From Anaerococcus obesiensis ph10 (GTDB taxonomy: Bacteria; Bacillota; Clostridia; Tissierellales; Peptoniphilaceae), in assembly GCF_000311745.1 (NCBI RefSeq), contig NZ_HE978533.1:30087-94086 (forward strand): a DNA stretch of 64,000 nt, given 5' to 3'. Each line of letters starts with the position of its first letter. The stretch's first letter is position 1. The position numbers and the translations under genes are program-made. The notes under the pieces were generated by a model that worked only from the letters and a program-made list of their open reading frames with translations, ran no database searches and was not told the DNA's origin. Positions 1-64,000 of this stretch are shown here, piece after piece.

Positions 1-88
1 CCCCTTAGTAACGAAGTATTAAAAATTAATTGTAATTTAGTAAATCATAGAAAAACATTAAGCTTAAAAAATAAAAAAATCTGCATTT

Positions 89-110
89 AAAAAAGGACTA
101 TTTCTAGTCC
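89..110 (-). terminator. Intrinsic terminator of the ECF gene, containing its stop codon
   Basis: On the minus strand GGACTA pairs with TAGTCC around a 4-nt loop and is followed by six T. The TAG stop of the upstream gene lies inside the first arm, so the coding end and the terminator overlap. The first 88 bases of the window show no gene. Confidence 0.75.
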
Positions 111-646
111 ATTTTCACTCTTTTTAAAAGTGCCATTGCAAAAATAGCAGTAATTATTACAGAAATAACTCCATTTATTGAAGAAACTCCAAGTTTTTGT
201 ACAACTTCTACCATATTTGCTTCAAATGACAATCCCATAGCAACTTTATTTTTTATAAAAGTGTATAACAAATAAAGAATAATATAGGTTATTTGTCCAA
301 AAAATCCTGCAAGAGCTGCTTTTGCTTTTTCATTTTTTATTTTTGTTTTGTGAAAAATCAAACCTGCCACAAAGCCCATCATAAATTTATTTATAAATGT
401 AAATGGTGCTGATGCAAAATAAAGTGGATTTGTTAAATCAAAAATTGCAGAACCAACTCCTGCTGCAAGTCCTCCAAGTCCTGGTCCTAAAATTATTCCT
501 CCCAAAAGACAAAAGGCATTTCCTAAATGAAATCTTGTATCTCCCATTGGCGTTTTGAGTGGTATTTGAAAAAATGCTGAAAAAATAAATACCAAGGCTA
601 TAAAAAGACCTGTATATGTAAGTTTTTTTGTAGATAATTTAATCAT
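104..646 (-). CDS. ECF transporter S component (substrate-binding membrane subunit)
   Basis: A 180-residue, strongly hydrophobic protein with about five to six membrane segments. It carries the small-residue-rich pattern GDTRFHLGNAFCLLGG followed by GPGLGGLAAGVGSAIFDL (residues about 35-70), as seen in S components of energy-coupling factor vitamin transporters. These bind a vitamin or related micronutrient and use a shared EcfA/EcfA'/EcfT module, none of which is encoded here, so this is probably a group II solitary S component. The start has AGGAGG seven bases upstream and a good promoter lies further up. The substrate cannot be read from the sequence, and no riboswitch was recognised in the leader. 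Confidence 0.75.
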   Translation of the reverse strand: MIKLSTKKLTYTGLFIALVFIFSAFFQIPLKTPMGDTRFHLGNAFCLLGGIILGPGLGGLAAGVGSAIFDLTNPLYFASAPFTFINKFMMGFVAGLIFHKTKIKNEKAKAALAGFFGQITYIILYLLYTFIKNKVAMGLSFEANMVEVVQKLGVSSINGVISVIITAIFAMALLKRVKMD

Positions 647-689
647 GAGTCCTCCTATTTTTATTTCTACGTTTTTCTATCACAAACTA

Positions 690-718
690 ATTATATAATA
701 CAAAGGAAAATGTGTAAA
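690..718 (-). promoter_or_regulatory. Sigma-A-type promoter of the ECF S component gene
   Basis: On the minus strand TTTACA and TATAAT are separated by exactly 17 bases. The -10 box lies about 45 bases before the ATG at 646. Confidence 0.6.
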
Positions 719-797
719 TATATCATTTTTCTATAAAATATTTTATAAATATCCATTTTCAAATTTAAAATGCAATTTTTTTCTATAAAATTAAAAA

Positions 798-840
798 TGT
801 AACATGAGTTACAGAAATTAATTTGAATTTTTTATATAAT
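798..840 (+). promoter_or_regulatory. CRP/FNR-type palindrome plus -10 box
   Basis: A perfect 6-4-6 palindrome, TGTAACATGAGTTACA (798-813), precedes a TATAAT at 835-840. If transcription starts about 7 bases after the -10 box, the palindrome is centred near -41.5, the class II activator position of CRP/FNR proteins. There is no good -35 hexamer, which fits an activated promoter. I recall GTAAC-N4-GTTAC as the form of clostridial HcpR (nitrosative-stress regulator) sites; the link to HcpR is inference. Confidence 0.55.
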
Positions 841-866
841 AAATTAAAAACAAAAAGGAGTTATAG

Positions 867-1522
867 ATGAGCGAATTTTTAGGACCAATACATTATATGA
901 TGTATGAAAAAATAAAATTTCAAGATAAAATTACAAATTTTCTTTTAGATGGCAATACAAAAGAAATTGACGAAAAAATTAAACCAGTTTCAACTGATAA
1001 TTTGGAAAATTTAATAGACCAAGAAAATATTCACGGCTGGCTTGATTCAAAAATTGATGTTGTAGAAAATAGACTTGCTTTTGCAATTAAAAATAGCAAA
1101 AATGCCAAGGAAAAATTATTTGATTTTGGAAAAAACAAGCAGTTGGAAAAAAATTTTCTGATTATAATGAAATTTTTAAGGATTTAAATGCCATGATTCT
1201 TGATGGAATGCCATGTGACAACGGACTTTCTGCAACAATTGATGAAAATGGAGATTTATTTTTAATTACAAATGTAAATACTCACGAAAAATATTTCAAA
1301 GATTTTATAAATCCAGAAGATTCTCTTTCAAACACTTGCGAAGGAGGCCACAGCCACGACCACCACGAAGCTTTTGAAATTAATAAAAATGGTTTTGAAT
1401 TAAAAGAAGAAATTTCTCCATATCATGAATATAGGTACGAATTTTTAAAAGGATATTTTGAAAATTCTCCCTACGCAGTTGACCTTGTTTGTGGAATTAA
1501 TTATAGAATTTACAAAAAATAA
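867..1522 (+). pseudogene. Conserved hypothetical protein interrupted by one frameshift
   Basis: Two consecutive reading frames together look like one protein of about 218 residues. The first starts MSEFLGPIHYMMYEKIKFQ with AAGGAG upstream. The second holds MILDGMPCDNG, a His-rich HSHDHH stretch and an SPYHEYRYEFLKGYF end. Near 1150-1160 the sequence G-AAAAAAA-TTTT would restore the frame if it had eight A instead of seven, reading on as KKFSDYNEIFKDLNAMILDGMPCDNG. This could be a real inactivation, a phase-variable tract or a sequencing error. I do not recognise a named function. The His-rich stretch suggests metal binding, and the upstream palindrome suggests stress-linked control. Confidence 0.6.
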
Positions 1523-1576
1523 AAAATATTATACAAAATGGATAAGTATATCTTGGAAAAATAATAAGGAGGCTAT

Positions 1577-1864
1577 ATGAAAAAATTAAGTGCAAATATT
1601 TTAGATGGCAAATTTGAACATTTGATAGACGAAGACAAACTACAAATCACCCACCTACAAATCAAACAAGGTGAGGAAATTCCAAGCCATAAGTCAGATA
1701 AAAACGTAGTGGTTGTAATTTATAAGGGCAAGGTTAATTTCACTGGAGAAAATAAAAGTGAGATTATAGTGCCAGGTAATATAATAACTATGAAACCTAA
1801 TGAAATGCACTCTTTAAAGGCAATTGAAGATAGTGATTTGATGGTTATAAAAGCAAAAATTTAA
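1577..1864 (+). CDS. Small single-domain cupin protein
   Basis: A 95-residue protein with a predicted single cupin barrel. It shows the cupin pattern of a bicupin half: HLQIKQGEEIPSHKSDKNVVVVIYKGKVNFTG, then the turn VPGNIITMKPNEMHSLKAIEDS. His (near residue 37) and His (near 77) could be metal ligands. AAGGAGG lies seven bases before the ATG. Such small cupins often bind a metal or a small ligand, but no substrate can be assigned. It follows the frameshifted protein in the same direction after about 50 bases and may share its transcript. Confidence 0.7.
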   Translation: MKKLSANILDGKFEHLIDEDKLQITHLQIKQGEEIPSHKSDKNVVVVIYKGKVNFTGENKSEIIVPGNIITMKPNEMHSLKAIEDSDLMVIKAKI

Positions 1865-1870
1865 AAATAA

Positions 1871-2016
1871 AAAAAGGATGTTGCAAAATGATTAATCGTT
1901 TCAAAATAATCATAGGGAATTCTCATAAAGTTTCGTAACAATTGGCCATTAAACTCAACACGAAACTTAAAAAATTATGATTGTAAGACGATAGTAATTC
2001 ACACTTTGCAACATCC
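1871..2016. repeat. Long imperfect hairpin, about 146 bases, structured element or MITE-like repeat
   Basis: The outer arms GGATGTTGCAAA (1876-1887) and TTTGCAACATCC (2005-2016) pair perfectly over 12 bases and are flanked by A-runs and T-runs. Inside, AAGTTTCG (1928-1935) pairs with CGAAACTT (1961-1968), and the stretches around 1890-1912 and 1972-2000 pair imperfectly. It lies between convergent genes, so it may end transcription from both sides. Its size is large for a simple terminator, so a structured RNA or a miniature mobile element is also possible. Confidence 0.5.
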
Positions 2017-2022
2017 ACTTTT

Positions 2023-3246
2023 TTATTTGTTTTTCTTTTTAATTTTTAACTTTTTTTCTCTTCCAAACAATTTATTTGTTGAATAATTTAGGATATTTTT
2101 CTTGTAAACTCTTGCTGCGATTATATACATTAGAACTATTCCGCCTAACAAAATTACTAAGGAAATCATTCCTTGTAAAAGGCTTGCGTTTTCGTAGATC
2201 AATCTCATTGGCATAAAAAATGTTGACAAGAATGGGATGTAGGATAAAATTTTTATAAAATTATTTGGCTCACTTCCTACAAATGATGTGGAAATAAAAT
2301 AGCAAAACATAATTATTAGCATAATTGGCGTTGCCATTTTGCCTGCATCTTCTTGCTTTTGTACCAAAGAACCAAGCATAGCTGAAAGGATTATATATAA
2401 AATCAATCCCAAAACCATAAATAAAACTATTTCTCCAACTAATTTATAATTTATTCCTTCAAAAATTTCAGAAATATTAAATCCTAGCATAGTTTTTATT
2501 TTTTCGTAAAATCCTGTAAATTTAATTATGGCAAATCCAACAAGTCCCAAGGCTAAATAAATTCCAAAATGAACTAGCATAGCAAGAATTGTTCCAAAAA
2601 TTTTTCCAGCCATATAAGTGCCAGCTTTTACTGATGAGAAAATAAATTCTAGCATTTTTGTGCCTTTTTCAACTGCAATATCTTGCATTATTATTTGTGA
2701 ATAAAAAATTAAAACAAAATACATTACAAAAATTGTAGCAAATAGGGCTAGCATATTTCCTGGATTTTTTAAATTATCTTTTATTTCGTGAAGATTTACT
2801 TCTGGTTTTTGGCTAATTATTGCATTTTGCTTGGCGTCAATATTAGAATTTTTCAAATTTTCTTTTCTTTGCATATCCTCTGCCAAAGAATTTATTACAA
2901 GCATAGGAGTTCTTGCTGTTGTATCTCCATAATAATCAAAATTTAAAAGTCCGTCTTTGTTTTTCACTTCAAGGTAGGCTGAAATATCTTTGTTATCAAG
3001 AGCTTTTTTCGCCTCATTTTTTTCTTTAAATTCAAAATCTACCATAGGATTATTACGGAAATTTTTCTTGTATTTTTCTTCCGTTACAACTGCAATTGTG
3101 TCTGGAGTTTTGGTTGAGTAAGAAATGTAGGAAATTATTCCAATAACTACAGCCATAATAAAAGGCATAAGAACCATAACCCAAAAAGTAGGCGATTTAA
3201 GGTGTTTTTTTAAAGTATCAACTGATACAGTCATAAATCTATTCAT
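2023..3246 (-). CDS. ABC transporter permease, NatB/ABC-2 type
   Basis: A 407-residue ABC-2 permease. There is a first membrane segment near residues 25-45, a large extracellular domain (about 45-170), then about five to six membrane segments containing QDIAVEKGTKMLEFIFSSVKAGTYMAGKI, the typical cytoplasmic coupling motif of NatB-like exporters. I chose the ATG at 3246 (MNRFMTVS) because AAGGTGG sits at the right distance; an upstream ATG at 3276 has no such site. It overlaps the ATPase gene end by 8 bases, so the two are translationally coupled. The family exports sodium, drugs or peptides; the substrate is unknown. The C-terminus is very Lys-rich. Confidence 0.85.
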   Translation of the reverse strand: MNRFMTVSVDTLKKHLKSPTFWVMVLMPFIMAVVIGIISYISYSTKTPDTIAVVTEEKYKKNFRNNPMVDFEFKEKNEAKKALDNKDISAYLEVKNKDGLLNFDYYGDTTARTPMLVINSLAEDMQRKENLKNSNIDAKQNAIISQKPEVNLHEIKDNLKNPGNMLALFATIFVMYFVLIFYSQIIMQDIAVEKGTKMLEFIFSSVKAGTYMAGKIFGTILAMLVHFGIYLALGLVGFAIIKFTGFYEKIKTMLGFNISEIFEGINYKLVGEIVLFMVLGLILYIILSAMLGSLVQKQEDAGKMATPIMLIIMFCYFISTSFVGSEPNNFIKILSYIPFLSTFFMPMRLIYENASLLQGMISLVILLGGIVLMYIIAARVYKKNILNYSTNKLFGREKKLKIKKKNK

Positions 3247-4129
3247 TTTCTTCCACCTTTCTTGCAAAAATTTCATTTAATGTAGGAGGCGATTGGTCAA
3301 AATATGGAACAAATCCAATATTATCTACAATTTTTTTGAAAATAACTTTTGCGTAATCTTCATTTTTCAAAATAAAAGTCCACTTATTACCATCTTGGCT
3401 AATCATTTCTATATTTTCATCGTTTAAGAAAAATAAATCTTCGCTTGATTCGACTACAATTTTATTTCTTTCGTAAGAATTTCTAATTTCTTGAGGCGAA
3501 CCATTCAAAACAATATTTCCTTTTTTAAGCATTATCAATTTTTTGCAAAGACTTTCCACATTTTCCATATTGTGAGATGAAAACATAATTGTCGTTCCTT
3601 CTTTATTTACATCTTTGATTATTTTTTCCAAAAGTCTGATGTTGTATGGATCAAGACCAGAAAAAGGCTCATCCAAAATTACAAATTCTGGTTTATAAAT
3701 TAAAGCACAAAGAAGTTGAACTTTTTGTTGGTTTCCTTTTGAAAGCTCCTTGATTTTTGATGATAATTTTCCATCAATTTCAAAATATTCAAACCATTCT
3801 TTCAATTTTTCATCAGAAATATTATTCATTTTATTTAATTTTGCAAAATATCTTATTTGATCTTCTACTTTTCTTTTTGAATCAAGAGATCTTTCTTCTG
3901 GCAAAAATCCAATTTTTTCCAAAGGAACTTTAGAAAATTTTTTGCCATTATAAGTAATCTTGCCATCATATTTTGAATAAAAGTTCATTATACACCTAAA
4001 AAGTGTTGACTTCCCAGCGCCATTTTGTCCTATAACTCCAAAAAGTTCTCCATCTTTCACTTCAAAATCAAGATTATTTAAAGCAAGAAGATCTCCAAAA
4101 CTTTTACTTAATCTTTCTACTTTTAACAT
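3239..4129 (-). CDS. ABC transporter ATP-binding protein, NatA type
   Basis: A 296-residue ATPase with Walker A GQNGAGKST (about residues 34-42), Q-loop region, signature LSKGNQQKVQ (near 130), Walker B FVILDEPFSGLDP and the switch His in MFSSHNMENVE. The last 80 residues form the C-terminal extension common in NatA-like exporters, ending NEIFARKVEENE. It pairs with the permease that overlaps its 3' end. A short AT-rich leader separates it from the next operon. Confidence 0.9.
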   Translation of the reverse strand: MLKVERLSKSFGDLLALNNLDFEVKDGELFGVIGQNGAGKSTLFRCIMNFYSKYDGKITYNGKKFSKVPLEKIGFLPEERSLDSKRKVEDQIRYFAKLNKMNNISDEKLKEWFEYFEIDGKLSSKIKELSKGNQQKVQLLCALIYKPEFVILDEPFSGLDPYNIRLLEKIIKDVNKEGTTIMFSSHNMENVESLCKKLIMLKKGNIVLNGSPQEIRNSYERNKIVVESSEDLFFLNDENIEMISQDGNKWTFILKNEDYAKVIFKKIVDNIGFVPYFDQSPPTLNEIFARKVEENE

Positions 4130-4195
4130 ACGTACTCCTTAATTTTTTAGATACTAAAACGTATCCATTATTATTTTATCATAGAAAAGTAAATT

Positions 4196-4250
4196 AAAAA
4201 AAGGTGCTGTTGAAAAATTATGAATAATTATTATTCTTCAACATCACCTT
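4196..4250 (-). terminator. Terminator of the FUSC gene, overlapping its coding end
   Basis: On the minus strand GGTGATGTTGAA pairs with TTCAACAGCACC (one mismatch) and is followed by seven T. The first arm encodes the last residues GDVEE of the upstream gene. The stem resembles the other GTTG-type terminators of this window. Confidence 0.65.
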
Positions 4251-4755
4251 TATTATTTTTGTATTTAATATATTTTAAAATTTCAAAATCAAGAGAATTT
4301 ACCAAAATTGCAATTACAACTCCTACCAAAGTATCCAAAGTTCTATTTAGGGCAAAATTTATAGCTCCAAAATTTTCTCCATAATGATTTATTGAAACAG
4401 ATGCAAAAACAATGCACATAATAGAAATTGCATTTGGCTTATCCATTGATGATAAAATCCAAATTAAAAATGCCATTATTATAGAAATCAAAAAATAATT
4501 TCCTATGTCATTTGTAAAATTTTTCCTAACAAATAAAAGATATAAAAATCCAACAAATCCTCCAATGCAAGTTCCCAAAATCCTATTTAATCCAATATCA
4601 ATTGAGCCGTTTACGTCATTTTTTGTACAAATTATAGCAGCTATGGCAGAATAAAATGGCAAGGCATTTGCCGATCTAAAATGCGAAAATGTAAAAGATA
4701 AAAATACAGCCAAAGCTGTTTTGAAAATTCTTTGTCCCGGTTTTTTTAATTTCAT
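4231..4755 (-). CDS. FUSC / aromatic acid exporter family membrane protein (membrane half only)
   Basis: A 174-residue protein with four to five membrane segments and the ArAE/FUSC features RIFKTALAVFLSFTFSHFR, LPFYSAIAAIICTK and GLNRILGTCIGGFVG, in which a conserved Arg-Gly pair lies between helices. Full FUSC proteins carry a cytoplasmic domain; this one has only the membrane half plus a short charged tail, as in many Bacillota homologues. Family members are thought to export aromatic acids or toxic metabolites. Its start overlaps the stop of the preceding nucleoside-hydrolase-like gene by 4 bases (ATGA), which implies coupling. Confidence 0.75.
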   Translation of the reverse strand: MKLKKPGQRIFKTALAVFLSFTFSHFRSANALPFYSAIAAIICTKNDVNGSIDIGLNRILGTCIGGFVGFLYLLFVRKNFTNDIGNYFLISIIMAFLIWILSSMDKPNAISIMCIVFASVSINHYGENFGAINFALNRTLDTLVGVVIAILVNSLDFEILKYIKYKNNKGDVEE

Positions 4756-5612
4756 AATCCAAGCCTATCAAATAAAAAATCAAAAAATGTATCTTCATTT
4801 ACCCTGTTTGCTATATATTTTTTATTTTTTGAATTAATTTCAACAATACTTCCCCTATCAAAATCTTCATTTACCTTGATAGCTTTTTCTTCAAAAATAA
4901 ATGCTTGTGGTTTCAAAACCATATAAAGCAAAATCCCTGCCTTTATTTCTCTTTCATTTTTTGGATAAAATTTATAAAGATTTTTGATATTTTCAAAAAC
5001 AGGATCAGAAGTTGATTTTTTCAAAATTTCATCAGGCAAGGTCAATGAATTCGAAATATCTATTGGCAAAATAAAAGTTTCAATATCTTCTTTCAAAACA
5101 ATATTTGTAGCCTTTGGATCGGTAAAAAAATTAAATTCTGAATTTTTTGTAATATCTCCAGAAGAAAAATTTGAACCCAAAATAAAAATATGGTCAATGT
5201 ATGAAACAAAATCATCATATTTTATTATTGCTTTTGCTATATTTGTAAGAGGACCTGTCGCAATAATATCAAGCCTTCCACAATCTTTTGCCAAATCATA
5301 TAAAAAATCTTCAGGACTTGCATCAGATAAATAATCTTTTTTCTTGTCAAAAATTAGAGAATTTTCTCCCCTAATCAAAATTTCTTGATTTTTCAAATTA
5401 GAAGATGAGCCCTCACAAATTGGCAAAATTAAATCTTCCATATTTGCCATAGAAAGAATATTTTTTGCGGCAAATTTTGAATCCATAAAAGAGCTTACAG
5501 AAGAAATTCCAACAATTTCAAATTCATTAGAATTAAATGCCATTTTAAGCATCAAAATTTCTGATAAAGTAAAATTTGTATCTATATAAATAAATGGTTT
5601 TTCTTTTTCCAT
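4752..5612 (-). CDS. Divergent nucleoside-hydrolase-like (IUNH) protein, probably lacking the usual metal site
   Basis: A 286-residue protein with the nucleoside hydrolase fold, shown by IDIIATGPLTNIAKAI, SEFNFFTDPKATNIV and FILPIDISNSLTL. Active members bind calcium through an N-terminal DxDPGxDD motif and a late Asp-His pair. Here the N-terminal motif reads IDTNFTLSEI, so three of the four acidic positions are changed (one to Glu), and the expected C-terminal HD has no clear counterpart. It may be a binding protein or act on a different substrate. It starts behind AAGGAAG and is coupled to the FUSC gene. Confidence 0.65.
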   Translation of the reverse strand: MEKEKPFIYIDTNFTLSEILMLKMAFNSNEFEIVGISSVSSFMDSKFAAKNILSMANMEDLILPICEGSSSNLKNQEILIRGENSLIFDKKKDYLSDASPEDFLYDLAKDCGRLDIIATGPLTNIAKAIIKYDDFVSYIDHIFILGSNFSSGDITKNSEFNFFTDPKATNIVLKEDIETFILPIDISNSLTLPDEILKKSTSDPVFENIKNLYKFYPKNEREIKAGILLYMVLKPQAFIFEEKAIKVNEDFDRGSIVEINSKNKKYIANRVNEDTFFDFLFDRLGL

Positions 5613-5872
5613 AATTCACTTCCTTTTTTTAAAAATTATACCAATATTAATTGAATTTTCTATCAAATTTTATAAGCAAAAATATAAAGAATATATTTTT
5701 AATTTTTACAATCAATTAAAACTTCTTGGTTTTTAATTTTATTTTCAAAATATATAGTTGTTTGACAAAATACAAATTAATTAAATAAATATAAGAAGAT
5801 GACCGATTTTTGTGAATATTTACAAATAATAATTTATATAATAAAATAGTTTTTAATGATTAGGAGGAAAAA

Positions 5873-6898
5873 ATGAAAGAATTTTTAAAAAGAAAAGGAA
5901 TAAGTTTATCGGCAAAAGTTTATTTTATTGATGCTCTAGGCTCAATGGCTTTCGGACTTTTTGCAACTCTTTTGGTTGGAACAATTTTAAACACAATCGG
6001 CAAATCTTTTGACATTAAATTTTTGTCAGAAACAATTTGGCCCCTTGCCCAAGAAGCCACAGGACCTGCAATCGCCGTATCAATCGCCTACGCTTTAAAC
6101 GCTGACAGATTAATTTTATTTTCATCAACAATTGTAGGACTTTCTGCAAATAAATTGGGAGGTCCAATGGGAGTTTTTATCGCAACATTAATCTCCGTAG
6201 AAATTGCAAAAATAATTTCAAAAGAAACAAAAATCGACATAGTTTTAACTCCAGTTGTGACAGTTTTAGTTGGAGTAATGATTGCAAATTTAGTAGGGCC
6301 TTTTATCCAAACGCTCATGACAAAAATCGGAATAATTATAATGGATGCAACAAGACAAAAGCCTTTTATAATGGGGATTATTGTTTCAGTAATTGTAGGA
6401 ATTGTTTTGACTCTTCCAATTTCATCGGCTGCTCTTTGTATGACCATAAGTCTTTCAGGACTTGCGGCAGGAGCTGCGACAATTGGTTGCTGTTGTCAAA
6501 TGATAGGCTTTGCAGTAATTTCATTTAAAGAAAATAAAACCCAAGGCTTAATTGCTCAAGGACTTGGAACAAGTATGCTCCAAATGCCAAATATAATGAG
6601 AAATCCAAAAATTTTAATTCCGCCAACACTTGCCTCAGCAATACTAGGACCTTTTTCAACAATAATTTTTAAACTAGAAAATTCTCCAATAGGAGCCGGC
6701 ATGGGAACATGCGGTTTGGTAGGACAAATTTCAACTTTCACAGCAATGAGCCATGTCCCATTTTTAAAATTATTATTTACAATAATAATAATAATGCATA
6801 TAATCCTTCCAGCCATAGTTTCCTTAATAATTTATTATTTCATAAAAAAAATCGGCTGGATAAAAGATGGAGATATGAAGTTGGATTTCTCCAAATAA
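5873..6898 (+). CDS. PTS transporter subunit IIC, PfoR type
   Basis: A 341-residue membrane protein with about ten segments, rich in Gly/Ala, of the PTS_EIIC_2 family, which includes Clostridium PfoR. Typical stretches are FIDALGSMAFGLFATLLVGTI, LSANKLGGPMGVFIATL and GAGMGTCGLVGQISTF. Family members are annotated as sugar permeases without fused IIA/IIB domains; PfoR was first described as a regulator of perfringolysin. No IIA or IIB gene is adjacent, so the substrate and partner are open. AGGAGG lies seven bases before the start, and a bidirectional terminator follows. Confidence 0.8.
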   Translation: MKEFLKRKGISLSAKVYFIDALGSMAFGLFATLLVGTILNTIGKSFDIKFLSETIWPLAQEATGPAIAVSIAYALNADRLILFSSTIVGLSANKLGGPMGVFIATLISVEIAKIISKETKIDIVLTPVVTVLVGVMIANLVGPFIQTLMTKIGIIIMDATRQKPFIMGIIVSVIVGIVLTLPISSAALCMTISLSGLAAGAATIGCCCQMIGFAVISFKENKTQGLIAQGLGTSMLQMPNIMRNPKILIPPTLASAILGPFSTIIFKLENSPIGAGMGTCGLVGQISTFTAMSHVPFLKLLFTIIIIMHIILPAIVSLIIYYFIKKIGWIKDGDMKLDFSK

Positions 6899-6928
6899 AA
6901 TTTATTTAATAAAAATATTTTAAATTTA

Positions 6929-6962
6929 AAAATGGACTATGCAATGCACAGTCCATTTTTAT
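6929..6962. terminator. Bidirectional terminator
   Basis: AAAAATGGACT and AGTCCATTTTT pair around an 11-nt loop. It lies between the convergent PTS IIC and surface-protein genes and would serve both. Confidence 0.75.
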
Positions 6963-7014
6963 TTGTAATTTTTTAAATTCTTATCCAAGTTTTCATCTAT
7001 TAAATTGAATTTAT

Positions 7015-10000
7015 TTATTTTTTTCTTTTTTTAGAAACAAATAGGCCGCCTACAGAACCTGCCAAGATTGTCAAAATACTTGCTGATGAACCTACTCCAG
7101 TTTTAACATTTTTTGATTTATTATTAGCTGGTGTAAGTTTTGCTTTTTTAGAATTTGATGTGATTTCTTTAGCTTTTTCACTTACAAGCTTAGAGCCATC
7201 AATCATATTTTTTGAACCATCTGGATATGTTATTGTTACACTACCATTTTTTGTCACTTCAATGTTGATAGCCTTTGGATTTGATTTTTTAACCTTACTA
7301 GCAATTTCTGCTTTTTCCTTATCAGTCAAATTATTTTTATCTTTAACCAAAGTCTTAGCCGGAATTACTGCTGGATTATTTTGAGCATCTGTTTTATTAT
7401 TTTGTGCTTGTGCCATTTTCTCAACCAAATCGCTAGCATTAATTGTATCCTTAGAATTATCTGGATATGTTATTGTTACATTTCCTTTTTCATCTACTTC
7501 TACTTGTGTATTTTTTGGGAAATTATTTTTGTTTATGTCTTTTATTTTATTTTTAATTTCCTCTTTTTCTTTTTCTGTTAATTTTTCTAAATTATTAACT
7601 TTTATTTTATTTTTTGGAAGTAGTGGATTAATTATTTCAGAAATTGGCATTTCTGGTTTTTCAATTTCTGTTGCAGCACCTTTTGATTCTTGGAAAACTA
7701 ATTTTCCTGATTCAATCATATCCTTTGATTTATCTGGATATGTTACACTTACATTTCCTTTTTCATCCACTTCTACTTGTGTATTTTCTGGGAAATTATT
7801 TTTGTTTATGTCTTTTATTTTATTTTTGATTTCCTCTTTTTCTTTTTCTGTTAATTTTTCTAAATTTTTAACTTTTATTTTATTTTTTGGAAGAATTGGG
7901 TCAATTGTATCAGCAATTGGTTTTTGTTCTAAAGCAGCTAGCATTTGTCTTTTCTTATTAATTTCAAGTCTTAGATTTTTTATTTCCAAATCTAGTCCCT
8001 TAATTTTTTCATCTATTTCTTTTATTTTTTCTCTTAACTCTTTTTCTTTTTCATCTTCAGCCTTTTGTTCTTCTTCTAATTTCAAAAGTTTTTCTTTAAG
8101 AGTTTTTATCTCATTTGCTGTCTTTTCACTTAAAGCCTTGCTAGCATTTTTTTCTTTTTCTAATTCTTCTATTTCTTTCTTATTTGCGTCAATTTTTTCT
8201 TGAATTTTTGCTTTTTCTTCTTCAAGTGCTTTAATCGCTTGGTCTTTGTTGTCTATAGCCTTTAATTTATTTTGTTTTTCTTCAATGCTATTTTGAATAT
8301 TTTTAAGATTTTCTTTTTCAGCATCTACTTCTTCTTTAGCTTTTTCAACAAGTTTTTCTTGTTCTTCTTTTGCTGCTTTAAGCTCATTGACATTTTTTTC
8401 AGTTTCTGGCTTGATTTTCTTTATATCTTCAATCTCTTTTTCTAAACGCTCAATTTTTTTGTCAAGCTCAGCTTTTTTAGCCTCTAAATTTTCATAATCT
8501 TTAAGCTTTTCTTGTTTTTCTGAAATTTCTTTTCCAAGTTTTTCTTTTACTTGTTTTATAATATTTAATGCACTTTCTCCACCAATTTTTTTATTTTCAA
8601 GTTCTTTTATATCTTTTTTTAATTTCTCAATTTCATCAATTACATCTTGTGGTGTTTTATTATTTAATTTTTTTTCTAATTCTTCTTTTTCTTTTTGAAT
8701 TGGTGCTATTTGAGCTTTTTTAGCCTTAATATTTGTTTTTATTTCTTGTATTTGTTTATCAAGTTCTTGATTTTTCTTAGCTAAGTCTATTGCATCTTTT
8801 TTAGCTTGTTCTTTCTTATTTGAAAGTTCAGCAATCTTATTTTGTATATTTGTGTTTTCTTGTTCTTTTTCTTGAATTTGTTTTTTTGAATTTTCAATTA
8901 TTTCATCAAAATTAGGAATAACACCTTGAGGAGGATTACCAGCTTTTTTAGCCTCTTCATAGTTTTGTTTAGCTTCTTTTGTCCTTTCAATATGTGTATT
9001 CAAATTTTGAATATTTCTTTTATTTTCTTCGATTTTTGCTTGTTCGCCTGAAATTTTATTATCAAAGTCTGCTACTTCCTTGCCTTTTTCAGCGATAGTT
9101 GCAGAATTTCTTGTCTTTTCTTCCTCTAATTCTTTTACTTTTTTTTCAAGAGTAGACATTTCATCTTCAATTTTTTTAATTTCTTTTTCTTTATTTTCAA
9201 TGTTTTTATCCAAATCAGTATCATAATCTGGATATTTATCTATCAATTTTTGCAATTCAGCCTTTTTCAATTCATAACTAGCATTAACAACCTTTAATTG
9301 ATCCTCAAACCCTTTTTTATCTACTTCATTTTTCTTTTCTTTTGCTTTCAAATCAGTGATTTCTTGTATAAGGCTTGTCTTATTAGCGATTATATTGTTT
9401 AAACTTTCTTGAATTTTTTCTCTTTCTTCTTTAGCTTTTGGAAGTTCTTGTTCATACTTAGCCAAATCAGCTGTATATCTTTCTAAAAGAGCATTTTCTT
9501 TCTCATAAGCTTTTTTCTTTTTATCTAATTCTTCACTAGATTTTTCTAGGCTTTCCTCAAGTTTTTTCTTTTTATCTTCACTAGCTTTTTCTTTTTCCTT
9601 ATCTTCTTCTATACTTTCTTCAAGAGCCTTCTTATCCTTTGCTGGATCAAAGTTTTTTATATCCTCAATTTCTTTTTCCTTTTTCTCAAGGGCTTTTCTT
9701 AAATTTTCTTTTTCCTCATTAGCTTTTGCTAATTTTTCATCAAAAGATTTAAGAATTTTTTGGTTTTCAGCTTCTTTATCCTCAAGTTCCTTGATTTTAT
9801 TTTTTAAATCATCAATTTCCTTAGCCAACTTGTCATTTTTCTTGGATAATTTATTAGAAAGTTCAGATTTTTCTTTAAGCAAGTCTTCTTTTTCTTTTAA
9901 TTTTTCATCCAATTGCTTTTCTAATTGAGCAATTTCTTTTTTAATAAGAGCAATTTTATTTTCAATTTCTCCCTTACTTTTCATATTTATAGAATTTACA

Positions 10001-10101
10001 TTAAGATTTTCTTCAGCTCTTACCATTTTTCCATTTGAAAAAATAATGCTAGAAGACAAAGCAAGCACCATAGCGTATTTTGCTAATTTTTGTTTTTTCA
10101 T
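7015..10101 (-). CDS. Long coiled-coil surface protein with three C-terminal repeats and a cell-wall-anchor-like tail
   Basis: A 1028-residue protein. Residues 1-29 are a signal peptide ending in SNGKMVRAEE. Residues about 35-740 are an almost uninterrupted coiled coil of Lys/Glu/Leu heptads. Residues about 755-960 hold three repeats of about 60 residues with the core LTEKEKEEIKNKIKD then VEVDEKGNVTITYPD and a final D-x-I-x-x-x-x-LV, like the beta-rich repeats of Gram-positive adhesins. The tail has NVKTGVGSS, a hydrophobic stretch, and KKRKK, which is a sorting-signal layout without LPxTG. It is likely exported and wall-attached. The binding partner is unknown. Direct DNA repeats inside make copy-number change likely. 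Confidence 0.85.
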   Translation of the reverse strand: MKKQKLAKYAMVLALSSSIIFSNGKMVRAEENLNVNSINMKSKGEIENKIALIKKEIAQLEKQLDEKLKEKEDLLKEKSELSNKLSKKNDKLAKEIDDLKNKIKELEDKEAENQKILKSFDEKLAKANEEKENLRKALEKKEKEIEDIKNFDPAKDKKALEESIEEDKEKEKASEDKKKKLEESLEKSSEELDKKKKAYEKENALLERYTADLAKYEQELPKAKEEREKIQESLNNIIANKTSLIQEITDLKAKEKKNEVDKKGFEDQLKVVNASYELKKAELQKLIDKYPDYDTDLDKNIENKEKEIKKIEDEMSTLEKKVKELEEEKTRNSATIAEKGKEVADFDNKISGEQAKIEENKRNIQNLNTHIERTKEAKQNYEEAKKAGNPPQGVIPNFDEIIENSKKQIQEKEQENTNIQNKIAELSNKKEQAKKDAIDLAKKNQELDKQIQEIKTNIKAKKAQIAPIQKEKEELEKKLNNKTPQDVIDEIEKLKKDIKELENKKIGGESALNIIKQVKEKLGKEISEKQEKLKDYENLEAKKAELDKKIERLEKEIEDIKKIKPETEKNVNELKAAKEEQEKLVEKAKEEVDAEKENLKNIQNSIEEKQNKLKAIDNKDQAIKALEEEKAKIQEKIDANKKEIEELEKEKNASKALSEKTANEIKTLKEKLLKLEEEQKAEDEKEKELREKIKEIDEKIKGLDLEIKNLRLEINKKRQMLAALEQKPIADTIDPILPKNKIKVKNLEKLTEKEKEEIKNKIKDINKNNFPENTQVEVDEKGNVSVTYPDKSKDMIESGKLVFQESKGAATEIEKPEMPISEIINPLLPKNKIKVNNLEKLTEKEKEEIKNKIKDINKNNFPKNTQVEVDEKGNVTITYPDNSKDTINASDLVEKMAQAQNNKTDAQNNPAVIPAKTLVKDKNNLTDKEKAEIASKVKKSNPKAINIEVTKNGSVTITYPDGSKNMIDGSKLVSEKAKEITSNSKKAKLTPANNKSKNVKTGVGSSASILTILAGSVGGLFVSKKRKK
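7458..7893 (-). repeat. 163-base direct repeat within the surface protein gene
   Basis: Bases 7458-7620 and 7731-7893 match with only a handful of differences at an offset of exactly 273 bases (91 codons). They encode the first two C-terminal protein repeats. A third protein repeat (about 7180-7350) is diverged at the DNA level, so the first duplication is recent. Confidence 0.8.
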
Positions 10102-10138
10102 AATTTATACCTCATCTTTTATATTGTATTAGTTTTGT

Positions 10139-10166
10139 TTTATACATTATTTTCATATCTTACCAA
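10139..10166 (-). promoter_or_regulatory. Probable promoter of the surface protein gene
   Basis: On the minus strand TTGGTA and TATAAA are separated by 16 bases, about 40 bases before the ATG at 10101. Confidence 0.45.
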
Positions 10167-10458
10167 AATATTTCTAAAGTGTCAACAAAAAATTTTCAAG
10201 AAAGTTTATTGATTTAATTTAGCAAACTTAATAGGTGTATGTTAGTAAATATGAGCTTTTTGTGAAATAAAAATGTAAGAAATGTGAGGGATTTTTTAAA
10301 TAGCAAAAGCAAAATTTGATTTTTAAATAAATATATCTAAAATTTACTCTGGGGAGAAAAAAATATTTGAAATTTTAAAAATAAAAATAAATAAAAATTA
10401 TTTATTAGAAAATTTCAAGTTGTTAATAGAATTTTTTGTGAATTTTTAAAAAATTTTC

Positions 10459-10484
10459 AAAAAAAGAAAGTGCAAGCACTTTCT
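10459..10484 (-). terminator. Hairpin with T-tract on the minus strand
   Basis: AGAAAGTGC and GCACTTTCT form a perfect 9-bp stem with a 2-base loop. On the minus strand it is followed by a run of T, so it could end transcripts coming from the small gene at 10860 and the repeat element. Confidence 0.55.
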
Positions 10485-10508
10485 CAGACTGTTGACAAAC
10501 TAAAAAAA

Positions 10509-10664
10509 TATCCATTTCGAGCGAACGTAGTGAGTCGAGAAATCTCATGAGATCTCTCCGTGCGTTCGTTTCACTCACACTAAAACTCATTTATTTCGCA
10601 AACTTTTTCGTGATTTTTCACTTAGTTTTAGGGATGATTGTGCTAAATGAAGGCACAATCATCT
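10509..10664. repeat. Dispersed intergenic repeat element with internal hairpins
   Basis: This stretch is more GC-rich than its surroundings. It contains the palindromic GAGAAATCTCATGAGATCTC (about 10536-10557), a CGTTCGTTTCACTCAC stretch, and a perfect 11-bp hairpin, GATGATTGTGC with GCACAATCATC (10633-10663). A partial inverted copy occurs near 29222-29272. The rest of the gap from 10102 to 10508 is AT-rich and holds no gene I can see. Confidence 0.55.
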
Positions 10665-10683
10665 AGTCGAGATGGACTGTAGA

Positions 10684-10860
10684 TTAATCTCTATTTTTTC
10701 CTGTAAACTTTTTTATACAAAAATATACAATAGCAAAAGTAAAGTAACTTATACTTGCATTTGTGTTATAAAAATCAATATCCAAAATCAAGTTTAAAAT
10801 TAAAGTTATTAGAAAAACTCCACCCATTACTGTTAATGTTTCATTTAGAGGATTTTTCAT
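10684..10860 (-). CDS. Small membrane protein, 58 residues, function unknown
   Basis: An open frame reads MKNPLNETLTVMGGVFLI at its start, has two hydrophobic segments (about residues 10-27 and 34-49) and ends in a basic tail, KKFTGKNRD. GGGAGATGA lies about eight bases before the ATG. It stands alone between the sigma-factor operon and a dispersed repeat. I do not recognise a family. The ribosome binding site and the clean hydrophobic pattern are the only support. Confidence 0.45.
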   Translation of the reverse strand: MKNPLNETLTVMGGVFLITLILNLILDIDFYNTNASISYFTFAIVYFCIKKFTGKNRD

Positions 10861-10993
10861 AAAATAGTCATCTCCCTTATTTTCTATAAAATAATATCAG
10901 AATTATTTTATCGTAACAACTTCCTATTAGAAACCTACCCGTTATGAGCTTGTTCAAACATTTAATATTTTTAGAGATTATTTTTGTGAATTT

Positions 10994-11020
10994 AAAAATC
11001 GTGCCAGTGGCACGATTTTT
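10994..11020 (-). terminator. Terminator of the gltX-to-sigma operon
   Basis: AAAAATCGTGCC pairs perfectly with GGCACGATTTTT around a 3-base loop. It lies just behind the stop codon of the sigma factor gene. Confidence 0.85.
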
Positions 11021-11022
11021 AG

Positions 11023-12024
11023 CTAGTCTTGATCGCTGTATTGTTTTAGTTTTCCTAGGGCTTGATTTTCTATTTGTCTTATTCTTTCTCTGGATAGATT
11101 ATAAATTGTTCCTATTTCTTCTAGGGTTTTTGGTTTTTCGTTATCCAAACCGTATCTATAAATTATTATTTGTTTTTCTCTATCTGAAAGTTGATCCAAA
11201 GCTTTCATTAGGAAATCTTCCATATCTTTTTTTAGGATTTGATCGTCTACTGGAATTGAATCGTCTCCTACCATATCCATCAGCTCATCGCCTGTTGAAT
11301 CTTCTGAGTCAAGATTTATGTTTAGGCTTGTTGAATTTACTTGATTTCTGTTTATCAAAAATAAATCGTCGGCTTGTTTTTTGTCGATTCCTTCTTGTTT
11401 TAAAATCTTGTATAATTCTTCTTCGCTTGCTTCTGGATTTGCTTTTAATATTTGTTTTAATTTGTTTAATTTTAAATATTTTCCAGCTGGTATTCTTATT
11501 GTATGACCTTCTTTGTTGATTGCTTTTCTTATTGCTTTATCAATCCACTTGTAGGCGTAGGTTGTAAATTTGTATCCTAATGTTAGATCAAATTTTTCTG
11601 CAGCCCTTATCATTCCAAGCATGCCTGATTGGACTAAATCTTCAAGTTCAAGGTCGTTTCCATGTGAGCGATAAAAATATGAAGCCCTGCTTCTGACTAA
11701 ACCTTGGTTTTTATCTACTAAGGCTCCAAGGGCATTTTGATTTCCTTCTTGAAATTGTTCTACAATTTGCTCATTTGTTAAATCAGAAAGCCTAATTATG
11801 TCAGATCTTTGCCTTGCAACGATAGAATTTTTTATTTTTTTTCTATCTTCTTCCTCTTCTATTTCCAGTTCTTCATCTTCCAAAAACTGTTCAAATTCTT
11901 CTTTTTCATCTTCTGTTAAGCCCTTATAAATTTTTTGGGCTTGTTTTTCATCAATATCATCTTCATCGAAAAAATCTTTAAATTTTTCAAAGACTTCTTC
12001 GTCATTAAAATCTATTTTATCCAT
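11023..12024 (-). CDS. Sigma-70 family RNA polymerase sigma factor
   Basis: A 333-residue sigma factor. The first 70 residues are very acidic. Region 2 (about 90-165) contains DLVQSGMLGMIRAAEKFD and GYKFTTYAYKWIDKAIRKAI, the core-binding and -10 recognition helices. Region 3 (about 168-235) contains RIPAGKYLKLNKLKQIL. Region 4 (about 270-330) contains LSDREKQIIIYRYGL and TLEEIGTIYNLSRERIRQIENQALGKL, the -35 recognition helix-turn-helix. Region 4 is RpoD-like, but the protein is short and lacks a typical region 1.1. It closes the gltX-cysS-rlmB-rae1 operon, where many Bacillota have sigH. It may be a second, group 2 sigma factor or a replacement of sigH. Confidence 0.85.
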   Translation of the reverse strand: MDKIDFNDEEVFEKFKDFFDEDDIDEKQAQKIYKGLTEDEKEEFEQFLEDEELEIEEEEDRKKIKNSIVARQRSDIIRLSDLTNEQIVEQFQEGNQNALGALVDKNQGLVRSRASYFYRSHGNDLELEDLVQSGMLGMIRAAEKFDLTLGYKFTTYAYKWIDKAIRKAINKEGHTIRIPAGKYLKLNKLKQILKANPEASEEELYKILKQEGIDKKQADDLFLINRNQVNSTSLNINLDSEDSTGDELMDMVGDDSIPVDDQILKKDMEDFLMKALDQLSDREKQIIIYRYGLDNEKPKTLEEIGTIYNLSRERIRQIENQALGKLKQYSDQD

Positions 12025-12113
12025 ATAACCACCATAATTGATCTGCCTAAGCAGCCAAGTTCTTATAAAAATGATTTAAATTTTTATAAATTGAATTTAT
12101 CTACCTTTACCAT

Positions 12114-12638
12114 TTATTTTTCCAAGTCTTTTTTTATATCATCAAGTTTTTTTATTATTTGATCTGATAAGGGAAATTGCTTGAAATTATTTGAGAAATC
12201 TTTTTTTTGATTTCTTTTTATTTTTACCCTCTTATTTAAAAGATCATTCCTAAGCTCAAGGGCAGTCATCCTGCTTGCTCCTCTTTCGAAAGCAAGTGAT
12301 TGAATTTGCCCATCGTCGGTTACAACTTTTACATTGTGACGACGTGCATATTTGTTTGTCATTTTTTCAATGTAGGTATCTGCTGTTTGAAATTTTTTGG
12401 TATAGACTATTTCTATGCCTAGTTTTTCAAATATATTTTCTTTTTCACCGTCTGAATTGTAGGCATCAAAGACTACAATAACTTTTTCATTTGAAAGGGA
12501 TGCGTATTCTGCCATCTCGTCTATTAATTTTTCACGAGCAAGCTCTAGGGAATTTTCTTTTATATGAATTAATTCAGGCCAAGAATTTATTATGTTATAG
12601 CCATCAACATAGGTTATATTTTTTTTAGTTAAAGCCAT
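12114..12638 (-). CDS. rae1: NYN-domain endoribonuclease, Rae1/YacP family
   Basis: A 174-residue PIN-like NYN domain with the acidic positions in YVDGYNIINSWPEL, VVFDAYN, TADTYIEKM and VVTDDGQIQ, as in Bacillus YacP. Rae1 enters the ribosomal A site and cleaves translated mRNAs in a reading-frame-dependent way. The length and the place directly after rlmB match the family. It overlaps rlmB by 14 bases. The Lys-rich C-terminus after residue 130 may help RNA or ribosome contact. Confidence 0.85.
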   Translation of the reverse strand: MALTKKNITYVDGYNIINSWPELIHIKENSLELAREKLIDEMAEYASLSNEKVIVVFDAYNSDGEKENIFEKLGIEIVYTKKFQTADTYIEKMTNKYARRHNVKVVTDDGQIQSLAFERGASRMTALELRNDLLNKRVKIKRNQKKDFSNNFKQFPLSDQIIKKLDDIKKDLEK

Positions 12639-13338
12639 TTTGTCTTAGACTTTCATAGATTGCGATTGCACTTGCTACCGATGCGTTTAATGAATTTATT
12701 TTGCCAAGCATTGGTATTTTTATTAGTCCATCGCAATTTTCTCTTACAAGTCTTGAAAGTCCCTTTCCTTCATTGCCAACAACTAGGGCAATTTTTCCTG
12801 TAAGATCTGTTTGGGTAATATCTCCTTCTGCTTCTCCAGCTAGTCCATAAACCCAAAAATTTTCTTTTTTTATTTCTTTTATGGCCCTATTTATATTCTT
12901 AACCATGGCTATATCAATGTTATTGATTGCACCTGCACTTGTTTTGTAAACTGTTGAATTTACTTTTGCAGATCTTCTTTCTGAAATAATTATTCCATCA
13001 AATCCAAAGGCCTCTGCACTTCTAATTATTGCACCAAGATTGTGAGGATCTTCTATTTGGTCTAGAATCATTAATCTTTTTTTATCTTTTAAATCATCAA
13101 GGTCCTTGTATTTGTAATCTTCTACTTCAATTTCAACACCTTGGTGGTTGCCAGAAATTTTTGAAAAATAATCCTTGTCTTCATAAAAAATCGGAATATT
13201 TTTATCTTCTAATTTATTTATAATTTTATCAATTAGCTTGTGATTTTTGCCTTTATTATTTAAAATATGAGCTTTTTTTATATTTTCTCCTGCATCAATG
13301 GTTTCAAGTACAGATTTTCTTCCATATATACTTGCCAT
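12625..13338 (-). CDS. rlmB: 23S rRNA (guanosine-2'-O-)-methyltransferase RlmB/TrmH family
   Basis: A 237-residue SPOUT methyltransferase. The N-terminal substrate-binding domain (about 1-80) starts IYGRKSVLETI. The catalytic domain shows LDQIEDPHNLGAIIRSAEAFG (motif 1, with the catalytic Arg), VVGNEGKGLSRL (motif 2) and IPMLGKINSLNASVASAIAIYE (motif 3, the SAM knot). It methylates G2251-type positions of 23S rRNA using S-adenosylmethionine. Its ATG shares one base with the cysS stop (TAATG), so translation is coupled. mrnC, which lies between cysS and rlmB in Bacillus, is missing here. Confidence 0.92.
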   Translation of the reverse strand: MASIYGRKSVLETIDAGENIKKAHILNNKGKNHKLIDKIINKLEDKNIPIFYEDKDYFSKISGNHQGVEIEVEDYKYKDLDDLKDKKRLMILDQIEDPHNLGAIIRSAEAFGFDGIIISERRSAKVNSTVYKTSAGAINNIDIAMVKNINRAIKEIKKENFWVYGLAGEAEGDITQTDLTGKIALVVGNEGKGLSRLVRENCDGLIKIPMLGKINSLNASVASAIAIYESLRQNGFN

Positions 13339-14756
13339 TATTTAAGCTCCCACTTGGTTCCTTCTCTGGTATCTTTGATTAAAATTCCCATTTCAGAAAG
13401 TTTATCACGAATTTGGTCAGCTTTAGCAAAATCTTTTGCTTTTTTCGCTTCTTTTCTTTCTTCAATTAATTTATTTATCAAATCTTCATCAAGAGAGTCA
13501 TCTGTTTTTTTCCTATTTTCTATTCCAAGAACATCTTCAAGTTTTATAAATAAATCTCTAGTTTTTTCTACAAATTCTTTTGAAGAATTTTCATCTAGTT
13601 TGGTATTAGCAAATTTTGAAATTTCAAATAAAACTGTAAGGGCATCTGCAGTGTTTAGGTCATCATCCATAACTTTTCTAAAATTATTTTCAAAATTATC
13701 AAGCTCTCTTACCAATTCTTTTTCTTCATCTTTTAAATTTCCACTTGCTTTTTCTAAGAGATCGTCCATCCTAAATTTGGCATTGTTTAATCTTTCTAGG
13801 GAATTTTTTGCTTGCTCTATTATTTCTCTTGTGAAATTTATTGGAAGTCTATAGCTTGCAGACAAAAGCCAAAATCTTACAACCATAAGGTCGTATTCTT
13901 TTTTAATATCGTGTAGGGTAAAGAAATTTCCCAAAGACTTGCTCATTTTGGTTCCATCAACTTGGATCATGCCGTTGTGCATCCAATAATTTGCAAATTT
14001 TTTGCCTGACCTTGTTTCTGATTGGGCAATTTCATTTTCGTGATGAGGGAATTGTAAATCTTCTCCACCAGCATGAAGGTCAATTGTTTCTCCCAATATT
14101 TTTTTACTCATGGTTGAACATTCTATATGCCAGCCCGGTCTACCCTTGCCCCAAGGAGAATCCCAAGAGATTTCTCCCTCTTTTTTTGTAGCTTTCCATA
14201 GGGTAAAATCCATAGGATTTCTTTTTTTGCCCTTGTCCTTATCATCTAATCTGTTTGATGCGCCTTCTCTTAAATCTTCAATATTTTTTCCAGAAAGATG
14301 ACCATAATCTTTTGCTTTTGAAATATCAAAATAAACATCTCCATCAGATTCGTAGGCACAATCCTTATCCACCAATTCTTTTACAAATTCTATAATATCA
14401 TCGATAGTTTCTGTAGCTTTTGGGTGAATGGTCTGATCTTCATCAAGATTTAAATCTTTTGCATCTTCCATATAAGCTTTTATATACTTATCTGTAACTT
14501 CCTTAGTTGATATTTTATCTTTAATGGCCTTGTTTATAATTTTATCGTCAACATCTGTAAAATTTACAACATATTTTACGTCATTGCCAAGATATCTTAA
14601 ATACCTTCTCATTGTATCAAAAATTACCAAAGGACGGGCGTTTCCTATGTGCATATAATCATAAACTGTTGGGCCGCATACATACATTCTTACCTTATTT
14701 TCATCAATTGTCTTGAAATCTTCTTTTTGTCTTGTGAATGTATTATATATTTTCAT
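13338..14756 (-). CDS. cysS: Cysteinyl-tRNA synthetase
   Basis: A 472-residue class I aminoacyl-tRNA synthetase that charges tRNA-Cys. It shows the HIGH-type motif in CGPTVYDYMHIGNARP, the zinc site (Cys 28, Cys near 208 in HIECSTMS, and HHENE), and KMSKSLGNFFTLHD. The C-terminal DALR helical domain and the Cys-specific C-terminal end (KADQIRDKLSEMGILIKDTREGTKWE) are complete. It is the usual length and lies one base after gltX, in the classical gltX-cysS-rlmB order. Confidence 0.96.
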   Translation of the reverse strand: MKIYNTFTRQKEDFKTIDENKVRMYVCGPTVYDYMHIGNARPLVIFDTMRRYLRYLGNDVKYVVNFTDVDDKIINKAIKDKISTKEVTDKYIKAYMEDAKDLNLDEDQTIHPKATETIDDIIEFVKELVDKDCAYESDGDVYFDISKAKDYGHLSGKNIEDLREGASNRLDDKDKGKKRNPMDFTLWKATKKEGEISWDSPWGKGRPGWHIECSTMSKKILGETIDLHAGGEDLQFPHHENEIAQSETRSGKKFANYWMHNGMIQVDGTKMSKSLGNFFTLHDIKKEYDLMVVRFWLLSASYRLPINFTREIIEQAKNSLERLNNAKFRMDDLLEKASGNLKDEEKELVRELDNFENNFRKVMDDDLNTADALTVLFEISKFANTKLDENSSKEFVEKTRDLFIKLEDVLGIENRKKTDDSLDEDLINKLIEERKEAKKAKDFAKADQIRDKLSEMGILIKDTREGTKWELK

Positions 14757-14757
14757 A

Positions 14758-16239
14758 TTAAAAATTTTCCTTAACGTAATTTAATCTGTCGATCATTTTT
14801 TCCTTGCCCATAATTACAAAGGCATTTACAAGTTCTGGTCCGTGAACATTTCCTGTAAGTCCTGCCCTAACTGGGAACCATAAATTCTTTCCTTTTATTC
14901 CTGTTTCTTTTTGGATAGATTTCATTATGGTTTTTGCAAAGTCTAGGTCAACTTCATCAACTTCTTCAAGTTTTCCAATAAAGGCATCAAATAAAGTTTT
15001 AGCATCATCAGTTTTTATAGCTTCAACCGCTTCATCAGTCCATTTCATATCTTTATCATCTACATAATAAACATATGCCTCATCCTTGATGTCAGAAAAT
15101 TTATCAATTGCTGATTGCCAAGTTGCTGCAAGAAGATTTAATTTTTCTTCTGGATAATCTTCGCCGAAAAATCCTGCTTCAATACAATATGGTTTAATTG
15201 CAGCTGCTAAATCTTCAACGCTCATTTCCCTTACATAATGACCGTTAACCCAATCAAGTTTTCTTACATCAAAAACTGCTCCGGTTTTATTTACCCTATC
15301 AAAAGTAAATTGGTCAGCAAGTTCTTTCATTGTAAAAATTTCTTCTTCACTATCAGGTGACCATCCCAAAAGAGCCAAATAATTTATAAGTCCTTCTGGT
15401 AAATATCCTCTTTCGATGAAATCTTCAACCATTCCATCTCCATTTCTCTTAGAATATTTTTTGTGATCTTTATTTAAAACTGTAGGAAGGTGGATATATT
15501 CTGGAGCTTCCCATCCAAAAGCTTGGTATAAAAATACGTGTTTTGGAGTTGAAGAAATCCATTCATCCCCTCTTACAACGTGAGTGATTCCCATTTCGTG
15601 ATCGTCAACAATAACTGCAAAATGATAAGTTGGATATCCGTCTTCTTTTATTAAAACTTGGTCATCCATATCATTTGTATTAAAGGTGATTTTTCCCTTA
15701 ATTCTATCTTCAAAAGAAATATCTGTATCTTTTGGAAGTTTTAATCTTACAGTATATTTTTCTCCGTTAGCAATTTTTTCTTTTGCTTCTTCTAGTGTTA
15801 ATGAACGACAAAGTCCATCATATTTTGGAGTAAGACCATCAGCTTTTTGTCTTGCTCTTAAATTGTCAAGTCTTTCTTTTGAGCAAAAACAATAATAAGC
15901 CTTGCCTTCTTCGATTAATTTTTCAATATATTTATCATAAATTCCAGCCTTAACCCTATCAGATTGGATATAAGGACCGCAATTTCCTTTTTCGGTAATT
16001 TCTCCATTTTCATCAAGCATAACACCTTCGTCAATTTCAATTCCTGACCATTTTAAAGTCTTCAATAAATTTTCCAAGGCTCCTTCAACAAATCTGGTTC
16101 TGTCTGTATCTTCAATTCTTAAAAGCATTTTTCCACCAGTATGTCTTGCATAAAGGTAATTAAAAAGTGCTGTTCTAAGTCCACCGATGTGGAGGTAACC
16201 CGTTGGTGATGGTGCAAATCTAACTCTTGTTTCTGTCAT
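14758..16239 (-). CDS. gltX: Glutamyl-tRNA synthetase
   Basis: A 493-residue class I synthetase. RFAPSPTGYLHIGGLRTALFN holds the HIGH-like motif, and KYSKRNGD corresponds to KMSKS. A CYYCFCSKE-type Cys pattern near residue 105 fits the zinc-binding or degenerate zinc region. It charges tRNA-Glu and, in many Bacillota lacking GlnRS, also tRNA-Gln for the GatCAB route. It is the first gene of the operon, with AGGAGG seven bases before the ATG and a TATAAT-like box at about 16265-16275. No T-box leader was seen in the 300 bases upstream. Confidence 0.96.
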   Translation of the reverse strand: MTETRVRFAPSPTGYLHIGGLRTALFNYLYARHTGGKMLLRIEDTDRTRFVEGALENLLKTLKWSGIEIDEGVMLDENGEITEKGNCGPYIQSDRVKAGIYDKYIEKLIEEGKAYYCFCSKERLDNLRARQKADGLTPKYDGLCRSLTLEEAKEKIANGEKYTVRLKLPKDTDISFEDRIKGKITFNTNDMDDQVLIKEDGYPTYHFAVIVDDHEMGITHVVRGDEWISSTPKHVFLYQAFGWEAPEYIHLPTVLNKDHKKYSKRNGDGMVEDFIERGYLPEGLINYLALLGWSPDSEEEIFTMKELADQFTFDRVNKTGAVFDVRKLDWVNGHYVREMSVEDLAAAIKPYCIEAGFFGEDYPEEKLNLLAATWQSAIDKFSDIKDEAYVYYVDDKDMKWTDEAVEAIKTDDAKTLFDAFIGKLEEVDEVDLDFAKTIMKSIQKETGIKGKNLWFPVRAGLTGNVHGPELVNAFVIMGKEKMIDRLNYVKENF

Positions 16240-16344
16240 AAGTCCTCCTTAAAAATATCACTTTTATTATATAATATCTCGACTAATTTATAAACTTATA
16301 TTTTTTTGAAATTTTTCACATTTTTTAAAAATAGCGAAAACGAA

Positions 16345-16371
16345 AGGGAGTGCAAAACTCACTCCCTCCCA
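16345..16371. terminator. Hairpin in the gltX / AAA gene intergenic region
   Basis: GGGAGTG and CACTCCC pair around a 7-base loop within a 304-base non-coding stretch (16240-16543). The flanks lack a strong T-run, so its role as a terminator is uncertain. The rest of the gap is AT-rich and holds the two divergent promoters. Confidence 0.4.
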
Positions 16372-16543
16372 AATACTTCTTATATATTAGCATAAAAAAT
16401 AATTTTTTTCAAGATTTATTATCAATTATAAGGATCTACTTTTAAATGAAAATAAATTATTTTTCAAAGAATAACTTCCTATTACTAATTGATATTTTTA
16501 TATTTTAAATATGATATAATTAAATAAAATTAAGGAGGAACAA

Positions 16544-19351
16544 ATGGCAAGATATTTAATAGGCAATTCTAACGATACTTGGAATTTTTATCAAGCTTAT
16601 TATGCTTGTAGTCCTGGCGATATTTTAGAATTAAAAGAAAATTTTCATCTAATTTTAGAAGATGGATTTTTTGAAATAGATAAAGATTTGACCTTAGAAG
16701 GTCACGTTAATTTTGAAGATAATACAAATTATTATACAAATAAAATTGTTGGAAGACTTAACATAAAAAATAAAGCAAATGTAAATATAAATAGTTTGTG
16801 GTTAGAATCAAATAATAAATTTGATAATATTTTAAATATTAAAGATTCTTCCACTGTTTTTTTAAATAAAGTAATAATAGATAGGACTGATCTTATAAAA
16901 TTAGATTCTAGTCAAGAAAAATATCCAGAAGTTTATGTTTCTGAAAATTCAAGCTTAAATTTTGAAAATGTTAGTACATTTGATAAGGGAGATTTTTATT
17001 CTAAATTATATGCAAAAAATTCTAATATAGAAATCAACAATTCAGACTTATGTCTTTCTTTATCATTTGATTATTCTAATGTAAGTATTAACAAGTCCTG
17101 TATAAAAAAATATTACACAAATGCAATAAATGCTAAACATTCAGATTTAAAAATTAATAACTCCACTGTCAACGGAGGAGATACCCAAAAAAGATATCCT
17201 TGTTTATACATATATAACACAAATATAAATTCAAATAACAATTTATTTATACAAAAAAATTACCCTAGCTGCTTGTTTTTAAATGAAAACTCATATTTGA
17301 TCTCTAATGATGACATAGTTTCATCTGTGGATATTAATTCTAGTAGAGCTTTTATTTCAAAATTAACTGTTAATGAAATATTTTGTATAAATCAAAAATC
17401 TCTTGCAATTGTAGAAGACTCCTTTAATTTAAAAGGAGAGAATAATGAAAAAATTGACTTGCTTATTCAAGATAACTCTATACTTAAAGCTTACGAAATT
17501 TCCCTTAATAGATATTTTGCCCCTAATATTAGAATTAATGGTAGCTCTACCTTATTAACTGAATTTTTATCTATTAACGGCGAATATTATTATGATGAAA
17601 ATTCTCCAATAAAAATAGAAAGGTCTGATGATTCCTATTATAAGGTCGGCTTAATTGAAAATGATAATTTGGATGAGGAATTTTTATATGACGATATAGA
17701 TGATGATGAAAATATCTCATCAAATGAAAACGAGCTTTCGCCATACGATAAGCTTAATAAATTAGTTGGATTAAATTCTGTAAAAAATGAAATAAACAAA
17801 ATGATTAGGATGGTCGAATTTAATAATAAAAGAATCCAAATGGGTTTTCTTCCTGAAGAAAATTCGCTCCATTCTGTATTTCTTGGAAATCCTGGAACTG
17901 GAAAAACAACTGTAGCAAGGCTTATCGGAGAGATTTTATTTGAATATAAGGCCTTATATAATAAGGAAGAATTTATTTTCATTGAAGCTAGTGAATCTGA
18001 TTTGATTTCATCTAATGTAGGTCAAACTGCTGAGCAAACTTATAAATTATTAGAAAAAGCAAAAGGCGGAATTTTATTTATAGATGAAGCTTACACCTTA
18101 AATAAGGGAGATTCCTCTGTAAATTTCGGTCAAGAAGCTATAAATACTATTCTTAAATATATGGAAGATCACAGAAGTGAAATTATGATAATTTTTGCTG
18201 GATACACTAAGGAAATGGAGGAATTTTTAGATACAAATCCTGGTCTAAACTCTAGAGTTGCCAACAAATTTGTTTTTGAAGATTACTCAAGTGATGAGAT
18301 TGTTCAAATCGGAGAAAGTATTTTAATTGAAAAGCAATATGTAATAGAAGATAGAAATTATTATGAAAAAAATGTGAAATTTGCTTATGAACAATCTATA
18401 GATAAATCTAACGCTAGATGGATTAGAAACTTTAACGAAAAACTACTAAAAGTATTTGCGACAAGAGTTATAGAAAGTGAATCAACAGATCTTTCGACTT
18501 TAACAAACGAGGATATTGATCAGGTATTTAATATTGGCAAATACAAAAACTATGATGGAAAAGATGAGGATGCTTATAATAAATTACAAAATCTTATAGG
18601 AATAGACCAAGTAAAAAGGCAAGTTGATGAATTTATTTCTATGGCAGAGCTAAATAAAAAAAGAAGAGATTCAGGACAAAAAATCCAAAACTTCACTTTG
18701 CATTCCTTATTTCTTGGAAATCCTGGTACAGGAAAAACCACCGTCGCTAGAATTTTAGGTAATCTTCTCTATCAAAAATCTATTATAAAAGAAAATAAAT
18801 TTATAGAAGTTTCAAGATCAGATCTTGTCGCAGGTTATATAGGTCAAACTGCAATTAAAACAAGAGCCGTTTTAAAATCAGCACTTGGTGGAATTTTATT
18901 TATAGACGAAGCCTACAGCCTATCACAAGGATCTGATAATGATTTTGGAAATGAAGCAATAGATGAAATCTTGAAATTTATGGAAGATTATAGAGAAAGC
19001 ATAGTAATAATATTTGCTGGATATAGCAAGGAAATGAAAGAATTTCTATCTTTAAATTCAGGTCTTCAGTCAAGAGTTCCAAACAAATTTTATTTTGAAG
19101 ACTACACTGTAGATGAGCTTGTAAAAATCGGCTTATCAAGCTTAGATAAATTCGCATATAAGGTTGATGAACAACTCTACTATCAAGTTGTAAAAAACAA
19201 TTATAACAAATCAAACGACCATAGTAATGGACGATGGATTAGAAATTTTAACGAAAAATTAATCAGAATAATGAGCCAAAGAATTTCAAATACAAATGAA
19301 GATGATGTAAACACAATTACAATAGAGGATTTGGAACAAATTAAGGAGTAA
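16544..19351 (+). CDS. Beta-helix protein fused to two CbbX-type AAA+ ATPase domains
   Basis: A 935-residue cytoplasmic protein. Residues about 1-370 are Asn/Ser-rich with a recurring short pattern (N-x-[IV]-x-I-x-N-S), as in right-handed parallel beta-helices. After an acidic linker (about 370-395) come two AAA+ domains. The first has Walker A GNPGTGKT at 448-455, Walker B ILFIDEA near 510, an Arg-finger region (LNSRVANKFVFEDY) and sensor 2 NARWIRNFNEKLL. The second has Walker A at 725-732, Walker B near 784 and NGRWIRNFNEKLI. These are CbbX/SpoVK-like remodelling ATPases. Both domains look catalytically complete. AAGGAGG precedes the start, and the next gene follows after 2 bases. The target is unknown. 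Confidence 0.85.
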   Translation: MARYLIGNSNDTWNFYQAYYACSPGDILELKENFHLILEDGFFEIDKDLTLEGHVNFEDNTNYYTNKIVGRLNIKNKANVNINSLWLESNNKFDNILNIKDSSTVFLNKVIIDRTDLIKLDSSQEKYPEVYVSENSSLNFENVSTFDKGDFYSKLYAKNSNIEINNSDLCLSLSFDYSNVSINKSCIKKYYTNAINAKHSDLKINNSTVNGGDTQKRYPCLYIYNTNINSNNNLFIQKNYPSCLFLNENSYLISNDDIVSSVDINSSRAFISKLTVNEIFCINQKSLAIVEDSFNLKGENNEKIDLLIQDNSILKAYEISLNRYFAPNIRINGSSTLLTEFLSINGEYYYDENSPIKIERSDDSYYKVGLIENDNLDEEFLYDDIDDDENISSNENELSPYDKLNKLVGLNSVKNEINKMIRMVEFNNKRIQMGFLPEENSLHSVFLGNPGTGKTTVARLIGEILFEYKALYNKEEFIFIEASESDLISSNVGQTAEQTYKLLEKAKGGILFIDEAYTLNKGDSSVNFGQEAINTILKYMEDHRSEIMIIFAGYTKEMEEFLDTNPGLNSRVANKFVFEDYSSDEIVQIGESILIEKQYVIEDRNYYEKNVKFAYEQSIDKSNARWIRNFNEKLLKVFATRVIESESTDLSTLTNEDIDQVFNIGKYKNYDGKDEDAYNKLQNLIGIDQVKRQVDEFISMAELNKKRRDSGQKIQNFTLHSLFLGNPGTGKTTVARILGNLLYQKSIIKENKFIEVSRSDLVAGYIGQTAIKTRAVLKSALGGILFIDEAYSLSQGSDNDFGNEAIDEILKFMEDYRESIVIIFAGYSKEMKEFLSLNSGLQSRVPNKFYFEDYTVDELVKIGLSSLDKFAYKVDEQLYYQVVKNNYNKSNDHSNGRWIRNFNEKLIRIMSQRISNTNEDDVNTITIEDLEQIKE

Positions 19352-19353
19352 AA

Positions 19354-20022
19354 ATGGCTAATCAAAATCAATATATTAAACCACCATCAAAAGATAATAA
19401 TAAAGTTATTAATAATGATGACGAATATATTACACCACCTTCCAAAAAAGAAGCAGAATATGTAAAACCTCCAACAATTGAAGAAACTACCAATCAAAAT
19501 GTTACTTATGATAATAAGTCTAAAGATGAATTTATTGACCCTTACAAAAATCCATCTTATTTTTCCACACCAAAAATGGGAATAACATTTTATATAAATT
19601 CATATATAATAATTTCTTCAATTTTTATTCTTATTAGCTTTGATTATAGCTTTCTAAAAGGAATGCTTTATTTAGCGTATTTTTTATTAACAAATTATAC
19701 TTATTCGTGGTATGCAGATTATAAAAGATATGTTGGTGGAAGATTTTCATCATTTTTCAATCCTTATGGAGCTGTAAATATGGCAAAAGCTTCAAGCAAA
19801 TTTATGAACTATCACGAATCATCCACTAGCACAAATTGGCTTGGCGAAACAAAAACAACCTATAGGAGAGATGTAAGTACATCAACATTTGTATTTTTTA
19901 TTGTCCTACTATTTACAGAGCTAATTAAATATTTTATAACCATACCTTTGGCCTTCTTAACATTATTTTTTCATAAAAGAACCATAAGAAAATATAATGA
20001 GGCTGTTGATAATAATAACTAA
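19354..20022 (+). CDS. Membrane protein with N-terminal YxxPPS repeats, partner of the AAA+ protein
   Basis: A 222-residue protein. Residues 1-70 are hydrophilic and hold three copies of a motif: YIKPPSKD, YITPPSKK and YVKPPTIE, followed by FIDPYKNPSYF. Two membrane helices lie at about 78-98 and 100-118, and one or two more at about 176-210. The linker is rich in Ser/Thr. No family is recognised. Its start is 2 bases behind the AAA+ gene with AAGGAG inside that gene's end, so the two are surely co-translated. The repeats may be docking sites for the beta-helix or AAA+ domains on the cytoplasmic side (inference). Confidence 0.65.
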   Translation: MANQNQYIKPPSKDNNKVINNDDEYITPPSKKEAEYVKPPTIEETTNQNVTYDNKSKDEFIDPYKNPSYFSTPKMGITFYINSYIIISSIFILISFDYSFLKGMLYLAYFLLTNYTYSWYADYKRYVGGRFSSFFNPYGAVNMAKASSKFMNYHESSTSTNWLGETKTTYRRDVSTSTFVFFIVLLFTELIKYFITIPLAFLTLFFHKRTIRKYNEAVDNNN

Positions 20023-20065
20023 AAAATAGGCTGTTGCAAAAAAATCTTGCAACAGCCTATTTTTT
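20021..20065. terminator. Strong bidirectional terminator
   Basis: A perfect 19-bp stem (AAAAAATAGGCTGTTGCAA with its complement) closes a 7-base loop. It overlaps the stop codons of both convergent genes. Confidence 0.92.
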
Positions 20066-20945
20066 AAATTGCCCTACCCATATTTTTGGAATCTAGGATT
20101 TTTTCGTCTAGATTTTCTAGGGCGTCTTCTAATTTTTTTATCATTTTTTCTTTATTTCTCATGTGAGATGTTACTTTTACAAGATTTACTATGTGTCCTG
20201 ATGAGTAGAGGACATTTCCCGGAACATCTAGATTTTTTAATAATTCTATTTGTTCTTCTAGGTTTTCTCTGTTACTTGTTTCTTTAAAATCTCCTTCTTC
20301 TCTCATTTTATATAATTTTGACCCTCTTTGAACGTCTGTACTCATTATAAAAATTCCTATTGGTGGATAGAGGTTTAAAAATTTTGCTGTTTCTCTTGCA
20401 TTTTCTTTTGAATTTCCATTTCCTGCAACTCCTTGCATTACTATGGCGTTGTAGGTCATGTTTGCATATTTCATTTTCTCTATACCTTTTTTATAATCTT
20501 TTAGATCTGCTCCCTTATCAAGCCAGTCTAGGACTTTTTGATTTCCTGTTTCTACTCCAAACCAAAGTTCATTGTAGCCTTTTTCTCTTAAGAGTTTCAA
20601 ATCTTCTTTGGTTTTATTTTTTAAATTATAAAAACTTGCGTAGGAAGTTATTGTTTTTACTTCTGGGATATATTTGTGGATTAAATCGGCAATTTCTACT
20701 AATTTTACTGTTGAAAGGACAAAGGGATCTCCGTTTAATAAATAAATTCTTTCTATTGGTCTTGGATAGGTCATGGAAATTTCTAAAATATCACTTTCTA
20801 CATCTTTTAAAGGAGAAATTCCAAAATTTGTCATACCATACATGGTACAAAAGGCACACTTATTGTGGGAACAGCCGTAAGTAACTTCCAAAAGTGGAGT
20901 GTAGGCTTCAAGTGGTGGTCTATAAACTTGTCCTGTGTAATGCAT
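20064..20945 (-). CDS. Radical SAM protein of unassigned reaction
   Basis: A 293-residue radical SAM enzyme with the cluster motif CSHNKCAFCTMY (Cys-x4-Cys-x2-Cys) near residue 25, followed by the SAM-binding stretches IYLLNGDPFVL (GGE-like position) and ELWFGVETGNQKVLDWLDKG. This CX4CX2C spacing is one residue longer than the canonical CX3CX2C and is typical of a subgroup often annotated as B12-binding-domain-lacking or Elp3/MiaB-like. The C-terminal part is charged and helical. It is probably co-transcribed with the threonine aldolase gene 4 bases upstream. The substrate is unknown. Confidence 0.75.
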   Translation of the reverse strand: MHYTGQVYRPPLEAYTPLLEVTYGCSHNKCAFCTMYGMTNFGISPLKDVESDILEISMTYPRPIERIYLLNGDPFVLSTVKLVEIADLIHKYIPEVKTITSYASFYNLKNKTKEDLKLLREKGYNELWFGVETGNQKVLDWLDKGADLKDYKKGIEKMKYANMTYNAIVMQGVAGNGNSKENARETAKFLNLYPPIGIFIMSTDVQRGSKLYKMREEGDFKETSNRENLEEQIELLKNLDVPGNVLYSSGHIVNLVKVTSHMRNKEKMIKKLEDALENLDEKILDSKNMGRAI

Positions 20946-20949
20946 AATA

Positions 20950-21960
20950 CTAAATCCTTTCTAAAAATTCTTCGATTTCTTCTTCTTTGCTCTTGTAGGT
21001 TGTTACAAATCTTGCTACGAATTTATCTTCTCTTTTTTCTCCCACTTCAAAATAAGCAAATTCTTCCCATTTTTTTATATCTTTATCTGAAATTTCTACA
21101 AAAACTTGGTTTGATTCAAATTCATAGGCAAGCTTGTAGCCTTTTTCTTCAAAGCCTTTTGCCAATTTTTCTGCCATTTTGTAGGCTTTTTTTGCTCCTT
21201 TGATATACAAATCATCTTGGAAGAGTCTTTCAAACATAATTCCTGTAACAAAACCTTTGGCAAGCATAGCTCCTTTTTGTTTTTGCAAATTTCTGAAATT
21301 TTTCTTCAAATTATCATTTACAATTACAAGGGCTTCCCCGAACATAAGTCCGTTTTTTGTTCCTCCAAAATAAAAAATATCGCAAAGTTTGGTCAAATCT
21401 TTAAATTTTAGATCAGATTTTTCATTTGCCATGGCGTGTGCTAGTCTTGCCCCGTCCATAAATAAATATAAGTCGTGTTTTTTACAAAAATCGTAAAGCT
21501 CTTCCAAATCTTTTTTACTATAAAGTGTTCCAACTTCTGTTGTGTTTGATATATAAACTTTTCTTGGAACTGTGTGGTGTTCGTTGGTAAAAGATTTATA
21601 TTTTTCTTCCAATAATTTTTTTGTGATCTTTCCGTCATTTGTTGGAATTGTTTCGATTTTTATTCCACAAGCCTCGATTGCTCCTGCTTCTTGATCTTCA
21701 ATGTGGCCTGTTGTTGCAGAAATTATTGATTCTTGTGCCACCATTCCTACACTTGCCCCAAGAATATTTGCTCCTGTTCCCCCGTGGATAAAATAAATAT
21801 CAACATTTTCATCTTCTAATTTTTCTTTAATCAATTTTTCAGCATTTTTGCTGTGATCATCAACCCCATATCCTGGATTTATTTGGTCAAGATTTTCTTT
21901 TATAGCATCTAAAATTTCTGGATAACAAATATCTGAATAGTCATTTCTAAAATTAATCAT
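20950..21960 (-). CDS. ltaE: Low-specificity L-threonine aldolase family (PLP enzyme)
   Basis: A 336-residue fold-type I PLP enzyme of the beta-eliminating lyase/threonine aldolase family. FRNDYSDICYPEI opens the protein as in LtaE. HIEDQEAGAIE includes the ring-stacking His region, FMDGARLAHAMA has the cofactor Asp and Arg, and FYFGGTKNG carries the PLP-binding Lys. The reaction is threonine (or allo-threonine) to glycine and acetaldehyde, and some members also cleave phenylserine. It starts an operon with the radical SAM gene; AAGGAG precedes the start. Chemical specificity cannot be told from sequence. Confidence 0.85.
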   Translation of the reverse strand: MINFRNDYSDICYPEILDAIKENLDQINPGYGVDDHSKNAEKLIKEKLEDENVDIYFIHGGTGANILGASVGMVAQESIISATTGHIEDQEAGAIEACGIKIETIPTNDGKITKKLLEEKYKSFTNEHHTVPRKVYISNTTEVGTLYSKKDLEELYDFCKKHDLYLFMDGARLAHAMANEKSDLKFKDLTKLCDIFYFGGTKNGLMFGEALVIVNDNLKKNFRNLQKQKGAMLAKGFVTGIMFERLFQDDLYIKGAKKAYKMAEKLAKGFEEKGYKLAYEFESNQVFVEISDKDIKKWEEFAYFEVGEKREDKFVARFVTTYKSKEEEIEEFLERI

Positions 21961-22131
21961 AAATTCTCCTTATAAAAAACGATTTTCTTATTCCTATCAT
22001 ACATTTTTCATAAGTTTTTTCCATTTTAAAATTTACAACCATCACTTTGTTAGTCGAATTTAATTCCTAGGATTTCTTTACTTTTAATATTTTTAAAATT
22101 TTATTTACTAATTAATTAAATTTTCCCAAAG

Positions 22132-22161
22132 AAAAAACCAAAGCTTTAAACTTTGGTTTTT
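22132..22161 (-). terminator. Terminator of the P-type ATPase operon
   Basis: AAAACCAAAG and CTTTGGTTTT pair around a 7-base loop, just behind and partly within the end of the ATPase gene. Confidence 0.8.
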
Positions 22162-24232
22162 AAAATTTATATTTTTTCATATTTTCACTTGCTATAGCTA
22201 CAGTGGAAATATTGTGTAAAAGTGCTGATTGAGTATTTGTTATAAACGATGTTAAACCTAACGCTATCAATAAACTATTAAAGGCAATTATTTTTTCATA
22301 ATCATTTTTTACCCTCTTATCTACACTTCTTGAAAGTTTTACAAGATCAACTAATTCTTTGAGCGAATCTGTTTTTATTGAAACGTCAGAGATTTCTTTG
22401 GCAAGATCTGCACCTTTTGACATAGAAATTCCCACGTCTGCCCTTGATAGAGCAATTGAATCGTTTACTCCATCTCCTATCATTATAATTTTTCTTCCCA
22501 TTTGTTTCATTTTTCTTACATAATTTTCTTTGTCCTCTGGAAGAACTTGGGATTTATAAAAATCTAAATCAAGTTTTTTGCTTACAGCTCTAGCAGAATT
22601 TTCATTATCTCCTGTAAGCATAGCAATATGAGTAAAACCTAAATCTCTCAAAGCCATTACTGTCTTTTTTGCATCTTCTCTAATTGGATCATCAATGCAT
22701 AAAACCGCCATCAATTTATTGTCATAAGCCATAAACAAAAGAGAATATTCTTCTTTTAATGAATTTATCAAATCTCCTTGTTGGGAATTAATTTTTATTC
22801 CTTCGTCTTCAAGAATAAAATGTTCGCTTCCTATGAGAGCTGTTTTTCCATTTATTTTTGATTTTATACCATGAGCCATTATATATTCTGGCTTTGAATG
22901 CATTTCTTCGTGGCAAAGATTTTTTTCCACAGCTTTTTTCACAACAGCTCTTGCTATTGAATGAGGAAAATGTTCCTCAAGGCAAGCAGCTATTCTTAAA
23001 GCCTCATCCTCATCAATATCAAAGGAAATTACTTTTTTGACTTCTGGCTGGGACTTGGTTAATGTTCCAGTTTTATCAAAAATAATTGTGTCAGCTTTAG
23101 CTATGCTCTCAAAATATTTTCCACCTTTTACCAAAATATTTTCTTCTCCAGCCTGACTTATAGCCTTCATATATGCAATTGGAATTGTAAGTTTTAAGGC
23201 ACAAGAATAATCTACCATCAAAAATGATTTTGCTTTTATGAAATTTCTTGTAAATAAATATGTTAATCCTGCCCCAATAAAAGAATATTTTACCAAAGAA
23301 TCAGCCATAGATTCTGCTTTTAATTGAGCAAGAGATTTATTTTTTTCACTATCTTCAATAAGTTTTATTATGTGATTTAATCTAGAATCTCCATATTTTT
23401 TATTAGTTTTTACTAAAAGCTCTCCTTCTTCAAGAACAGTCCCTGCAAAAACAGTAGAATTTTCATTTTTTTCAACAGCTTTTGCCTCTCCAGTAAATGA
23501 AGCCTCATTTACCATGGCAAATCCCTCAACAACTTCTCCATCCACAGGAATTTTACTTCCCATAGAAATATAAATTAAATCTCCGATTTCTACATCTTTT
23601 AAATTTTTGATTATTTTTTGATTTCCATCTTTTACAAAAACTTTATCAACATTTAAAGCAAGCGAAGATTTTAAATTAAGTCTTGATTTTTTTAAGGTAT
23701 AATCCTCAAGCTCTTCTCCCAATGATAAGAGGGCCATTATGCTAGCCGCATCCCCAAATTTTCCTGTAATTATAGAAATTGTAATTGCACTTGCATCCAA
23801 AACTGCCACATCTATCTTTCTATTTTTTATGGATTTTAAGCCTTCCTTTATAAAAGGATAAGCTCTCAAAAGTGTAAAAAATGGCCTAATACTGATAGGC
23901 ATAAGATAACCAAACACAATTCTCTTGTATGCTGAATTTCTTAATATATGAAAAATTGATTTATCAACCTGAGGAATAAAATCCGCATCTTCAATATCAA
24001 AATTATCCAAAGATTTCAAATCAAAATCTAGGATAAATCTTGCAATATTTCCTATCAAATCTTCATCATAATTTACAATAATAGATTTTGATATATAAGA
24101 AATTTCACAAGATTTCACGCCCTTTACTTGTTCAATTTTGTACTTTAATTTATTGATGTTAGATTTTTTTAGATAATCCTCGTAAATAAACCTACTTCTT
24201 CCAATAGTTCTCGCCTTTATGGCCGCTCTCAT
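22160..24232 (-). CDS. Heavy-metal-type P1B ATPase with an SCA membrane motif
   Basis: A 690-residue P-type ATPase. The N-terminus holds a degenerate HMA-like fold (about 25-75) without the CxxC pair. The actuator TGE lies in NEASFTGEAK, the phosphorylation site is FDKTGTLTKS, the nucleotide site is the HP pair in EEHFPHSIARAV, and the hinge is MIGDGVNDSIALSRADVGI. The membrane motif that usually reads CPC, SPC or CPH is here VDYSCALKLTIP, with a single Cys. It is likely a transition-metal transporter (Fe, Mn or Zn). It lies directly after a DUF6110-like gene and next to the feo operon on the same strand, which favours iron or manganese. Confidence 0.85.
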   Translation of the reverse strand: MRAAIKARTIGRSRFIYEDYLKKSNINKLKYKIEQVKGVKSCEISYISKSIIVNYDEDLIGNIARFILDFDLKSLDNFDIEDADFIPQVDKSIFHILRNSAYKRIVFGYLMPISIRPFFTLLRAYPFIKEGLKSIKNRKIDVAVLDASAITISIITGKFGDAASIMALLSLGEELEDYTLKKSRLNLKSSLALNVDKVFVKDGNQKIIKNLKDVEIGDLIYISMGSKIPVDGEVVEGFAMVNEASFTGEAKAVEKNENSTVFAGTVLEEGELLVKTNKKYGDSRLNHIIKLIEDSEKNKSLAQLKAESMADSLVKYSFIGAGLTYLFTRNFIKAKSFLMVDYSCALKLTIPIAYMKAISQAGEENILVKGGKYFESIAKADTIIFDKTGTLTKSQPEVKKVISFDIDEDEALRIAACLEEHFPHSIARAVVKKAVEKNLCHEEMHSKPEYIMAHGIKSKINGKTALIGSEHFILEDEGIKINSQQGDLINSLKEEYSLLFMAYDNKLMAVLCIDDPIREDAKKTVMALRDLGFTHIAMLTGDNENSARAVSKKLDLDFYKSQVLPEDKENYVRKMKQMGRKIIMIGDGVNDSIALSRADVGISMSKGADLAKEISDVSIKTDSLKELVDLVKLSRSVDKRVKNDYEKIIAFNSLLIALGLTSFITNTQSALLHNISTVAIASENMKKYKF

Positions 24233-24233
24233 C

Positions 24234-24560
24234 CTAGTCCTCTTTAATTTCTTTTATTATTTCTTCCTTAACTTCTTCTTTAGCTTCTGAAGCAACATTT
24301 TCTATATCAAGCTTATCTTTTGCTTCAGCTTCAAGTCTTTCTTCTATTTCATTTTTAATTTTTGCTTCAGCCACTATATCATCAGTTGTAACTTTTATAT
24401 TTTCTACAGTCTTATCAACAGCACTTTTTGCTTTCAATCCTTGTTGGACTGTAGCTACAGCAGCCTTTTTTGCTAATTTTGATGTAAGAACCTTTCCCCC
24501 AATAGCTCCCGCTATTACTCCAATACCTGTACTTATAATTTTTTTGTTTACTTTAATCAT
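24234..24560 (-). CDS. DUF6110-like small protein linked to the P-type ATPase
   Basis: A 108-residue protein with a Gly-rich hydrophobic N-terminus (IISTGIGVIAGAIGGKVL, about residues 8-25) and a long charged helical tail including VDKTVENIKVTTDDIVAEAKIKNEIEE, then repeated Glu/Lys. The overall form resembles YtxH-like membrane-tethered proteins, and from memory DUF6110 sits next to this class of P-type ATPase in Bacillota. It starts behind TAGGAGG and ends one base before the ATPase start. It may be an accessory subunit or metal chaperone (inference). Confidence 0.65.
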   Translation of the reverse strand: MIKVNKKIISTGIGVIAGAIGGKVLTSKLAKKAAVATVQQGLKAKSAVDKTVENIKVTTDDIVAEAKIKNEIEERLEAEAKDKLDIENVASEAKEEVKEEIIKEIKED

Positions 24561-24589
24561 CTTTTCCTCCTATTTTTTTTATTGAAATA

Positions 24590-24618
24590 ATTATAACCGC
24601 TTTAATTATTTTTTGCAA
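24590..24618 (-). promoter_or_regulatory. Promoter of the DUF6110 / P-type ATPase operon
   Basis: On the minus strand TTGCAA and TATAAT are separated by exactly 17 bases, about 30 bases before the start codon. Confidence 0.6.
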
Positions 24619-24715
24619 ATTTTTTTAGCTTTATTTTAAATTTTGCTAATAAAAATCTTTATCATTTGTAATGATTTCTAATATCGGCAAAATTTATTGT
24701 GAATTATTTTATATT

Positions 24716-24772
24716 TTTAAAAAAGAGCTTTTGCAAATACATCCTTCATGGAAATAATCAATTTACAAAAGC
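24716..24772 (-). terminator. Terminator of the feo operon
   Basis: On the minus strand GCTTTTGTAAA pairs with TTTGCAAAAGC (one G-T pair) around a 24-base loop and is followed by a T-run. The stem belongs to the GCTTTTGCAAA-type terminators seen elsewhere in the window. Confidence 0.65.
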
Positions 24773-24788
24773 CTTTCTTAATTAAGAA

Positions 24789-25001
24789 TTATTTTAAAAT
24801 TAAATCAGTCACAATATGGACATGATTTAGATTTTTCTTTATTTTTTTCTTTTTACTTTGACACTTTCCACTATTGCAAGAAGTTTTTTGAGCACAGTCT
24901 TTGCAACCAAAATTTGAGCCTTCTTTTATAAATCTAGTATAGATAATATAAGAGCAAGTTCCCAAAATTATTATCAAAAGTATCCAAGATTGTATATTCA
25001 T
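24789..25001 (-). CDS. FeoB-associated Cys-rich membrane protein
   Basis: A 70-residue protein with one N-terminal membrane helix (about 5-24) and a Cys-rich segment, GCKDCAQKTSCNSGKC, followed by a Lys-rich tail. This is the layout of the small FeoB-associated proteins encoded behind feoB in many anaerobes. They are thought to help ferrous iron uptake, perhaps by holding metal at the cytoplasmic mouth of FeoB. It follows feoB after 27 bases on the same strand. Confidence 0.8.
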   Translation of the reverse strand: MNIQSWILLIIILGTCSYIIYTRFIKEGSNFGCKDCAQKTSCNSGKCQSKKKKIKKNLNHVHIVTDLILK

Positions 25002-25028
25002 AAAACCATCCCTTCATAATGATTTTTT

Positions 25029-27179
25029 TTATTTTCTTGCAAAATTTAATTTGTAAGATCTTTTTTCTTCTTTGTATTTTACAGGTCTAAAAATCAAATA
25101 CAAAACACCTATCAACACTATTATTGCAAGTATTGTCATAAATGAAAATTCTTTATATACAAAGAAATTTGCTAAATGATAGAAAATAAATGCAATCGCA
25201 TAGGCAAATGCCATTTGGTATCCTATAGCAATAAGTGTCCATCTATTATTATTCATTTCTGTTTTTATAGCTCCAACTGCTGCAAAACATGGCATACAAA
25301 GCATATTGAAAAGCAAGAATGAATATCCAGCAACTGGTGTTCCTATAGCTTGGTTGAAAGCTGTAATTAATTGTCTATTTGTTTCATCAAGATCTGCTCC
25401 AATTCCAAGAACAACACCCATTGTTGAAACTACGTTTTCTTTTGCAACGAATCCTGTAATTGTTGCTACTGCTGATTGCCATTGTCCAAATCCTAATGGT
25501 TTAAATAAAACTGCTAAATATCCACCCAAAACTGCAAGCATTGAGTTTTCTGATTCAGCTTCTACCAATTTAAATGAGAAGTCAAAGTTTGATAAGAACC
25601 AAATAATTATTGATGATACTAAAATTATTGTTCCTGCTCTTTTTACAAAGCTCATTCCTTTATTAAATACATCTCTTAAAACTGAAGTAACCCTTGGTGC
25701 GTGGTATGGTGGAAGTTCCATAACAAATGGAGCTGGCTCTGATGCAAATTCTTTAAATTTCTTTAAAATAATTCCAGAAATTATTACAGAAACTATTCCA
25801 ATTATATAAAATGAAAATGTAACTAGGGCTTGGTTTTCTTTGAAAAATGCTCCAGCGATTAAAGCTATTACAGGAAGTTTTGCAGAACATGGCATGAAAG
25901 ATGTAGTTATAATTGTAATTCTTCTGTCTCTTTCATTTTCTATTGTTCTTGATGATTGGATTCCTGGAACTGAACAACCTGTTCCAATCATTACTGGTAT
26001 AAATGATTTTCCAGAAAGTCCAAATTTTCTAAATACTCTATCCATTACGAAAGCAACTCTTGCCATGTATCCTATATCTTCAAGAATTGAAAGTAGGGCA
26101 AACAATACTAACATTTGTGGTAAAAATCCAAGAACTGCTCCAACTCCAGCAATAATTCCATCAGTTACAAGTCCTACTAAAACATCGTTAATTCCCATAT
26201 TTGTTAGAAAATCTGCAACGGCAGGTGTCATTGTATCTTCAAAAAATCCATTTACAGCATCAGTTGCACCAGTTCCTAAAGTTGAAATTGCTATATAATA
26301 AATAATAAACATTACAAGGGCAAAAATTGGAAGTCCCAAAATCCTATTTGTAACTATTTTATCGATTTTGTCAGTTGTTGAAAGTTTTGGAGGAGCTTTC
26401 TTTAAAACTTTTTCTCCAACTTCTCCAAGAGCTTCATATCTTTCTGTAGTTATAATTCCCTCAGCAACATCATCTTCTTTTTTCTCAAAATCTTCTCTTA
26501 AAGTCTTTATATTTTCTTTTTGGCTAGTTGATAAAGAAATATTTTCAAACATATCTTCATCATTTTCAAAAGCCTTTATTGATAAATATCTTTCTAATTT
26601 AGAATCAACAGAATCTGAAATTTCACTAGAAATTTTTTCTAAAACTTCTTCTAGCTCTCCAGAATATATCAATGGCTTAGGCAAAGATAATTTATTTTGT
26701 GATTTTACAATTTTTTCTATTAAATCTTTTGTTCCTTTTTTCTTACTAGCAACAATTTCTACAACTGGGCAGCCAAGAATTTCAGAAAGATTATCTTTAT
26801 CAATAACATCGCCGTTTGATTTAACAATATCCATCATATTCAAAGCTATTATTGTTGGAATACCAAGTTCAATAAGCTGACTTGTAAGATAAAGATTTCT
26901 AATCAAATTTGAACCATCAACTAAATTTACAATCAAATCTGGTTTTTGTTCAACCAAATATTCTCTTGAAACCACTTCTTCCATTGTATAAGGAGAAAGT
27001 GAATAAATTCCTGGCAAATCTTGGATAATAATATCCTTGTGCCCTTTTAATTTTCCTTCTTTTTTATCAACCGTAACCCCTGGCCAGTTACCCACTCTTT
27101 GGCTTGAACCTGTAAGCTCATTAAAAAGAGTAGTTTTTCCTGAATTAGGATTTCCAGCTAAAGCAACTGTATAGGTCAT
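25029..27179 (-). CDS. feoB: Ferrous iron transporter FeoB
   Basis: A 716-residue membrane protein that imports Fe2+. The N-terminal G domain has GNPNSGKTTLFNEL (G1, residues 9-22), VTVDKKEG (G2/G3 start), DLPGIYS (G3) and LNMMD (G4). A helical GDI-type spacer (about 170-260) follows. The membrane part (about 280-700) carries two Gate-like motifs: GYMARVAFVMDR near residue 365 with GTGCSVPG, and the second core ending MPCFAAVGA. All features of a functional protein are present. It begins one base after the second FeoA stop codon. Confidence 0.96.
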   Translation of the reverse strand: MTYTVALAGNPNSGKTTLFNELTGSSQRVGNWPGVTVDKKEGKLKGHKDIIIQDLPGIYSLSPYTMEEVVSREYLVEQKPDLIVNLVDGSNLIRNLYLTSQLIELGIPTIIALNMMDIVKSNGDVIDKDNLSEILGCPVVEIVASKKKGTKDLIEKIVKSQNKLSLPKPLIYSGELEEVLEKISSEISDSVDSKLERYLSIKAFENDEDMFENISLSTSQKENIKTLREDFEKKEDDVAEGIITTERYEALGEVGEKVLKKAPPKLSTTDKIDKIVTNRILGLPIFALVMFIIYYIAISTLGTGATDAVNGFFEDTMTPAVADFLTNMGINDVLVGLVTDGIIAGVGAVLGFLPQMLVLFALLSILEDIGYMARVAFVMDRVFRKFGLSGKSFIPVMIGTGCSVPGIQSSRTIENERDRRITIITTSFMPCSAKLPVIALIAGAFFKENQALVTFSFYIIGIVSVIISGIILKKFKEFASEPAPFVMELPPYHAPRVTSVLRDVFNKGMSFVKRAGTIILVSSIIIWFLSNFDFSFKLVEAESENSMLAVLGGYLAVLFKPLGFGQWQSAVATITGFVAKENVVSTMGVVLGIGADLDETNRQLITAFNQAIGTPVAGYSFLLFNMLCMPCFAAVGAIKTEMNNNRWTLIAIGYQMAFAYAIAFIFYHLANFFVYKEFSFMTILAIIVLIGVLYLIFRPVKYKEEKRSYKLNFARK

Positions 27180-27404
27180 CTATTCCTCCACTACTATATT
27201 TTTTGCATCTTCTTTTCTAAGAGTTAATTCATAACCACGCAAATTAACTTGGATAGGATCTCCCAATGGAGCAATTTTTCTTACATAAACTTCAGTTTTT
27301 TTTGTAAGACCCATATCCATAATTCTTCTTATGGTAGCTCCATCTCCCTTAATTTTTTTTATTATAGCAGTTTCTCCTACTGCTACATCTTTTAAAGTTT
27401 TCAT
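27180..27404 (-). CDS. feoA: FeoA domain protein (second copy, next to feoB)
   Basis: A 74-residue SH3-like FeoA protein. KTLKDVAVGETAIIKKI, GDGATIRRIMDMGLTKKTEVYV and the end RGYELTLRKEDAKNIVVEE follow the family pattern closely. FeoA stimulates or stabilises FeoB. Its gene ends directly before feoB and follows the first feoA by 2 bases. Confidence 0.92.
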   Translation of the reverse strand: MKTLKDVAVGETAIIKKIKGDGATIRRIMDMGLTKKTEVYVRKIAPLGDPIQVNLRGYELTLRKEDAKNIVVEE

Positions 27405-27406
27405 TA

Positions 27407-27625
27407 TTATATCTCCCTCACGTATATTCTTTTTGCTAAGTCTTTGTTAAGAGCATACTTGCTATTGTCAACCATAATAATGTAATTTACTCCATCAAAG
27501 AAAAATAATTTAACTTTTTTCCCCTTTACAAAACCTAAATTTGAAAGATGGGTTTTCATTTCATCATTTCCAGTTACTCTAATAACTTCTGCTTCTTGTC
27601 CATTATTTAATAAGGTTATTGGCAT
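27407..27625 (-). CDS. feoA: FeoA domain protein (first copy, diverged)
   Basis: A 72-residue FeoA-like protein with the pattern PITLLNNGQEAEVIRV then LSNLGFVKGKKVKLFFF and DNSKYALNKDLAKRIYV. It is less conserved than the second copy, which is common when two FeoA genes precede feoB; the two may form a heteromeric regulator of FeoB. It is the first gene of the operon, behind AAGGAA. Confidence 0.88.
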   Translation of the reverse strand: MPITLLNNGQEAEVIRVTGNDEMKTHLSNLGFVKGKKVKLFFFDGVNYIIMVDNSKYALNKDLAKRIYVREI

Positions 27626-27684
27626 ATATTCCTTCTTTCTATTTATTAATCTATTATTTTAAATAAATTTATTTATGGCTTATA

Positions 27685-27713
27685 ATTATATGATTTTTCG
27701 TAATAATAGTCAA
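27685..27713 (-). promoter_or_regulatory. Promoter of the feoA-feoA-feoB operon
   Basis: On the minus strand TTGACT and TATAAT are separated by exactly 17 bases, about 60 bases before the first feoA. The overlap with GATATTGACTATTATTA may include an iron-regulator site, but no clear Fur or DtxR box can be named. Bases 27714-28021 are AT-rich and show no gene. Confidence 0.6.
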
Positions 27714-28021
27714 TATCAGCAATCTCTAAAAAAAAAGAAATCCAGCTAACCGAACCAGTGAAGTTTTACTTAGTCATAATAATAATAATATGTAAAATAA
27801 TGATATATATTATCACTATCTTCATTAACAATTATACACCGAATAATCTGATATTGAATATCATTATATTGGTTTTATTTTTTGAGAACATAAATATAAA
27901 TAAAAAAATTTTGTTATTAAAAGATTTTTATTTTCTACAACTAAAAAAATAATAAAAATTTAAATTTCTTCATCTATGTTTTTCATTTTCTGTTTTCCTT
28001 TCTTTATGTTTTTGAGCAAAG

Positions 28022-28054
28022 AAAAAACAGTAAACTATTTTTGATTTACTGTTT
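28022..28054 (-). terminator. Terminator behind the small membrane protein gene
   Basis: AAACAGTAAA and TTTACTGTTT pair around a 10-base loop. On the minus strand a run of six T follows. Confidence 0.7.
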
Positions 28055-28072
28055 CTTAAATCTATATTTTTC

Positions 28073-28288
28073 TTATTTGAAGCTATTTTCTATTATCGTC
28101 TGTACTTGCCCTAATGGAATATTAAATATTATTCCATAAATAGACATTCCAAGTAGTAATATTGCAATAAGAATTCCTATTCCATAAAGACAGCCATTGC
28201 TAACCTTATCTTTTTTAACTTTTATATTTATAAAACTATATATTAGGAATACTGTAAGTATAAAAGCCAAAATATAATTTGGTAACAT
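28073..28288 (-). CDS. Small two-helix membrane protein, unknown
   Basis: A 71-residue protein with two hydrophobic segments (about 3-22 and 34-55) split by a short Lys-rich loop, KVKKDKVSNG. It follows the next gene upstream by 19 bases and probably shares its transcript. No family was recognised. Confidence 0.55.
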   Translation of the reverse strand: MLPNYILAFILTVFLIYSFINIKVKKDKVSNGCLYGIGILIAILLLGMSIYGIIFNIPLGQVQTIIENSFK

Positions 28289-28307
28289 ATTAATAATAAA
28301 TTACCTT

Positions 28308-28823
28308 TTATTTACAAAATTTATTCCAAAAATCCACCCAACTACTATGTACTTCTCTTTGGTCAATGTAAGTAAATGTATCTTCATCATACCAATCATG
28401 GTTGACTATATCATCAATAGTCTCAGGAACAAAAAAGTTAAAAAATTCTTTCTTAAACGAATTTCCATATTGTAAATAATATGCACCTACCATCTTTGTA
28501 AAATTGGTTTTCTTTACATCTTGCGGTTTATACAAAAGAGCTTCTCCAACCTGACTTAAATCAGGGCTTACTTCAAGAAAAACTAAACTTAGGTCATCTT
28601 CCTTATAGCCAAGTATAAAACTTCTGTATTTATAGGAAACAGTACGAAGCACTGCGAAATTAGCACCGCCTATATCTTCTGAATAAGCATAAACTATTTT
28701 ATATTCCGAACCATTATTTACTTTAGCATCAAAAATTTCTCTCATGCGATTTTTATTTTCATAACTTTTTGCTTTATCAAGCTCAACTGTTTTCTTGCCT
28801 CCAAATAACCCAAACAATCCCAT
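28308..28823 (-). CDS. Hypothetical soluble protein with a GLFGLFGGKK start
   Basis: A 171-residue, mostly soluble protein starting MGLFGLFGGKKTVELDKAKS, followed by alternating beta-strand-like stretches (YKIVYAYSEDIGGANFAVLRT, FILGYKEDDLSLVFLEVSP) and a Trp/Asp-rich end, HDWYDEDTFTYIDQ. No domain was recognised. The Gly/Phe start resembles small proteins that attach to membranes. The upstream site AGGAGATTATAAAATG supports the start. With the small membrane protein behind it, it forms a two-gene unit of unknown role. Confidence 0.6.
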   Translation of the reverse strand: MGLFGLFGGKKTVELDKAKSYENKNRMREIFDAKVNNGSEYKIVYAYSEDIGGANFAVLRTVSYKYRSFILGYKEDDLSLVFLEVSPDLSQVGEALLYKPQDVKKTNFTKMVGAYYLQYGNSFKKEFFNFFVPETIDDIVNHDWYDEDTFTYIDQREVHSSWVDFWNKFCK

Positions 28824-28964
28824 TTTATAATCTCCTATCTTTTCTAACTTTTTATAGCATTATATCTTTTTTGATTAAATTTTTCCATAATATTTTTTTA
28901 CAACTTATAGTTTTGTTTTTTATAGCTAAGCAGTCTATTTTTTATTCTTTCCGTTCCGATTGTA

Positions 28965-29098
28965 CTATCTTAAACAGCTTATCTTGAAATGTTTCCTTAC
29001 TCCTTTTGTCAAAAAATATTTGTTCTTAGGGTCTTTTATATATCCGTATGGGACTTCTGTTGCTACTGGTTTTCCGCTTGCTCCTTTGTCATGAGCAT
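28965..29098 (-). pseudogene. Possible remnant of a large serine recombinase
   Basis: A short frame with stops at both ends reads HDKGASGKPVATEVPYGYIK and then DPKNKYFLTKG. The VPYGYIKDP block is like the segment that follows the catalytic domain of large serine recombinases (PYGYxKDPxxK). Everything else of the gene is gone. It lies in a 589-base gap (28824-29412) that otherwise holds only AT-rich sequence and a partial dispersed repeat. I see no att site. Confidence 0.5.
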
Positions 29099-29221
29099 TA
29101 TCTCATTTCCAAGTTTTTATTATTTTCTCTGCCCCTAAGAGCTTAACCTTTTTTGGCACATTCATTACTAAAACAAAGTGTGAGAGCACTGAATAAGTTT
29201 GTGAAGCAAAGCATATTTTAG

Positions 29222-29272
29222 CGTGAGTGAAACAAAGGCAAGGAGAGATCTCATGAGATTTCTCCGCTTGTT
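29222..29272. repeat. Second, partial copy of the dispersed intergenic repeat (inverted)
   Basis: GTGAGTGAAAC, GGAGAGATCTCATGAGATTT and CTCC match, in reverse complement, the core of the element at 10509-10664. The outer parts are not conserved. Confidence 0.5.
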
Positions 29273-29412
29273 GCACACGATAAATCGGGATAAACAACCG
29301 AAACGGGAAAAAATTTACTTTGCCAATAGCCTGATCCCAAATAATTGGGCTTGGGTTATTTACAAACTAGTTAAATTCGATTACAAAAATATTTTATTTC
29401 AAATTATTAAAT

Positions 29413-30279
29413 CTAATTTATTGGGAAAACTGAGCAGAAAATTACTCCATCTCCTAAGTGGGAGCCTATTACTGCTGTTACGTCTATTATTTTAAAATCT
29501 AGGGCATTTCCTATTTCGCTACTTAGTCCTTCTTTTAAAATTTCGATTTCTTCTCCACTATCTGCTCCGCCAATTATTATTTGATAATCCTTGTATTTTT
29601 TGCAAAGCTTTTTCAAATATTTTATTAATTCTTTGTATGATTTTTTCTTTCCTGTGACTTTTTTTATTAATTTTATTTCTCCATCTTCTATGCACAAAAC
29701 TGGAGAAAATGAAATTAAATTTGCAAGCTTGGCTATAGTTTTTGGAAGTCTTCCGCCCCTAACCAAGGCATCCAAATTTTTTACAACTCCTGCCACGTTG
29801 CAATATTTTAAATTATCCAGACTTTTTTTGTAGATTTCATCAAGTCCCATTCCATCTTTTGCATAAATTGCAGCTTTTATTACAGGATAAATTGCAGCTA
29901 TTGTGGCTGTATTTGTATCTATTATTTTAATTCTTGCATCTGAATTTTCTTCTACAAATTCCTCTTTCATCATATCCATCATTTGATAAATTCCAGAAAA
30001 TTTCTTTGTAATTGAAAATACTATAAAATTTCTATATCCTTTTTGGTATTCTTCTTCCAATAATTTCAAAAATTTCCCAGGAGATGGCATAGAAGTTGTA
30101 ACTCTTTCTTTGCTTTCCTTATATTTTATAAAAAAATCTTCCCTACTTAATTCGTAAAGGTCAGTGTAAGATTTGTCTTTGAAATTTATATTAAAAGGAA
30201 GTATTGAAATATCATATTCCTTTGCCATATCAAGGTCTATATTGCATCCCGAATCAGCTATAATTTTTACTTTTTCCAT
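29413..30279 (-). CDS. DegV family fatty-acid-binding protein
   Basis: A 288-residue DegV protein. The family marks are ADSGCNIDLD at the start, TSMPSPGKF, VFSITKKFSGIYQMM, DTNTATIA (DTxxA-like) and LDALVRGGRLPKTIAKLANLI. DegV proteins (FakB-like) bind an acyl chain and in FakAB systems present fatty acids to a kinase. No fakA is nearby, so lipid specificity is open. It stands as a single gene facing the small-protein pair, behind an AT-rich promoter region. Confidence 0.85.
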   Translation of the reverse strand: MEKVKIIADSGCNIDLDMAKEYDISILPFNINFKDKSYTDLYELSREDFFIKYKESKERVTTSMPSPGKFLKLLEEEYQKGYRNFIVFSITKKFSGIYQMMDMMKEEFVEENSDARIKIIDTNTATIAAIYPVIKAAIYAKDGMGLDEIYKKSLDNLKYCNVAGVVKNLDALVRGGRLPKTIAKLANLISFSPVLCIEDGEIKLIKKVTGKKKSYKELIKYLKKLCKKYKDYQIIIGGADSGEEIEILKEGLSSEIGNALDFKIIDVTAVIGSHLGDGVIFCSVFPIN

Positions 30280-30531
30280 AATAACTCCATCAATTAAAGG
30301 CTCTTTATTTATATTGTAAATATTTTTTAATACATAATCTTTCGTAAAGTAACTATACTTTTCTAGAAATTTAAAACAATCTTATTAAATTTATTTTACA
30401 AAGTAATTATAGAGATTTTATTTATTTTCCTATTTTAATTTTCTTTCCTTATATATAAGAAGAAAAAAGGGGTATTTATATTATACAAATAACAAATAAG
30501 GGAAATTTCCCAAAAATTATAGAGGTGAAAA

Positions 30532-31578
30532 ATGAAAAAAGCATTCAAAATTATCTTTTCCATAATAGGAATAATTCTAATAGGAATTTTGATTCTCCTA
30601 TCCTATCTTTGGATAAAAGAATACAGACCAGAAAAAATTGAAAATGTAGAAATCCAAGGAAAAGGCGAAAAAAATCCAGAAATCGGCAAAAATTATACAA
30701 TAATGACATGGAATATCGGTTACGGCGGACTTGATAAAGACACAGATTTTTTTATGGACGGAGGCAAAATGGTCTTTCCAATAAACAAAAACCATGTAGA
30801 AAAATCAATTAACCACATCATTAATTCAAGCGAAAAAATAAATGCCGACATAAAATTTTTCCAAGAAGTAGATATAAATTCAAAAAGAACCTACTACATT
30901 AACGAGTACGAGAAAATAAGAAAAAAACTTTTGGGCAACACGACTTTCACCCTAAATTTTAAGGCATCATTTATTCCATACCCAATCCCACCAATGGGAA
31001 AAGTTGAATCAGGAATAATGACCCAAACAAATTTTAAAATACAAAAATCAAAAAGGTACCAACAAGAAATCCCTCACAAATTTCCATCAAGACTTGTAAA
31101 TCTAAAAAGAGCCTTCAACCCTTCATACATTGACATAAAAAATTCCGATAAAAAATTAGTAATAGTAAACGTCCACCTAGACGCTTACGAAAAAGGAAAC
31201 AAGGGAAGAATCGATCAAACAAAAGAAATAATAAATTTTGTAAACAAAGAATACAAAAAAGGCAATTACGTGATAGTAGGCGGAGATTTTAACCAAGAGC
31301 TAACAGGAAACTACAAAGAATTGCCAGAAGGAATTTGGAATCCAAATATTTTGCCAAAAGAATTGCTAACAGAAAATATAAAACTCTACTACGACAAAAA
31401 CGGAGAAACATCAGTAGTAAACGACAAACCATACACAGGAAAAGACGCCTACCTTTCAACCATAGACGGATTTATGGCAACAGATAATATAAAAATAAAA
31501 ACAATAAAAACCCAAGAAAAAGAAAATTTCCAATACTCCGACCACAATCCAGTTTTGATGGAATTTGTTTTGAAATAA
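30532..31578 (+). CDS. Membrane-anchored endonuclease/exonuclease/phosphatase (EEP) family protein
   Basis: A 348-residue protein with an N-terminal membrane anchor (about 5-28) and an extracytoplasmic EEP domain. The catalytic pattern is complete: MTWNIGYGG, IKFFQEVD (Glu for Mg), VNVHLDA, GGDFNQ and YSDHNPV (Asp-His). Substrates in the family range from DNA to sphingomyelin and phosphoinositides. A surface anchor favours an extracellular phosphodiester or phospholipid rather than DNA repair. AGAGGTG lies before the start, and the terminator at 31610-31662 follows. Confidence 0.8.
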   Translation: MKKAFKIIFSIIGIILIGILILLSYLWIKEYRPEKIENVEIQGKGEKNPEIGKNYTIMTWNIGYGGLDKDTDFFMDGGKMVFPINKNHVEKSINHIINSSEKINADIKFFQEVDINSKRTYYINEYEKIRKKLLGNTTFTLNFKASFIPYPIPPMGKVESGIMTQTNFKIQKSKRYQQEIPHKFPSRLVNLKRAFNPSYIDIKNSDKKLVIVNVHLDAYEKGNKGRIDQTKEIINFVNKEYKKGNYVIVGGDFNQELTGNYKELPEGIWNPNILPKELLTENIKLYYDKNGETSVVNDKPYTGKDAYLSTIDGFMATDNIKIKTIKTQEKENFQYSDHNPVLMEFVLK

Positions 31579-31609
31579 AATTTAAAAGTTAATATCAAAT
31601 AAAATATAA

Positions 31610-31662
31610 AAAAGTGCTTTTGTAAAATGAAATTTATTTCATATATTGCAAAAGCGCTTTTT
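31610..31662. terminator. Terminator behind the EEP gene
   Basis: AAAGTGCTTTTGTA and TGCAAAAGCGCTTT pair with one mismatch and G-T pairs around a long loop, followed by T-rich sequence. The arm contains AAAGCGCTTT, which resembles a catabolite-response core, but it is here part of the stem. Confidence 0.6.
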
Positions 31663-31769
31663 CATTTAGAATTAATAAATAAAAATTTTAAATTTGCTGT
31701 TTTAATGTGGAAGTTGTTTGATTTTACTCAATTATTTAAAAATGATAACCTTTTATTAAGGAGGATAAG

Positions 31770-33659
31770 GTGAAAAATAATATTCTTAAATTTATTGATT
31801 TATTAAAAGAAAATAGTAATTACAAGCCCGCTTCTTACTATGCAAAATCTTTAAATTTATCCACTAAGACAATCTACAAATACATCGATGAAATCAACTC
31901 TTTAAATGATAAATCTCATCTGTTTATAGATAAAAAACCTTCTTTAGGGATTGTTTTAAATGATAATTCTAATATTGATTTGTCAATAAATAAATTTTTT
32001 TCACACAATGATTATTTAGATATTGAAAGCAGAAGAATTTATTTAATCAAAATGCTTATTGGAAATTCCTACAAAACCACTATAACTGATATTTCAGATA
32101 AATTCTATATTAGCAAAAGTTCAATTTATAATGACATTAAGAATTTCAATTATTATATAAGAAAATTTGATGTTGAAATTTTTGTACAAAATGATTTTTT
32201 GGAAATTAAAGGTTCTGAAACACTTATACAATCAGCTCTTAAATATCTTATATATAACGTGATTTATAAATACAAAGTTTCAATAGATGAAGTTCAAAGG
32301 GAATTGTTATCAAATAGGGCAAACTTATTTTTAAAAGATATCATAGATTTTATAAATTCTATAGAAAATATAAATATACCAAATTATTACTACGATTCAT
32401 TTTATATTTCTACAGCAATATTTTATGATCGCAGAAGTTGTGGCCATAAAGTCCAATATCTTGATGAAATTATAGACTTAGACAAAAATATTGAATATAA
32501 AATTAAATCTTTATTAGTAAGTAATTTTTCTTGTGTAAAATCTTGTGAAATAAAATATTTAATAAATTTAATTTATACGCATGGCTTATATAAGTATTCA
32601 TATAAAGATAATTTGATAGATGTTTCATTGACAAAAGAAATAATAAGCAAGGTTTCTAAGGATATAAATAGTGATTTAACTAACAACCAAGTGCTTATTT
32701 CATCTTTAAAATATCATCTTCCTTTAATGGTATCTCGTTTACAAAATGATATTTATATTTACTTTAAACTTTTAGAAGATATTAAAAATGAATATTTTTC
32801 TTTATATAAAATCGTTTGGAATGCTCTTGAATTGATTGAAAATACCTACAAAGTTACTTTAAACGGCAATGAAGTTTCTTTAGTTCTTTTACATTTTTTA
32901 ATAGCTATCGAAAAACAAAACAACTTTAAAAAAATTATAATTTTATGCCAATATGGAATGGTGTTTTCTCAAATAATATTGGAAAAGGTTAAAAAATTTC
33001 TTCCTAAAGACTGTGAAATCATAGTTAAAAATTTGGAAGATATTAAAAATAACAAAGTTATTGCAGATATGATAATAAGCTCTATTGATTATCATGATCC
33101 TGATATTCCTGTAGTTAAGGTTTCTCCTACCATAACAACTGAAGATTATATAAATATAATAACTACTTACAATAAATTTGATTTACTTGATTCGAGAAAA
33201 AATTCATTTGCATCTATTGATAAATATTTAAGAGAGGACTTAATTTATACAAACTTCAAAGTTGATTCGAAAGAAGATTTTATTATTAAGGCTTTTGAAA
33301 TTCTTAGAAAAAAAGATTTGGTTTATGATGATTTTAAAAATTCTATCCTAGATAGAGAAAAACATGGAAGAACATTTTTTGAAACAGGAATTGCTCTTCC
33401 CCATGCTAATTCAAAAACGATAAAAAAATCTAATATCTCTATATTTACACTAAATAAAGATATTAAACGGAATGAAGGATGCGTTAAGGTCATAATATTA
33501 TTTAATTTTATAGAAAAAGATAATGATGATTTTAAAAATTGTATAAACGAAATATATAATATCATTTTTTCTTTCGAGGAAATAAAAAAGCTAAGAAATA
33601 AGTCAGTAAAAGAAATTTTGGAATATTTTAAGGAAGGTAATAATAATGAAAGAAATTAA
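31770..33659 (+). CDS. PRD-containing transcription regulator (MtlR/LicR type) with PTS IIB and IIA domains
   Basis: A 629-residue activator. Residues about 5-150 hold two helix-turn-helix parts (YYAKSLNLSTKTIYKYIDEIN, DKFYISKSSIYNDIKNFNYYI). Two PRD domains follow (about 170-270 and 280-385), a GatB-like IIB domain (about 390-475, with ILCQYGMVFS carrying the phospho-Cys) and a IIA domain (about 485-629) with GIALPHANS carrying the phospho-His. PTS phosphorylation of these domains controls such activators. It is the first gene of the sugar-acid operon, overlaps the next gene by 14 bases, and is preceded by AAGGAGG. It probably senses the GatABC substrate. Confidence 0.88.
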   Translation: MKNNILKFIDLLKENSNYKPASYYAKSLNLSTKTIYKYIDEINSLNDKSHLFIDKKPSLGIVLNDNSNIDLSINKFFSHNDYLDIESRRIYLIKMLIGNSYKTTITDISDKFYISKSSIYNDIKNFNYYIRKFDVEIFVQNDFLEIKGSETLIQSALKYLIYNVIYKYKVSIDEVQRELLSNRANLFLKDIIDFINSIENINIPNYYYDSFYISTAIFYDRRSCGHKVQYLDEIIDLDKNIEYKIKSLLVSNFSCVKSCEIKYLINLIYTHGLYKYSYKDNLIDVSLTKEIISKVSKDINSDLTNNQVLISSLKYHLPLMVSRLQNDIYIYFKLLEDIKNEYFSLYKIVWNALELIENTYKVTLNGNEVSLVLLHFLIAIEKQNNFKKIIILCQYGMVFSQIILEKVKKFLPKDCEIIVKNLEDIKNNKVIADMIISSIDYHDPDIPVVKVSPTITTEDYINIITTYNKFDLLDSRKNSFASIDKYLREDLIYTNFKVDSKEDFIIKAFEILRKKDLVYDDFKNSILDREKHGRTFFETGIALPHANSKTIKKSNISIFTLNKDIKRNEGCVKVIILFNFIEKDNDDFKNCINEIYNIIFSFEEIKKLRNKSVKEILEYFKEGNNNERN

Positions 33660-34290
33660 AAACTATCCCAGATTAACAATTATCCTTAGAGGATACTCTT
33701 ATGAAGATGCTTTGTATCTTATAAAGATTCTTGCTGATTCTAAAAAAAATGTAGGTATAGAAATTACAAGTAATACAGATAATTACCTAAAAATTATAAA
33801 AGATGCTTCTAAAGAATTTGGGAAAAAGATTATGATAGGTGCTGGCACAATATTAAATTTAGACCAAGCAAAAGATGCTATAACAAACGGTGCAAAATTT
33901 ATATTAAGTCCAGTAACTCTAAGCAAAGAAGTTATAGATTATGCAAAAGAAAAAGGAGTATATACAGTACCAGGTGCTATGACTCCAAGTGAAATCTACA
34001 AAATGGTTCTTTATGGTGCTGATATCATTAAAGTATTTCCTTTTTCTTCATTAAAATCAAATTACGTTAATCAAGTTATGGGCCCACTTGATAAACTAAA
34101 TATAATGGCTGTAGGAGGTGTTAAAAAAGAAAATTTAAAAGAGTTTTTGACTTGTGGTGCAAGTTATGTAGGTGTTGGTTCTTCCATGTTTAATAAGGAA
34201 GATGTAAAAAATAGAAGTACGGAAGAATTGTTAAAATCAGTAGATAAAATGCTTGATATAATCAATTCTTATGAAGAAAGTAGCTTATAA
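33646..34290 (+). CDS. KDPG/KDPGal aldolase-like enzyme (Eda/DgoA family)
   Basis: A 214-residue class I aldolase of the KDPG family. GIEITSNT holds the catalytic Glu position, MIGAGTILNLDQAKDAI is the typical GAGTV region, FILSPVTLSKEV and DIIKVFPFSSL (Schiff-base Lys near residue 130) are present, and VGGVKKENLKEFL closes the barrel. Family members split 2-keto-3-deoxy-6-phosphogluconate or the galactonate equivalent into pyruvate and glyceraldehyde 3-phosphate. The stop TAA is followed at once by the ATG of the next gene. Together with the dehydratase it predicts a sugar-acid pathway. Confidence 0.85.
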   Translation: MKEIKNYPRLTIILRGYSYEDALYLIKILADSKKNVGIEITSNTDNYLKIIKDASKEFGKKIMIGAGTILNLDQAKDAITNGAKFILSPVTLSKEVIDYAKEKGVYTVPGAMTPSEIYKMVLYGADIIKVFPFSSLKSNYVNQVMGPLDKLNIMAVGGVKKENLKEFLTCGASYVGVGSSMFNKEDVKNRSTEELLKSVDKMLDIINSYEESSL

Positions 34291-34755
34291 ATGGAACTTA
34301 TATACGCAAATATAAATGTTGAATACTCAAATACTTTTGAGTATTTTAAAGAAACTTTTGAAAAAATGTATAAAACAAATTCAGTTTGTGAAAAATATCT
34401 GGATTCAATTATAGATAGGGAAAAAATATTTCCAACTGGTCTTAAAATAGGAAATATTAACATAGCCATTCCTCATACTGACCATAAGTATTCTAATGTT
34501 GAAGGAATAGTTTTATCAACTCTTAAAAGCCCCCTAATTTTTAAGAGAATGGATGATCCTGATAAAGACGTTAGTGTTGATATAATAATTCACTTATTTT
34601 TCAATACTGGAGATAAAAAAGTTGAAGTTTTACAAAAACTTATGGCTTTGGTGCAAAATCAAGAAAAGCTAAAAGAAATATTAAAATGTAAAAATGAAAA
34701 TGAAATTAAAAATATCATAAAAAATTTATTTAAGGAGAAAGTAACAAATGAGTAG
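34291..34755 (+). CDS. gatA: PTS galactitol-type subunit IIA
   Basis: A 154-residue cytoplasmic PTS IIA of the fructose/mannitol fold. The phospho-accepting His is in NIAIPHTDHKYS, near residue 59. It takes phosphate from HPr and hands it to the IIB protein encoded next. Its ATG follows the aldolase stop without a gap, and its end overlaps the IIB gene by 8 bases. Confidence 0.88.
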   Translation: MELIYANINVEYSNTFEYFKETFEKMYKTNSVCEKYLDSIIDREKIFPTGLKIGNINIAIPHTDHKYSNVEGIVLSTLKSPLIFKRMDDPDKDVSVDIIIHLFFNTGDKKVEVLQKLMALVQNQEKLKEILKCKNENEIKNIIKNLFKEKVTNE

Positions 34756-35047
34756 TAAAACAATAATCGTTGCATGTGCATCTTCAATGATCACATCAAC
34801 TATAGCTGTAAATAAAATCAAAAATCTTGTAGAAAAACACAAATTGGCTCAACCAAAAATTTTACAAATGAAATTTTCAGAAATATCAGGTGCATTAAAA
34901 ACAAATGATGTTGATTTGATTGTTCCTACTGGAAAGTTAGGCAAGGATATTAGTGGTAATATACCAGTTGTATCTGGAATGCCTTTTATAACGGGAATTA
35001 ACGAAGATAAAACTATCAATGAAATAGTTGAAATACTAAGTAAATAA
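34748..35047 (+). CDS. gatB: PTS galactitol-type subunit IIB
   Basis: A 99-residue IIB protein with the P-loop-like VACASSMITSTIAVNKI, in which the Cys near residue 10 is phosphorylated, and the usual end PFITGINEDKTINEIVEIL. It passes phosphate from IIA to the substrate carried by IIC. It is encoded between its partner genes. Confidence 0.88.
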   Translation: MSSKTIIVACASSMITSTIAVNKIKNLVEKHKLAQPKILQMKFSEISGALKTNDVDLIVPTGKLGKDISGNIPVVSGMPFITGINEDKTINEIVEILSK

Positions 35048-35059
35048 TAGGAGGATTTT

Positions 35060-36340
35060 ATGCAAATTATAGTAGATGGATTAAATTGGATAGCATCTCT
35101 CGGTCCAATGGTAATGATGCCTATAATAATTTTTATAATAGGTCTAATATTTAGAGTCAAAATAAAAATTCTGATTAAGTCTGCTCTAATGACAGGAATA
35201 GGTTTTGCAGGAGTTAATATAGTTATTAACTGGTTTATCCAACAAGTAAGTCCTGCAGTTCAAAAAATGGTAGAAAATTGGGGCATTCAAGCAAGTATTT
35301 TAGATGTAGGCTGGCCTGCAAGAGCAGCTGCAACATGGGCTTTCCCTTTAGCTGCAGTTGTTGTATTTATTGTAATCGGAATTAATATATTAATGCTTAT
35401 TACTAAAAAAACAAAAACTGTAATGGTAGACTTTTGGTCTTATAACCACTTTATCTTTACAGCAGCAATAACATATTTTGTTACAAATCAAAATGTATTT
35501 TTGGCTCTTTTAGCTGGAGCAATTGATGCAATAATAACTTTTAAACTTGCTGATTGGACCACACCATTAGTTGAGGATTATTTCGGTATGGAAGGTGTAA
35601 ATTTCCCAACAGCTAATTCAGTTGGTTGGGCACCTATAGCTTACGGATTAAATAAACTATGGGATCTTATTCCTGGATTAAATAAAATTAATGCTAACCC
35701 TGGCAAAGTTCAAGAAAAATTTGGTTTTGTCGGTGAGCCTATGTTTATGGGACTAATATTTGGAATGCTAATAGGAATCTTGGCAAAAGAAAATATATCA
35801 ACAATTTTAATACTTGGTATGGCTACAGCAGCAACTATGGTTCTTACTCCTGTAATGATGAGAGTTTTAATGGAAGGTTTGCTACCTTTTGCTGAATCTA
35901 TAAAAGAATTACTTAATAAAAAGTTTCCTGGAAATCAATTTACAATGGGTATTGATGCTGCTTTGACAGTTGCAAACTCTAGCGCTATAGCTGTAGGTAT
36001 AATAATGGTTCCTATTACTTTAGTTTTAGCTGCAGTATTGCCAGGTAATAAATTACTTCCTGTTGCAGATATAGCTTACCAAGCAATGTGGTTAGCTGCA
36101 TGGCCTGTAGCATTTTCAAAAGGAAATATTTTTAGAGGTGTTTTATCAACAACAGTTATTACAATTTGTGTATTGTTAATAGCAACTTCACTTGCACCAA
36201 TTCATACACAATTATCTGTTCAAGGTGGATTTGTTCTTCCTAATGGAATGGATTTAGTAACAACAGAAGATGCTGGAACTCATATTTTAGGATTTATTAT
36301 TTCTAAAATTTTTGGATTATTAGGTGGTATTATAGGATAA
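35060..36340 (+). CDS. gatC: PTS galactitol-type permease subunit IIC
   Basis: A 426-residue permease with about ten to twelve membrane segments. VLVGWPARAAATW-like (DVGWPARAAATWAFPLAA), DYFGMEGVNFPTANSVGWAPIAYGLNKLWD and GFVGEPMFMGLIFGMLIG are characteristic of GatC. Galactitol is the classical substrate, but here the adjacent genes act on sugar acids, so an aldonate or its lactone is a likelier cargo (inference). It follows gatB by 12 bases with AGGAGG. Confidence 0.9.
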   Translation: MQIIVDGLNWIASLGPMVMMPIIIFIIGLIFRVKIKILIKSALMTGIGFAGVNIVINWFIQQVSPAVQKMVENWGIQASILDVGWPARAAATWAFPLAAVVVFIVIGINILMLITKKTKTVMVDFWSYNHFIFTAAITYFVTNQNVFLALLAGAIDAIITFKLADWTTPLVEDYFGMEGVNFPTANSVGWAPIAYGLNKLWDLIPGLNKINANPGKVQEKFGFVGEPMFMGLIFGMLIGILAKENISTILILGMATAATMVLTPVMMRVLMEGLLPFAESIKELLNKKFPGNQFTMGIDAALTVANSSAIAVGIIMVPITLVLAAVLPGNKLLPVADIAYQAMWLAAWPVAFSKGNIFRGVLSTTVITICVLLIATSLAPIHTQLSVQGGFVLPNGMDLVTTEDAGTHILGFIISKIFGLLGGIIG

Positions 36341-36344
36341 AAAT

Positions 36345-37493
36345 ATGAAAATAACAGATATAAAAGTATACAAAGTAAAACCTAGATGGATATTTGTAAA
36401 AATAATTACTGATGAAGGTATTTCAGGTTGGGGAGAATTAATCTCCGGAACAAAAACTGAAACAGTTGTAGCTGGTGCTTATGAAATTGGCAAAAGAGTT
36501 CTAATAGGTAGAAATCCTTTTGAGATTGAAAGACTCTTTCAACAAATGCACAGATCTTTTTTCAGAGGTGGACCTATAAATGCAACTATAGTTTCAGGAT
36601 TCGAAATGGCTCTATGGGATATTAAAGGTAAGGCTTTAAATGTCCCTGTTTATGAATTGCTCGGAGGTGTTGCTAGAGATAAAATTAAAGTTTACTCATG
36701 GATTGGCGGAGATAGACCATCAGGAGTATTAGAACAAGCTCAAGATAGAATTAACAGAGGTTTCGATTCTATAAAAATGAATGCTACCGAAGAATTACAC
36801 TATATAGATACTATAGAAAAAGTCGATAGTGTTATCGAAAGAGTAAGCATATTAAGGGAAAATTTTGGAAATAAAATCAATATTGGTATAGATTTTCACG
36901 GAAGAGTTCATAAACCTATGGCAAAGGTTCTTGCAAAAGAGCTTGAACAATTCCATCCAATGTTTTTAGAAGAGGTAGTTCTTCCTGAAAATTATGAGTA
37001 TTACAAAACCATATCAAATCTTGTTTCCACTCCTCTTGCTACTGGTGAAAGGGAATATACAAGGTGGGCATTCAAAAAAATATTCGAGCAAAAAGCCATT
37101 GATATTATTCAACCTGATGTTGCCTTATGTGGTGGCATATTAGAGCTTAGAAAGATTGCTGCCATGGCTGAAGCTTACGATATGGCAGTTGCTCCACACG
37201 CTCCGTATGGTCCTATAGCACTTGCTGCAACTTTGCAAGTGGATTCATGTACACCTAACGTATTTATACAAGAGCAAAGTTTAGGAATCCACTATAATAA
37301 AGGTTTTGACCTTCTTGATTTTGTTAAAAATAAAGAAATATTTGAATTTAAAGACGGTTTTGTTGATATTCCTAAAAAAAGTGGTCTAGGAATTGAAATT
37401 GACGAAGACTATTTAGATGAGATTGCAAAAGAAGGTTTAGTTTGGACCAATCCTTCATGGAAACACTATGACGGAACTATAGCGGAATGGTAA
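36345..37493 (+). CDS. Enolase-superfamily sugar-acid dehydratase (galactonate dehydratase-like)
   Basis: A 382-residue mandelate racemase/muconate lactonizing family protein close to DgoD. The metal ligands are Asp in GIDFHGRVHKP, Glu in LEEVV and Glu in ATGEREYTRW. Asp in QPDVALCGGI and His in APHAPYGPIALAA form the catalytic dyad, and the end IQEQSLGIHYN is also conserved. DgoD removes water from D-galactonate to give 2-keto-3-deoxygalactonate. It starts 4 bases behind gatC. If the imported acid is phosphorylated by the PTS, the true substrate may be a phosphorylated aldonate, which would be new for this subgroup. Confidence 0.88.
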   Translation: MKITDIKVYKVKPRWIFVKIITDEGISGWGELISGTKTETVVAGAYEIGKRVLIGRNPFEIERLFQQMHRSFFRGGPINATIVSGFEMALWDIKGKALNVPVYELLGGVARDKIKVYSWIGGDRPSGVLEQAQDRINRGFDSIKMNATEELHYIDTIEKVDSVIERVSILRENFGNKINIGIDFHGRVHKPMAKVLAKELEQFHPMFLEEVVLPENYEYYKTISNLVSTPLATGEREYTRWAFKKIFEQKAIDIIQPDVALCGGILELRKIAAMAEAYDMAVAPHAPYGPIALAATLQVDSCTPNVFIQEQSLGIHYNKGFDLLDFVKNKEIFEFKDGFVDIPKKSGLGIEIDEDYLDEIAKEGLVWTNPSWKHYDGTIAEW

Positions 37494-37494
37494 A

Positions 37495-38397
37495 ATGATT
37501 AGAACAGTAAGGGGAAAAATTGACGGAAAAAATTTAGGTAACACCCTAATCCATGAACACATATATGTAAAGCCAAATGAATTATTTGATTATTACGATT
37601 ATACCTTAGATAACCCTGATAAAATGATTGAAGAATTAGATTTTTTCAAAAAATCCAATGGCAGAAGTATTGTTGATTTAACTCCAATAAACTATGGAAG
37701 AAATCCTATTGCACTTTTTAATATAGCTAAAAAAACATCTGTTAATCTTATGTTTGTAACCGGATTTCATAAAGAAGAATTCATGCCAAAATGGCTTGAT
37801 AAAATGACGGATGACGATATATATATTTTTTTAAAAAGAGAAATTTTAGAAGGTGTCACAGAAAAAAATCTCTTACCAGTTGCAATGAAATTTGGAACAA
37901 GTAATAATAAGATAACTGCCAAAGAAAAAAGAATTATAGAAATCGAAGCAAAAGTCCACAGAGATACCAAAATTCCATTTATTACACATTGTGATAAAGG
38001 AACTATGGGTATTCAACAAATCCAATTATTAGAAAAATTTGGAGTTGATTTGAAAAAAGTATGTTTAAGCCATGTTGATTTAACAATGGATTATGCCTAT
38101 ATTTTGGAAATAGTTAAAACGGGAGCCTCAATCAGCTTTGACCATGTGGGAAGAGATCCACTTTATGAAGATTTTAATAAAATAAAAATACTTTCAAAGT
38201 TAATACAAGCTGGATATATTGATAAAATTAATATATCGGGAGACATGGGTAGAAAAAAATATTTAAATTCTTACAATGGAAAACCCGGTTTGGACTATAT
38301 TCTAACGGACTTTAGAGAAAATTTTATAAAAGAAATTGACGAAAAATCATTTGATAAAATCTTAATAGAAAATCCTAAAAGATTTTTAGAATGGTAA
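37495..38397 (+). CDS. Phosphotriesterase-family lactonase-like hydrolase
   Basis: A 300-residue amidohydrolase-superfamily protein of the phosphotriesterase type. TLIHEHIYVKP has the HxH metal pair, VAMKFGTS supplies the bridging Lys (carboxylated in relatives), THCDKGTMG and LSHVDLTMDY bring two more His, and SGDMGRKKY the catalytic Asp. Members with this sequence style hydrolyse phosphorylated furanose lactones, as reported for a Mycoplasma synoviae enzyme. It starts 1 base after the dehydratase stop and is last in the operon, so it fits a role in opening a sugar lactone phosphate. Confidence 0.82.
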   Translation: MIRTVRGKIDGKNLGNTLIHEHIYVKPNELFDYYDYTLDNPDKMIEELDFFKKSNGRSIVDLTPINYGRNPIALFNIAKKTSVNLMFVTGFHKEEFMPKWLDKMTDDDIYIFLKREILEGVTEKNLLPVAMKFGTSNNKITAKEKRIIEIEAKVHRDTKIPFITHCDKGTMGIQQIQLLEKFGVDLKKVCLSHVDLTMDYAYILEIVKTGASISFDHVGRDPLYEDFNKIKILSKLIQAGYIDKINISGDMGRKKYLNSYNGKPGLDYILTDFRENFIKEIDEKSFDKILIENPKRFLEW

Positions 38398-38417
38398 AAT
38401 GTCTTGAATTTGCTAAC

Positions 38418-38476
38418 AAGTGTAACACTTACAAAAATAATAGTTTGATATTTGTAAGTGTTACACTTTTATTTTT
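38418..38476 (+). terminator. Strong terminator of the sugar-acid operon
   Basis: AAGTGTAACACTTACAAA pairs perfectly with TTTGTAAGTGTTACACTT (18 bp) around a 15-base loop, followed by TTATTTTT. The long perfect stem also suits the opposite direction. Confidence 0.88.
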
Positions 38477-39099
38477 AAATATATAATAAATTTTATTGAT
38501 AATGTAACTATATTATATTCTAAAATCTGCATTAAAATATCCTAATCATTCATGTATATACTTTAGATTCAGCTATAATATATTAAAACATGTTTTAAAT
38601 TATCTACTGTAATAAATACTATGACTGATATTCTAATTGACATCTTAAATTGCATTAAGTCTGCTGATAAACTTGTTTCTGGTAAGAATTTTTTGACATT
38701 AATTTATAAATTTAATGGATATATATTATTGATGTCACTTTTTGAAAAAAGGTAGTTTCTAATCTTTTTTAAATTACATTTAGATAATTTAAAAGAAATT
38801 ATTAATAGTAAGAAGAATGCTCCAAAATCATTTTATTGTATTATTTAGAATGTATAAATTTTATTTTTATGTTACCTTCCCAATTATATAATTACTTTTA
38901 TTGCAATATCAAAAATAACATCTTCTATTTACAAAAATTTCTCTAATTTTAGAGCTATGACATTTATTAATAGAAACTTATTAATTTCTATTAATGATTT
39001 TTAAGAATTTTATTGTTTATTATCTAACTATAAAATTCAGCAAAAGCTTTTATAATTAGCAAAAATAGATTTTAAAATCAAAATATATTTTAATTTTTC
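38477..39099. other. Non-coding AT-rich stretch, possible gene decay
   Basis: No complete gene is visible in these roughly 620 bases. A 44-residue frame at 38621-38755 (MTDILIDILNCIKSADKLVS at its start) and a second fragment near 38775-38850 (LHLDNLKEIINSKKN) read like protein, but there is no ribosome binding site and stops break the frames. They could be debris of a lost gene. Confidence 0.35.
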
Positions 39100-39612
39100 C
39101 TAAATAAATTTTACAGTTTCATCAATATTTTTGCGTTTATAATGATTTTCTAAAGGCTTAACTCCATCATTCGCATAGCCCAAATCAATCATTGCAACAA
39201 TTTTTTCATTTTTAGGCAAAGAAAATTCTTCGCTAGCCTTATCAGGATCAAAAAGATTTACCCAACAAGAATCAACATCAAGGCTTGAAGCTGCCAAAAC
39301 CATGTGACTTGCAACAATCGTAGCATCTTCAACACCAGTATTATATTTTCCTCCCGGATAAACAAAAGCCTCACTCTCATCAAAAGCTACAAGCAAAACA
39401 AGAGGAGCATTATACCTACAAGGAGTAAGCTCATCAATTTTTATAAGAGCATCATTTGATTTTGCAACGTAAATTCTTTGAATCTGATTGTTCTTAGCAG
39501 TAGGTGCAAGCCTGCCCGCTTCAAGAATAATATCAAGCTTCTCCTTTTCAACTTTTTTATCACTAAAATTTTTACAAGAATAACGATTCTTCACAAGTTC
39601 AATAAAATTCAT
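39100..39612 (-). CDS. Small nitroreductase family protein
   Basis: A 170-residue FMN-dependent nitroreductase-fold protein. NFIELVKNRYSCKNFSDKKV opens it with the Arg/Ser phosphate-binding pattern, LEAGRLAPTAKNNQ is the conserved APTA region, and ASHMVLAASSLDVDSCWVNLFDP forms the FMN face. Family members reduce nitro-compounds, quinones or flavins with NAD(P)H. Short versions of about 170 residues are common in anaerobes. AGGAGG lies upstream. It is a single gene between the sugar-acid operon and the far end of the CRISPR array. Confidence 0.85.
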   Translation of the reverse strand: MNFIELVKNRYSCKNFSDKKVEKEKLDIILEAGRLAPTAKNNQIQRIYVAKSNDALIKIDELTPCRYNAPLVLLVAFDESEAFVYPGGKYNTGVEDATIVASHMVLAASSLDVDSCWVNLFDPDKASEEFSLPKNEKIVAMIDLGYANDGVKPLENHYKRKNIDETVKFI

Positions 39613-39687
39613 AATACCTCCTTTAATAAAATTTCAAGTAATATACAATATCATATATTTAATTTAACTATATAGTGAAAAGTTCAC

Positions 39688-42368
39688 ACTTCAATACATC
39701 TAATGTTATCAATCAACTAACTCTTTTAACAGTTGTTTGTTCGACTTCATTTATTTCAATACATCAAATGTTATCAATCAACCCTATTAAAGAACTTGCT
39801 AAAAGGTGGTCTTGTACATTTCAATACATCAAATATTATCAATCAACTAATTCTAGTCTTGGTCTTATAAAAGGGCAGTTAAAATTTCAATACATCAAAT
39901 GTTATCAATCAACAGAAAGAGGCTAGGAGATACAAGGAATTGAAACTTCTATTTCAATACATCAAATGTTATCAATCAACTAAAACTGGAGTAAGCACGG
40001 CTTGGACAACTATTGGATTTCAATACATCAAATGTTATCAATCAACATTGAAAAAGCAAAAGATTTAACCCTAGCAGATTAATTTCAATACATCAAATGT
40101 TATCAATCAACTTTATAATATTATTTTTCAAATCTATATTATCTACTTATTTCAATACATCAAATGTTATCAATCAACAAATGGACAAGAAAATCAGTGT
40201 CTTCTTGTTCTTGAATTTCAATACATCAAATGTTATCAATCAACATTTAAACTTTAAAGACACAAAGTCTGGTAAATATAATTTCAATACATCAAATGTT
40301 ATCAATCAACGCTTATATACTCCAATGGAAAAATTTTTAATTGTGTAATTTCAATACATCGAATGTTATCAATCAACTAATTTTAAACATTCTGGATTTT
40401 ATTTACCAAAAAGATTTCAATACATCAAATGTTATCAATCAACGGCAAAAATGCAGCTAAAAATCTACTACAAATCATTATTTCAATACATCAAATGTTA
40501 TCAATCAACCATACTACTCATATTAGTAACTTTGCTCGTGTCAAAATTTCAATACATCAAATGTTATCAATCAACTTCTGAATTATGCAATAAAAAAGCA
40601 AAAGAATTATTATTTCAATACATCAAATGTTATCAATCAACGCTTACCAGGAAATACAAGAAAGAAGGCTATTACGTATTTCAATACATCAAATGTTATC
40701 AATCAACATTGAAAGCGCCTGTCTTTGTTCCAAGATTACTACTATTTCAATACATCAAATGTTATCAATCAACAAAAAACCGTCAACAATACCTTGTATA
40801 TTCAACATAATTTCAATACATCAAATGTTATCAATCAACATTTATATGGATGATTTTATTAACGCATCAACTTTATTTCAATACATCAAATGTTATCAAT
40901 CAACTGTTTAAAACTTTAACATCTGCTTAAAATTGAGTATTAATATTTCAATACATCAAATGTTATCAATCAACAGGCTATTATCTTTATACTAGGAGAA
41001 TGTTTAAGATATTTCAATACATCAAATGTTATCAATCAACCAGCGATTATAGTTTGAAAGATGTTTTGCGATTAAAATTTCAATACATCAAATGTTATCA
41101 ATCAACGCACTTAAAGATTTATTTAAAGCAATAGTATCTTGATTTCAATACATCAAATGTTATCAATCAACCAAGATTTTTCTTTGGATTATAGGGGCGA
41201 TTTGTTATTTCAATACATCAAATGTTATCAATCAACTGAAATTGTCCAGGACTTAAAGACTTGTTTAAAGCTAATTTCAATACATCAAATGTTATCAATC
41301 AACGGATATATTCGCAAATTGGAAGTTACATATAATAGATTTCAATACATCAAATGTTATCAATCAACTACTTTTATTGCTATTACTGTTTGGTATGGTC
41401 TTAAATTTCAATACATCAAATGTTATCAATCAACGTAAAAGTATAAGCCGTAAGCCAATAATGTAATCCTATTTCAATACATCAAATGTTATCAATCAAC
41501 AAATGCAGCATGATTAAAAGTATTAATATCATAACCATCTATTTCAATACATCAAATGTTATCAATCAACAATCTTTAAAAGACAATCCACTTACCAAAA
41601 CTTCAGATTTCAATACATCAAATGTTATCAATCAACCTCTTTTGCTAGATGAGTCTAGTCAAATTAAGAAATTTCAATACATCAAATGTTATCAATCAAC
41701 ACATAAAACATTACTTGGTTATTCTGATTCTGTTTAATTTCAATACATCAAATGTTATCAATCAACTACCTACGCCCCAAGCACCCGCTATTACTTCTTT
41801 TGATTTCAATACATCAAATGTTATCAATCAACAGAAGACTTATCTAGTAATATGATTATATGCGTTCTATTTCAATACATCAAATGTTATCAATCAACTC
41901 TGGAATAAATTAAAATATCAACAAAAAAATATGTTATTTCAATACATCAAATGTTATCAATCAACTGAGCTTAAAAAGATTAAAGATTTTACACTTTTAC
42001 TATTTCAATACATCAAATGTTATCAATCAACCCTGACCAAGAATAACCCAAGGCTGATTCACTCGTTATTTCAATACATCAAATGTTATCAATCAACGTC
42101 AAAATCTCCACTAAAAAAGCACCTCTAAACAGATTTCAATACATCAAATGTTATCAATCAACTTTTAGATAATAGAACGACTGAGGATTGTAAAGACCTA
42201 TTTCAATACATCAAATGTTATCAATCAACGGTGGATTTAGTACCACAAAAAGGAGAATGTACTTTAACATTTCAATACATCAAATGTTATCAATCAACTG
42301 TATCATCATTTTTAGTAATATCTTCTAAAATTTTTTCTATTTCAATACATCAAATGTTATCAATCAAC
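39688..42368 (-). CRISPR. CRISPR array, 41 repeats of 30 bases and 40 spacers
   Basis: The repeat on the crRNA strand (minus) reads GTTGATTGATAACATTTG then ATGTATTGAAAT; the ATTGAAAT end is the 8-base 5' handle of type I-B crRNAs. Spacers are 34-40 bases, mostly 35-37. Repeats near the left end are altered: the first (39688-39717) has two changes, the third (39818) one, and the one at 40348 one; the right-hand repeats are uniform. So the leader is on the right, next to cas2, and the left is the old trailer end. Transcription runs leftward, the same way as the cas genes. Confidence 0.98.
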
Positions 42369-42502
42369 CAACGTAAAATACACAATTATTTTACTCTTAC
42401 ACCTTAAATATACCCTTTTTACAATATTTTCATTTTTTTTACCAGCTAATCCAATTTTTTTACTTTGTTTATTTTTAGAGTTTTTTATAATTTTGCTGGG
42501 AG
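42369..42502 (-). promoter_or_regulatory. CRISPR leader
   Basis: The 134 bases between the cas2 stop and the first (newest) repeat are very AT-rich with A-runs, as usual for type I-B leaders. New spacers would be added at its left edge. It holds no gene. A clear promoter could not be named. Confidence 0.7.
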
Positions 42503-42787
42503 TTATAAGATCAAATCTTCTTCTAATGATTTGTATTTTCCTATAGTTTCTTCTTCAAAGGATTCTTTGTTGTACATTTTTATTATTGTTACAAAGTCTT
42601 CTTCTTTTTTTATTGTTTTTTCAATTTCTCTTTTTAGAGCAATAATTTTTGACGGGCTTATTTCTCCTCTAAATACTGAATTTTGGTGGTGAGTTAAATA
42701 TTTTTTGCAAATTTTAAAGACTTTATTTACTCTTTTTTCTCCAACATCATAGAATAGAAATACATAATTGTAATTTTTCCCCATCAA
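42503..42787 (-). CDS. cas2: CRISPR-associated protein Cas2
   Basis: A 94-residue ferredoxin-fold protein with YNYVFLFYDVGEKRVNKVFKICKKY (the conserved Asp in YDV) and GEISPSKIIALKREIEKTI. With Cas1 it forms the spacer-integration complex. Its start overlaps the cas1 stop by 4 bases (ATGA), and it is the last cas gene before the leader. Confidence 0.93.
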   Translation of the reverse strand: MMGKNYNYVFLFYDVGEKRVNKVFKICKKYLTHHQNSVFRGEISPSKIIALKREIEKTIKKEEDFVTIIKMYNKESFEEETIGKYKSLEEDLIL

Positions 42788-43782
42788 TATTTCCTTTCTA
42801 ATAAATAAGGTTCGAATTCTTTGTCTTCTAGTATATATTTTATTAATTTATAGCAATCTAGTTTTATTTGTGTTTGATAGCTCACATTTCTTTTTAATTT
42901 TTCATTTTTAAATTTTGTTTCTATTCTTTTTTCAAAAGCTGCTATAAATATTTTCTTACCTTCATCATTTAAAATACAATAATTTTGCTCTTTTAAAAAA
43001 TGATCTTCTACTCTAATTTTTCTATTATTTACCAAATCAAATATTGTTTTAAATACTATTATAGGCTTGAAAGCTTCACTCATATCTAGGGAAAGAGAAA
43101 ATCTTGATTCACTTGGTTCGTGTAAATAACTTATGGCTTGATTTAAGTGAGTCCTGTAGATTGCTGTTATAGTTTTTGTGTATAAAAGTGAGTTTCCAAA
43201 TGATATTAGGGCATTTATTGGATTATCAGGAGGTCTTCTTACTCTTTTATTCAAAATAAAATCTTCATTTAGAAAATATTTGAAAGAATCGTAAAATCCT
43301 TGCCAAATTTTTCCTTCTATATATAAAACTTGTTTTATGTTATTTGATTTTTCAAGCTCATTCGGAATTTCATTTTTTAGATAATCAAGGAAAGTTTTAA
43401 CTTCTTTTTTATCATGTTTATAGTAATGATAAAGAACTTGGTAGATATTTTTCCCTATTGCTCCTACAATTTTTTTAGCTATTTCTATCCTTTTTTTATT
43501 GTATGCTTCTACTTGTTTGACTAAAAGTTTTCCACTTATATATTTTTCCCTTGGATAAAATGTTCCTGAATAGTTTCCATAATAATTAAAAAAATGTAGG
43601 ACTATATGCTTACTTGCAAGAAAATCTAATAATTTTGTATTTATTGTAGTCTCACTTAGTATGTAAAGCTCTCTTATGCTTTCTATTGGTATATAAACAT
43701 TTTTTCCATTTACTCTATAGCACAAGGAATTGTCTTTTCTTTTTATTTGTCCATCTGTTAAAAGATATTTTGTTTTTCCCAT
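42784..43782 (-). CDS. cas1: CRISPR-associated endonuclease Cas1 (type I-B)
   Basis: A 332-residue integrase subunit. The N-terminal beta domain starts KYLLTDGQIKRKDNSLCYRV. The catalytic residues are Glu in YIEGKIWQGFY, His in YLHEPSESRFSLSLDMSE, and the acidic pair in that same stretch. I chose the ATG at 43782 (MGKTKYLL) because TAGGTGGGA lies just before it; an in-frame ATG at 43803 would overlap cas4 and has no better site. It acts with Cas2 and Cas4 in spacer uptake. Confidence 0.95.
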   Translation of the reverse strand: MGKTKYLLTDGQIKRKDNSLCYRVNGKNVYIPIESIRELYILSETTINTKLLDFLASKHIVLHFFNYYGNYSGTFYPREKYISGKLLVKQVEAYNKKRIEIAKKIVGAIGKNIYQVLYHYYKHDKKEVKTFLDYLKNEIPNELEKSNNIKQVLYIEGKIWQGFYDSFKYFLNEDFILNKRVRRPPDNPINALISFGNSLLYTKTITAIYRTHLNQAISYLHEPSESRFSLSLDMSEAFKPIIVFKTIFDLVNNRKIRVEDHFLKEQNYCILNDEGKKIFIAAFEKRIETKFKNEKLKRNVSYQTQIKLDCYKLIKYILEDKEFEPYLLERKY

Positions 43783-43790
43783 ATTCCCAC

Positions 43791-44276
43791 CTAGATTTTG
43801 CAATATTCATAATAGGCACATTTGGTACATCCCTTAATTTTTTTGAATTTTGGGATTTTTTCTTTTGAAATAAATTCTTCTATTTCTTTAAGTAATTTTT
43901 CTAGTTCTTTTTCTTTTTTATCATCTAAGTCCAAATATTCTATTTTTTTACCTTTATTGTTTTCAACAAATTCTAATTTTCCTTTTTTGACTATTCCTTT
44001 TTTCTTCAATATATAAAGATAATAGTAAAGCTGCCATCTAGCAGCTTCTTTGTCTGCATCTGACTTTTTTATTTCTACTAAATATTTATCTGTAATTTTA
44101 TCAACTACTATATTGTCTATTTTTATCTCAGAATTTTTCTTGTTTTTGCTTTTATTTAGGTGGATTTCTTTTCCTATTTTTACAAGTTCACTGTTATCTT
44201 CGAAATTCAATTTATTTGCAAATAAATAACACTGCCTTTTGCAATGAAAATAATAATTTATTATTGTTCCATTCAT
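43791..44276 (-). CDS. cas4: CRISPR-associated exonuclease Cas4
   Basis: A 161-residue PD-(D/E)xK nuclease with an iron-sulfur cluster. YFHCKRQCYLFANKL gives the N-terminal Cys, and GCTKCAYYEYCKI the three C-terminal Cys. The active site is IVVDKI, VEIKKS and the QxxxY helix RWQLYYYLYIL. Cas4 trims prespacers and helps choose those beside a PAM. It overlaps cas3 by 4 bases. Confidence 0.93.
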   Translation of the reverse strand: MNGTIINYYFHCKRQCYLFANKLNFEDNSELVKIGKEIHLNKSKNKKNSEIKIDNIVVDKITDKYLVEIKKSDADKEAARWQLYYYLYILKKKGIVKKGKLEFVENNKGKKIEYLDLDDKKEKELEKLLKEIEEFISKEKIPKFKKIKGCTKCAYYEYCKI

Positions 44277-46795
44277 ATTATGTCCTCAAATTCATCATTT
44301 TCATTTTTATAGTTTAATCTTTCATTGTAAATATATTTTTCCCCATCTTCTATATAAACAAGATTTCCTATTATATCATTTGCTTTTCCAATATATTTTA
44401 CAAAATCTCTTTTTGTAATTCTATATAGAAAATCTGACATTTGAGCTTTCTTTTCTGAAAGTTTTACAATTTTTTCACTATAATTCATATCTTTATTTTC
44501 AATAAGGTTTACGTATTGATCCCAAATTTCAAATCCATTTATTTCTTTTCCATTTATCCTTAAATTTCTATTTAAAAATAATTCAATCATTTGCCTATTA
44601 TCATCAATTAATTCCATGTGTTTGGATATTTTTTCAAAATTTAATTTAATAAGGTCTTTTCCAAAATTTATATAGGCATATTCATCCCTATCATTTTTTG
44701 CTTTTTGTAATTTTAAGGCAAAATATCTAGAAAAATCTTTTGTTTCAAGATCTTTTCTTCTATCCTTATTTCTTAATGTCAAAATATCTTGGGCATTTTT
44801 ATAAATTTTCTTTTCATCTGCCATATCAAAAAAATATGCTACAGCATCATTTTTTAAAGCCGATCTTCCAATTCTTCCCAAAAATTGTTCTTCATTTTCA
44901 AGCATAGATATATCTTTGTAACCAATATCCATGTCAATATCAATACCTGCTTCTACGACCTGACTCGCAATTAATATGGTTTTTTTAATAACTTCTCCAC
45001 TTATCTGTCTGATAACTTGAGACTTTCTTCTCAAATTATCATCGCCTGTTAAAATCAAAATATTATATTGGTTAAAAAATTCCTCCTCATTTAAAATTTT
45101 AAAGAAATTTTCCGCATCTTTTTTTCTAATAAATTCAACCAATATTTTTTGATGGTTTCCTATATTTTCTTTCATGTGTTTTAAAAGATGATCATAGTCA
45201 ATCTTTCCCAAATCTAACAAATCATAGTTTATTTTGACCCTATTTTTAAATAAAGGCTCATCAAAAATTTCTCTTGGATTTTTAATTAATTTTCCTATAT
45301 TTTTCTTTTTATCATCATTTAATAAAGCTGATAAGTCAGGAAGAGTTGCTGACATTATAATTATTTTTAAATTAAAAATCTTTGCATAAATTTCCAACAT
45401 TTCTATAATTTCATTCCACAAATCTTCTCTATAAGCTTGAATTTCATCCAAAACAATGACAGAATTTGTAATTTGATAAAGACCAAATATATTTTTTCTT
45501 TTGTTTGAAAAAAGCGTATTAAACAGCCCTACATTTGATGTGATGATAAATGGAGAGTGGAGAAACTGTCTATCCAATAAAGATTTTATATAATAATCCC
45601 AATCTCTCATAAAATCATCATTGTCACTTTTTCCAATTGGAGTTATTGAATTTATAATTGAAATTTTTTCTTCAATACTGGTTTTTTTATAATATTTTAA
45701 GAGGGTATTTTTATTTTGCTCCACCAAGGTATTAAATGGATAGGCATAGATTATTTTATTAATCTGATCATTTAATAATTTGAAAGATAAATTCATAGCA
45801 GTATTAGATTTGCCAGAACCTGTAGGAGCTTCTAGGAAAAATATATTCTTATCACTTTCCTTTTCTAAATTTTTTTCTGCATTTAGAAAAATTTTTGTCC
45901 TAAGATCATTTATATTTTCTTTTTTCTCATAAGACTTGCTTTTTTGGCTTTTTCTAATATTTTTTATAAGTTTCGAATTATTATATATTTTAATAAGGTC
46001 ATTTTGGTCAATTTTTGGAAGCTTTGTCTTATATCCATTCATATAATCAGTTGTAGCATAAAAGTCAGATGAAACTAAAATAGAGTAGATTAGTCTTGTG
46101 TAGATGTATATTTCTTTTGATTTTGATTTTTTGAAATCTTTATAAGAAGAATCCATATCAAAATCATAGATTAAATCCATAATATCATTTGAAATTTCTT
46201 CAAAATCATCAAAAAATTCTTCTTTTATGTTTTCATCTTTCTTTAAATATTTTAAAGTTTTGTAAAATTTACTTGTTTCATCAATAAATAAATCAAAAAA
46301 ATTATGAATTGAATATGAAAAGTCTGATAAATCACTATGATGTCTTGAAATTACAAAGGCATTTAAAAAAATAAGATAATATAATTTTTCTTTTAATTTA
46401 TCATCAATTTTTAAGTTTCTAGTTTTTCCAACAAAAATATAAAGGTAAATAAATGATGAAAGTATAGAATGTTGACCTTCTATCCCCAAATCTGTAAGGT
46501 CTATTTCAAAGTTTTTTAATTTATTTCTTTGAAATCTAGAATTTATCTTTCCCAAATCGTGAAACAAAATTACTGAATCTATTAAATCTTTAAAATATGT
46601 ATATCCTTCCTTTTCATCGAAAATACTTAGGAAAAATCTTTCAAAGACTTTCCCCAAGTTTTTTTCTTCTAGAATTTTTTTATAATATTTAAAAGTTTTA
46701 TTTATGTGATCTTGTAATTTTTCTTTACTATCTCCAACTCCATCAATATGGGCTAGATAATTGTCAGAATTTTTAACTATAAAATCAAGTTTCAT
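44273..46795 (-). CDS. cas3: CRISPR-associated helicase-nuclease Cas3
   Basis: An 840-residue protein. The N-terminal HD nuclease domain has the metal motif VILFHDLGKINSRFQ (near residue 80) and SRHHSDLSD. The superfamily 2 helicase has Walker A EAPTGSGKSNTAMN (about 325), DEIQAYREDLW (about 447), SATLPDLS and QFLGRIGRSA. It degrades target DNA after Cascade binding. I chose the ATG at 46795 (MKLDFIVK), with AAGGAA five bases upstream, over an in-frame ATG at 46822. It overlaps cas5 by 11 bases. Confidence 0.94.
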   Translation of the reverse strand: MKLDFIVKNSDNYLAHIDGVGDSKEKLQDHINKTFKYYKKILEEKNLGKVFERFFLSIFDEKEGYTYFKDLIDSVILFHDLGKINSRFQRNKLKNFEIDLTDLGIEGQHSILSSFIYLYIFVGKTRNLKIDDKLKEKLYYLIFLNAFVISRHHSDLSDFSYSIHNFFDLFIDETSKFYKTLKYLKKDENIKEEFFDDFEEISNDIMDLIYDFDMDSSYKDFKKSKSKEIYIYTRLIYSILVSSDFYATTDYMNGYKTKLPKIDQNDLIKIYNNSKLIKNIRKSQKSKSYEKKENINDLRTKIFLNAEKNLEKESDKNIFFLEAPTGSGKSNTAMNLSFKLLNDQINKIIYAYPFNTLVEQNKNTLLKYYKKTSIEEKISIINSITPIGKSDNDDFMRDWDYYIKSLLDRQFLHSPFIITSNVGLFNTLFSNKRKNIFGLYQITNSVIVLDEIQAYREDLWNEIIEMLEIYAKIFNLKIIIMSATLPDLSALLNDDKKKNIGKLIKNPREIFDEPLFKNRVKINYDLLDLGKIDYDHLLKHMKENIGNHQKILVEFIRKKDAENFFKILNEEEFFNQYNILILTGDDNLRRKSQVIRQISGEVIKKTILIASQVVEAGIDIDMDIGYKDISMLENEEQFLGRIGRSALKNDAVAYFFDMADEKKIYKNAQDILTLRNKDRRKDLETKDFSRYFALKLQKAKNDRDEYAYINFGKDLIKLNFEKISKHMELIDDNRQMIELFLNRNLRINGKEINGFEIWDQYVNLIENKDMNYSEKIVKLSEKKAQMSDFLYRITKRDFVKYIGKANDIIGNLVYIEDGEKYIYNERLNYKNENDEFEDII

Positions 46796-47522
46796 AAATT
46801 CCTTCTTCACTGTAAAAGACAAGTTTTAAATTATTATCTAAATCTTTAAATATGACATTTTTATCTGATTTTTTTCTAACTTCTCCATTACTTGCTAATG
46901 TTTTTTTTCTTATATATCTTTCGGTGTCTTCTTCTAAGAAAAACGGAAGATTTTCTTCATATTTATAAATCTTACTTTTTAGCCTTAGTTTAAAATCTTC
47001 ATCCCAAAAAATGGAATTTATAATATTTTTATCACTTTTTTCTATATCAACAATTTCACAATCACTAATATTTGCCATGTGATCATTTGTTCCAAGATAA
47101 GGAGTAAAAATTGTTTTTTTATTTAAAATATATTCTTTTATCATTTCACTTTGGTCACTATCTAATAAAATATAAATTAGCCATGAAGGATTTTCTAGCC
47201 AAACTTGTTTTACTATTAGATTTCCACCTTCTTCATTCGATGCAAAAGCTGTAGAATTATTAAATATTTGCAACTTTTTATCAAAAATCCCATCATTTCC
47301 CTCTGAAACTATAGAAATTTTAAGATCTTTTAATTTTTTATAAAACTCAGGATATTTTTCCCTGCCTTTTTCGTTATATCCTTTGTACCCAACAATTGCT
47401 CCCAAAAGTCCTAGAAGGGCAACTCTGTGAATTTGTCCATAAGTATAATATAGATAAGTATTTACATCTGGCTGTTTGAAAAAACCTGTTTTCCCACTTA
47501 ATCTAAATCTCAAAGCTTTCAT
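46785..47522 (-). CDS. cas5: CRISPR-associated protein Cas5 (Cas5b/Cas5h)
   Basis: A 245-residue Cascade subunit starting MKALRFRLSGKTGFFKQPDVNT, with the RAMP-type glycine loop GLLGAIVGYKGY. Cas5 binds the 5' handle of the crRNA and joins the Cas7 backbone to Cas8. It follows cas7 by 1 base and is coupled to cas3. Confidence 0.92.
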   Translation of the reverse strand: MKALRFRLSGKTGFFKQPDVNTYLYYTYGQIHRVALLGLLGAIVGYKGYNEKGREKYPEFYKKLKDLKISIVSEGNDGIFDKKLQIFNNSTAFASNEEGGNLIVKQVWLENPSWLIYILLDSDQSEMIKEYILNKKTIFTPYLGTNDHMANISDCEIVDIEKSDKNIINSIFWDEDFKLRLKSKIYKYEENLPFFLEEDTERYIRKKTLASNGEVRKKSDKNVIFKDLDNNLKLVFYSEEGIYET

Positions 47523-47523
47523 A

Positions 47524-48477
47524 TTAAGCCTCGATTTTTTCTCTTGTGTATATATTATAAATTTCTATATTGTCTGGAAAATCAACCAAGTCAATTTTTT
47601 CATTATCGTAATAAATTTGAATTTTTTCTATATCATTTCTTTCTTCTATAATAGATTTTCCTGTGAAAATTATCTTATCTTTTAAGTTTTCTTCAAAATT
47701 TTTTTCAAATTCAATGTAATTTGCAAGACTTGGAAGATAAGTATCTAATTTTGTTTCAACAAACATAGAAAATTCATTGTTCGCTCCTTCTTTTGCATTC
47801 GTTGCGTATGAAGTTGCAGAATCAATTGCTGCTAATTTGAATTTTTCATAATCTTTTTCGCTATAGCCTTCTGTAACTCCTAATTTTTTGTAATCATCAT
47901 AAGCTTTTGGATTTATTACAAAAGAATAAAAATAATGAGCCTCATCTGATACAATTTTATTTCCTAAAGTAGAATTTTGAGCATCTTCTCCTGATTTACT
48001 TTTTTCTTTTGCATTAGGGTCTCTAAAAGGAGATAAAATTTGTTGATCTAGAGCCCTGCTATCTTCATATTTGTTCATCCCTTGGGAAATTTGCACAGCT
48101 CCAGTTATAGAAATATTATTTCCTTTTTCTGCAAAAGTAGCTCCAAAATTTTTTACATCTGTTGCAGAAAACAAGTTAGTCAAAATTTTTTCTGATTCAC
48201 CAGACTTTATTTCTGTATCAAAAACTTGTTCATACCTTTCTTTTAAAGTTCTAGGTATTAGATTTCCTTTATTATCTATTATGTAACTTTTTATATAAAT
48301 CACCTTCTCGCCTTGTTCAGACCATTTTTTCTTCATTGTATATTTTAAAGCCTTATCTGATCCAAAAATTTCACCAGAAGACAAAGATTTTGGAAATCCA
48401 GAAAAATCTGCATTCCAATTTGCCATCTTTGATCCTATACCAATAATTCCATAAACTCTCTTATTAAGCTCTGTCAT
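47524..48477 (-). CDS. cas7: CRISPR-associated protein Cas7 (Csh2 type)
   Basis: A 317-residue Cascade backbone protein of the Csh2 family. KRVYGIIGIGSKMANWNADFSG at the start, then NFGATFAEKGNNISITGAVQISQGMNKYED and DEAHYFYSFVINPKAYD, match the family. Several copies coat the crRNA spacer part. I chose the ATG at 48477 (MTELNKRV) because GAAGGAG inside the cas8 end lies six bases before it. It overlaps cas8 by 14 bases. Confidence 0.94.
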   Translation of the reverse strand: MTELNKRVYGIIGIGSKMANWNADFSGFPKSLSSGEIFGSDKALKYTMKKKWSEQGEKVIYIKSYIIDNKGNLIPRTLKERYEQVFDTEIKSGESEKILTNLFSATDVKNFGATFAEKGNNISITGAVQISQGMNKYEDSRALDQQILSPFRDPNAKEKSKSGEDAQNSTLGNKIVSDEAHYFYSFVINPKAYDDYKKLGVTEGYSEKDYEKFKLAAIDSATSYATNAKEGANNEFSMFVETKLDTYLPSLANYIEFEKNFEENLKDKIIFTGKSIIEERNDIEKIQIYYDNEKIDLVDFPDNIEIYNIYTREKIEA

Positions 48478-50233
48478 TTTCTTCTCCTTCACTTAGTTTT
48501 TTTCCATAAAGATATGATTCTTCTAAAAATCCTGCCATTATCCACTTATCATCAGCCTTTTCCTTTTCAAATTCATAAACAAGAATTTGGCTTACTGCCC
48601 TGTTAAATCTTACATCTTTAGTGCTAATATTGTGGGCATAAGTTACAAGCAAATGTTTTAAATTTTCAATTATCTTAGAAGTTTTTTGTTCATCCAAGAA
48701 ATTTCTAATAAAGGTTAAATTTTTATCGCTAATCTTTGAATGATTGAGCAATTTTCTCAAAACTTGTCCTAGGGCAAACAAAATTTCTTCATCACCTTCA
48801 AGAGAAATATCTCCTGCTGATTCTAATTTTCTTTTCATCTTTTCTTGAAAATCCATGTAATTTTCCTCCTTTTTTTTAAAATATTCTTTTAAAGATAAAT
48901 AATAATTAAATTGAGTAATAGCCTTGGTCTTATAATCATTTGTAAGAGAATATTTAATAGAATCTTTCAAAAGCTTATCTAAGATCCTTACAACTTCTTT
49001 ATTCTTATTATTTATTATTGCAACTTCCAGACTTTTTCCATAGTTTAAAATTATAATTTTGAAATTTAATTCTTTTATATTTAAATTATCCAAATTATAC
49101 TTATTTCTTTGGTAATAATTATAGAAAAAAACTGCATCTATTTTATTTAAAAGTATATTTTTTTCAGTAACAAGACCGTATTTCTCTTCTCTTTTAGAAA
49201 AATCATCTGCCTTAGCATTTTCTGGCAAATACTCTTCAATATATTGGTTAATTTGAATTTCTATATCATCAAAATCATTTGAATAAATATTATAATCCAA
49301 AATAGCTGCCTCTTTTTTTTCAGGATACAAGAACAATTCAAATCCTATAAAATTCTTATTTTTTTCAAAACCTATTTCTTTATTTACTGTATTAAAATAT
49401 ATTTTGTTATTTCCTCTTTTTACAGATGAAGAAAGGTAAGAAAAAAATAAATTTTGTAGCTTTGCCGTATCCATACTTATTAGATATGGTTGTTTTACTT
49501 TTCTAGATAAATTTTCCAAATAAGGCTTTTTACCATCTATTCCTAAATTATCATCAGAAACACCAAAAGTTTTTCCATTAACTTCTATATTATATTTATT
49601 CTTATTAAATAAATTGGTAAGTAAATACCTATCTTGCTCTCTTTGGTAAGCTTTTTTTGTTTTTTCTTCATCTTCATAGACAAAAAATATTTTGAAATAA
49701 TCTTTTGAGCTTGTATCAATATCAAAGATATTTTTATTATCAATATTTTCAATAAGCCACTTTTCGATTTTTTCAGCCTCATCTACATTGACGCCACCCA
49801 GTTTTTCTTCATTCTCCAAATAAAGATTTTTTGCATTTTTATCCTTATATTTTTTGAGTGGATTTTTTAAAATTGAAAAATATCTTTCTATTGCATCTTT
49901 ATTAATCTTATCTTCATAAGAATTTTCCTTGAAGAAAAAACTATAATAATTAGAACTATGGATTGACTTTTTTGAATCTATTGGTTTTTGAGTATTTATA
50001 ATGTTAGAATAAAAATCCAACTTTTTAATAAAAGAATAGTTCAATGGTTGATTTTCAATTTTCTTTTCTTTTTTGTTATATTTAATCTTAAAACTTGGAC
50101 TTACTTCCCAAGGACCTTTTTCTTTCATAGTAACAAGATAATATTTACCGTCTTTGGGAATATATCCTCTCAAAACCATATCAGGATCTTCATCCAAATT
50201 TTTTTTAAAAATCTCCAAACATTCTTCTAGCAC
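48464..50233 (-). CDS. cas8b: CRISPR-associated large subunit Cas8b (Csh1 type)
   Basis: A 589-residue large subunit of type I-B Cascade. The start (MLEECLEIFKKNLDEDPDMVL then RGYIPKDGKYYLV), the middle stretches (AFFYNYYQRNKY-like with Lys/Asn-rich loops, QPYLISMDTAKLQNLFFSYL) and the C-terminal helices (EGDEEILFALGQVLRKLLNHS) fit TM1802/Csh1 proteins. Cas8 reads the PAM and recruits Cas3. It is weakly conserved by nature; its place between cas6 and cas7 gives further support. Confidence 0.88.
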   Translation of the reverse strand: MLEECLEIFKKNLDEDPDMVLRGYIPKDGKYYLVTMKEKGPWEVSPSFKIKYNKKEKKIENQPLNYSFIKKLDFYSNIINTQKPIDSKKSIHSSNYYSFFFKENSYEDKINKDAIERYFSILKNPLKKYKDKNAKNLYLENEEKLGGVNVDEAEKIEKWLIENIDNKNIFDIDTSSKDYFKIFFVYEDEEKTKKAYQREQDRYLLTNLFNKNKYNIEVNGKTFGVSDDNLGIDGKKPYLENLSRKVKQPYLISMDTAKLQNLFFSYLSSSVKRGNNKIYFNTVNKEIGFEKNKNFIGFELFLYPEKKEAAILDYNIYSNDFDDIEIQINQYIEEYLPENAKADDFSKREEKYGLVTEKNILLNKIDAVFFYNYYQRNKYNLDNLNIKELNFKIIILNYGKSLEVAIINNKNKEVVRILDKLLKDSIKYSLTNDYKTKAITQFNYYLSLKEYFKKKEENYMDFQEKMKRKLESAGDISLEGDEEILFALGQVLRKLLNHSKISDKNLTFIRNFLDEQKTSKIIENLKHLLVTYAHNISTKDVRFNRAVSQILVYEFEKEKADDKWIMAGFLEESYLYGKKLSEGEENDRA

Positions 50234-50244
50234 ATAATCACCTC

Positions 50245-50931
50245 CTAAATTAAATATTTGTAGCCCAAAAATCCTGCCCCATAAGCTGCATTTTCGCTAA
50301 AAGTTACAGCAAGTGCAAAATAAGCTAGGTCTTGACTTCTTTTATCCATATTTATTTCAAGTTCAAGCTTATCTCCCAAAAGTTTTATGTTTTTAAATTT
50401 AAAAGCGATTGGCCCTTCATTTAAAAACTTAAGACTTGTATAAAATTTCCCCTCTTCTACATTTTCATCAATGAAAAATTTGTATTTTTTAATTAAATTG
50501 TCTGTAATTCTCTTTTCAAATTCTTCTAAAGTAAAATTATCTTTCCAATATCCAAAATCATTTTTTATTATTATAGGATTTAAGGTAAATAATTTTGAAA
50601 TCGGTGATTTTGGAATTATCCTAACATCCACAGTCAAGTTTTTGAAAACCTTATCCTTGTAATCAGAAAACCCATTTAAAATATAATTTACAAATTCTTC
50701 ATTAACTGACCTAATTCTATACTGATAAACCATATTTTTTTTGTAGAACTTTTTTATTGGATATAGATTATCGTGGCAATAGGATTTATAATTTTTTGCA
50801 TTATGCATATTTAAAAATTTTTCATTTTCTGACAAATAAGAAATTATTGATTTTGAAATGAATTCCAAAGAATCTGATGAATCAATATCTTCTAATAAAA
50901 ATGTTCTAATTTTTAGTTCGTAAACTTTCAT
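50245..50931 (-). CDS. cas6: CRISPR RNA endoribonuclease Cas6
   Basis: A 228-residue RAMP-fold nuclease. The start MKVYELKIRTFLLEDI, the middle MHNAKNYKSYCHDNLYPIKKFY and the Gly-rich end NAAYGAGFLGYKYLI follow the Cas6 pattern. It cuts the precursor within each repeat, leaving the ATTGAAAT handle. I chose the ATG at 50931 because AGAAGGTG precedes it; a longer reading frame to 51003 lacks a site and gives an unlike leader. It is the first gene of the eight-gene operon. Confidence 0.9.
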   Translation of the reverse strand: MKVYELKIRTFLLEDIDSSDSLEFISKSIISYLSENEKFLNMHNAKNYKSYCHDNLYPIKKFYKKNMVYQYRIRSVNEEFVNYILNGFSDYKDKVFKNLTVDVRIIPKSPISKLFTLNPIIIKNDFGYWKDNFTLEEFEKRITDNLIKKYKFFIDENVEEGKFYTSLKFLNEGPIAFKFKNIKLLGDKLELEINMDKRSQDLAYFALAVTFSENAAYGAGFLGYKYLI

Positions 50932-51279
50932 TTTCACCTTCTTTATTGCAAATATATTTTTAAGCTGATTAATAAAATAATAATTAAAAATTTTACATCT
51001 CACGTTAATAATTAAACTCTTATCAATTTTCTTACTATTTAAAATTCATCTAATTAATAATCAACTCTAATAGTTTTTTACCCACGATAAATTTAATAAA
51101 TCATTATAAAATTTTTAAAAAATTTCTCCCCCACACATTGTTAATTTTATATTAATGATTTATAATACCCCTAGAGATAGTATTTAAGTTTTAAAACTAT
51201 ACTCTTTTACACCATTATATTTAAATTTTTAAAAATGAGCTTATATATTTAGTGAGACTCAAAATATTTTGTTACTTGC
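50932..51279. other. Divergent intergenic region between cas6 and panD
   Basis: No gene is visible here. The sequence is AT-rich and must hold the leftward cas promoter and the rightward panD promoter. No pair of hexamers with correct spacing stands out for either. Confidence 0.5.
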
Positions 51280-51332
51280 GCAAGGTTTTTGTCTGTTTAT
51301 TAAATATAAACTGCTTTTACCTTGCTTTTTTT
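51280..51332 (+). promoter_or_regulatory. Possible attenuator hairpin in the panD leader
   Basis: GCAAGGT (51280-51286) pairs with ACCTTGC (51319-51325), which is followed by seven T and at once by AAGGAG of panD. This has the form of a terminator or of a fold that hides the ribosome binding site. The loop is 32 bases long, so the stem alone is weak; a regulator or a longer fold would be needed. Confidence 0.35.
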
Positions 51333-51343
51333 AAGGAGATTTT

Positions 51344-51727
51344 ATGGAAATTGAAATGTTAAAAGGAAAAATTCATAGGGCTACTGTGACTCAGGCTGAA
51401 CTTGACTATGTTGGTTCTATTACTGTTGATGAGGCTTTGCTCAATGCAGCTGGAATTAGAGAGTATCAGAAAGTGCAAGTAGTTAATATTAACAATGGAA
51501 ATCGAATTGAAACTTATACGATTGCTGGCGAGAAAGATAGCGGTGTTATTTGTTTAAATGGTGCTGCGGCAAGACATTTTTCGCCTAATGATTTGGTTAT
51601 TATAATGGCTTATGCCTCTTATAATGAAAAAGATTTAGAAAATTATAGTCCGAAGGTTGTTTTTGTTGATGATAAAAATAAAATCAAAAAAATTTCATCT
51701 TACGAAAAACATGGAACTTTAGTGTAA
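51344..51727 (+). CDS. panD: Aspartate 1-decarboxylase
   Basis: A 127-residue pro-enzyme that makes beta-alanine from aspartate for pantothenate. The self-cleavage site is the Gly-Ser pair in [19 protein letters not shown] (near residue 28), which yields the pyruvoyl group. [22 protein letters not shown] is also conserved. AAGGAG precedes the start. panC follows after 54 bases. Confidence 0.96.
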
Positions 51728-51781
51728 ATAAATTTTAGTGGTGTAATAGGCTATCTCTAAATATTTTTAGAGGAGAAGAAA

Positions 51782-52621
51782 ATGAAAGTTATCAAAAAAA
51801 TTGATGAATTGAGAGATGTTTTAAAGGATTTTAAAAAAGAGGGAAAATCAATTGGCCTTGTTCCTACAATGGGATTTTTGCACAAGGGACATGCAAGCCT
51901 AATTAAAAAAGCAGTTTCAGAAAATGACATCGTAGTTGTTTCTGATTTTGTAAATCCAATCCAATTTGGACCAAATGAGGATTTGGAGGCTTATCCAAGG
52001 GATATAAACGCTGATAGCAAATTGTGCGAAGACTTGGGAGCTGATTTTATTTTTAATCCTGAACCTTCAGAAATGTATCACGACAAAAAAGCCTTTGTTG
52101 ATATTGAAGGTCTCTCTGATAATTTGTGTGGCGCAAGAAGAGCTGGACATTTTAGGGGCGTTTGTACTGTTTGTACAAAATTATTTAATATTGTTGGCCC
52201 TAATAGGGCGTATTTTGGACAAAAAGACGCCCAACAACTTTCAATCATCAAAAAATTAGTTTTTGATTTAAATATTCCAGTTGAAATTGTTGCTTGCCCA
52301 ATTGTAAGAGAAGACGACGGACTTGCCATGTCTTCAAGAAACACTTATCTTTCAACTGACGAAAGAAAAGCTGCTCTTTGCCTTTCAAAAGCAATTTTTG
52401 AGGGGGAAAAAATAGCAAAGAATGGAGCAAGTGTAGGTGAAGTTTTGGAAAAAATGAAAGAAATAATTTCATCAGAAAAACTTGCAAAAATCGACTACAT
52501 CCAAGCAGTTGACCTTGAAACAATAAAAGACGTGGACAATTTCAATAAAGATACCTTGGTAGCCATTGCAGTATATATTGGAAAAACTAGATTGATCGAT
52601 AATTTTATTTATGAGGTATAA
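51782..52621 (+). CDS. panC: Pantothenate synthetase (pantoate-beta-alanine ligase)
   Basis: A 279-residue enzyme that joins pantoate and beta-alanine using ATP. GLVPTMGFLHKGHASLI carries the nucleotidyl-transferase HxGH motif, YFGQKDAQQLSIIKKLV binds pantoate, and AMSSRNTYL is the KMSKS-like stretch. It lies between panD and the PanS-like transporter, separated from the latter by 2 bases. panB and panE, which make pantoate, are not in this cluster. Confidence 0.96.
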   Translation: MKVIKKIDELRDVLKDFKKEGKSIGLVPTMGFLHKGHASLIKKAVSENDIVVVSDFVNPIQFGPNEDLEAYPRDINADSKLCEDLGADFIFNPEPSEMYHDKKAFVDIEGLSDNLCGARRAGHFRGVCTVCTKLFNIVGPNRAYFGQKDAQQLSIIKKLVFDLNIPVEIVACPIVREDDGLAMSSRNTYLSTDERKAALCLSKAIFEGEKIAKNGASVGEVLEKMKEIISSEKLAKIDYIQAVDLETIKDVDNFNKDTLVAIAVYIGKTRLIDNFIYEV

Positions 52622-52623
52622 AG

Positions 52624-53580
52624 ATGGAAAAATTTTCAAAAATTTCAGATAAAATAACTCAAAATATCGGTTTAATTATTGTAATATTTTCTGTTGTAGC
52701 CTATTTTATCCCAGATTATTTTTCTTGGATGACAAATTACACAACAATTTTTCTTGCCCTTGCCATGTTTGGAATGGGAACATCCATAGATTCAGATTCT
52801 TTTAAGAAAATTTTAAAAAATCCTAGGGATATTTTTATAGGAGCCTTGGCACAATTTACAATTATGCCCTTGCTTGCATGGATTTTAGCGGTAGGATTTG
52901 ACGTAAACAAGGATATTGCCTTGGGAATAATTCTTGTAGGATCTTGTCCTGGAGGAACCGCGTCAAATGTAATAACTCACATAGCTGGCGGAAATGTTTC
53001 AATGTCAGTTTCTATGACAATTTTATCAACCCTTCTTGCCCCAATAGTTACACCATTTTTGGTTTATCTTTTGGCAGGAAGATGGGTTGAAGTTTCAATT
53101 TTAGCCATGTTTAAATCAGTTGTTACAGTCGTTTTAATACCAGTTTTGATGGGAATTTTTGCAAAAAATTTAAGCCCCGAAAAAATGGAAAAATCAAAAT
53201 CAATTTTCCCATTAATATCATCCCTTGCAATTATTTTAATAATTTCAGGAATAATCGGAGCAAATGCAGAAAAAATTGCAAAATCTGGACTAATCGTTTT
53301 ATTAATAGTAATGATTCACAATGCCCTAGGACTTTTATTAGGACTTGGCGTTGCAAAAATTTTCAAAATGGATTACGACAAGCAAACAGCCCTTTCAATC
53401 GAAGTTGGAATGCAAAATTCAGGCCTTGCAATCCAACTTGCAACAGCAAATTTTGCCCTAAACCCACTAGCAACCCTTCCAGGAGCAATTTTTTCAATCT
53501 GGCACAATATTTCAGGTTCAATTTTCGCATCAATCAGAAGAAAAGACGAAAAAGATCTTGCCTTTGCTAGGGAAAGATAA
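52624..53580 (+). CDS. panS: BASS-family transporter, probable pantoate/ketopantoate importer (PanS-like)
   Basis: A 318-residue membrane protein with about ten segments of the bile acid:sodium symporter family. LAMFGMGTSIDSDSFKKIL, VGSCPGGTASNVITHIAGGNVSMSVSMT and EVGMQNSGLAIQLA are the crossover and sodium-site motifs. In Salmonella a BASS protein, PanS, takes up ketopantoate or pantoate. Its position in the panD-panC operon, with no panB/panE beside it, supports the same role here. The name is inferred from context. Confidence 0.8.
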   Translation: MEKFSKISDKITQNIGLIIVIFSVVAYFIPDYFSWMTNYTTIFLALAMFGMGTSIDSDSFKKILKNPRDIFIGALAQFTIMPLLAWILAVGFDVNKDIALGIILVGSCPGGTASNVITHIAGGNVSMSVSMTILSTLLAPIVTPFLVYLLAGRWVEVSILAMFKSVVTVVLIPVLMGIFAKNLSPEKMEKSKSIFPLISSLAIILIISGIIGANAEKIAKSGLIVLLIVMIHNALGLLLGLGVAKIFKMDYDKQTALSIEVGMQNSGLAIQLATANFALNPLATLPGAIFSIWHNISGSIFASIRRKDEKDLAFARER

Positions 53581-53585
53581 TTATA

Positions 53586-53618
53586 AAAAAAGATGAGGAA
53601 ATTAATCCTCATCTTTTT
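53586..53618. terminator. Bidirectional terminator between pan and D-serine operons
   Basis: AAAAAGATGAGGA and TCCTCATCTTTTT pair perfectly (13 bp) around a short AT loop. It serves both converging operons. Confidence 0.9.
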
Positions 53619-53621
53619 ATT

Positions 53622-54731
53622 TTATATTTCTTGCTTTTGGGAGTTTCCTCTTATATCAACTTCTATTATTTTTTCAAGATCATCATTTCTGTAACCGTAA
53701 AAATAATTTGTTAGGTTTGCTGTTGAGCATGAGTGGTTTGGAATTATTTGGATTCTTTGTCCAACTTTTAATCCCTTTTTATCATCTTGAACTTTTCCTA
53801 CTTCTTCTGATAGGGATTCTATTAAAGAATTTTCATGTCCAACTATAACTCCATGGCCCTTTATCGAATCATTTCCGTGTGCTCCCTTATCAAGTCCCAA
53901 ACATTTTGCTCCTGCATCTATCATAAAGGTATTTTCTCTTGGGTTTGATGTGACTGATGCCAAAACTCTTAGGGCACAGTCTTTTTCTTTTGCGATACCC
54001 AAAGACATTTGAATCGCATCCAAAAATACATAATTTCCTGGATGAAATACATTTATCGTATCATCTTTTACAGCCTTTAGATATGTTGGGGTTGATCCTG
54101 AAGTCACATATTTTATTTCATATCCTTCATCTTCCAAAACTTTTTTTGCATAAGCCAAAGTTTCTATTTCATCTTGTACAAATTTGTCCACTTCTTCTGG
54201 AAGAGAAGCTGAATAAACATGGCCCGGATGGGATGATATTCCTACAAAATTTAAATTTTCAAAATCTTTCATTTTTTCGGCAAACTCTAGAATATTTTCT
54301 TTTTCTATCCCAAATCTATTTAATCCACAATTTACAATAATGGTGTAATTGATTTTTACCTTTTCTTTACAAGCTTTTTCGTTTATTAGTTTTCCTGTTT
54401 CTAGATTATCAATTCTTACTATAAAATTGGTTTTTTTGGATAAATTTATTATTCTTTCTATTGCAAGTTCATCTGAAACTGGATAGGCATACATGATATT
54501 TTCAAATCCAGCATCCATTGATTTTTCACACTCATCCAATGTTCCACACAAAACGCCTGTCGCCTTATTTTCTTTTTGCATTTTTAAAATTTCGCTTGAT
54601 TTGTGTGTTTTAATCATTGGCCAGATTTCTTTATTATTTTCTATAGCCAAATTGTGAAATTTTTTTATATTATTTTCTAAAGCATCAAGATTTAAAATTA
54701 TTGATGGTGTTTTTAATTCATTTAATTTCAT
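53622..54731 (-). CDS. D-threonine aldolase / D-serine dehydratase-like PLP enzyme (fold type III)
   Basis: A 369-residue alanine-racemase-fold enzyme. LKTPSIILNLDALENNIKKF and PMIKTHKSSEI (PLP Lys) open it, GLNRFGIE and SGSTPTYL bind the cofactor, and NHSCSTANL holds the C-terminal His-x-Cys metal pair typical of D-threonine aldolase and eukaryote-like D-serine dehydratase (DSD1). It likely splits D-threonine/D-allothreonine or deaminates D-serine. It is the last gene of the D-serine operon, 12 bases behind the permease. Confidence 0.85.
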   Translation of the reverse strand: MKLNELKTPSIILNLDALENNIKKFHNLAIENNKEIWPMIKTHKSSEILKMQKENKATGVLCGTLDECEKSMDAGFENIMYAYPVSDELAIERIINLSKKTNFIVRIDNLETGKLINEKACKEKVKINYTIIVNCGLNRFGIEKENILEFAEKMKDFENLNFVGISSHPGHVYSASLPEEVDKFVQDEIETLAYAKKVLEDEGYEIKYVTSGSTPTYLKAVKDDTINVFHPGNYVFLDAIQMSLGIAKEKDCALRVLASVTSNPRENTFMIDAGAKCLGLDKGAHGNDSIKGHGVIVGHENSLIESLSEEVGKVQDDKKGLKVGQRIQIIPNHSCSTANLTNYFYGYRNDDLEKIIEVDIRGNSQKQEI

Positions 54732-54743
54732 TTTTTCTCCTTA

Positions 54744-56093
54744 TTAAAGAAGTATTAATTTTAAAACAAAAACTACTGCCAAACCTGTTAGAGCTTGAAG
54801 AACTGATGCTATTGAGAATGATTTATATCCAAGACCTGTATCGATTTCTAATGTTGAAGTTGCTACCCAGAAGAAATCATCGTTTGCGTGGAAAATCATA
54901 GAACCACCAGATGCACAAGCGAGCATCGCAATAACTAGTCCCATTGGACTTGAAATTCCTAAAACTCCTAAAAGTGGTGCAAGCATACTTGCTGCTGTAA
55001 CCATAGCAACTGTTCCTGATCCGATTGCTGTTCTAAATATTGCTCCAATTATAAATGGCGCGAGTATTCCTATATCTATTCCTGAGAAAAAGTTTATTAA
55101 AATATCTTGTAATTGTGATGCTCTTAATATTCCTCCAAAAGCTCCACCTGCTCCTACTATCAAAACTATTTGTCCAGCTGTTTTTAAAGCTTCTCCAAAT
55201 CCGCCATCAAATGTATGAATTTCTTTATCATCTCTATTTAAATTTTTATAAGAAATTAGTGCTATGATCATTCCTATTAACAAAGCAATCATTGGTTCTC
55301 CAATAAAGCTTATTATATTTAATAAAGTATTTGCACTTTGTTCATCTTTTGTCATCATGTCCGCAAAAGTTTTTACTAGCATCAAGACAATTGGCAAAAC
55401 TATTGGTGCAAATGACATAAATACTGATGGTAATTGTTGGTCTTTTTCAATTTCCATTTCATGTTTTGGTTGAACATAGTATTTTTTTCCTATAAATTCT
55501 CCATAAAAATGTGCAACTAACATAACTGGTATTGATACTAATGCGCCAAAAGCTATTACGTATCCTAAATCTGCCCCAACAATTCCTGCAACTGCAAGTG
55601 GACCTGGTGTTGGTGGAACAAACATATGTGTTGCATGAAGTCCCATTGTTAACGAAACTGCTATTGATGTCATAGAAATTTTTGTATCTTTACTAATTCT
55701 TTTTGCGATTGGTGCAAGAAGAACCACTGCTGCATCGCAAAATACTGGAATTGATACAAAATATCCTGTTATAGCAAGACCCAAGGCAGCGTGTTTTTCT
55801 CCTGTTATTTTTAAAATTGTTTGAGCCATAGTTTCTACAGCCCCACTTTTTTCAAGCAAATATCCTGTAACTGTCCCAATGGCAATAACAATTCCAATTC
55901 CTGCTATGGTTGATCCCATGTTTTCTTGGAAAGCTGTTAGCATATCAGAAAGTGGCATTCCAGAAATTATTCCAAAAGAAAATCCTGCTGCTAATAGAGC
56001 AAAAAATGGATGCAATTTTAATTTTACTGTAGCAAATATCAATATAAATAATGATAAAAATAAAGCTACGACTGTTAAGGTTGATGTGTTCAT
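54744..56093 (-). CDS. GntP-family permease, probable D-serine transporter
   Basis: A 449-residue permease with about twelve segments of the gluconate:proton symporter family. FFALLAAGFSFGIISGMPLSD, GKKYYVQPKHE, GAGGAFGGILRASQ, GSGTVAMVTAASM and HANDDFFWV are shared with GntP and DsdX. The genes on both sides act on D-serine, so D-serine uptake (as by DsdX) is more likely than gluconate. I chose the ATG at 56093 (MNTSTL) behind GGAGG; the upstream TTG would overlap that site. Confidence 0.85.
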   Translation of the reverse strand: MNTSTLTVVALFLSLFILIFATVKLKLHPFFALLAAGFSFGIISGMPLSDMLTAFQENMGSTIAGIGIVIAIGTVTGYLLEKSGAVETMAQTILKITGEKHAALGLAITGYFVSIPVFCDAAVVLLAPIAKRISKDTKISMTSIAVSLTMGLHATHMFVPPTPGPLAVAGIVGADLGYVIAFGALVSIPVMLVAHFYGEFIGKKYYVQPKHEMEIEKDQQLPSVFMSFAPIVLPIVLMLVKTFADMMTKDEQSANTLLNIISFIGEPMIALLIGMIIALISYKNLNRDDKEIHTFDGGFGEALKTAGQIVLIVGAGGAFGGILRASQLQDILINFFSGIDIGILAPFIIGAIFRTAIGSGTVAMVTAASMLAPLLGVLGISSPMGLVIAMLACASGGSMIFHANDDFFWVATSTLEIDTGLGYKSFSIASVLQALTGLAVVFVLKLILL

Positions 56094-56105
56094 TTTATCC
56101 TCCAA

Positions 56106-57425
56106 TTATAAATAAGTTTTTAAATATTTTTCCATTATTTCATCTGGAACTAGTTTTCCACCTGTTGCCCAAGCAAAATGATTTATATTTTCTTTAATAT
56201 CAAGCAAATTATTTTCTTCCAAATATTTTCTACTTTCCTCATACTCAAATAATTTGATAGGTCCTTCAAAGGCAGAACAAGCTGATGGTTCAATTTTTAT
56301 ATCTTCGCTATTATTTAAATCTCTCATATAATCAAATAATTTGTTATCGTTCATTGTAAAAATTCCAGAAATTATAGGCTCCATTACCTTTCCAACAAAA
56401 CCGGATGGTCTTCCAACAGCAAGTCCGTCTGCTTCTGTTTTTCCATCAATTCCAAAATCTTGTACGCAAATATCTCCATTTAATCCTGTAGCCATTCCAA
56501 TCAACATAGATGGGGCATGAGTTGGTTCAATGTAGAAAATGTGGCAAGAATCTCCAAAAACTTTTTTAAGTCCAAAAGAAACTCCGCCTGGTGATCCACC
56601 AACTCCACATGGAAGATAGAAAAATGCTGGATGGTCTTTGTCAACTTTTATTCCTTGATCTTCTATTTGTTTTTTAATTCTATTTGCAGCAACTGCATAG
56701 CCCAAAAATAGGGTAGAAGAATTTTCATCATCAACAAAATAAGAATTTGGATCTTCGTCAGATTTTTTTCTACCAAGCTCAACTGCCTTTGTAAAATCTC
56801 CATCATATTCTACAACTTCAGCTCCCTTTGATCTTAACAAGTCTTTTTTCCATTGTTTAGCATCATTTGACATGTGAACAATAACTTTAAAACCTAAAGT
56901 TGCTGAACTAATTCCAATAGATAAACCAAGATTTCCAGTAGATCCAACTTGGATTGTATGTTTTGAGAAAAATTCCCTAAACTTATCACTAGCTAAAATT
57001 CTATAATCATCATCTTCTTTTAGCATTCCAGCTTCCATTGCAAGTTTTTCAGCATGGTATAAAACTTCATAAATTCCGCCTCTTGCCTTAATAGATCCAG
57101 CTACAGCCAAGTGAGAATCCATTTTCAAATATAAGTTTCCTTCCAAAGAAGTTTTTCCCTTTAAAACTTTTTCCATATTAGGAATTTTTTTAAGAGGAGA
57201 TTCAATAATTCCATTTGTAGCTTTCGTATCGTCAAAATATTCCATCAACAAAGGAGCAAATCTTTTTAATCTGTCCTCAGCATCTTTTATATCGTTTTCA
57301 TCAAAAGGAAAATTTTTCCAAACTTCTTCGCCAGTTTTTTTCTTTTTATTAATCCAAACTGTTTCCTTTTTTTCTGCCACTTCTTTTAATACCGGTTCTC
57401 TTTCAACAAATTTCGTGATGTCCAT
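56106..57425 (-). CDS. dsdA: D-serine ammonia-lyase
   Basis: A 439-residue PLP enzyme that turns D-serine into pyruvate and ammonia. LKMDSHLAVAGSIKARGGIYEVL carries the cofactor Lys in SIKARGG, VGSTGNLGLSIG is the phosphate loop, and PCGVGGSPGGVSFGLK the Gly-rich loop, all as in DsdA. It leads the operon with AGGAGG before the ATG. The divergent XRE-cupin gene is its likely regulator. Confidence 0.95.
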   Translation of the reverse strand: MDITKFVEREPVLKEVAEKKETVWINKKKKTGEEVWKNFPFDENDIKDAEDRLKRFAPLLMEYFDDTKATNGIIESPLKKIPNMEKVLKGKTSLEGNLYLKMDSHLAVAGSIKARGGIYEVLYHAEKLAMEAGMLKEDDDYRILASDKFREFFSKHTIQVGSTGNLGLSIGISSATLGFKVIVHMSNDAKQWKKDLLRSKGAEVVEYDGDFTKAVELGRKKSDEDPNSYFVDDENSSTLFLGYAVAANRIKKQIEDQGIKVDKDHPAFFYLPCGVGGSPGGVSFGLKKVFGDSCHIFYIEPTHAPSMLIGMATGLNGDICVQDFGIDGKTEADGLAVGRPSGFVGKVMEPIISGIFTMNDNKLFDYMRDLNNSEDIKIEPSACSAFEGPIKLFEYEESRKYLEENNLLDIKENINHFAWATGGKLVPDEIMEKYLKTYL

Positions 57426-57439
57426 TTTTACCTCCTAAT

Positions 57440-57500
57440 TAAATTATATTAAACTTTATTTAATTTAATTTAATTCTATCACAGAAGAAAACATTGTCAA
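57440..57500 (-). promoter_or_regulatory. dsdA promoter with downstream dyad operator
   Basis: On the minus strand TTGACA (57500-57495) and TAGAAT (57478-57473) are 16 bases apart. Just downstream, TAAATTATAT (57440-57449) and ATTTAATTTA (57458-57467) form a dyad with 9 of 10 matching positions, spaced by 8 bases. Its place over the transcription start fits a repressor site, probably for the divergent XRE-cupin protein. A TATAAT at 57527-57532 points the other way, toward the regulator. Confidence 0.55.
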
Positions 57501-57559
57501 GCTTTTATAAAAAATAAAATCAATGGTATAATAATAAAGCAAACAAAAATATAGAAAGG

Positions 57560-58129
57560 GTGATTAAAATAGATAAGCTAGGATCAAATATAAAAAAATT
57601 TAGAAGTATAAAAAAATTATCACTCAAAGAACTAGCAAAAGAGATTGACGTATCTCCATCTATGCTTAGCCAAATCGAAAGTGGGAAGGCAAATCCTTCT
57701 TTAAATACACTAAAATTAATTTCAAAAAATTTAGACGTTCCAATGTTTACTTTATTTGAAGAAGAAAACAAAGAAGCTGCTATGATTGTAAAAAAAGAAA
57801 ATAGAATAAGAATTACAAGTGGCAGAGCAAATTCAGACGAATACCAACTAAGCTACGATCTTTTAAGTCCGGATATGAAAGGCGATGTGCAACTTTGTGA
57901 AATGAAACTTTCAGGTTTTCAATATAATTCAGATGATTTTAATATACATAAAGGAGAAGAAGTTGCAGTTTGTTCGCTTGGAAAAATAGAATTGATGTTA
58001 GAAACAGGCACATACCTACTTCAAAACGGAGATTCAGTAAGAATCCCAAGCGGAACAAAACACAGATGGAAAAACCCAGGAAAAGAAGACTGCGCAATAA
58101 TATTCGCCATAAGCCCACCAATTTTTTAA
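57560..58129 (+). CDS. XRE-family regulator with C-terminal cupin domain
   Basis: A 189-residue regulator. The helix-turn-helix (about 8-62) reads LGSNIKKFRSIKKLSLKELAKEI then VSPSMLSQIESGKANPSLNTL. A cupin domain (about 105-185) holds HKGEEVAVCSLGKIELML and IPSGTKHRWKNPG and probably binds the effector. It starts with GTG, with GAAAGG close before. It is divergent to the D-serine operon and likely controls it, with a D-amino acid as the signal (inference). Confidence 0.85.
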   Translation: MIKIDKLGSNIKKFRSIKKLSLKELAKEIDVSPSMLSQIESGKANPSLNTLKLISKNLDVPMFTLFEEENKEAAMIVKKENRIRITSGRANSDEYQLSYDLLSPDMKGDVQLCEMKLSGFQYNSDDFNIHKGEEVAVCSLGKIELMLETGTYLLQNGDSVRIPSGTKHRWKNPGKEDCAIIFAISPPIF

Positions 58130-58132
58130 ATT

Positions 58133-58177
58133 AAAAAAGACCTTTAATCTAATTAATAGATTAAAAGTCTTTTTTTT
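58133..58177. terminator. Bidirectional terminator
   Basis: AAAAAAGA-TTAATCTA pairs with TAGATTAA-TCTTTTTT, with a small internal mismatch, between the convergent regulator and DUF438 genes. Confidence 0.8.
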
Positions 58178-59540
58178 ATTTCTTCTTAGCCTTATCCCAA
58201 ATATCAAGATAAGATTTGTAGAAAGAAAGATCTTGGACAGTTTCCAAAACTCCTAAATAATTTCCGTTCTTATCCCTAACTGCATAGTAGGTCACAGCGT
58301 GGTCATTGCCCTTTATGTTTTTTATGATTTGAAATTTATCCTTGCTACCTTTTTTAAATTCACCGATAAGCTTTCTTACAATTGGCTCAACTTGGGGTGG
58401 GTGACATGAATAAACTTCTCTTCCCAAAGATGTCTTAGCCCTTTTAAAAATTTTTTCACTCTTTATATTATTATAATAAGCATTTATATCATTTTTATCT
58501 ACAAAAGTTATCTCAATTTCTAAAGTATCAAGAAGAGCCTCAAGCTCGTCAACTTTCATCTTTCCCTTAGAAAAATTAATATATCCATCCATAGAATCTT
58601 TCTCATTATTTGTATTTTCTCCATCATCCCAAATTTCTTTTTTGATTATATCATCAGGATAATCTTTCAAATCCTCATAAAGACCTAAAAAATCTTCATT
58701 TGAAATCACATCTTCCATCAAAGGATACAAGATATTTTCTTCCTTATAAGTCATCTCCCTTGCTCTTTCAAATACTTTTTTGACATCATCAAAATCAGAT
58801 TTTTTGAAAGCTTTTTTGAAATTTTTAGAAATTTCAATATCAACTCCCCACATAATTTCAGATGGGCCTGGCTTATTGTAATTTTCCTTTAACAAAGGAT
58901 AAATCAAATCCCCCTTTTTCCTATAATGTGAAGTGATTTTATTAGAAATATCTTTAATTTTTTCCAAATCTTGACTGTTTTCTCCTAAATCGATAAGTTC
59001 TTTAATTTTTTCATTTTCCAAAAAGAAAAACCTAAGAGGATGACCAGAAATATTAATTAATTTCAAATCCTTTCCTCCTTCACTTTCCGTTTTCCCATGA
59101 AAAAGTGAGGAATGTACATCACAAAGCCTTTGAACATCAGCCCTATCAACTCCCCCTTCAAGAAGAGCTTCCTCAGCATCCATAATTTCAGAAGATGAAA
59201 CATTTTCGAAATTTTTTACAAAATCCTTTCTAACACTTTCAAGATCCTCACCCTCTGACAATCTTTTTACATAAGATTTAATCAGATTTCTTCTATTTTT
59301 AACTTCAAAATCATCATAAGAGTTTATAATTTCATACCCCAAATCTTCTAACTTTTTGTCAACATTGTCAATTCCAACCATCTTTGCCCCGCGTCTAATA
59401 GACATTTTTTTGCCCATAGTTTTAAGCATAAGAGGATTGGAAAGATTTTTAAAACCAAGACCTATAAGATCTTCTTTCAATTTATCATCACGATTAACTA
59501 AATCATAAATCGCCTTATTAATATCAATTTTTTTAGCCAT
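58176..59540 (-). CDS. DUF1858-DUF438-hemerythrin-PAS protein
   Basis: A 454-residue cytoplasmic protein of the DUF438 family. Residues 1-70 form a DUF1858 domain (INKAIYDLVNRDDKLKEDLIGLGFK). DUF438 follows (about 85-160). A hemerythrin-like helical bundle (about 160-285) carries HPLRFFFLENE, ITSHYRKKGDLIYPLL and EENILYPLMED, with spaced His and Glu for a di-iron site. A PAS domain with YSCHPPQ and GNDHAVTYYAVRDKNGNYLG ends it. Such proteins are taken as redox or oxygen/nitric-oxide sensors. I chose the ATG at 59540 (MAKKIDI) behind TTGGAGG. Confidence 0.85.
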   Translation of the reverse strand: MAKKIDINKAIYDLVNRDDKLKEDLIGLGFKNLSNPLMLKTMGKKMSIRRGAKMVGIDNVDKKLEDLGYEIINSYDDFEVKNRRNLIKSYVKRLSEGEDLESVRKDFVKNFENVSSSEIMDAEEALLEGGVDRADVQRLCDVHSSLFHGKTESEGGKDLKLINISGHPLRFFFLENEKIKELIDLGENSQDLEKIKDISNKITSHYRKKGDLIYPLLKENYNKPGPSEIMWGVDIEISKNFKKAFKKSDFDDVKKVFERAREMTYKEENILYPLMEDVISNEDFLGLYEDLKDYPDDIIKKEIWDDGENTNNEKDSMDGYINFSKGKMKVDELEALLDTLEIEITFVDKNDINAYYNNIKSEKIFKRAKTSLGREVYSCHPPQVEPIVRKLIGEFKKGSKDKFQIIKNIKGNDHAVTYYAVRDKNGNYLGVLETVQDLSFYKSYLDIWDKAKKK

Positions 59541-59593
59541 AATATCCTCCAATATTATTATACTCTTCAATTGATAATGTCTATTATTTAAAT

Positions 59594-59621
59594 AAAAAAA
59601 GCAAGATTTATCTTGCTTTTT
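59594..59621 (-). terminator. Terminator of the right-hand sugar-acid operon
   Basis: AAAAAGCAAGA and TCTTGCTTTTT pair perfectly around a short AT loop, right after the FAH-family gene on the minus strand. Confidence 0.85.
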
Positions 59622-59627
59622 AATCTA

Positions 59628-60482
59628 TTATCCTACTATATTTTTTAAAACACCAATTTTCTCAATTTTCATTTCAATTTCATCATACTTTTTCAAAAAT
59701 CTAGGAGGATCAAAGGCCATTCCAACTCCAGATGGAGTACCTGTTGCTATGATAGTGCCTTTTTTTAAGGTCATAGCTTCCGACAAATTTTCAATCATTC
59801 TATCAACAGATAAAATCATATTTTTTGTGGAATTTTCTTGTCTAATTTCTCCATTAATTTTTGTGCTTAGCTTCAAATTGTCATAATCAAAATTTCCATC
59901 ATTAATAAGTATGCAAGGTCCCATTACTGATGACCCATCAAAACTTTTCCCATAATACCATTGTTTATACTTGGTTTGAAGATCTCTTGCTGAAAGATCG
60001 TTAAAAATAGTAAAGCCAAATATATAATTTATCGCCTCATCTGCTTTTATATTTTTACAATCTTTACCAATTATCACTCCTAATTCTATTTCGTAATCAA
60101 GACATGACGTTATTTTTTCATTTAAAGGAATATTTTCTTCATTTCCAAGAATTTTATTTGCTCTCTTAGAAAAATAAATTGTATCAACGTCTTTTGTAAA
60201 ATCTTTTTTGGAAACAAGCTCTACCTCGTCTTTGTGGTCTGTATAATTCATGCCCACACAAATTATATCTTGCTTTGGATATTCTATTGGACTTAAAATT
60301 TTATAGGTTTTTTTGACCTCTTTTGCCTTTGATAAATCAAGTTTTAATAAATCAATTCCAGATATTATAAGATCATTTATGTCTTTAAATTTATATCCTA
60401 AACTTTCTAGTAAATATACTTTTTCTTTTTCCTCAATTAAAATTTTTTTATGATTTTCTATTTCTACATAAAAAACTTTCAC
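59628..60482 (-). CDS. Fumarylacetoacetate hydrolase (FAH) family protein
   Basis: A 284-residue enzyme with the FAH fold. The metal ligands are the two Glu in CLDYEIELGVIIGK and Asp in FNDLSARDLQ; KSFDGSSVMGPCI and TPSGVGMAFDPPRFLK complete the site. Relatives hydrolyse or decarboxylate 2-keto acids, including 2,4-diketo-3-deoxy sugar acids. Its position at the end of a sugar-acid operon favours a keto-acid substrate. It shares one base with the IclR gene. Confidence 0.85.
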   Translation of the reverse strand: MKVFYVEIENHKKILIEEKEKVYLLESLGYKFKDINDLIISGIDLLKLDLSKAKEVKKTYKILSPIEYPKQDIICVGMNYTDHKDEVELVSKKDFTKDVDTIYFSKRANKILGNEENIPLNEKITSCLDYEIELGVIIGKDCKNIKADEAINYIFGFTIFNDLSARDLQTKYKQWYYGKSFDGSSVMGPCILINDGNFDYDNLKLSTKINGEIRQENSTKNMILSVDRMIENLSEAMTLKKGTIIATGTPSGVGMAFDPPRFLKKYDEIEMKIEKIGVLKNIVG

Positions 60483-61270
60483 TATAGTCCCCTATCTGCA
60501 AAATCTAAATTCAAATTTTGTATTTTTATTATATCTTCTAAAATTTCTTTTTGTTCCAAAAGAACTTTCGCTATTTCTTTTTCCGTTTTTTCTGTCTTTC
60601 TAAACATAGGATAAGTAGCTGACATAGCCGCCTTTATTTTTCCACTTTCTCTAATTGGAACAGCTACGCAAGATGTATTCATTGTGAATTCTTGATTTTC
60701 AACTGCATATCCAAGCCGTCTTACTTTATGTATGTCTTTTAGTAACTCATCTACATTGCCTATAGAATTTTCCGTATATTTTACAAAATCATAATTTTTG
60801 TATTTTTCAATTATTTCTTGATCGCTAAAACCTGACAACAAAGCTTTGCCCAAAGCGGTATAGATAGCTGGTATTTTTTTGCCTACTGAACTTACAATTT
60901 CTATATTATCACTAGCATTAACTTTTCCTAAATAAAAAACCATGTATTCATCCAAAACACCAAATTGTACAATTTCTCCTATCCTATCAACAACTATTTC
61001 CATTTGTTTTATAATTGTAGATAGGCAATCAAGTTGTCCAGAATATGATAAACCTAATTGAAAAAGTTTAAAGGATGCTACATAGCATCCTTTATCATTT
61101 TTTTCTAGAAAATTAGTTTTTTCCAAGGTTTTTAAAATTGGACTTAATGTGCTTTTTGGTATAGCTAGTTTTTTTGATATATCTATTAATGAGATTCCAT
61201 TCTCGTAATTATTTACTAACTCAAGAATTCTTACAACTCTTAATGTGGGATTGTGTAATTTTTCAACCAT
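60482..61270 (-). CDS. IclR-family transcription regulator
   Basis: A 262-residue regulator. The winged helix-turn-helix (about 6-70) reads LRVVRILELVNNYENGISLIDI then SKKLAIPKSTLSPILKTLE. The ligand domain (about 80-250) includes GKKIPAIYTALGKALLSG and SCVAVPIRESGKIKAAMSATYP. IclR members such as KdgR sense 2-keto-3-deoxy sugar acids, which fits the operon. I chose the ATG at 61270 (MVEKLHN) behind AGAGGTG rather than an upstream ATG at 61288. Confidence 0.87.
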   Translation of the reverse strand: MVEKLHNPTLRVVRILELVNNYENGISLIDISKKLAIPKSTLSPILKTLEKTNFLEKNDKGCYVASFKLFQLGLSYSGQLDCLSTIIKQMEIVVDRIGEIVQFGVLDEYMVFYLGKVNASDNIEIVSSVGKKIPAIYTALGKALLSGFSDQEIIEKYKNYDFVKYTENSIGNVDELLKDIHKVRRLGYAVENQEFTMNTSCVAVPIRESGKIKAAMSATYPMFRKTEKTEKEIAKVLLEQKEILEDIIKIQNLNLDFADRGL

Positions 61271-61305
61271 GATGACTTCACCTCTCATGGTCTATTATAA
61301 CACAA

Positions 61306-62204
61306 CTATTTTATTTGTTCGTATTCTTTAACTACATCTTCCAAAATTTTTCTACCTTTTTCATAAATATCTTCTGATAATTGATTATAAGGAAAAATTG
61401 ATTTTGATGAAATATCAACTCCTCTTACTCCCATCAATCTTTTAAATAAATGTGAAAAATTACTATCAAGGTCATATAAAGGCATCAATTTGTGAATTAA
61501 AGTTGATAATTCATAAACTTTATCAAAATTTTTATCTTTTGTAGCTTTAATTAAATCAGCCCATAGATCAGGAACTAGATTAGCTAATGCACCAATACAA
61601 CCAGCTCCGCCTGTAGTTAAATTGTACAAAAATTGATCATCAAAACCTGAATAAACTTTGGTTTTTTACCTTCTGTACTTCTTAAAAGCCTATTTGTATG
61701 TAGAGGATCCATAACAGAATCTTTCAAACCAACAATATTATTATTTTCATTTACTAATTTAGCATAAGCTTCTCCAGAAATTGAATATCCACTTCTTGCT
61801 GGGAAATTATAAATATAAATATCTCCATCAACTTTTTTAGCCAATTCATTATAATAAATGAACATTTTCTCATCATCAGTTCCAAAATAATATGGCCCAA
61901 TAACCATAACTCCTTTATAGCCGATTTTTATAGCCTCATTACTAAGCTTAACGGTATCCTCAAATGATGGACAATTACTGCCTAAATACAAATCCACTCT
62001 ACCATTTGTATAATCATAATAATCTTTTGCAAATTGCAACTTATCTTCATAATCAAGTACGGTAAATTCCCCAGTACTACCAAGGACAAGAATACCATCA
62101 ACTCCACCATCAACAAGAAAATCAATAACTTTTTTATTCTCCTCAAAATTAGGCTTCTCATTTTCGTCAAAAACCGTAACAACTGGCACTATTATTTCAC
62201 ACAT
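61306..62204 (-). pseudogene. DapA-family aldolase split by one frameshift
   Basis: Two frames together make a DHDPS/N-acetylneuraminate-lyase-type protein of about 300 residues. The first frame has DFLVDGGVDGILVLGSTGEF, the Tyr in IYNFPARSGY and the Schiff-base Lys in NIVGLKDS. The second goes on with LYNLTTGGAGCIGALANLVP. Near 61650-61665 one added A in AAAAAACCAAAG would restore KPKVYSGFDDQFLYN. In this operon it would act as a 2-keto-3-deoxy acid aldolase giving pyruvate. It could be broken in this strain or the break could be a sequencing error. Confidence 0.75.
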
Positions 62205-62250
62205 AAAAACCTCCTAAAATATATTCTAATCTTCTAAAATTTTTATTTTT

Positions 62251-63423
62251 TTAAACGAAATTAGCTCCCCTTTGAATAGCAAGTTCAGTATATCCCAAAG
62301 TTTCTGCTTTAGTCAATTTACCATTACAGAAATCAATCATTTCATCAAAATATTCATCCGCCAATTCTTCCATTGTTTTTTCTCCGTATATAGTTGGACT
62401 TGCATCCCAATCCAAGTTATCTGACATAGTCTTTGCAGTTTCTCTATTTCCAGTTATTTTTACGACTGGAGCTATAGGATTTCCTGTAGGTGTCCCTCTA
62501 CCTGTAGAAAATACAACTATTTGGCATCCTCCTGCAATCATTCCAGCTACAGATGATGGATCATTTCCTGGAGTATCCATTATTACTAGGCCTTCTTTTG
62601 TTTCTAATTGTTTTGAATAATCATAAACACCATTAACGGTTGTAGTACCACCTTTATGGATACATCCTAGTGATTTTTCCTCTAAAGTTGTCAATCCACC
62701 CTCTTTATTTCCAGGAGATGGATTTCCTTCTCTTACTTCTTCTCCTGTATTTTTTATTATGTGGTCTTCAAATCTATGAACTATATCATAAATTCTTTTT
62801 TTAACTTCATCATTTTTAGCTCTTCTTGCCAAAATATGCTCAGCTCCAATAAATTCTGTTGTTTCACTTAAAACAGTTGTACCGCCATTTTCAACCATTT
62901 TGTCTGATAAATTTCCAATTAAAACATTTGATGCCAAACCACTTGTTGGATCTGATCCACCACATTCTGTTCCCATAATAAGTTCAGAAATTGGAACTTC
63001 TTCTCTTCTTAGCATAGAAGCTTCTGCTGCAAATTCTTTTGCATATCTTGTAGCCTTTTCTATCGCTTTTAATGTTCCACCTTCTTCTTGGATTATTACA
63101 GATTCCATTGGTTTATTCGTTCTTTTTTCAATTTCTTTTTTAACCAAATTTAATTGAGCATTCTCACAACCCAAAGAAACTAAAACGGTAGCATAAATAT
63201 TAGGATTTGCAGCAAATCCTGCCAATGTATCAAGGGTATACTCAAAATCTTTACCTAATTGAGAACAACCCAATTGCATATTAAAAGTAACTGCTTCTTT
63301 GACTTGACTTGCAATTATTCTAGTTGTATCAGATGCACATACTGAACATGGTAAAACTAAAATATGATTTCTAATTCCAACTCTTCCATCGCTTCTTTTA
63401 TATCCCCAAAAAGTTTTTGTCAT
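62251..63423 (-). CDS. UxaA/GarD-type sugar-acid dehydratase, large part
   Basis: A 390-residue protein of the altronate/galactarate dehydratase family, C-terminal catalytic part. TFWGYKRSDGRVGIRNHILVL opens it; VCASDTTRIIASQV, MQLGCSQLG, GTECGGSDPTSGLASN and FSTGRGTPTGNPIAPVVKI give the Cys and His positions that hold iron. It removes water from an aldarate or aldonate to give a 2-keto-3-deoxy acid. It works with the small SAF-domain protein encoded 13 bases upstream. Confidence 0.88.
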   Translation of the reverse strand: MTKTFWGYKRSDGRVGIRNHILVLPCSVCASDTTRIIASQVKEAVTFNMQLGCSQLGKDFEYTLDTLAGFAANPNIYATVLVSLGCENAQLNLVKKEIEKRTNKPMESVIIQEEGGTLKAIEKATRYAKEFAAEASMLRREEVPISELIMGTECGGSDPTSGLASNVLIGNLSDKMVENGGTTVLSETTEFIGAEHILARRAKNDEVKKRIYDIVHRFEDHIIKNTGEEVREGNPSPGNKEGGLTTLEEKSLGCIHKGGTTTVNGVYDYSKQLETKEGLVIMDTPGNDPSSVAGMIAGGCQIVVFSTGRGTPTGNPIAPVVKITGNRETAKTMSDNLDWDASPTIYGEKTMEELADEYFDEMIDFCNGKLTKAETLGYTELAIQRGANFV

Positions 63424-63436
63424 TTTATTTCTCCTT

Positions 63437-63730
63437 TTATTCTATAGCCTCAAGATCTTCACGACGACCTTCAGTATTATGATCATGAACGTGTTCGCCA
63501 ATTTTTATTTCTTTTATAGCAAATCCTATATGTTCTCCATATTTTATTACAGGTTGTTCAATTTCTATATTTTTAATTGCTATTTTATGATAAATTTTAA
63601 TATCATCTAAAGCCTTTAAACTTTTTATTTCTCCATCCAAATCTTTATACTCAACAACTTCATCTTTTTTTATAGGTTCTATCGCTACGATTACATTATC
63701 TCTATCATTTATAATTACAGAATTTATCAT
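63437..63730 (-). CDS. UxaA-type dehydratase, small SAF-domain part
   Basis: A 97-residue SAF domain protein. DRDNVIVAIEPIKKDEVVEY, KIYHKIAIKNIEIEQPVIKYGEHIG and KIGEHVHDHNTEGRR follow the N-terminal part of UxaA/GarD, with the usual HVHDHN end. In many bacteria it is fused to the large part; here it is a separate subunit. It directly follows the kdgT gene. Confidence 0.88.
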   Translation of the reverse strand: MINSVIINDRDNVIVAIEPIKKDEVVEYKDLDGEIKSLKALDDIKIYHKIAIKNIEIEQPVIKYGEHIGFAIKEIKIGEHVHDHNTEGRREDLEAIE

Positions 63731-63745
63731 ATCATTCTCCTAATC

Positions 63746-64000
63746 TTATTTTGCTTTCCAATCTTTTTTGCTAAAGTCTTGTCCTTGTCGTGGATATTTA
63801 GGACATCCGTATTTTTTTGCCCACCAAGCTGTTATTATAGGTATTAATATAGCTGTCATAACTGTAGATGCCGCAACTTGAGTTGTTGCTGCTGTAACAT
63901 ATGGTGCCCAACTTGCATCAATTGATGCTACTACTGCAGGTACAGCAATCGCATTTCCTGCAGTTGATGAAACAGCCCAACCTGCATAGCCAGGTCTTTT
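63746..64000 (-). CDS. kdgT: 2-keto-3-deoxygluconate permease, C-terminal part (runs off the window)
   Basis: The last 84 codons of a membrane protein read from the right edge: [20 protein letters not shown] then [50 protein letters not shown] and a charged tail, ending at TAA. This matches the C-terminal end of KdgT, which imports 2-keto-3-deoxygluconate with protons. The N-terminal three quarters lie outside. It is upstream of, and in line with, the dehydratase genes. Confidence 0.85.

Follow-up and report, generated by a model that had tools for sequence, protein, structure and literature searches.

Two similar spacers in a type I-B CRISPR array of Anaerococcus obesiensis probably derive from overlapping protospacers in two diverged mobile elements

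The window analyzed here, a stretch of 64,000 nucleotides from Anaerococcus obesiensis ph10, carries a CRISPR array and a set of cas genes, all of them on the minus strand:

39688..42368, minus strand: CRISPR array, 41 repeats of 30 nt (minus-strand unit GTTGATTGATAACATTTGATGTATTGAAAT) and 40 spacers of 34-40 nt
42503..42787, minus strand: cas2 (TIGR01573)
42784..43803, minus strand: cas1, type I-B (TIGR03641)
43791..44276, minus strand: cas4 (TIGR00372)
44273..46822, minus strand: cas3, HD and helicase domains (TIGR01587 and TIGR01596)
46785..47522, minus strand: cas5b (PADLOC Cas5b, 3.7e-50)
47524..48492, minus strand: cas7b (PADLOC Cas7b, 1.9e-36)
48464..50233, minus strand: cas8b (PADLOC Cas8b, 2e-142)
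50245..51003, minus strand: cas6 (PADLOC Cas6b, 1.7e-79)

The adaptation genes cas1, cas2 and cas4 (42503-44276) adjoin the array. Judged by family assignments, the set from 42503 to 51003 is a predicted complete type I-B system, in which Cas8b would act with Cas7, Cas5, Cas6 and the HD/helicase Cas3. NCBIfam gave no family for Cas8b, and its scores for Cas7 and Cas6 fall under the cut-off (TIGR01877 gives cas6 52.6 bits against a cut-off of 58.65). The array itself is an ordinary type I-B array. It is read on the minus strand with its leader at the cas2 side, because the repeat at the far end (39688) carries two mismatches and because the protospacers of the mapped spacers bear their 5' TCN motif that way round; spacers are numbered accordingly from the cas2 side. 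The AhydrL30 repeat of Anaerococcus hydrogenalis DSM 7454, as quoted in PMC3374615, is ATTTCAATACATCTAATGTTATTAATCAAC and differs from the repeat of the present array at 2 of 30 positions.

Two of the 40 spacers, numbers 17 and 19, resemble each other:

41107..41141, minus strand: spacer 19, 35 nt, frame QDTIALNKSLS (named first in the initial annotation of this DNA)
41109..41129, minus strand: 21-nt core of spacer 19, common to spacer 17
41237..41273, minus strand: spacer 17, 37 nt, frame ALNKSLSPGQF (named second)
41251..41271, minus strand: 21-nt core of spacer 17, identical to spacer 19 at 19 of 21 positions

The initial annotation had singled out a 20-mer in each, and both are present where it placed them, with a single spacer (number 18) in between. 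The best ungapped match of the pair, GCTTTAAACAAGTCTTTAAGT against GCTTTAAATAAATCTTTAAGT, agrees at 19/21 positions for a score of 15 (+1/-2), the top score among the 780 spacer pairs of the array. Beyond the core, two of four further columns are identical; the starts of the two spacers differ by 10 nt, and their ends differ too. The second-best pair, spacers 27 and 35 (score 14), has a single difference, non-synonymous when judged by eye, and was taken as chance.

A resemblance of this size might have arisen by chance, both spacers being AT-rich and their source genes unrelated, with luck behind the coding pattern described below; this is a possible, though not a probable, explanation. Dinucleotide-shuffled arrays, which reached a score of 15 or more in only 3 of 400 cases, argue against it, but controls drawn from real DNA are kinder to it. 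When sets of 40 fragments were resampled, a pair scoring at least 15 occurred in 13/300 sets from the window, 11/300 from the resident prophage and 13/300 from three relatives' loci, that is, in 37/900 sets when pooled. Similarity by itself is thus only mildly unusual, at about 0.04 per array, and both this figure and the drop to two identical columns in four outside the core count against a common origin of the pair and suit chance. In the prophage and relatives' control pools, a handful of very high scores seem to stem from genuine repeats or from homologues.

Reading frames provide a second line of evidence, and they correct the initial annotation, in which both spacers were said to encode the peptide LKDLFKA with only synonymous changes. 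Its codon comparison (GAT/GAC, TTA/TTG, GCA/GCT) is formally right, but it was made on the wrong strand, and the plus frame is closed in spacer 17, which reads TGA-AAT-TGT-CCA-GGA-CTT-AAA-GAC-TTG-TTT-AAA-GCT: an in-frame stop lies five codons upstream of LKDLFKA, and no start codon precedes the motif. Of the six frames, only a single one, on the minus strand, is without a stop in spacer 17 as well as in spacer 19; it gives ALNKSLSPGQF for spacer 17 and QDTIALNKSLS for spacer 19, and its core differences, AAC/AAT and AAG/AAA, are synonymous in 2 of 2 cases. Third-position changes are seen on the plus strand too because the two strands share their wobble columns in the core. The proposal that LKDLFKA is read on the plus strand, and that repeated uptake reflects selection on the protein or priming at the site, can point to these third-position core differences, with GCA/GCT besides, but under the standard code the TGA and the missing start codon close its frame in spacer 17, and we regard it as very improbable.

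Chance pairs of the 19/21 class were taken between the window on one side and DNA of phages or relatives on the other; only 6 of 139 had a frame that is open in both members and makes all differences synonymous, which argues against chance. For the exact 19/21 class, the array is expected to hold 0.006 chance pairs, or 0.00025 once the coding signature is required; the product of 37/900 and 6/139, our own post hoc estimate, is about 0.002 for chance. With the coding signature added, two overlapping protospacers from diverged elements would be the better reading, at about two in three.

Direct identification of the protospacers was sought widely, the initial annotation having proposed a search of phage and prophage databases with both spacers and with the peptide. 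The search was run and found the protospacer of neither. Taken singly against 50,697 phage records, the two spacers gave weak partial matches (E 6 for spacer 17, E at least 0.4 for spacer 19), and the whole array against the same records and 72,556 plasmids gave E values of at least 0.005, with no protospacer for either spacer. In the 2.04-Mb genome of the strain (5 contigs), the best match of the 20-mer outside the array had at least 2 mismatches, and the core was not encountered at 1 mismatch in the 30 other genomes of the genus set, which comprises 31 genomes with our own included. The codon pattern occurs at 13 places outside the array in these 31 genomes, with a frame open over at least 95 codons in 2 of the 13. 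Among the candidates scored per genome, 68 of 130 family genomes match at E <=0.1 and 6 of 249 order genomes at E <=0.0005, our own being included in both counts, and neither group held a match of spacer length. The best ten family matches outside our own array all lack TCN upstream and lie in unrelated genes or without a long frame. The best order match listed, to spacer 19 (26 nt, 96%, E 1.7e-5), has TTA upstream and lies antisense to the end of a putative histidine kinase gene. Near matches of this kind, 24-26 nt at 96% to either spacer in unrelated genes of family and order, count in favor of chance resemblance.

Metagenomic collections and phage loci gave a similar result. In IMG/VR, the plain 20-mer has three matches, one identical context in three contigs, where the core agrees and the rest of spacer 19 does not, and codon-level patterns have none; in GTDB contigs, codon-level patterns have 7 matches, all in unrelated metagenome bins. 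Spacers 17 and 19 are absent at up to 7 mismatches from the prophage loci that had been retrieved by their portal, tail and polymerase proteins, the relatives' phage loci being the best 80 of 163 and the best 80 of 240 relatives. The single entry at 8 mismatches places spacer 19 in a locus (L051) that had been fetched for its similarity to the spacer. Reversed-spacer DNA controls, made from our own 40 spacers and leaving out the relatives' 140, gave in one locus set 0 matches at up to 7 mismatches, 3 at 8 and 6 at 9, and in the other set 0 at up to 8. Since 34 of our own 40 spacers are unmapped, missing protospacers for spacers 17 and 19 are the usual case and carry little information.

The peptide search was run over the fetched loci. 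On the minus strand, the best score against the best reversed control was 37 against 29 for spacer 19 and 32 against 34 for spacer 17; a composite of the two scored 35 against 33. On the plus strand, the values were 34 against 31 for spacer 19 and 42 against 33 for spacer 17. The scores of 37 and 42 stem from loci that had been fetched for DNA resemblance to the spacers. The next-best minus-strand match of spacer 19 (33) fell in an SSB gene of a prophage region in the relative G029 (L047), the only gene family to emerge from the scan. At the matching place, the genus has FTLAV(D/N)K.LS in its SSB genes, a reading that resembles TIALNKSLS; SSB is present in 31/31 genus genomes, and 20 stretches were fetched, in which the best DNA agreement at the motif was 22/35 for spacer 19 and 22/37 for spacer 17. 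SSB (PF00436) then failed as a target when the spacers were scored on a profile built from 70 SSB sequences. Spacer 19 scored 8.9, at rank 3 of 180 but below the best reversed control, which reached 10.3, and below the best of 2000 window fragments, at 15.7; spacer 17 scored -3.3, at rank 126 of 180. A third candidate spacer, number 24 of the relative G028, with IAVNKS in a like frame, scored 11 against spacer 19, no better than unrelated pairs; within 3 mismatches it has no place in the 31 genus genomes except its own array.

More was learned from the spacers that could be mapped. Six of our own 40 (numbers 4, 5, 31, 32, 37 and 39) have protospacers at up to 6 mismatches:

39783..39817, minus strand: spacer 39; phage-like region of the relative G010, 3 mismatches, TCT
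39914..39950, minus strand: spacer 37; resolvase-like gene of a prophage in G029, 2 mismatches, TCA
40245..40280, minus strand: spacer 32; IMG/VR 2811995192 and the genome G026, 1 mismatch, TCA
40311..40347, minus strand: spacer 31; 1201-aa tail gene of the resident prophage (contig C2), 3 mismatches, TCT
42032..42067, minus strand: spacer 5; exact protospacer in IMG/VR 2915066250, TCA
42098..42132, minus strand: spacer 4; IMG/VR 2915066250, 2 mismatches, TCA

Five relatives' arrays with repeats within 3 mismatches (G002, G003, G004, G028 and G029; L271-L275) contributed 140 further spacers. Out of the 180 spacers of the six arrays, 50 mapped to 18 chosen loci, a count over chosen loci and not a rate, because these loci had mostly been picked for earlier spacer matches. 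The 5' motif of the 50 protospacers is TCA in 36, TCT in 4, TCG in 3 and other in 7, so that TCN accounts for 43/50. The functional 5' motifs of the type I-B system of Clostridium pasteurianum include TTTCA and TATCT, and AATTG is accepted as well (PMC4860712). TCA and TCT are therefore shared with the present system, whose motif was derived from mapped spacers, whereas AATTG is taken by the C. pasteurianum system and not part of the motif found here.

The resident prophage is matched imperfectly by two of our own spacers. Spacer 4 meets it (C2 57068, L045) with 4 mismatches, at positions 1, 2, 3 and 8, beside TAA instead of TCN, and spacer 31 (C2 44903, L044) with mismatches at positions 3, 6 and 36, beside TCT; such differences at motif or seed may be what allows the prophage to persist. 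Spacers of other genomes also match this prophage (L044/L045), some of them exactly (spacer 13 of G003, spacer 8 of G029), with TCA upstream. Going by these matches, one phage family is recorded in arrays across several species of the genus. Runs of neighboring spacers against one family occur: spacers 4 and 5 match IMG/VR 2915066250 on one strand, 3.3 kb apart, spacers 31 and 32 match related prophages, and several runs occur in G003, G028 and G029. For work on phage-host links in this genus, the 50 mapped protospacers, the TCN motif and the phage families common to species whose repeats are nearly the same would be more useful than spacers 17 and 19.

Our preferred reading, to which we assign a probability of about 0.65, is that spacers 17 and 19 were acquired separately from overlapping protospacers, offset by 10 nt, in one coding region that two diverged mobile elements, most likely phages, have in common. 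The initial annotation had likewise assumed one gene region sampled from two diverged elements, and that part of its account is plausible at about the same figure, although unproven, neither protospacer having been found. We infer the homology of the two targets, their phage origin and the order of uptake. The target gene would read on the minus strand (..ALNKSLS..) and not as LKDLFKA. Cas1-Cas2-Cas4 would have taken each prespacer beside a 5' TCN motif, and since the spacers start 10 nt apart, each would have had its own motif. Mature crRNAs would then guide the predicted Cascade (Cas8b-Cas7-Cas5-Cas6) and Cas3 to matching phages. Laid on the spacer-19 element, spacer 17 meets mismatches at positions 2, 11 and 14, and the motif place reads CTA; a spacer-17 crRNA would thus probably act poorly on that element, and cross-protection by spacer 17 against it is doubtful. 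The orientation of the mapped protospacers counts against overlapping protospacers in an ALNKSLS gene, which they would meet in the sense orientation: relative to the covering gene, 29 of the 50 are antisense and 11 sense, with 10 lying outside any open frame of 100 aa. The same antisense majority would suit a gene on the plus strand, a point for the LKDLFKA proposal. The pair is in itself a small example of two spacers hinting at an unseen coding sequence and at its reading frame.

What the initial annotation built upon the pair, namely selection on the target protein and recurrent uptake at one site, has little to stand on. Third-position differences are typical of any two diverged coding sequences and do not speak for selection, and starts 10 nt apart imply cuts at different positions, not uptake at the same site. 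Random placement would suffice for one overlap. In a simulation, 40 spacers were drawn from the TCN sites of a 34-kb stretch of the resident prophage, with the motifs weighted as observed, and any pair that shared at least 20 nt at an offset above 0 was counted as overlapping. The mean number of overlapping pairs per 40 spacers was 0.70, 0.36, 0.17 and 0.09 for 1, 2, 4 and 8 phage families, respectively. For an array of 40 spacers, a single overlap is in keeping with this range of 0.09-0.70, so that neither selection on the target, nor priming, nor recurrent uptake at one site needs to be invoked; this holds against the LKDLFKA proposal as well, even though the adjacent spacers 4/5 and 31/32, each pair matching one phage family, speak in its favor.

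Priming deserves a separate word. Spacer 17 might have been taken because the older spacer 19 weakly recognized a diverged relative of its phage, in which case the array would record escape and re-immunization at a single run of codons, no more than 10 nt apart. We consider this improbable. The runs of neighboring spacers against one family fit priming, and they agree equally well with a common phage family infecting again and again.

Duplication of one spacer within the array, followed by mutation, would also yield two similar spacers. Spacer duplication copies whole repeat-spacer units, and spacers 17 and 19 are offset by 10 nt with different ends, which makes this origin most improbable, despite a pair of near-duplicate neighbors in a relative. 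In that relative (G003, L273), spacers 33 and 34 are the same over 34 nt, with lengths of 36 and 34 nt, and represent either repeated uptake of one protospacer or duplication and trimming.

Overlapping pairs do exist in the genus, which weighs against chance as the source of spacers 17 and 19. Only 2 of 12,892 cross-array spacer pairs score at least 15, and one of the two is a proven overlap: spacer 11 of G003 and spacer 15 of G028 have 26 identical nt in common, and their protospacers in 2915066250 lie 9-10 nt apart. In Sulfolobus, too, acquisition from pMGB1 yielded different spacers whose source stretches in a single invader overlap (PMC4390879). That case is crenarchaeal, has a CCN motif and involves a single invader, whereas two diverged elements are proposed here (PMC4390879). 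The within-array counterpart is found in G002 (L272), where spacers 1 and 8 are identical at 27 of 29 positions. One frame per strand is open in both, and both differences are synonymous; by this comparison, spacers 1 and 8 are a clearer case of what the initial annotation described than spacers 17 and 19.
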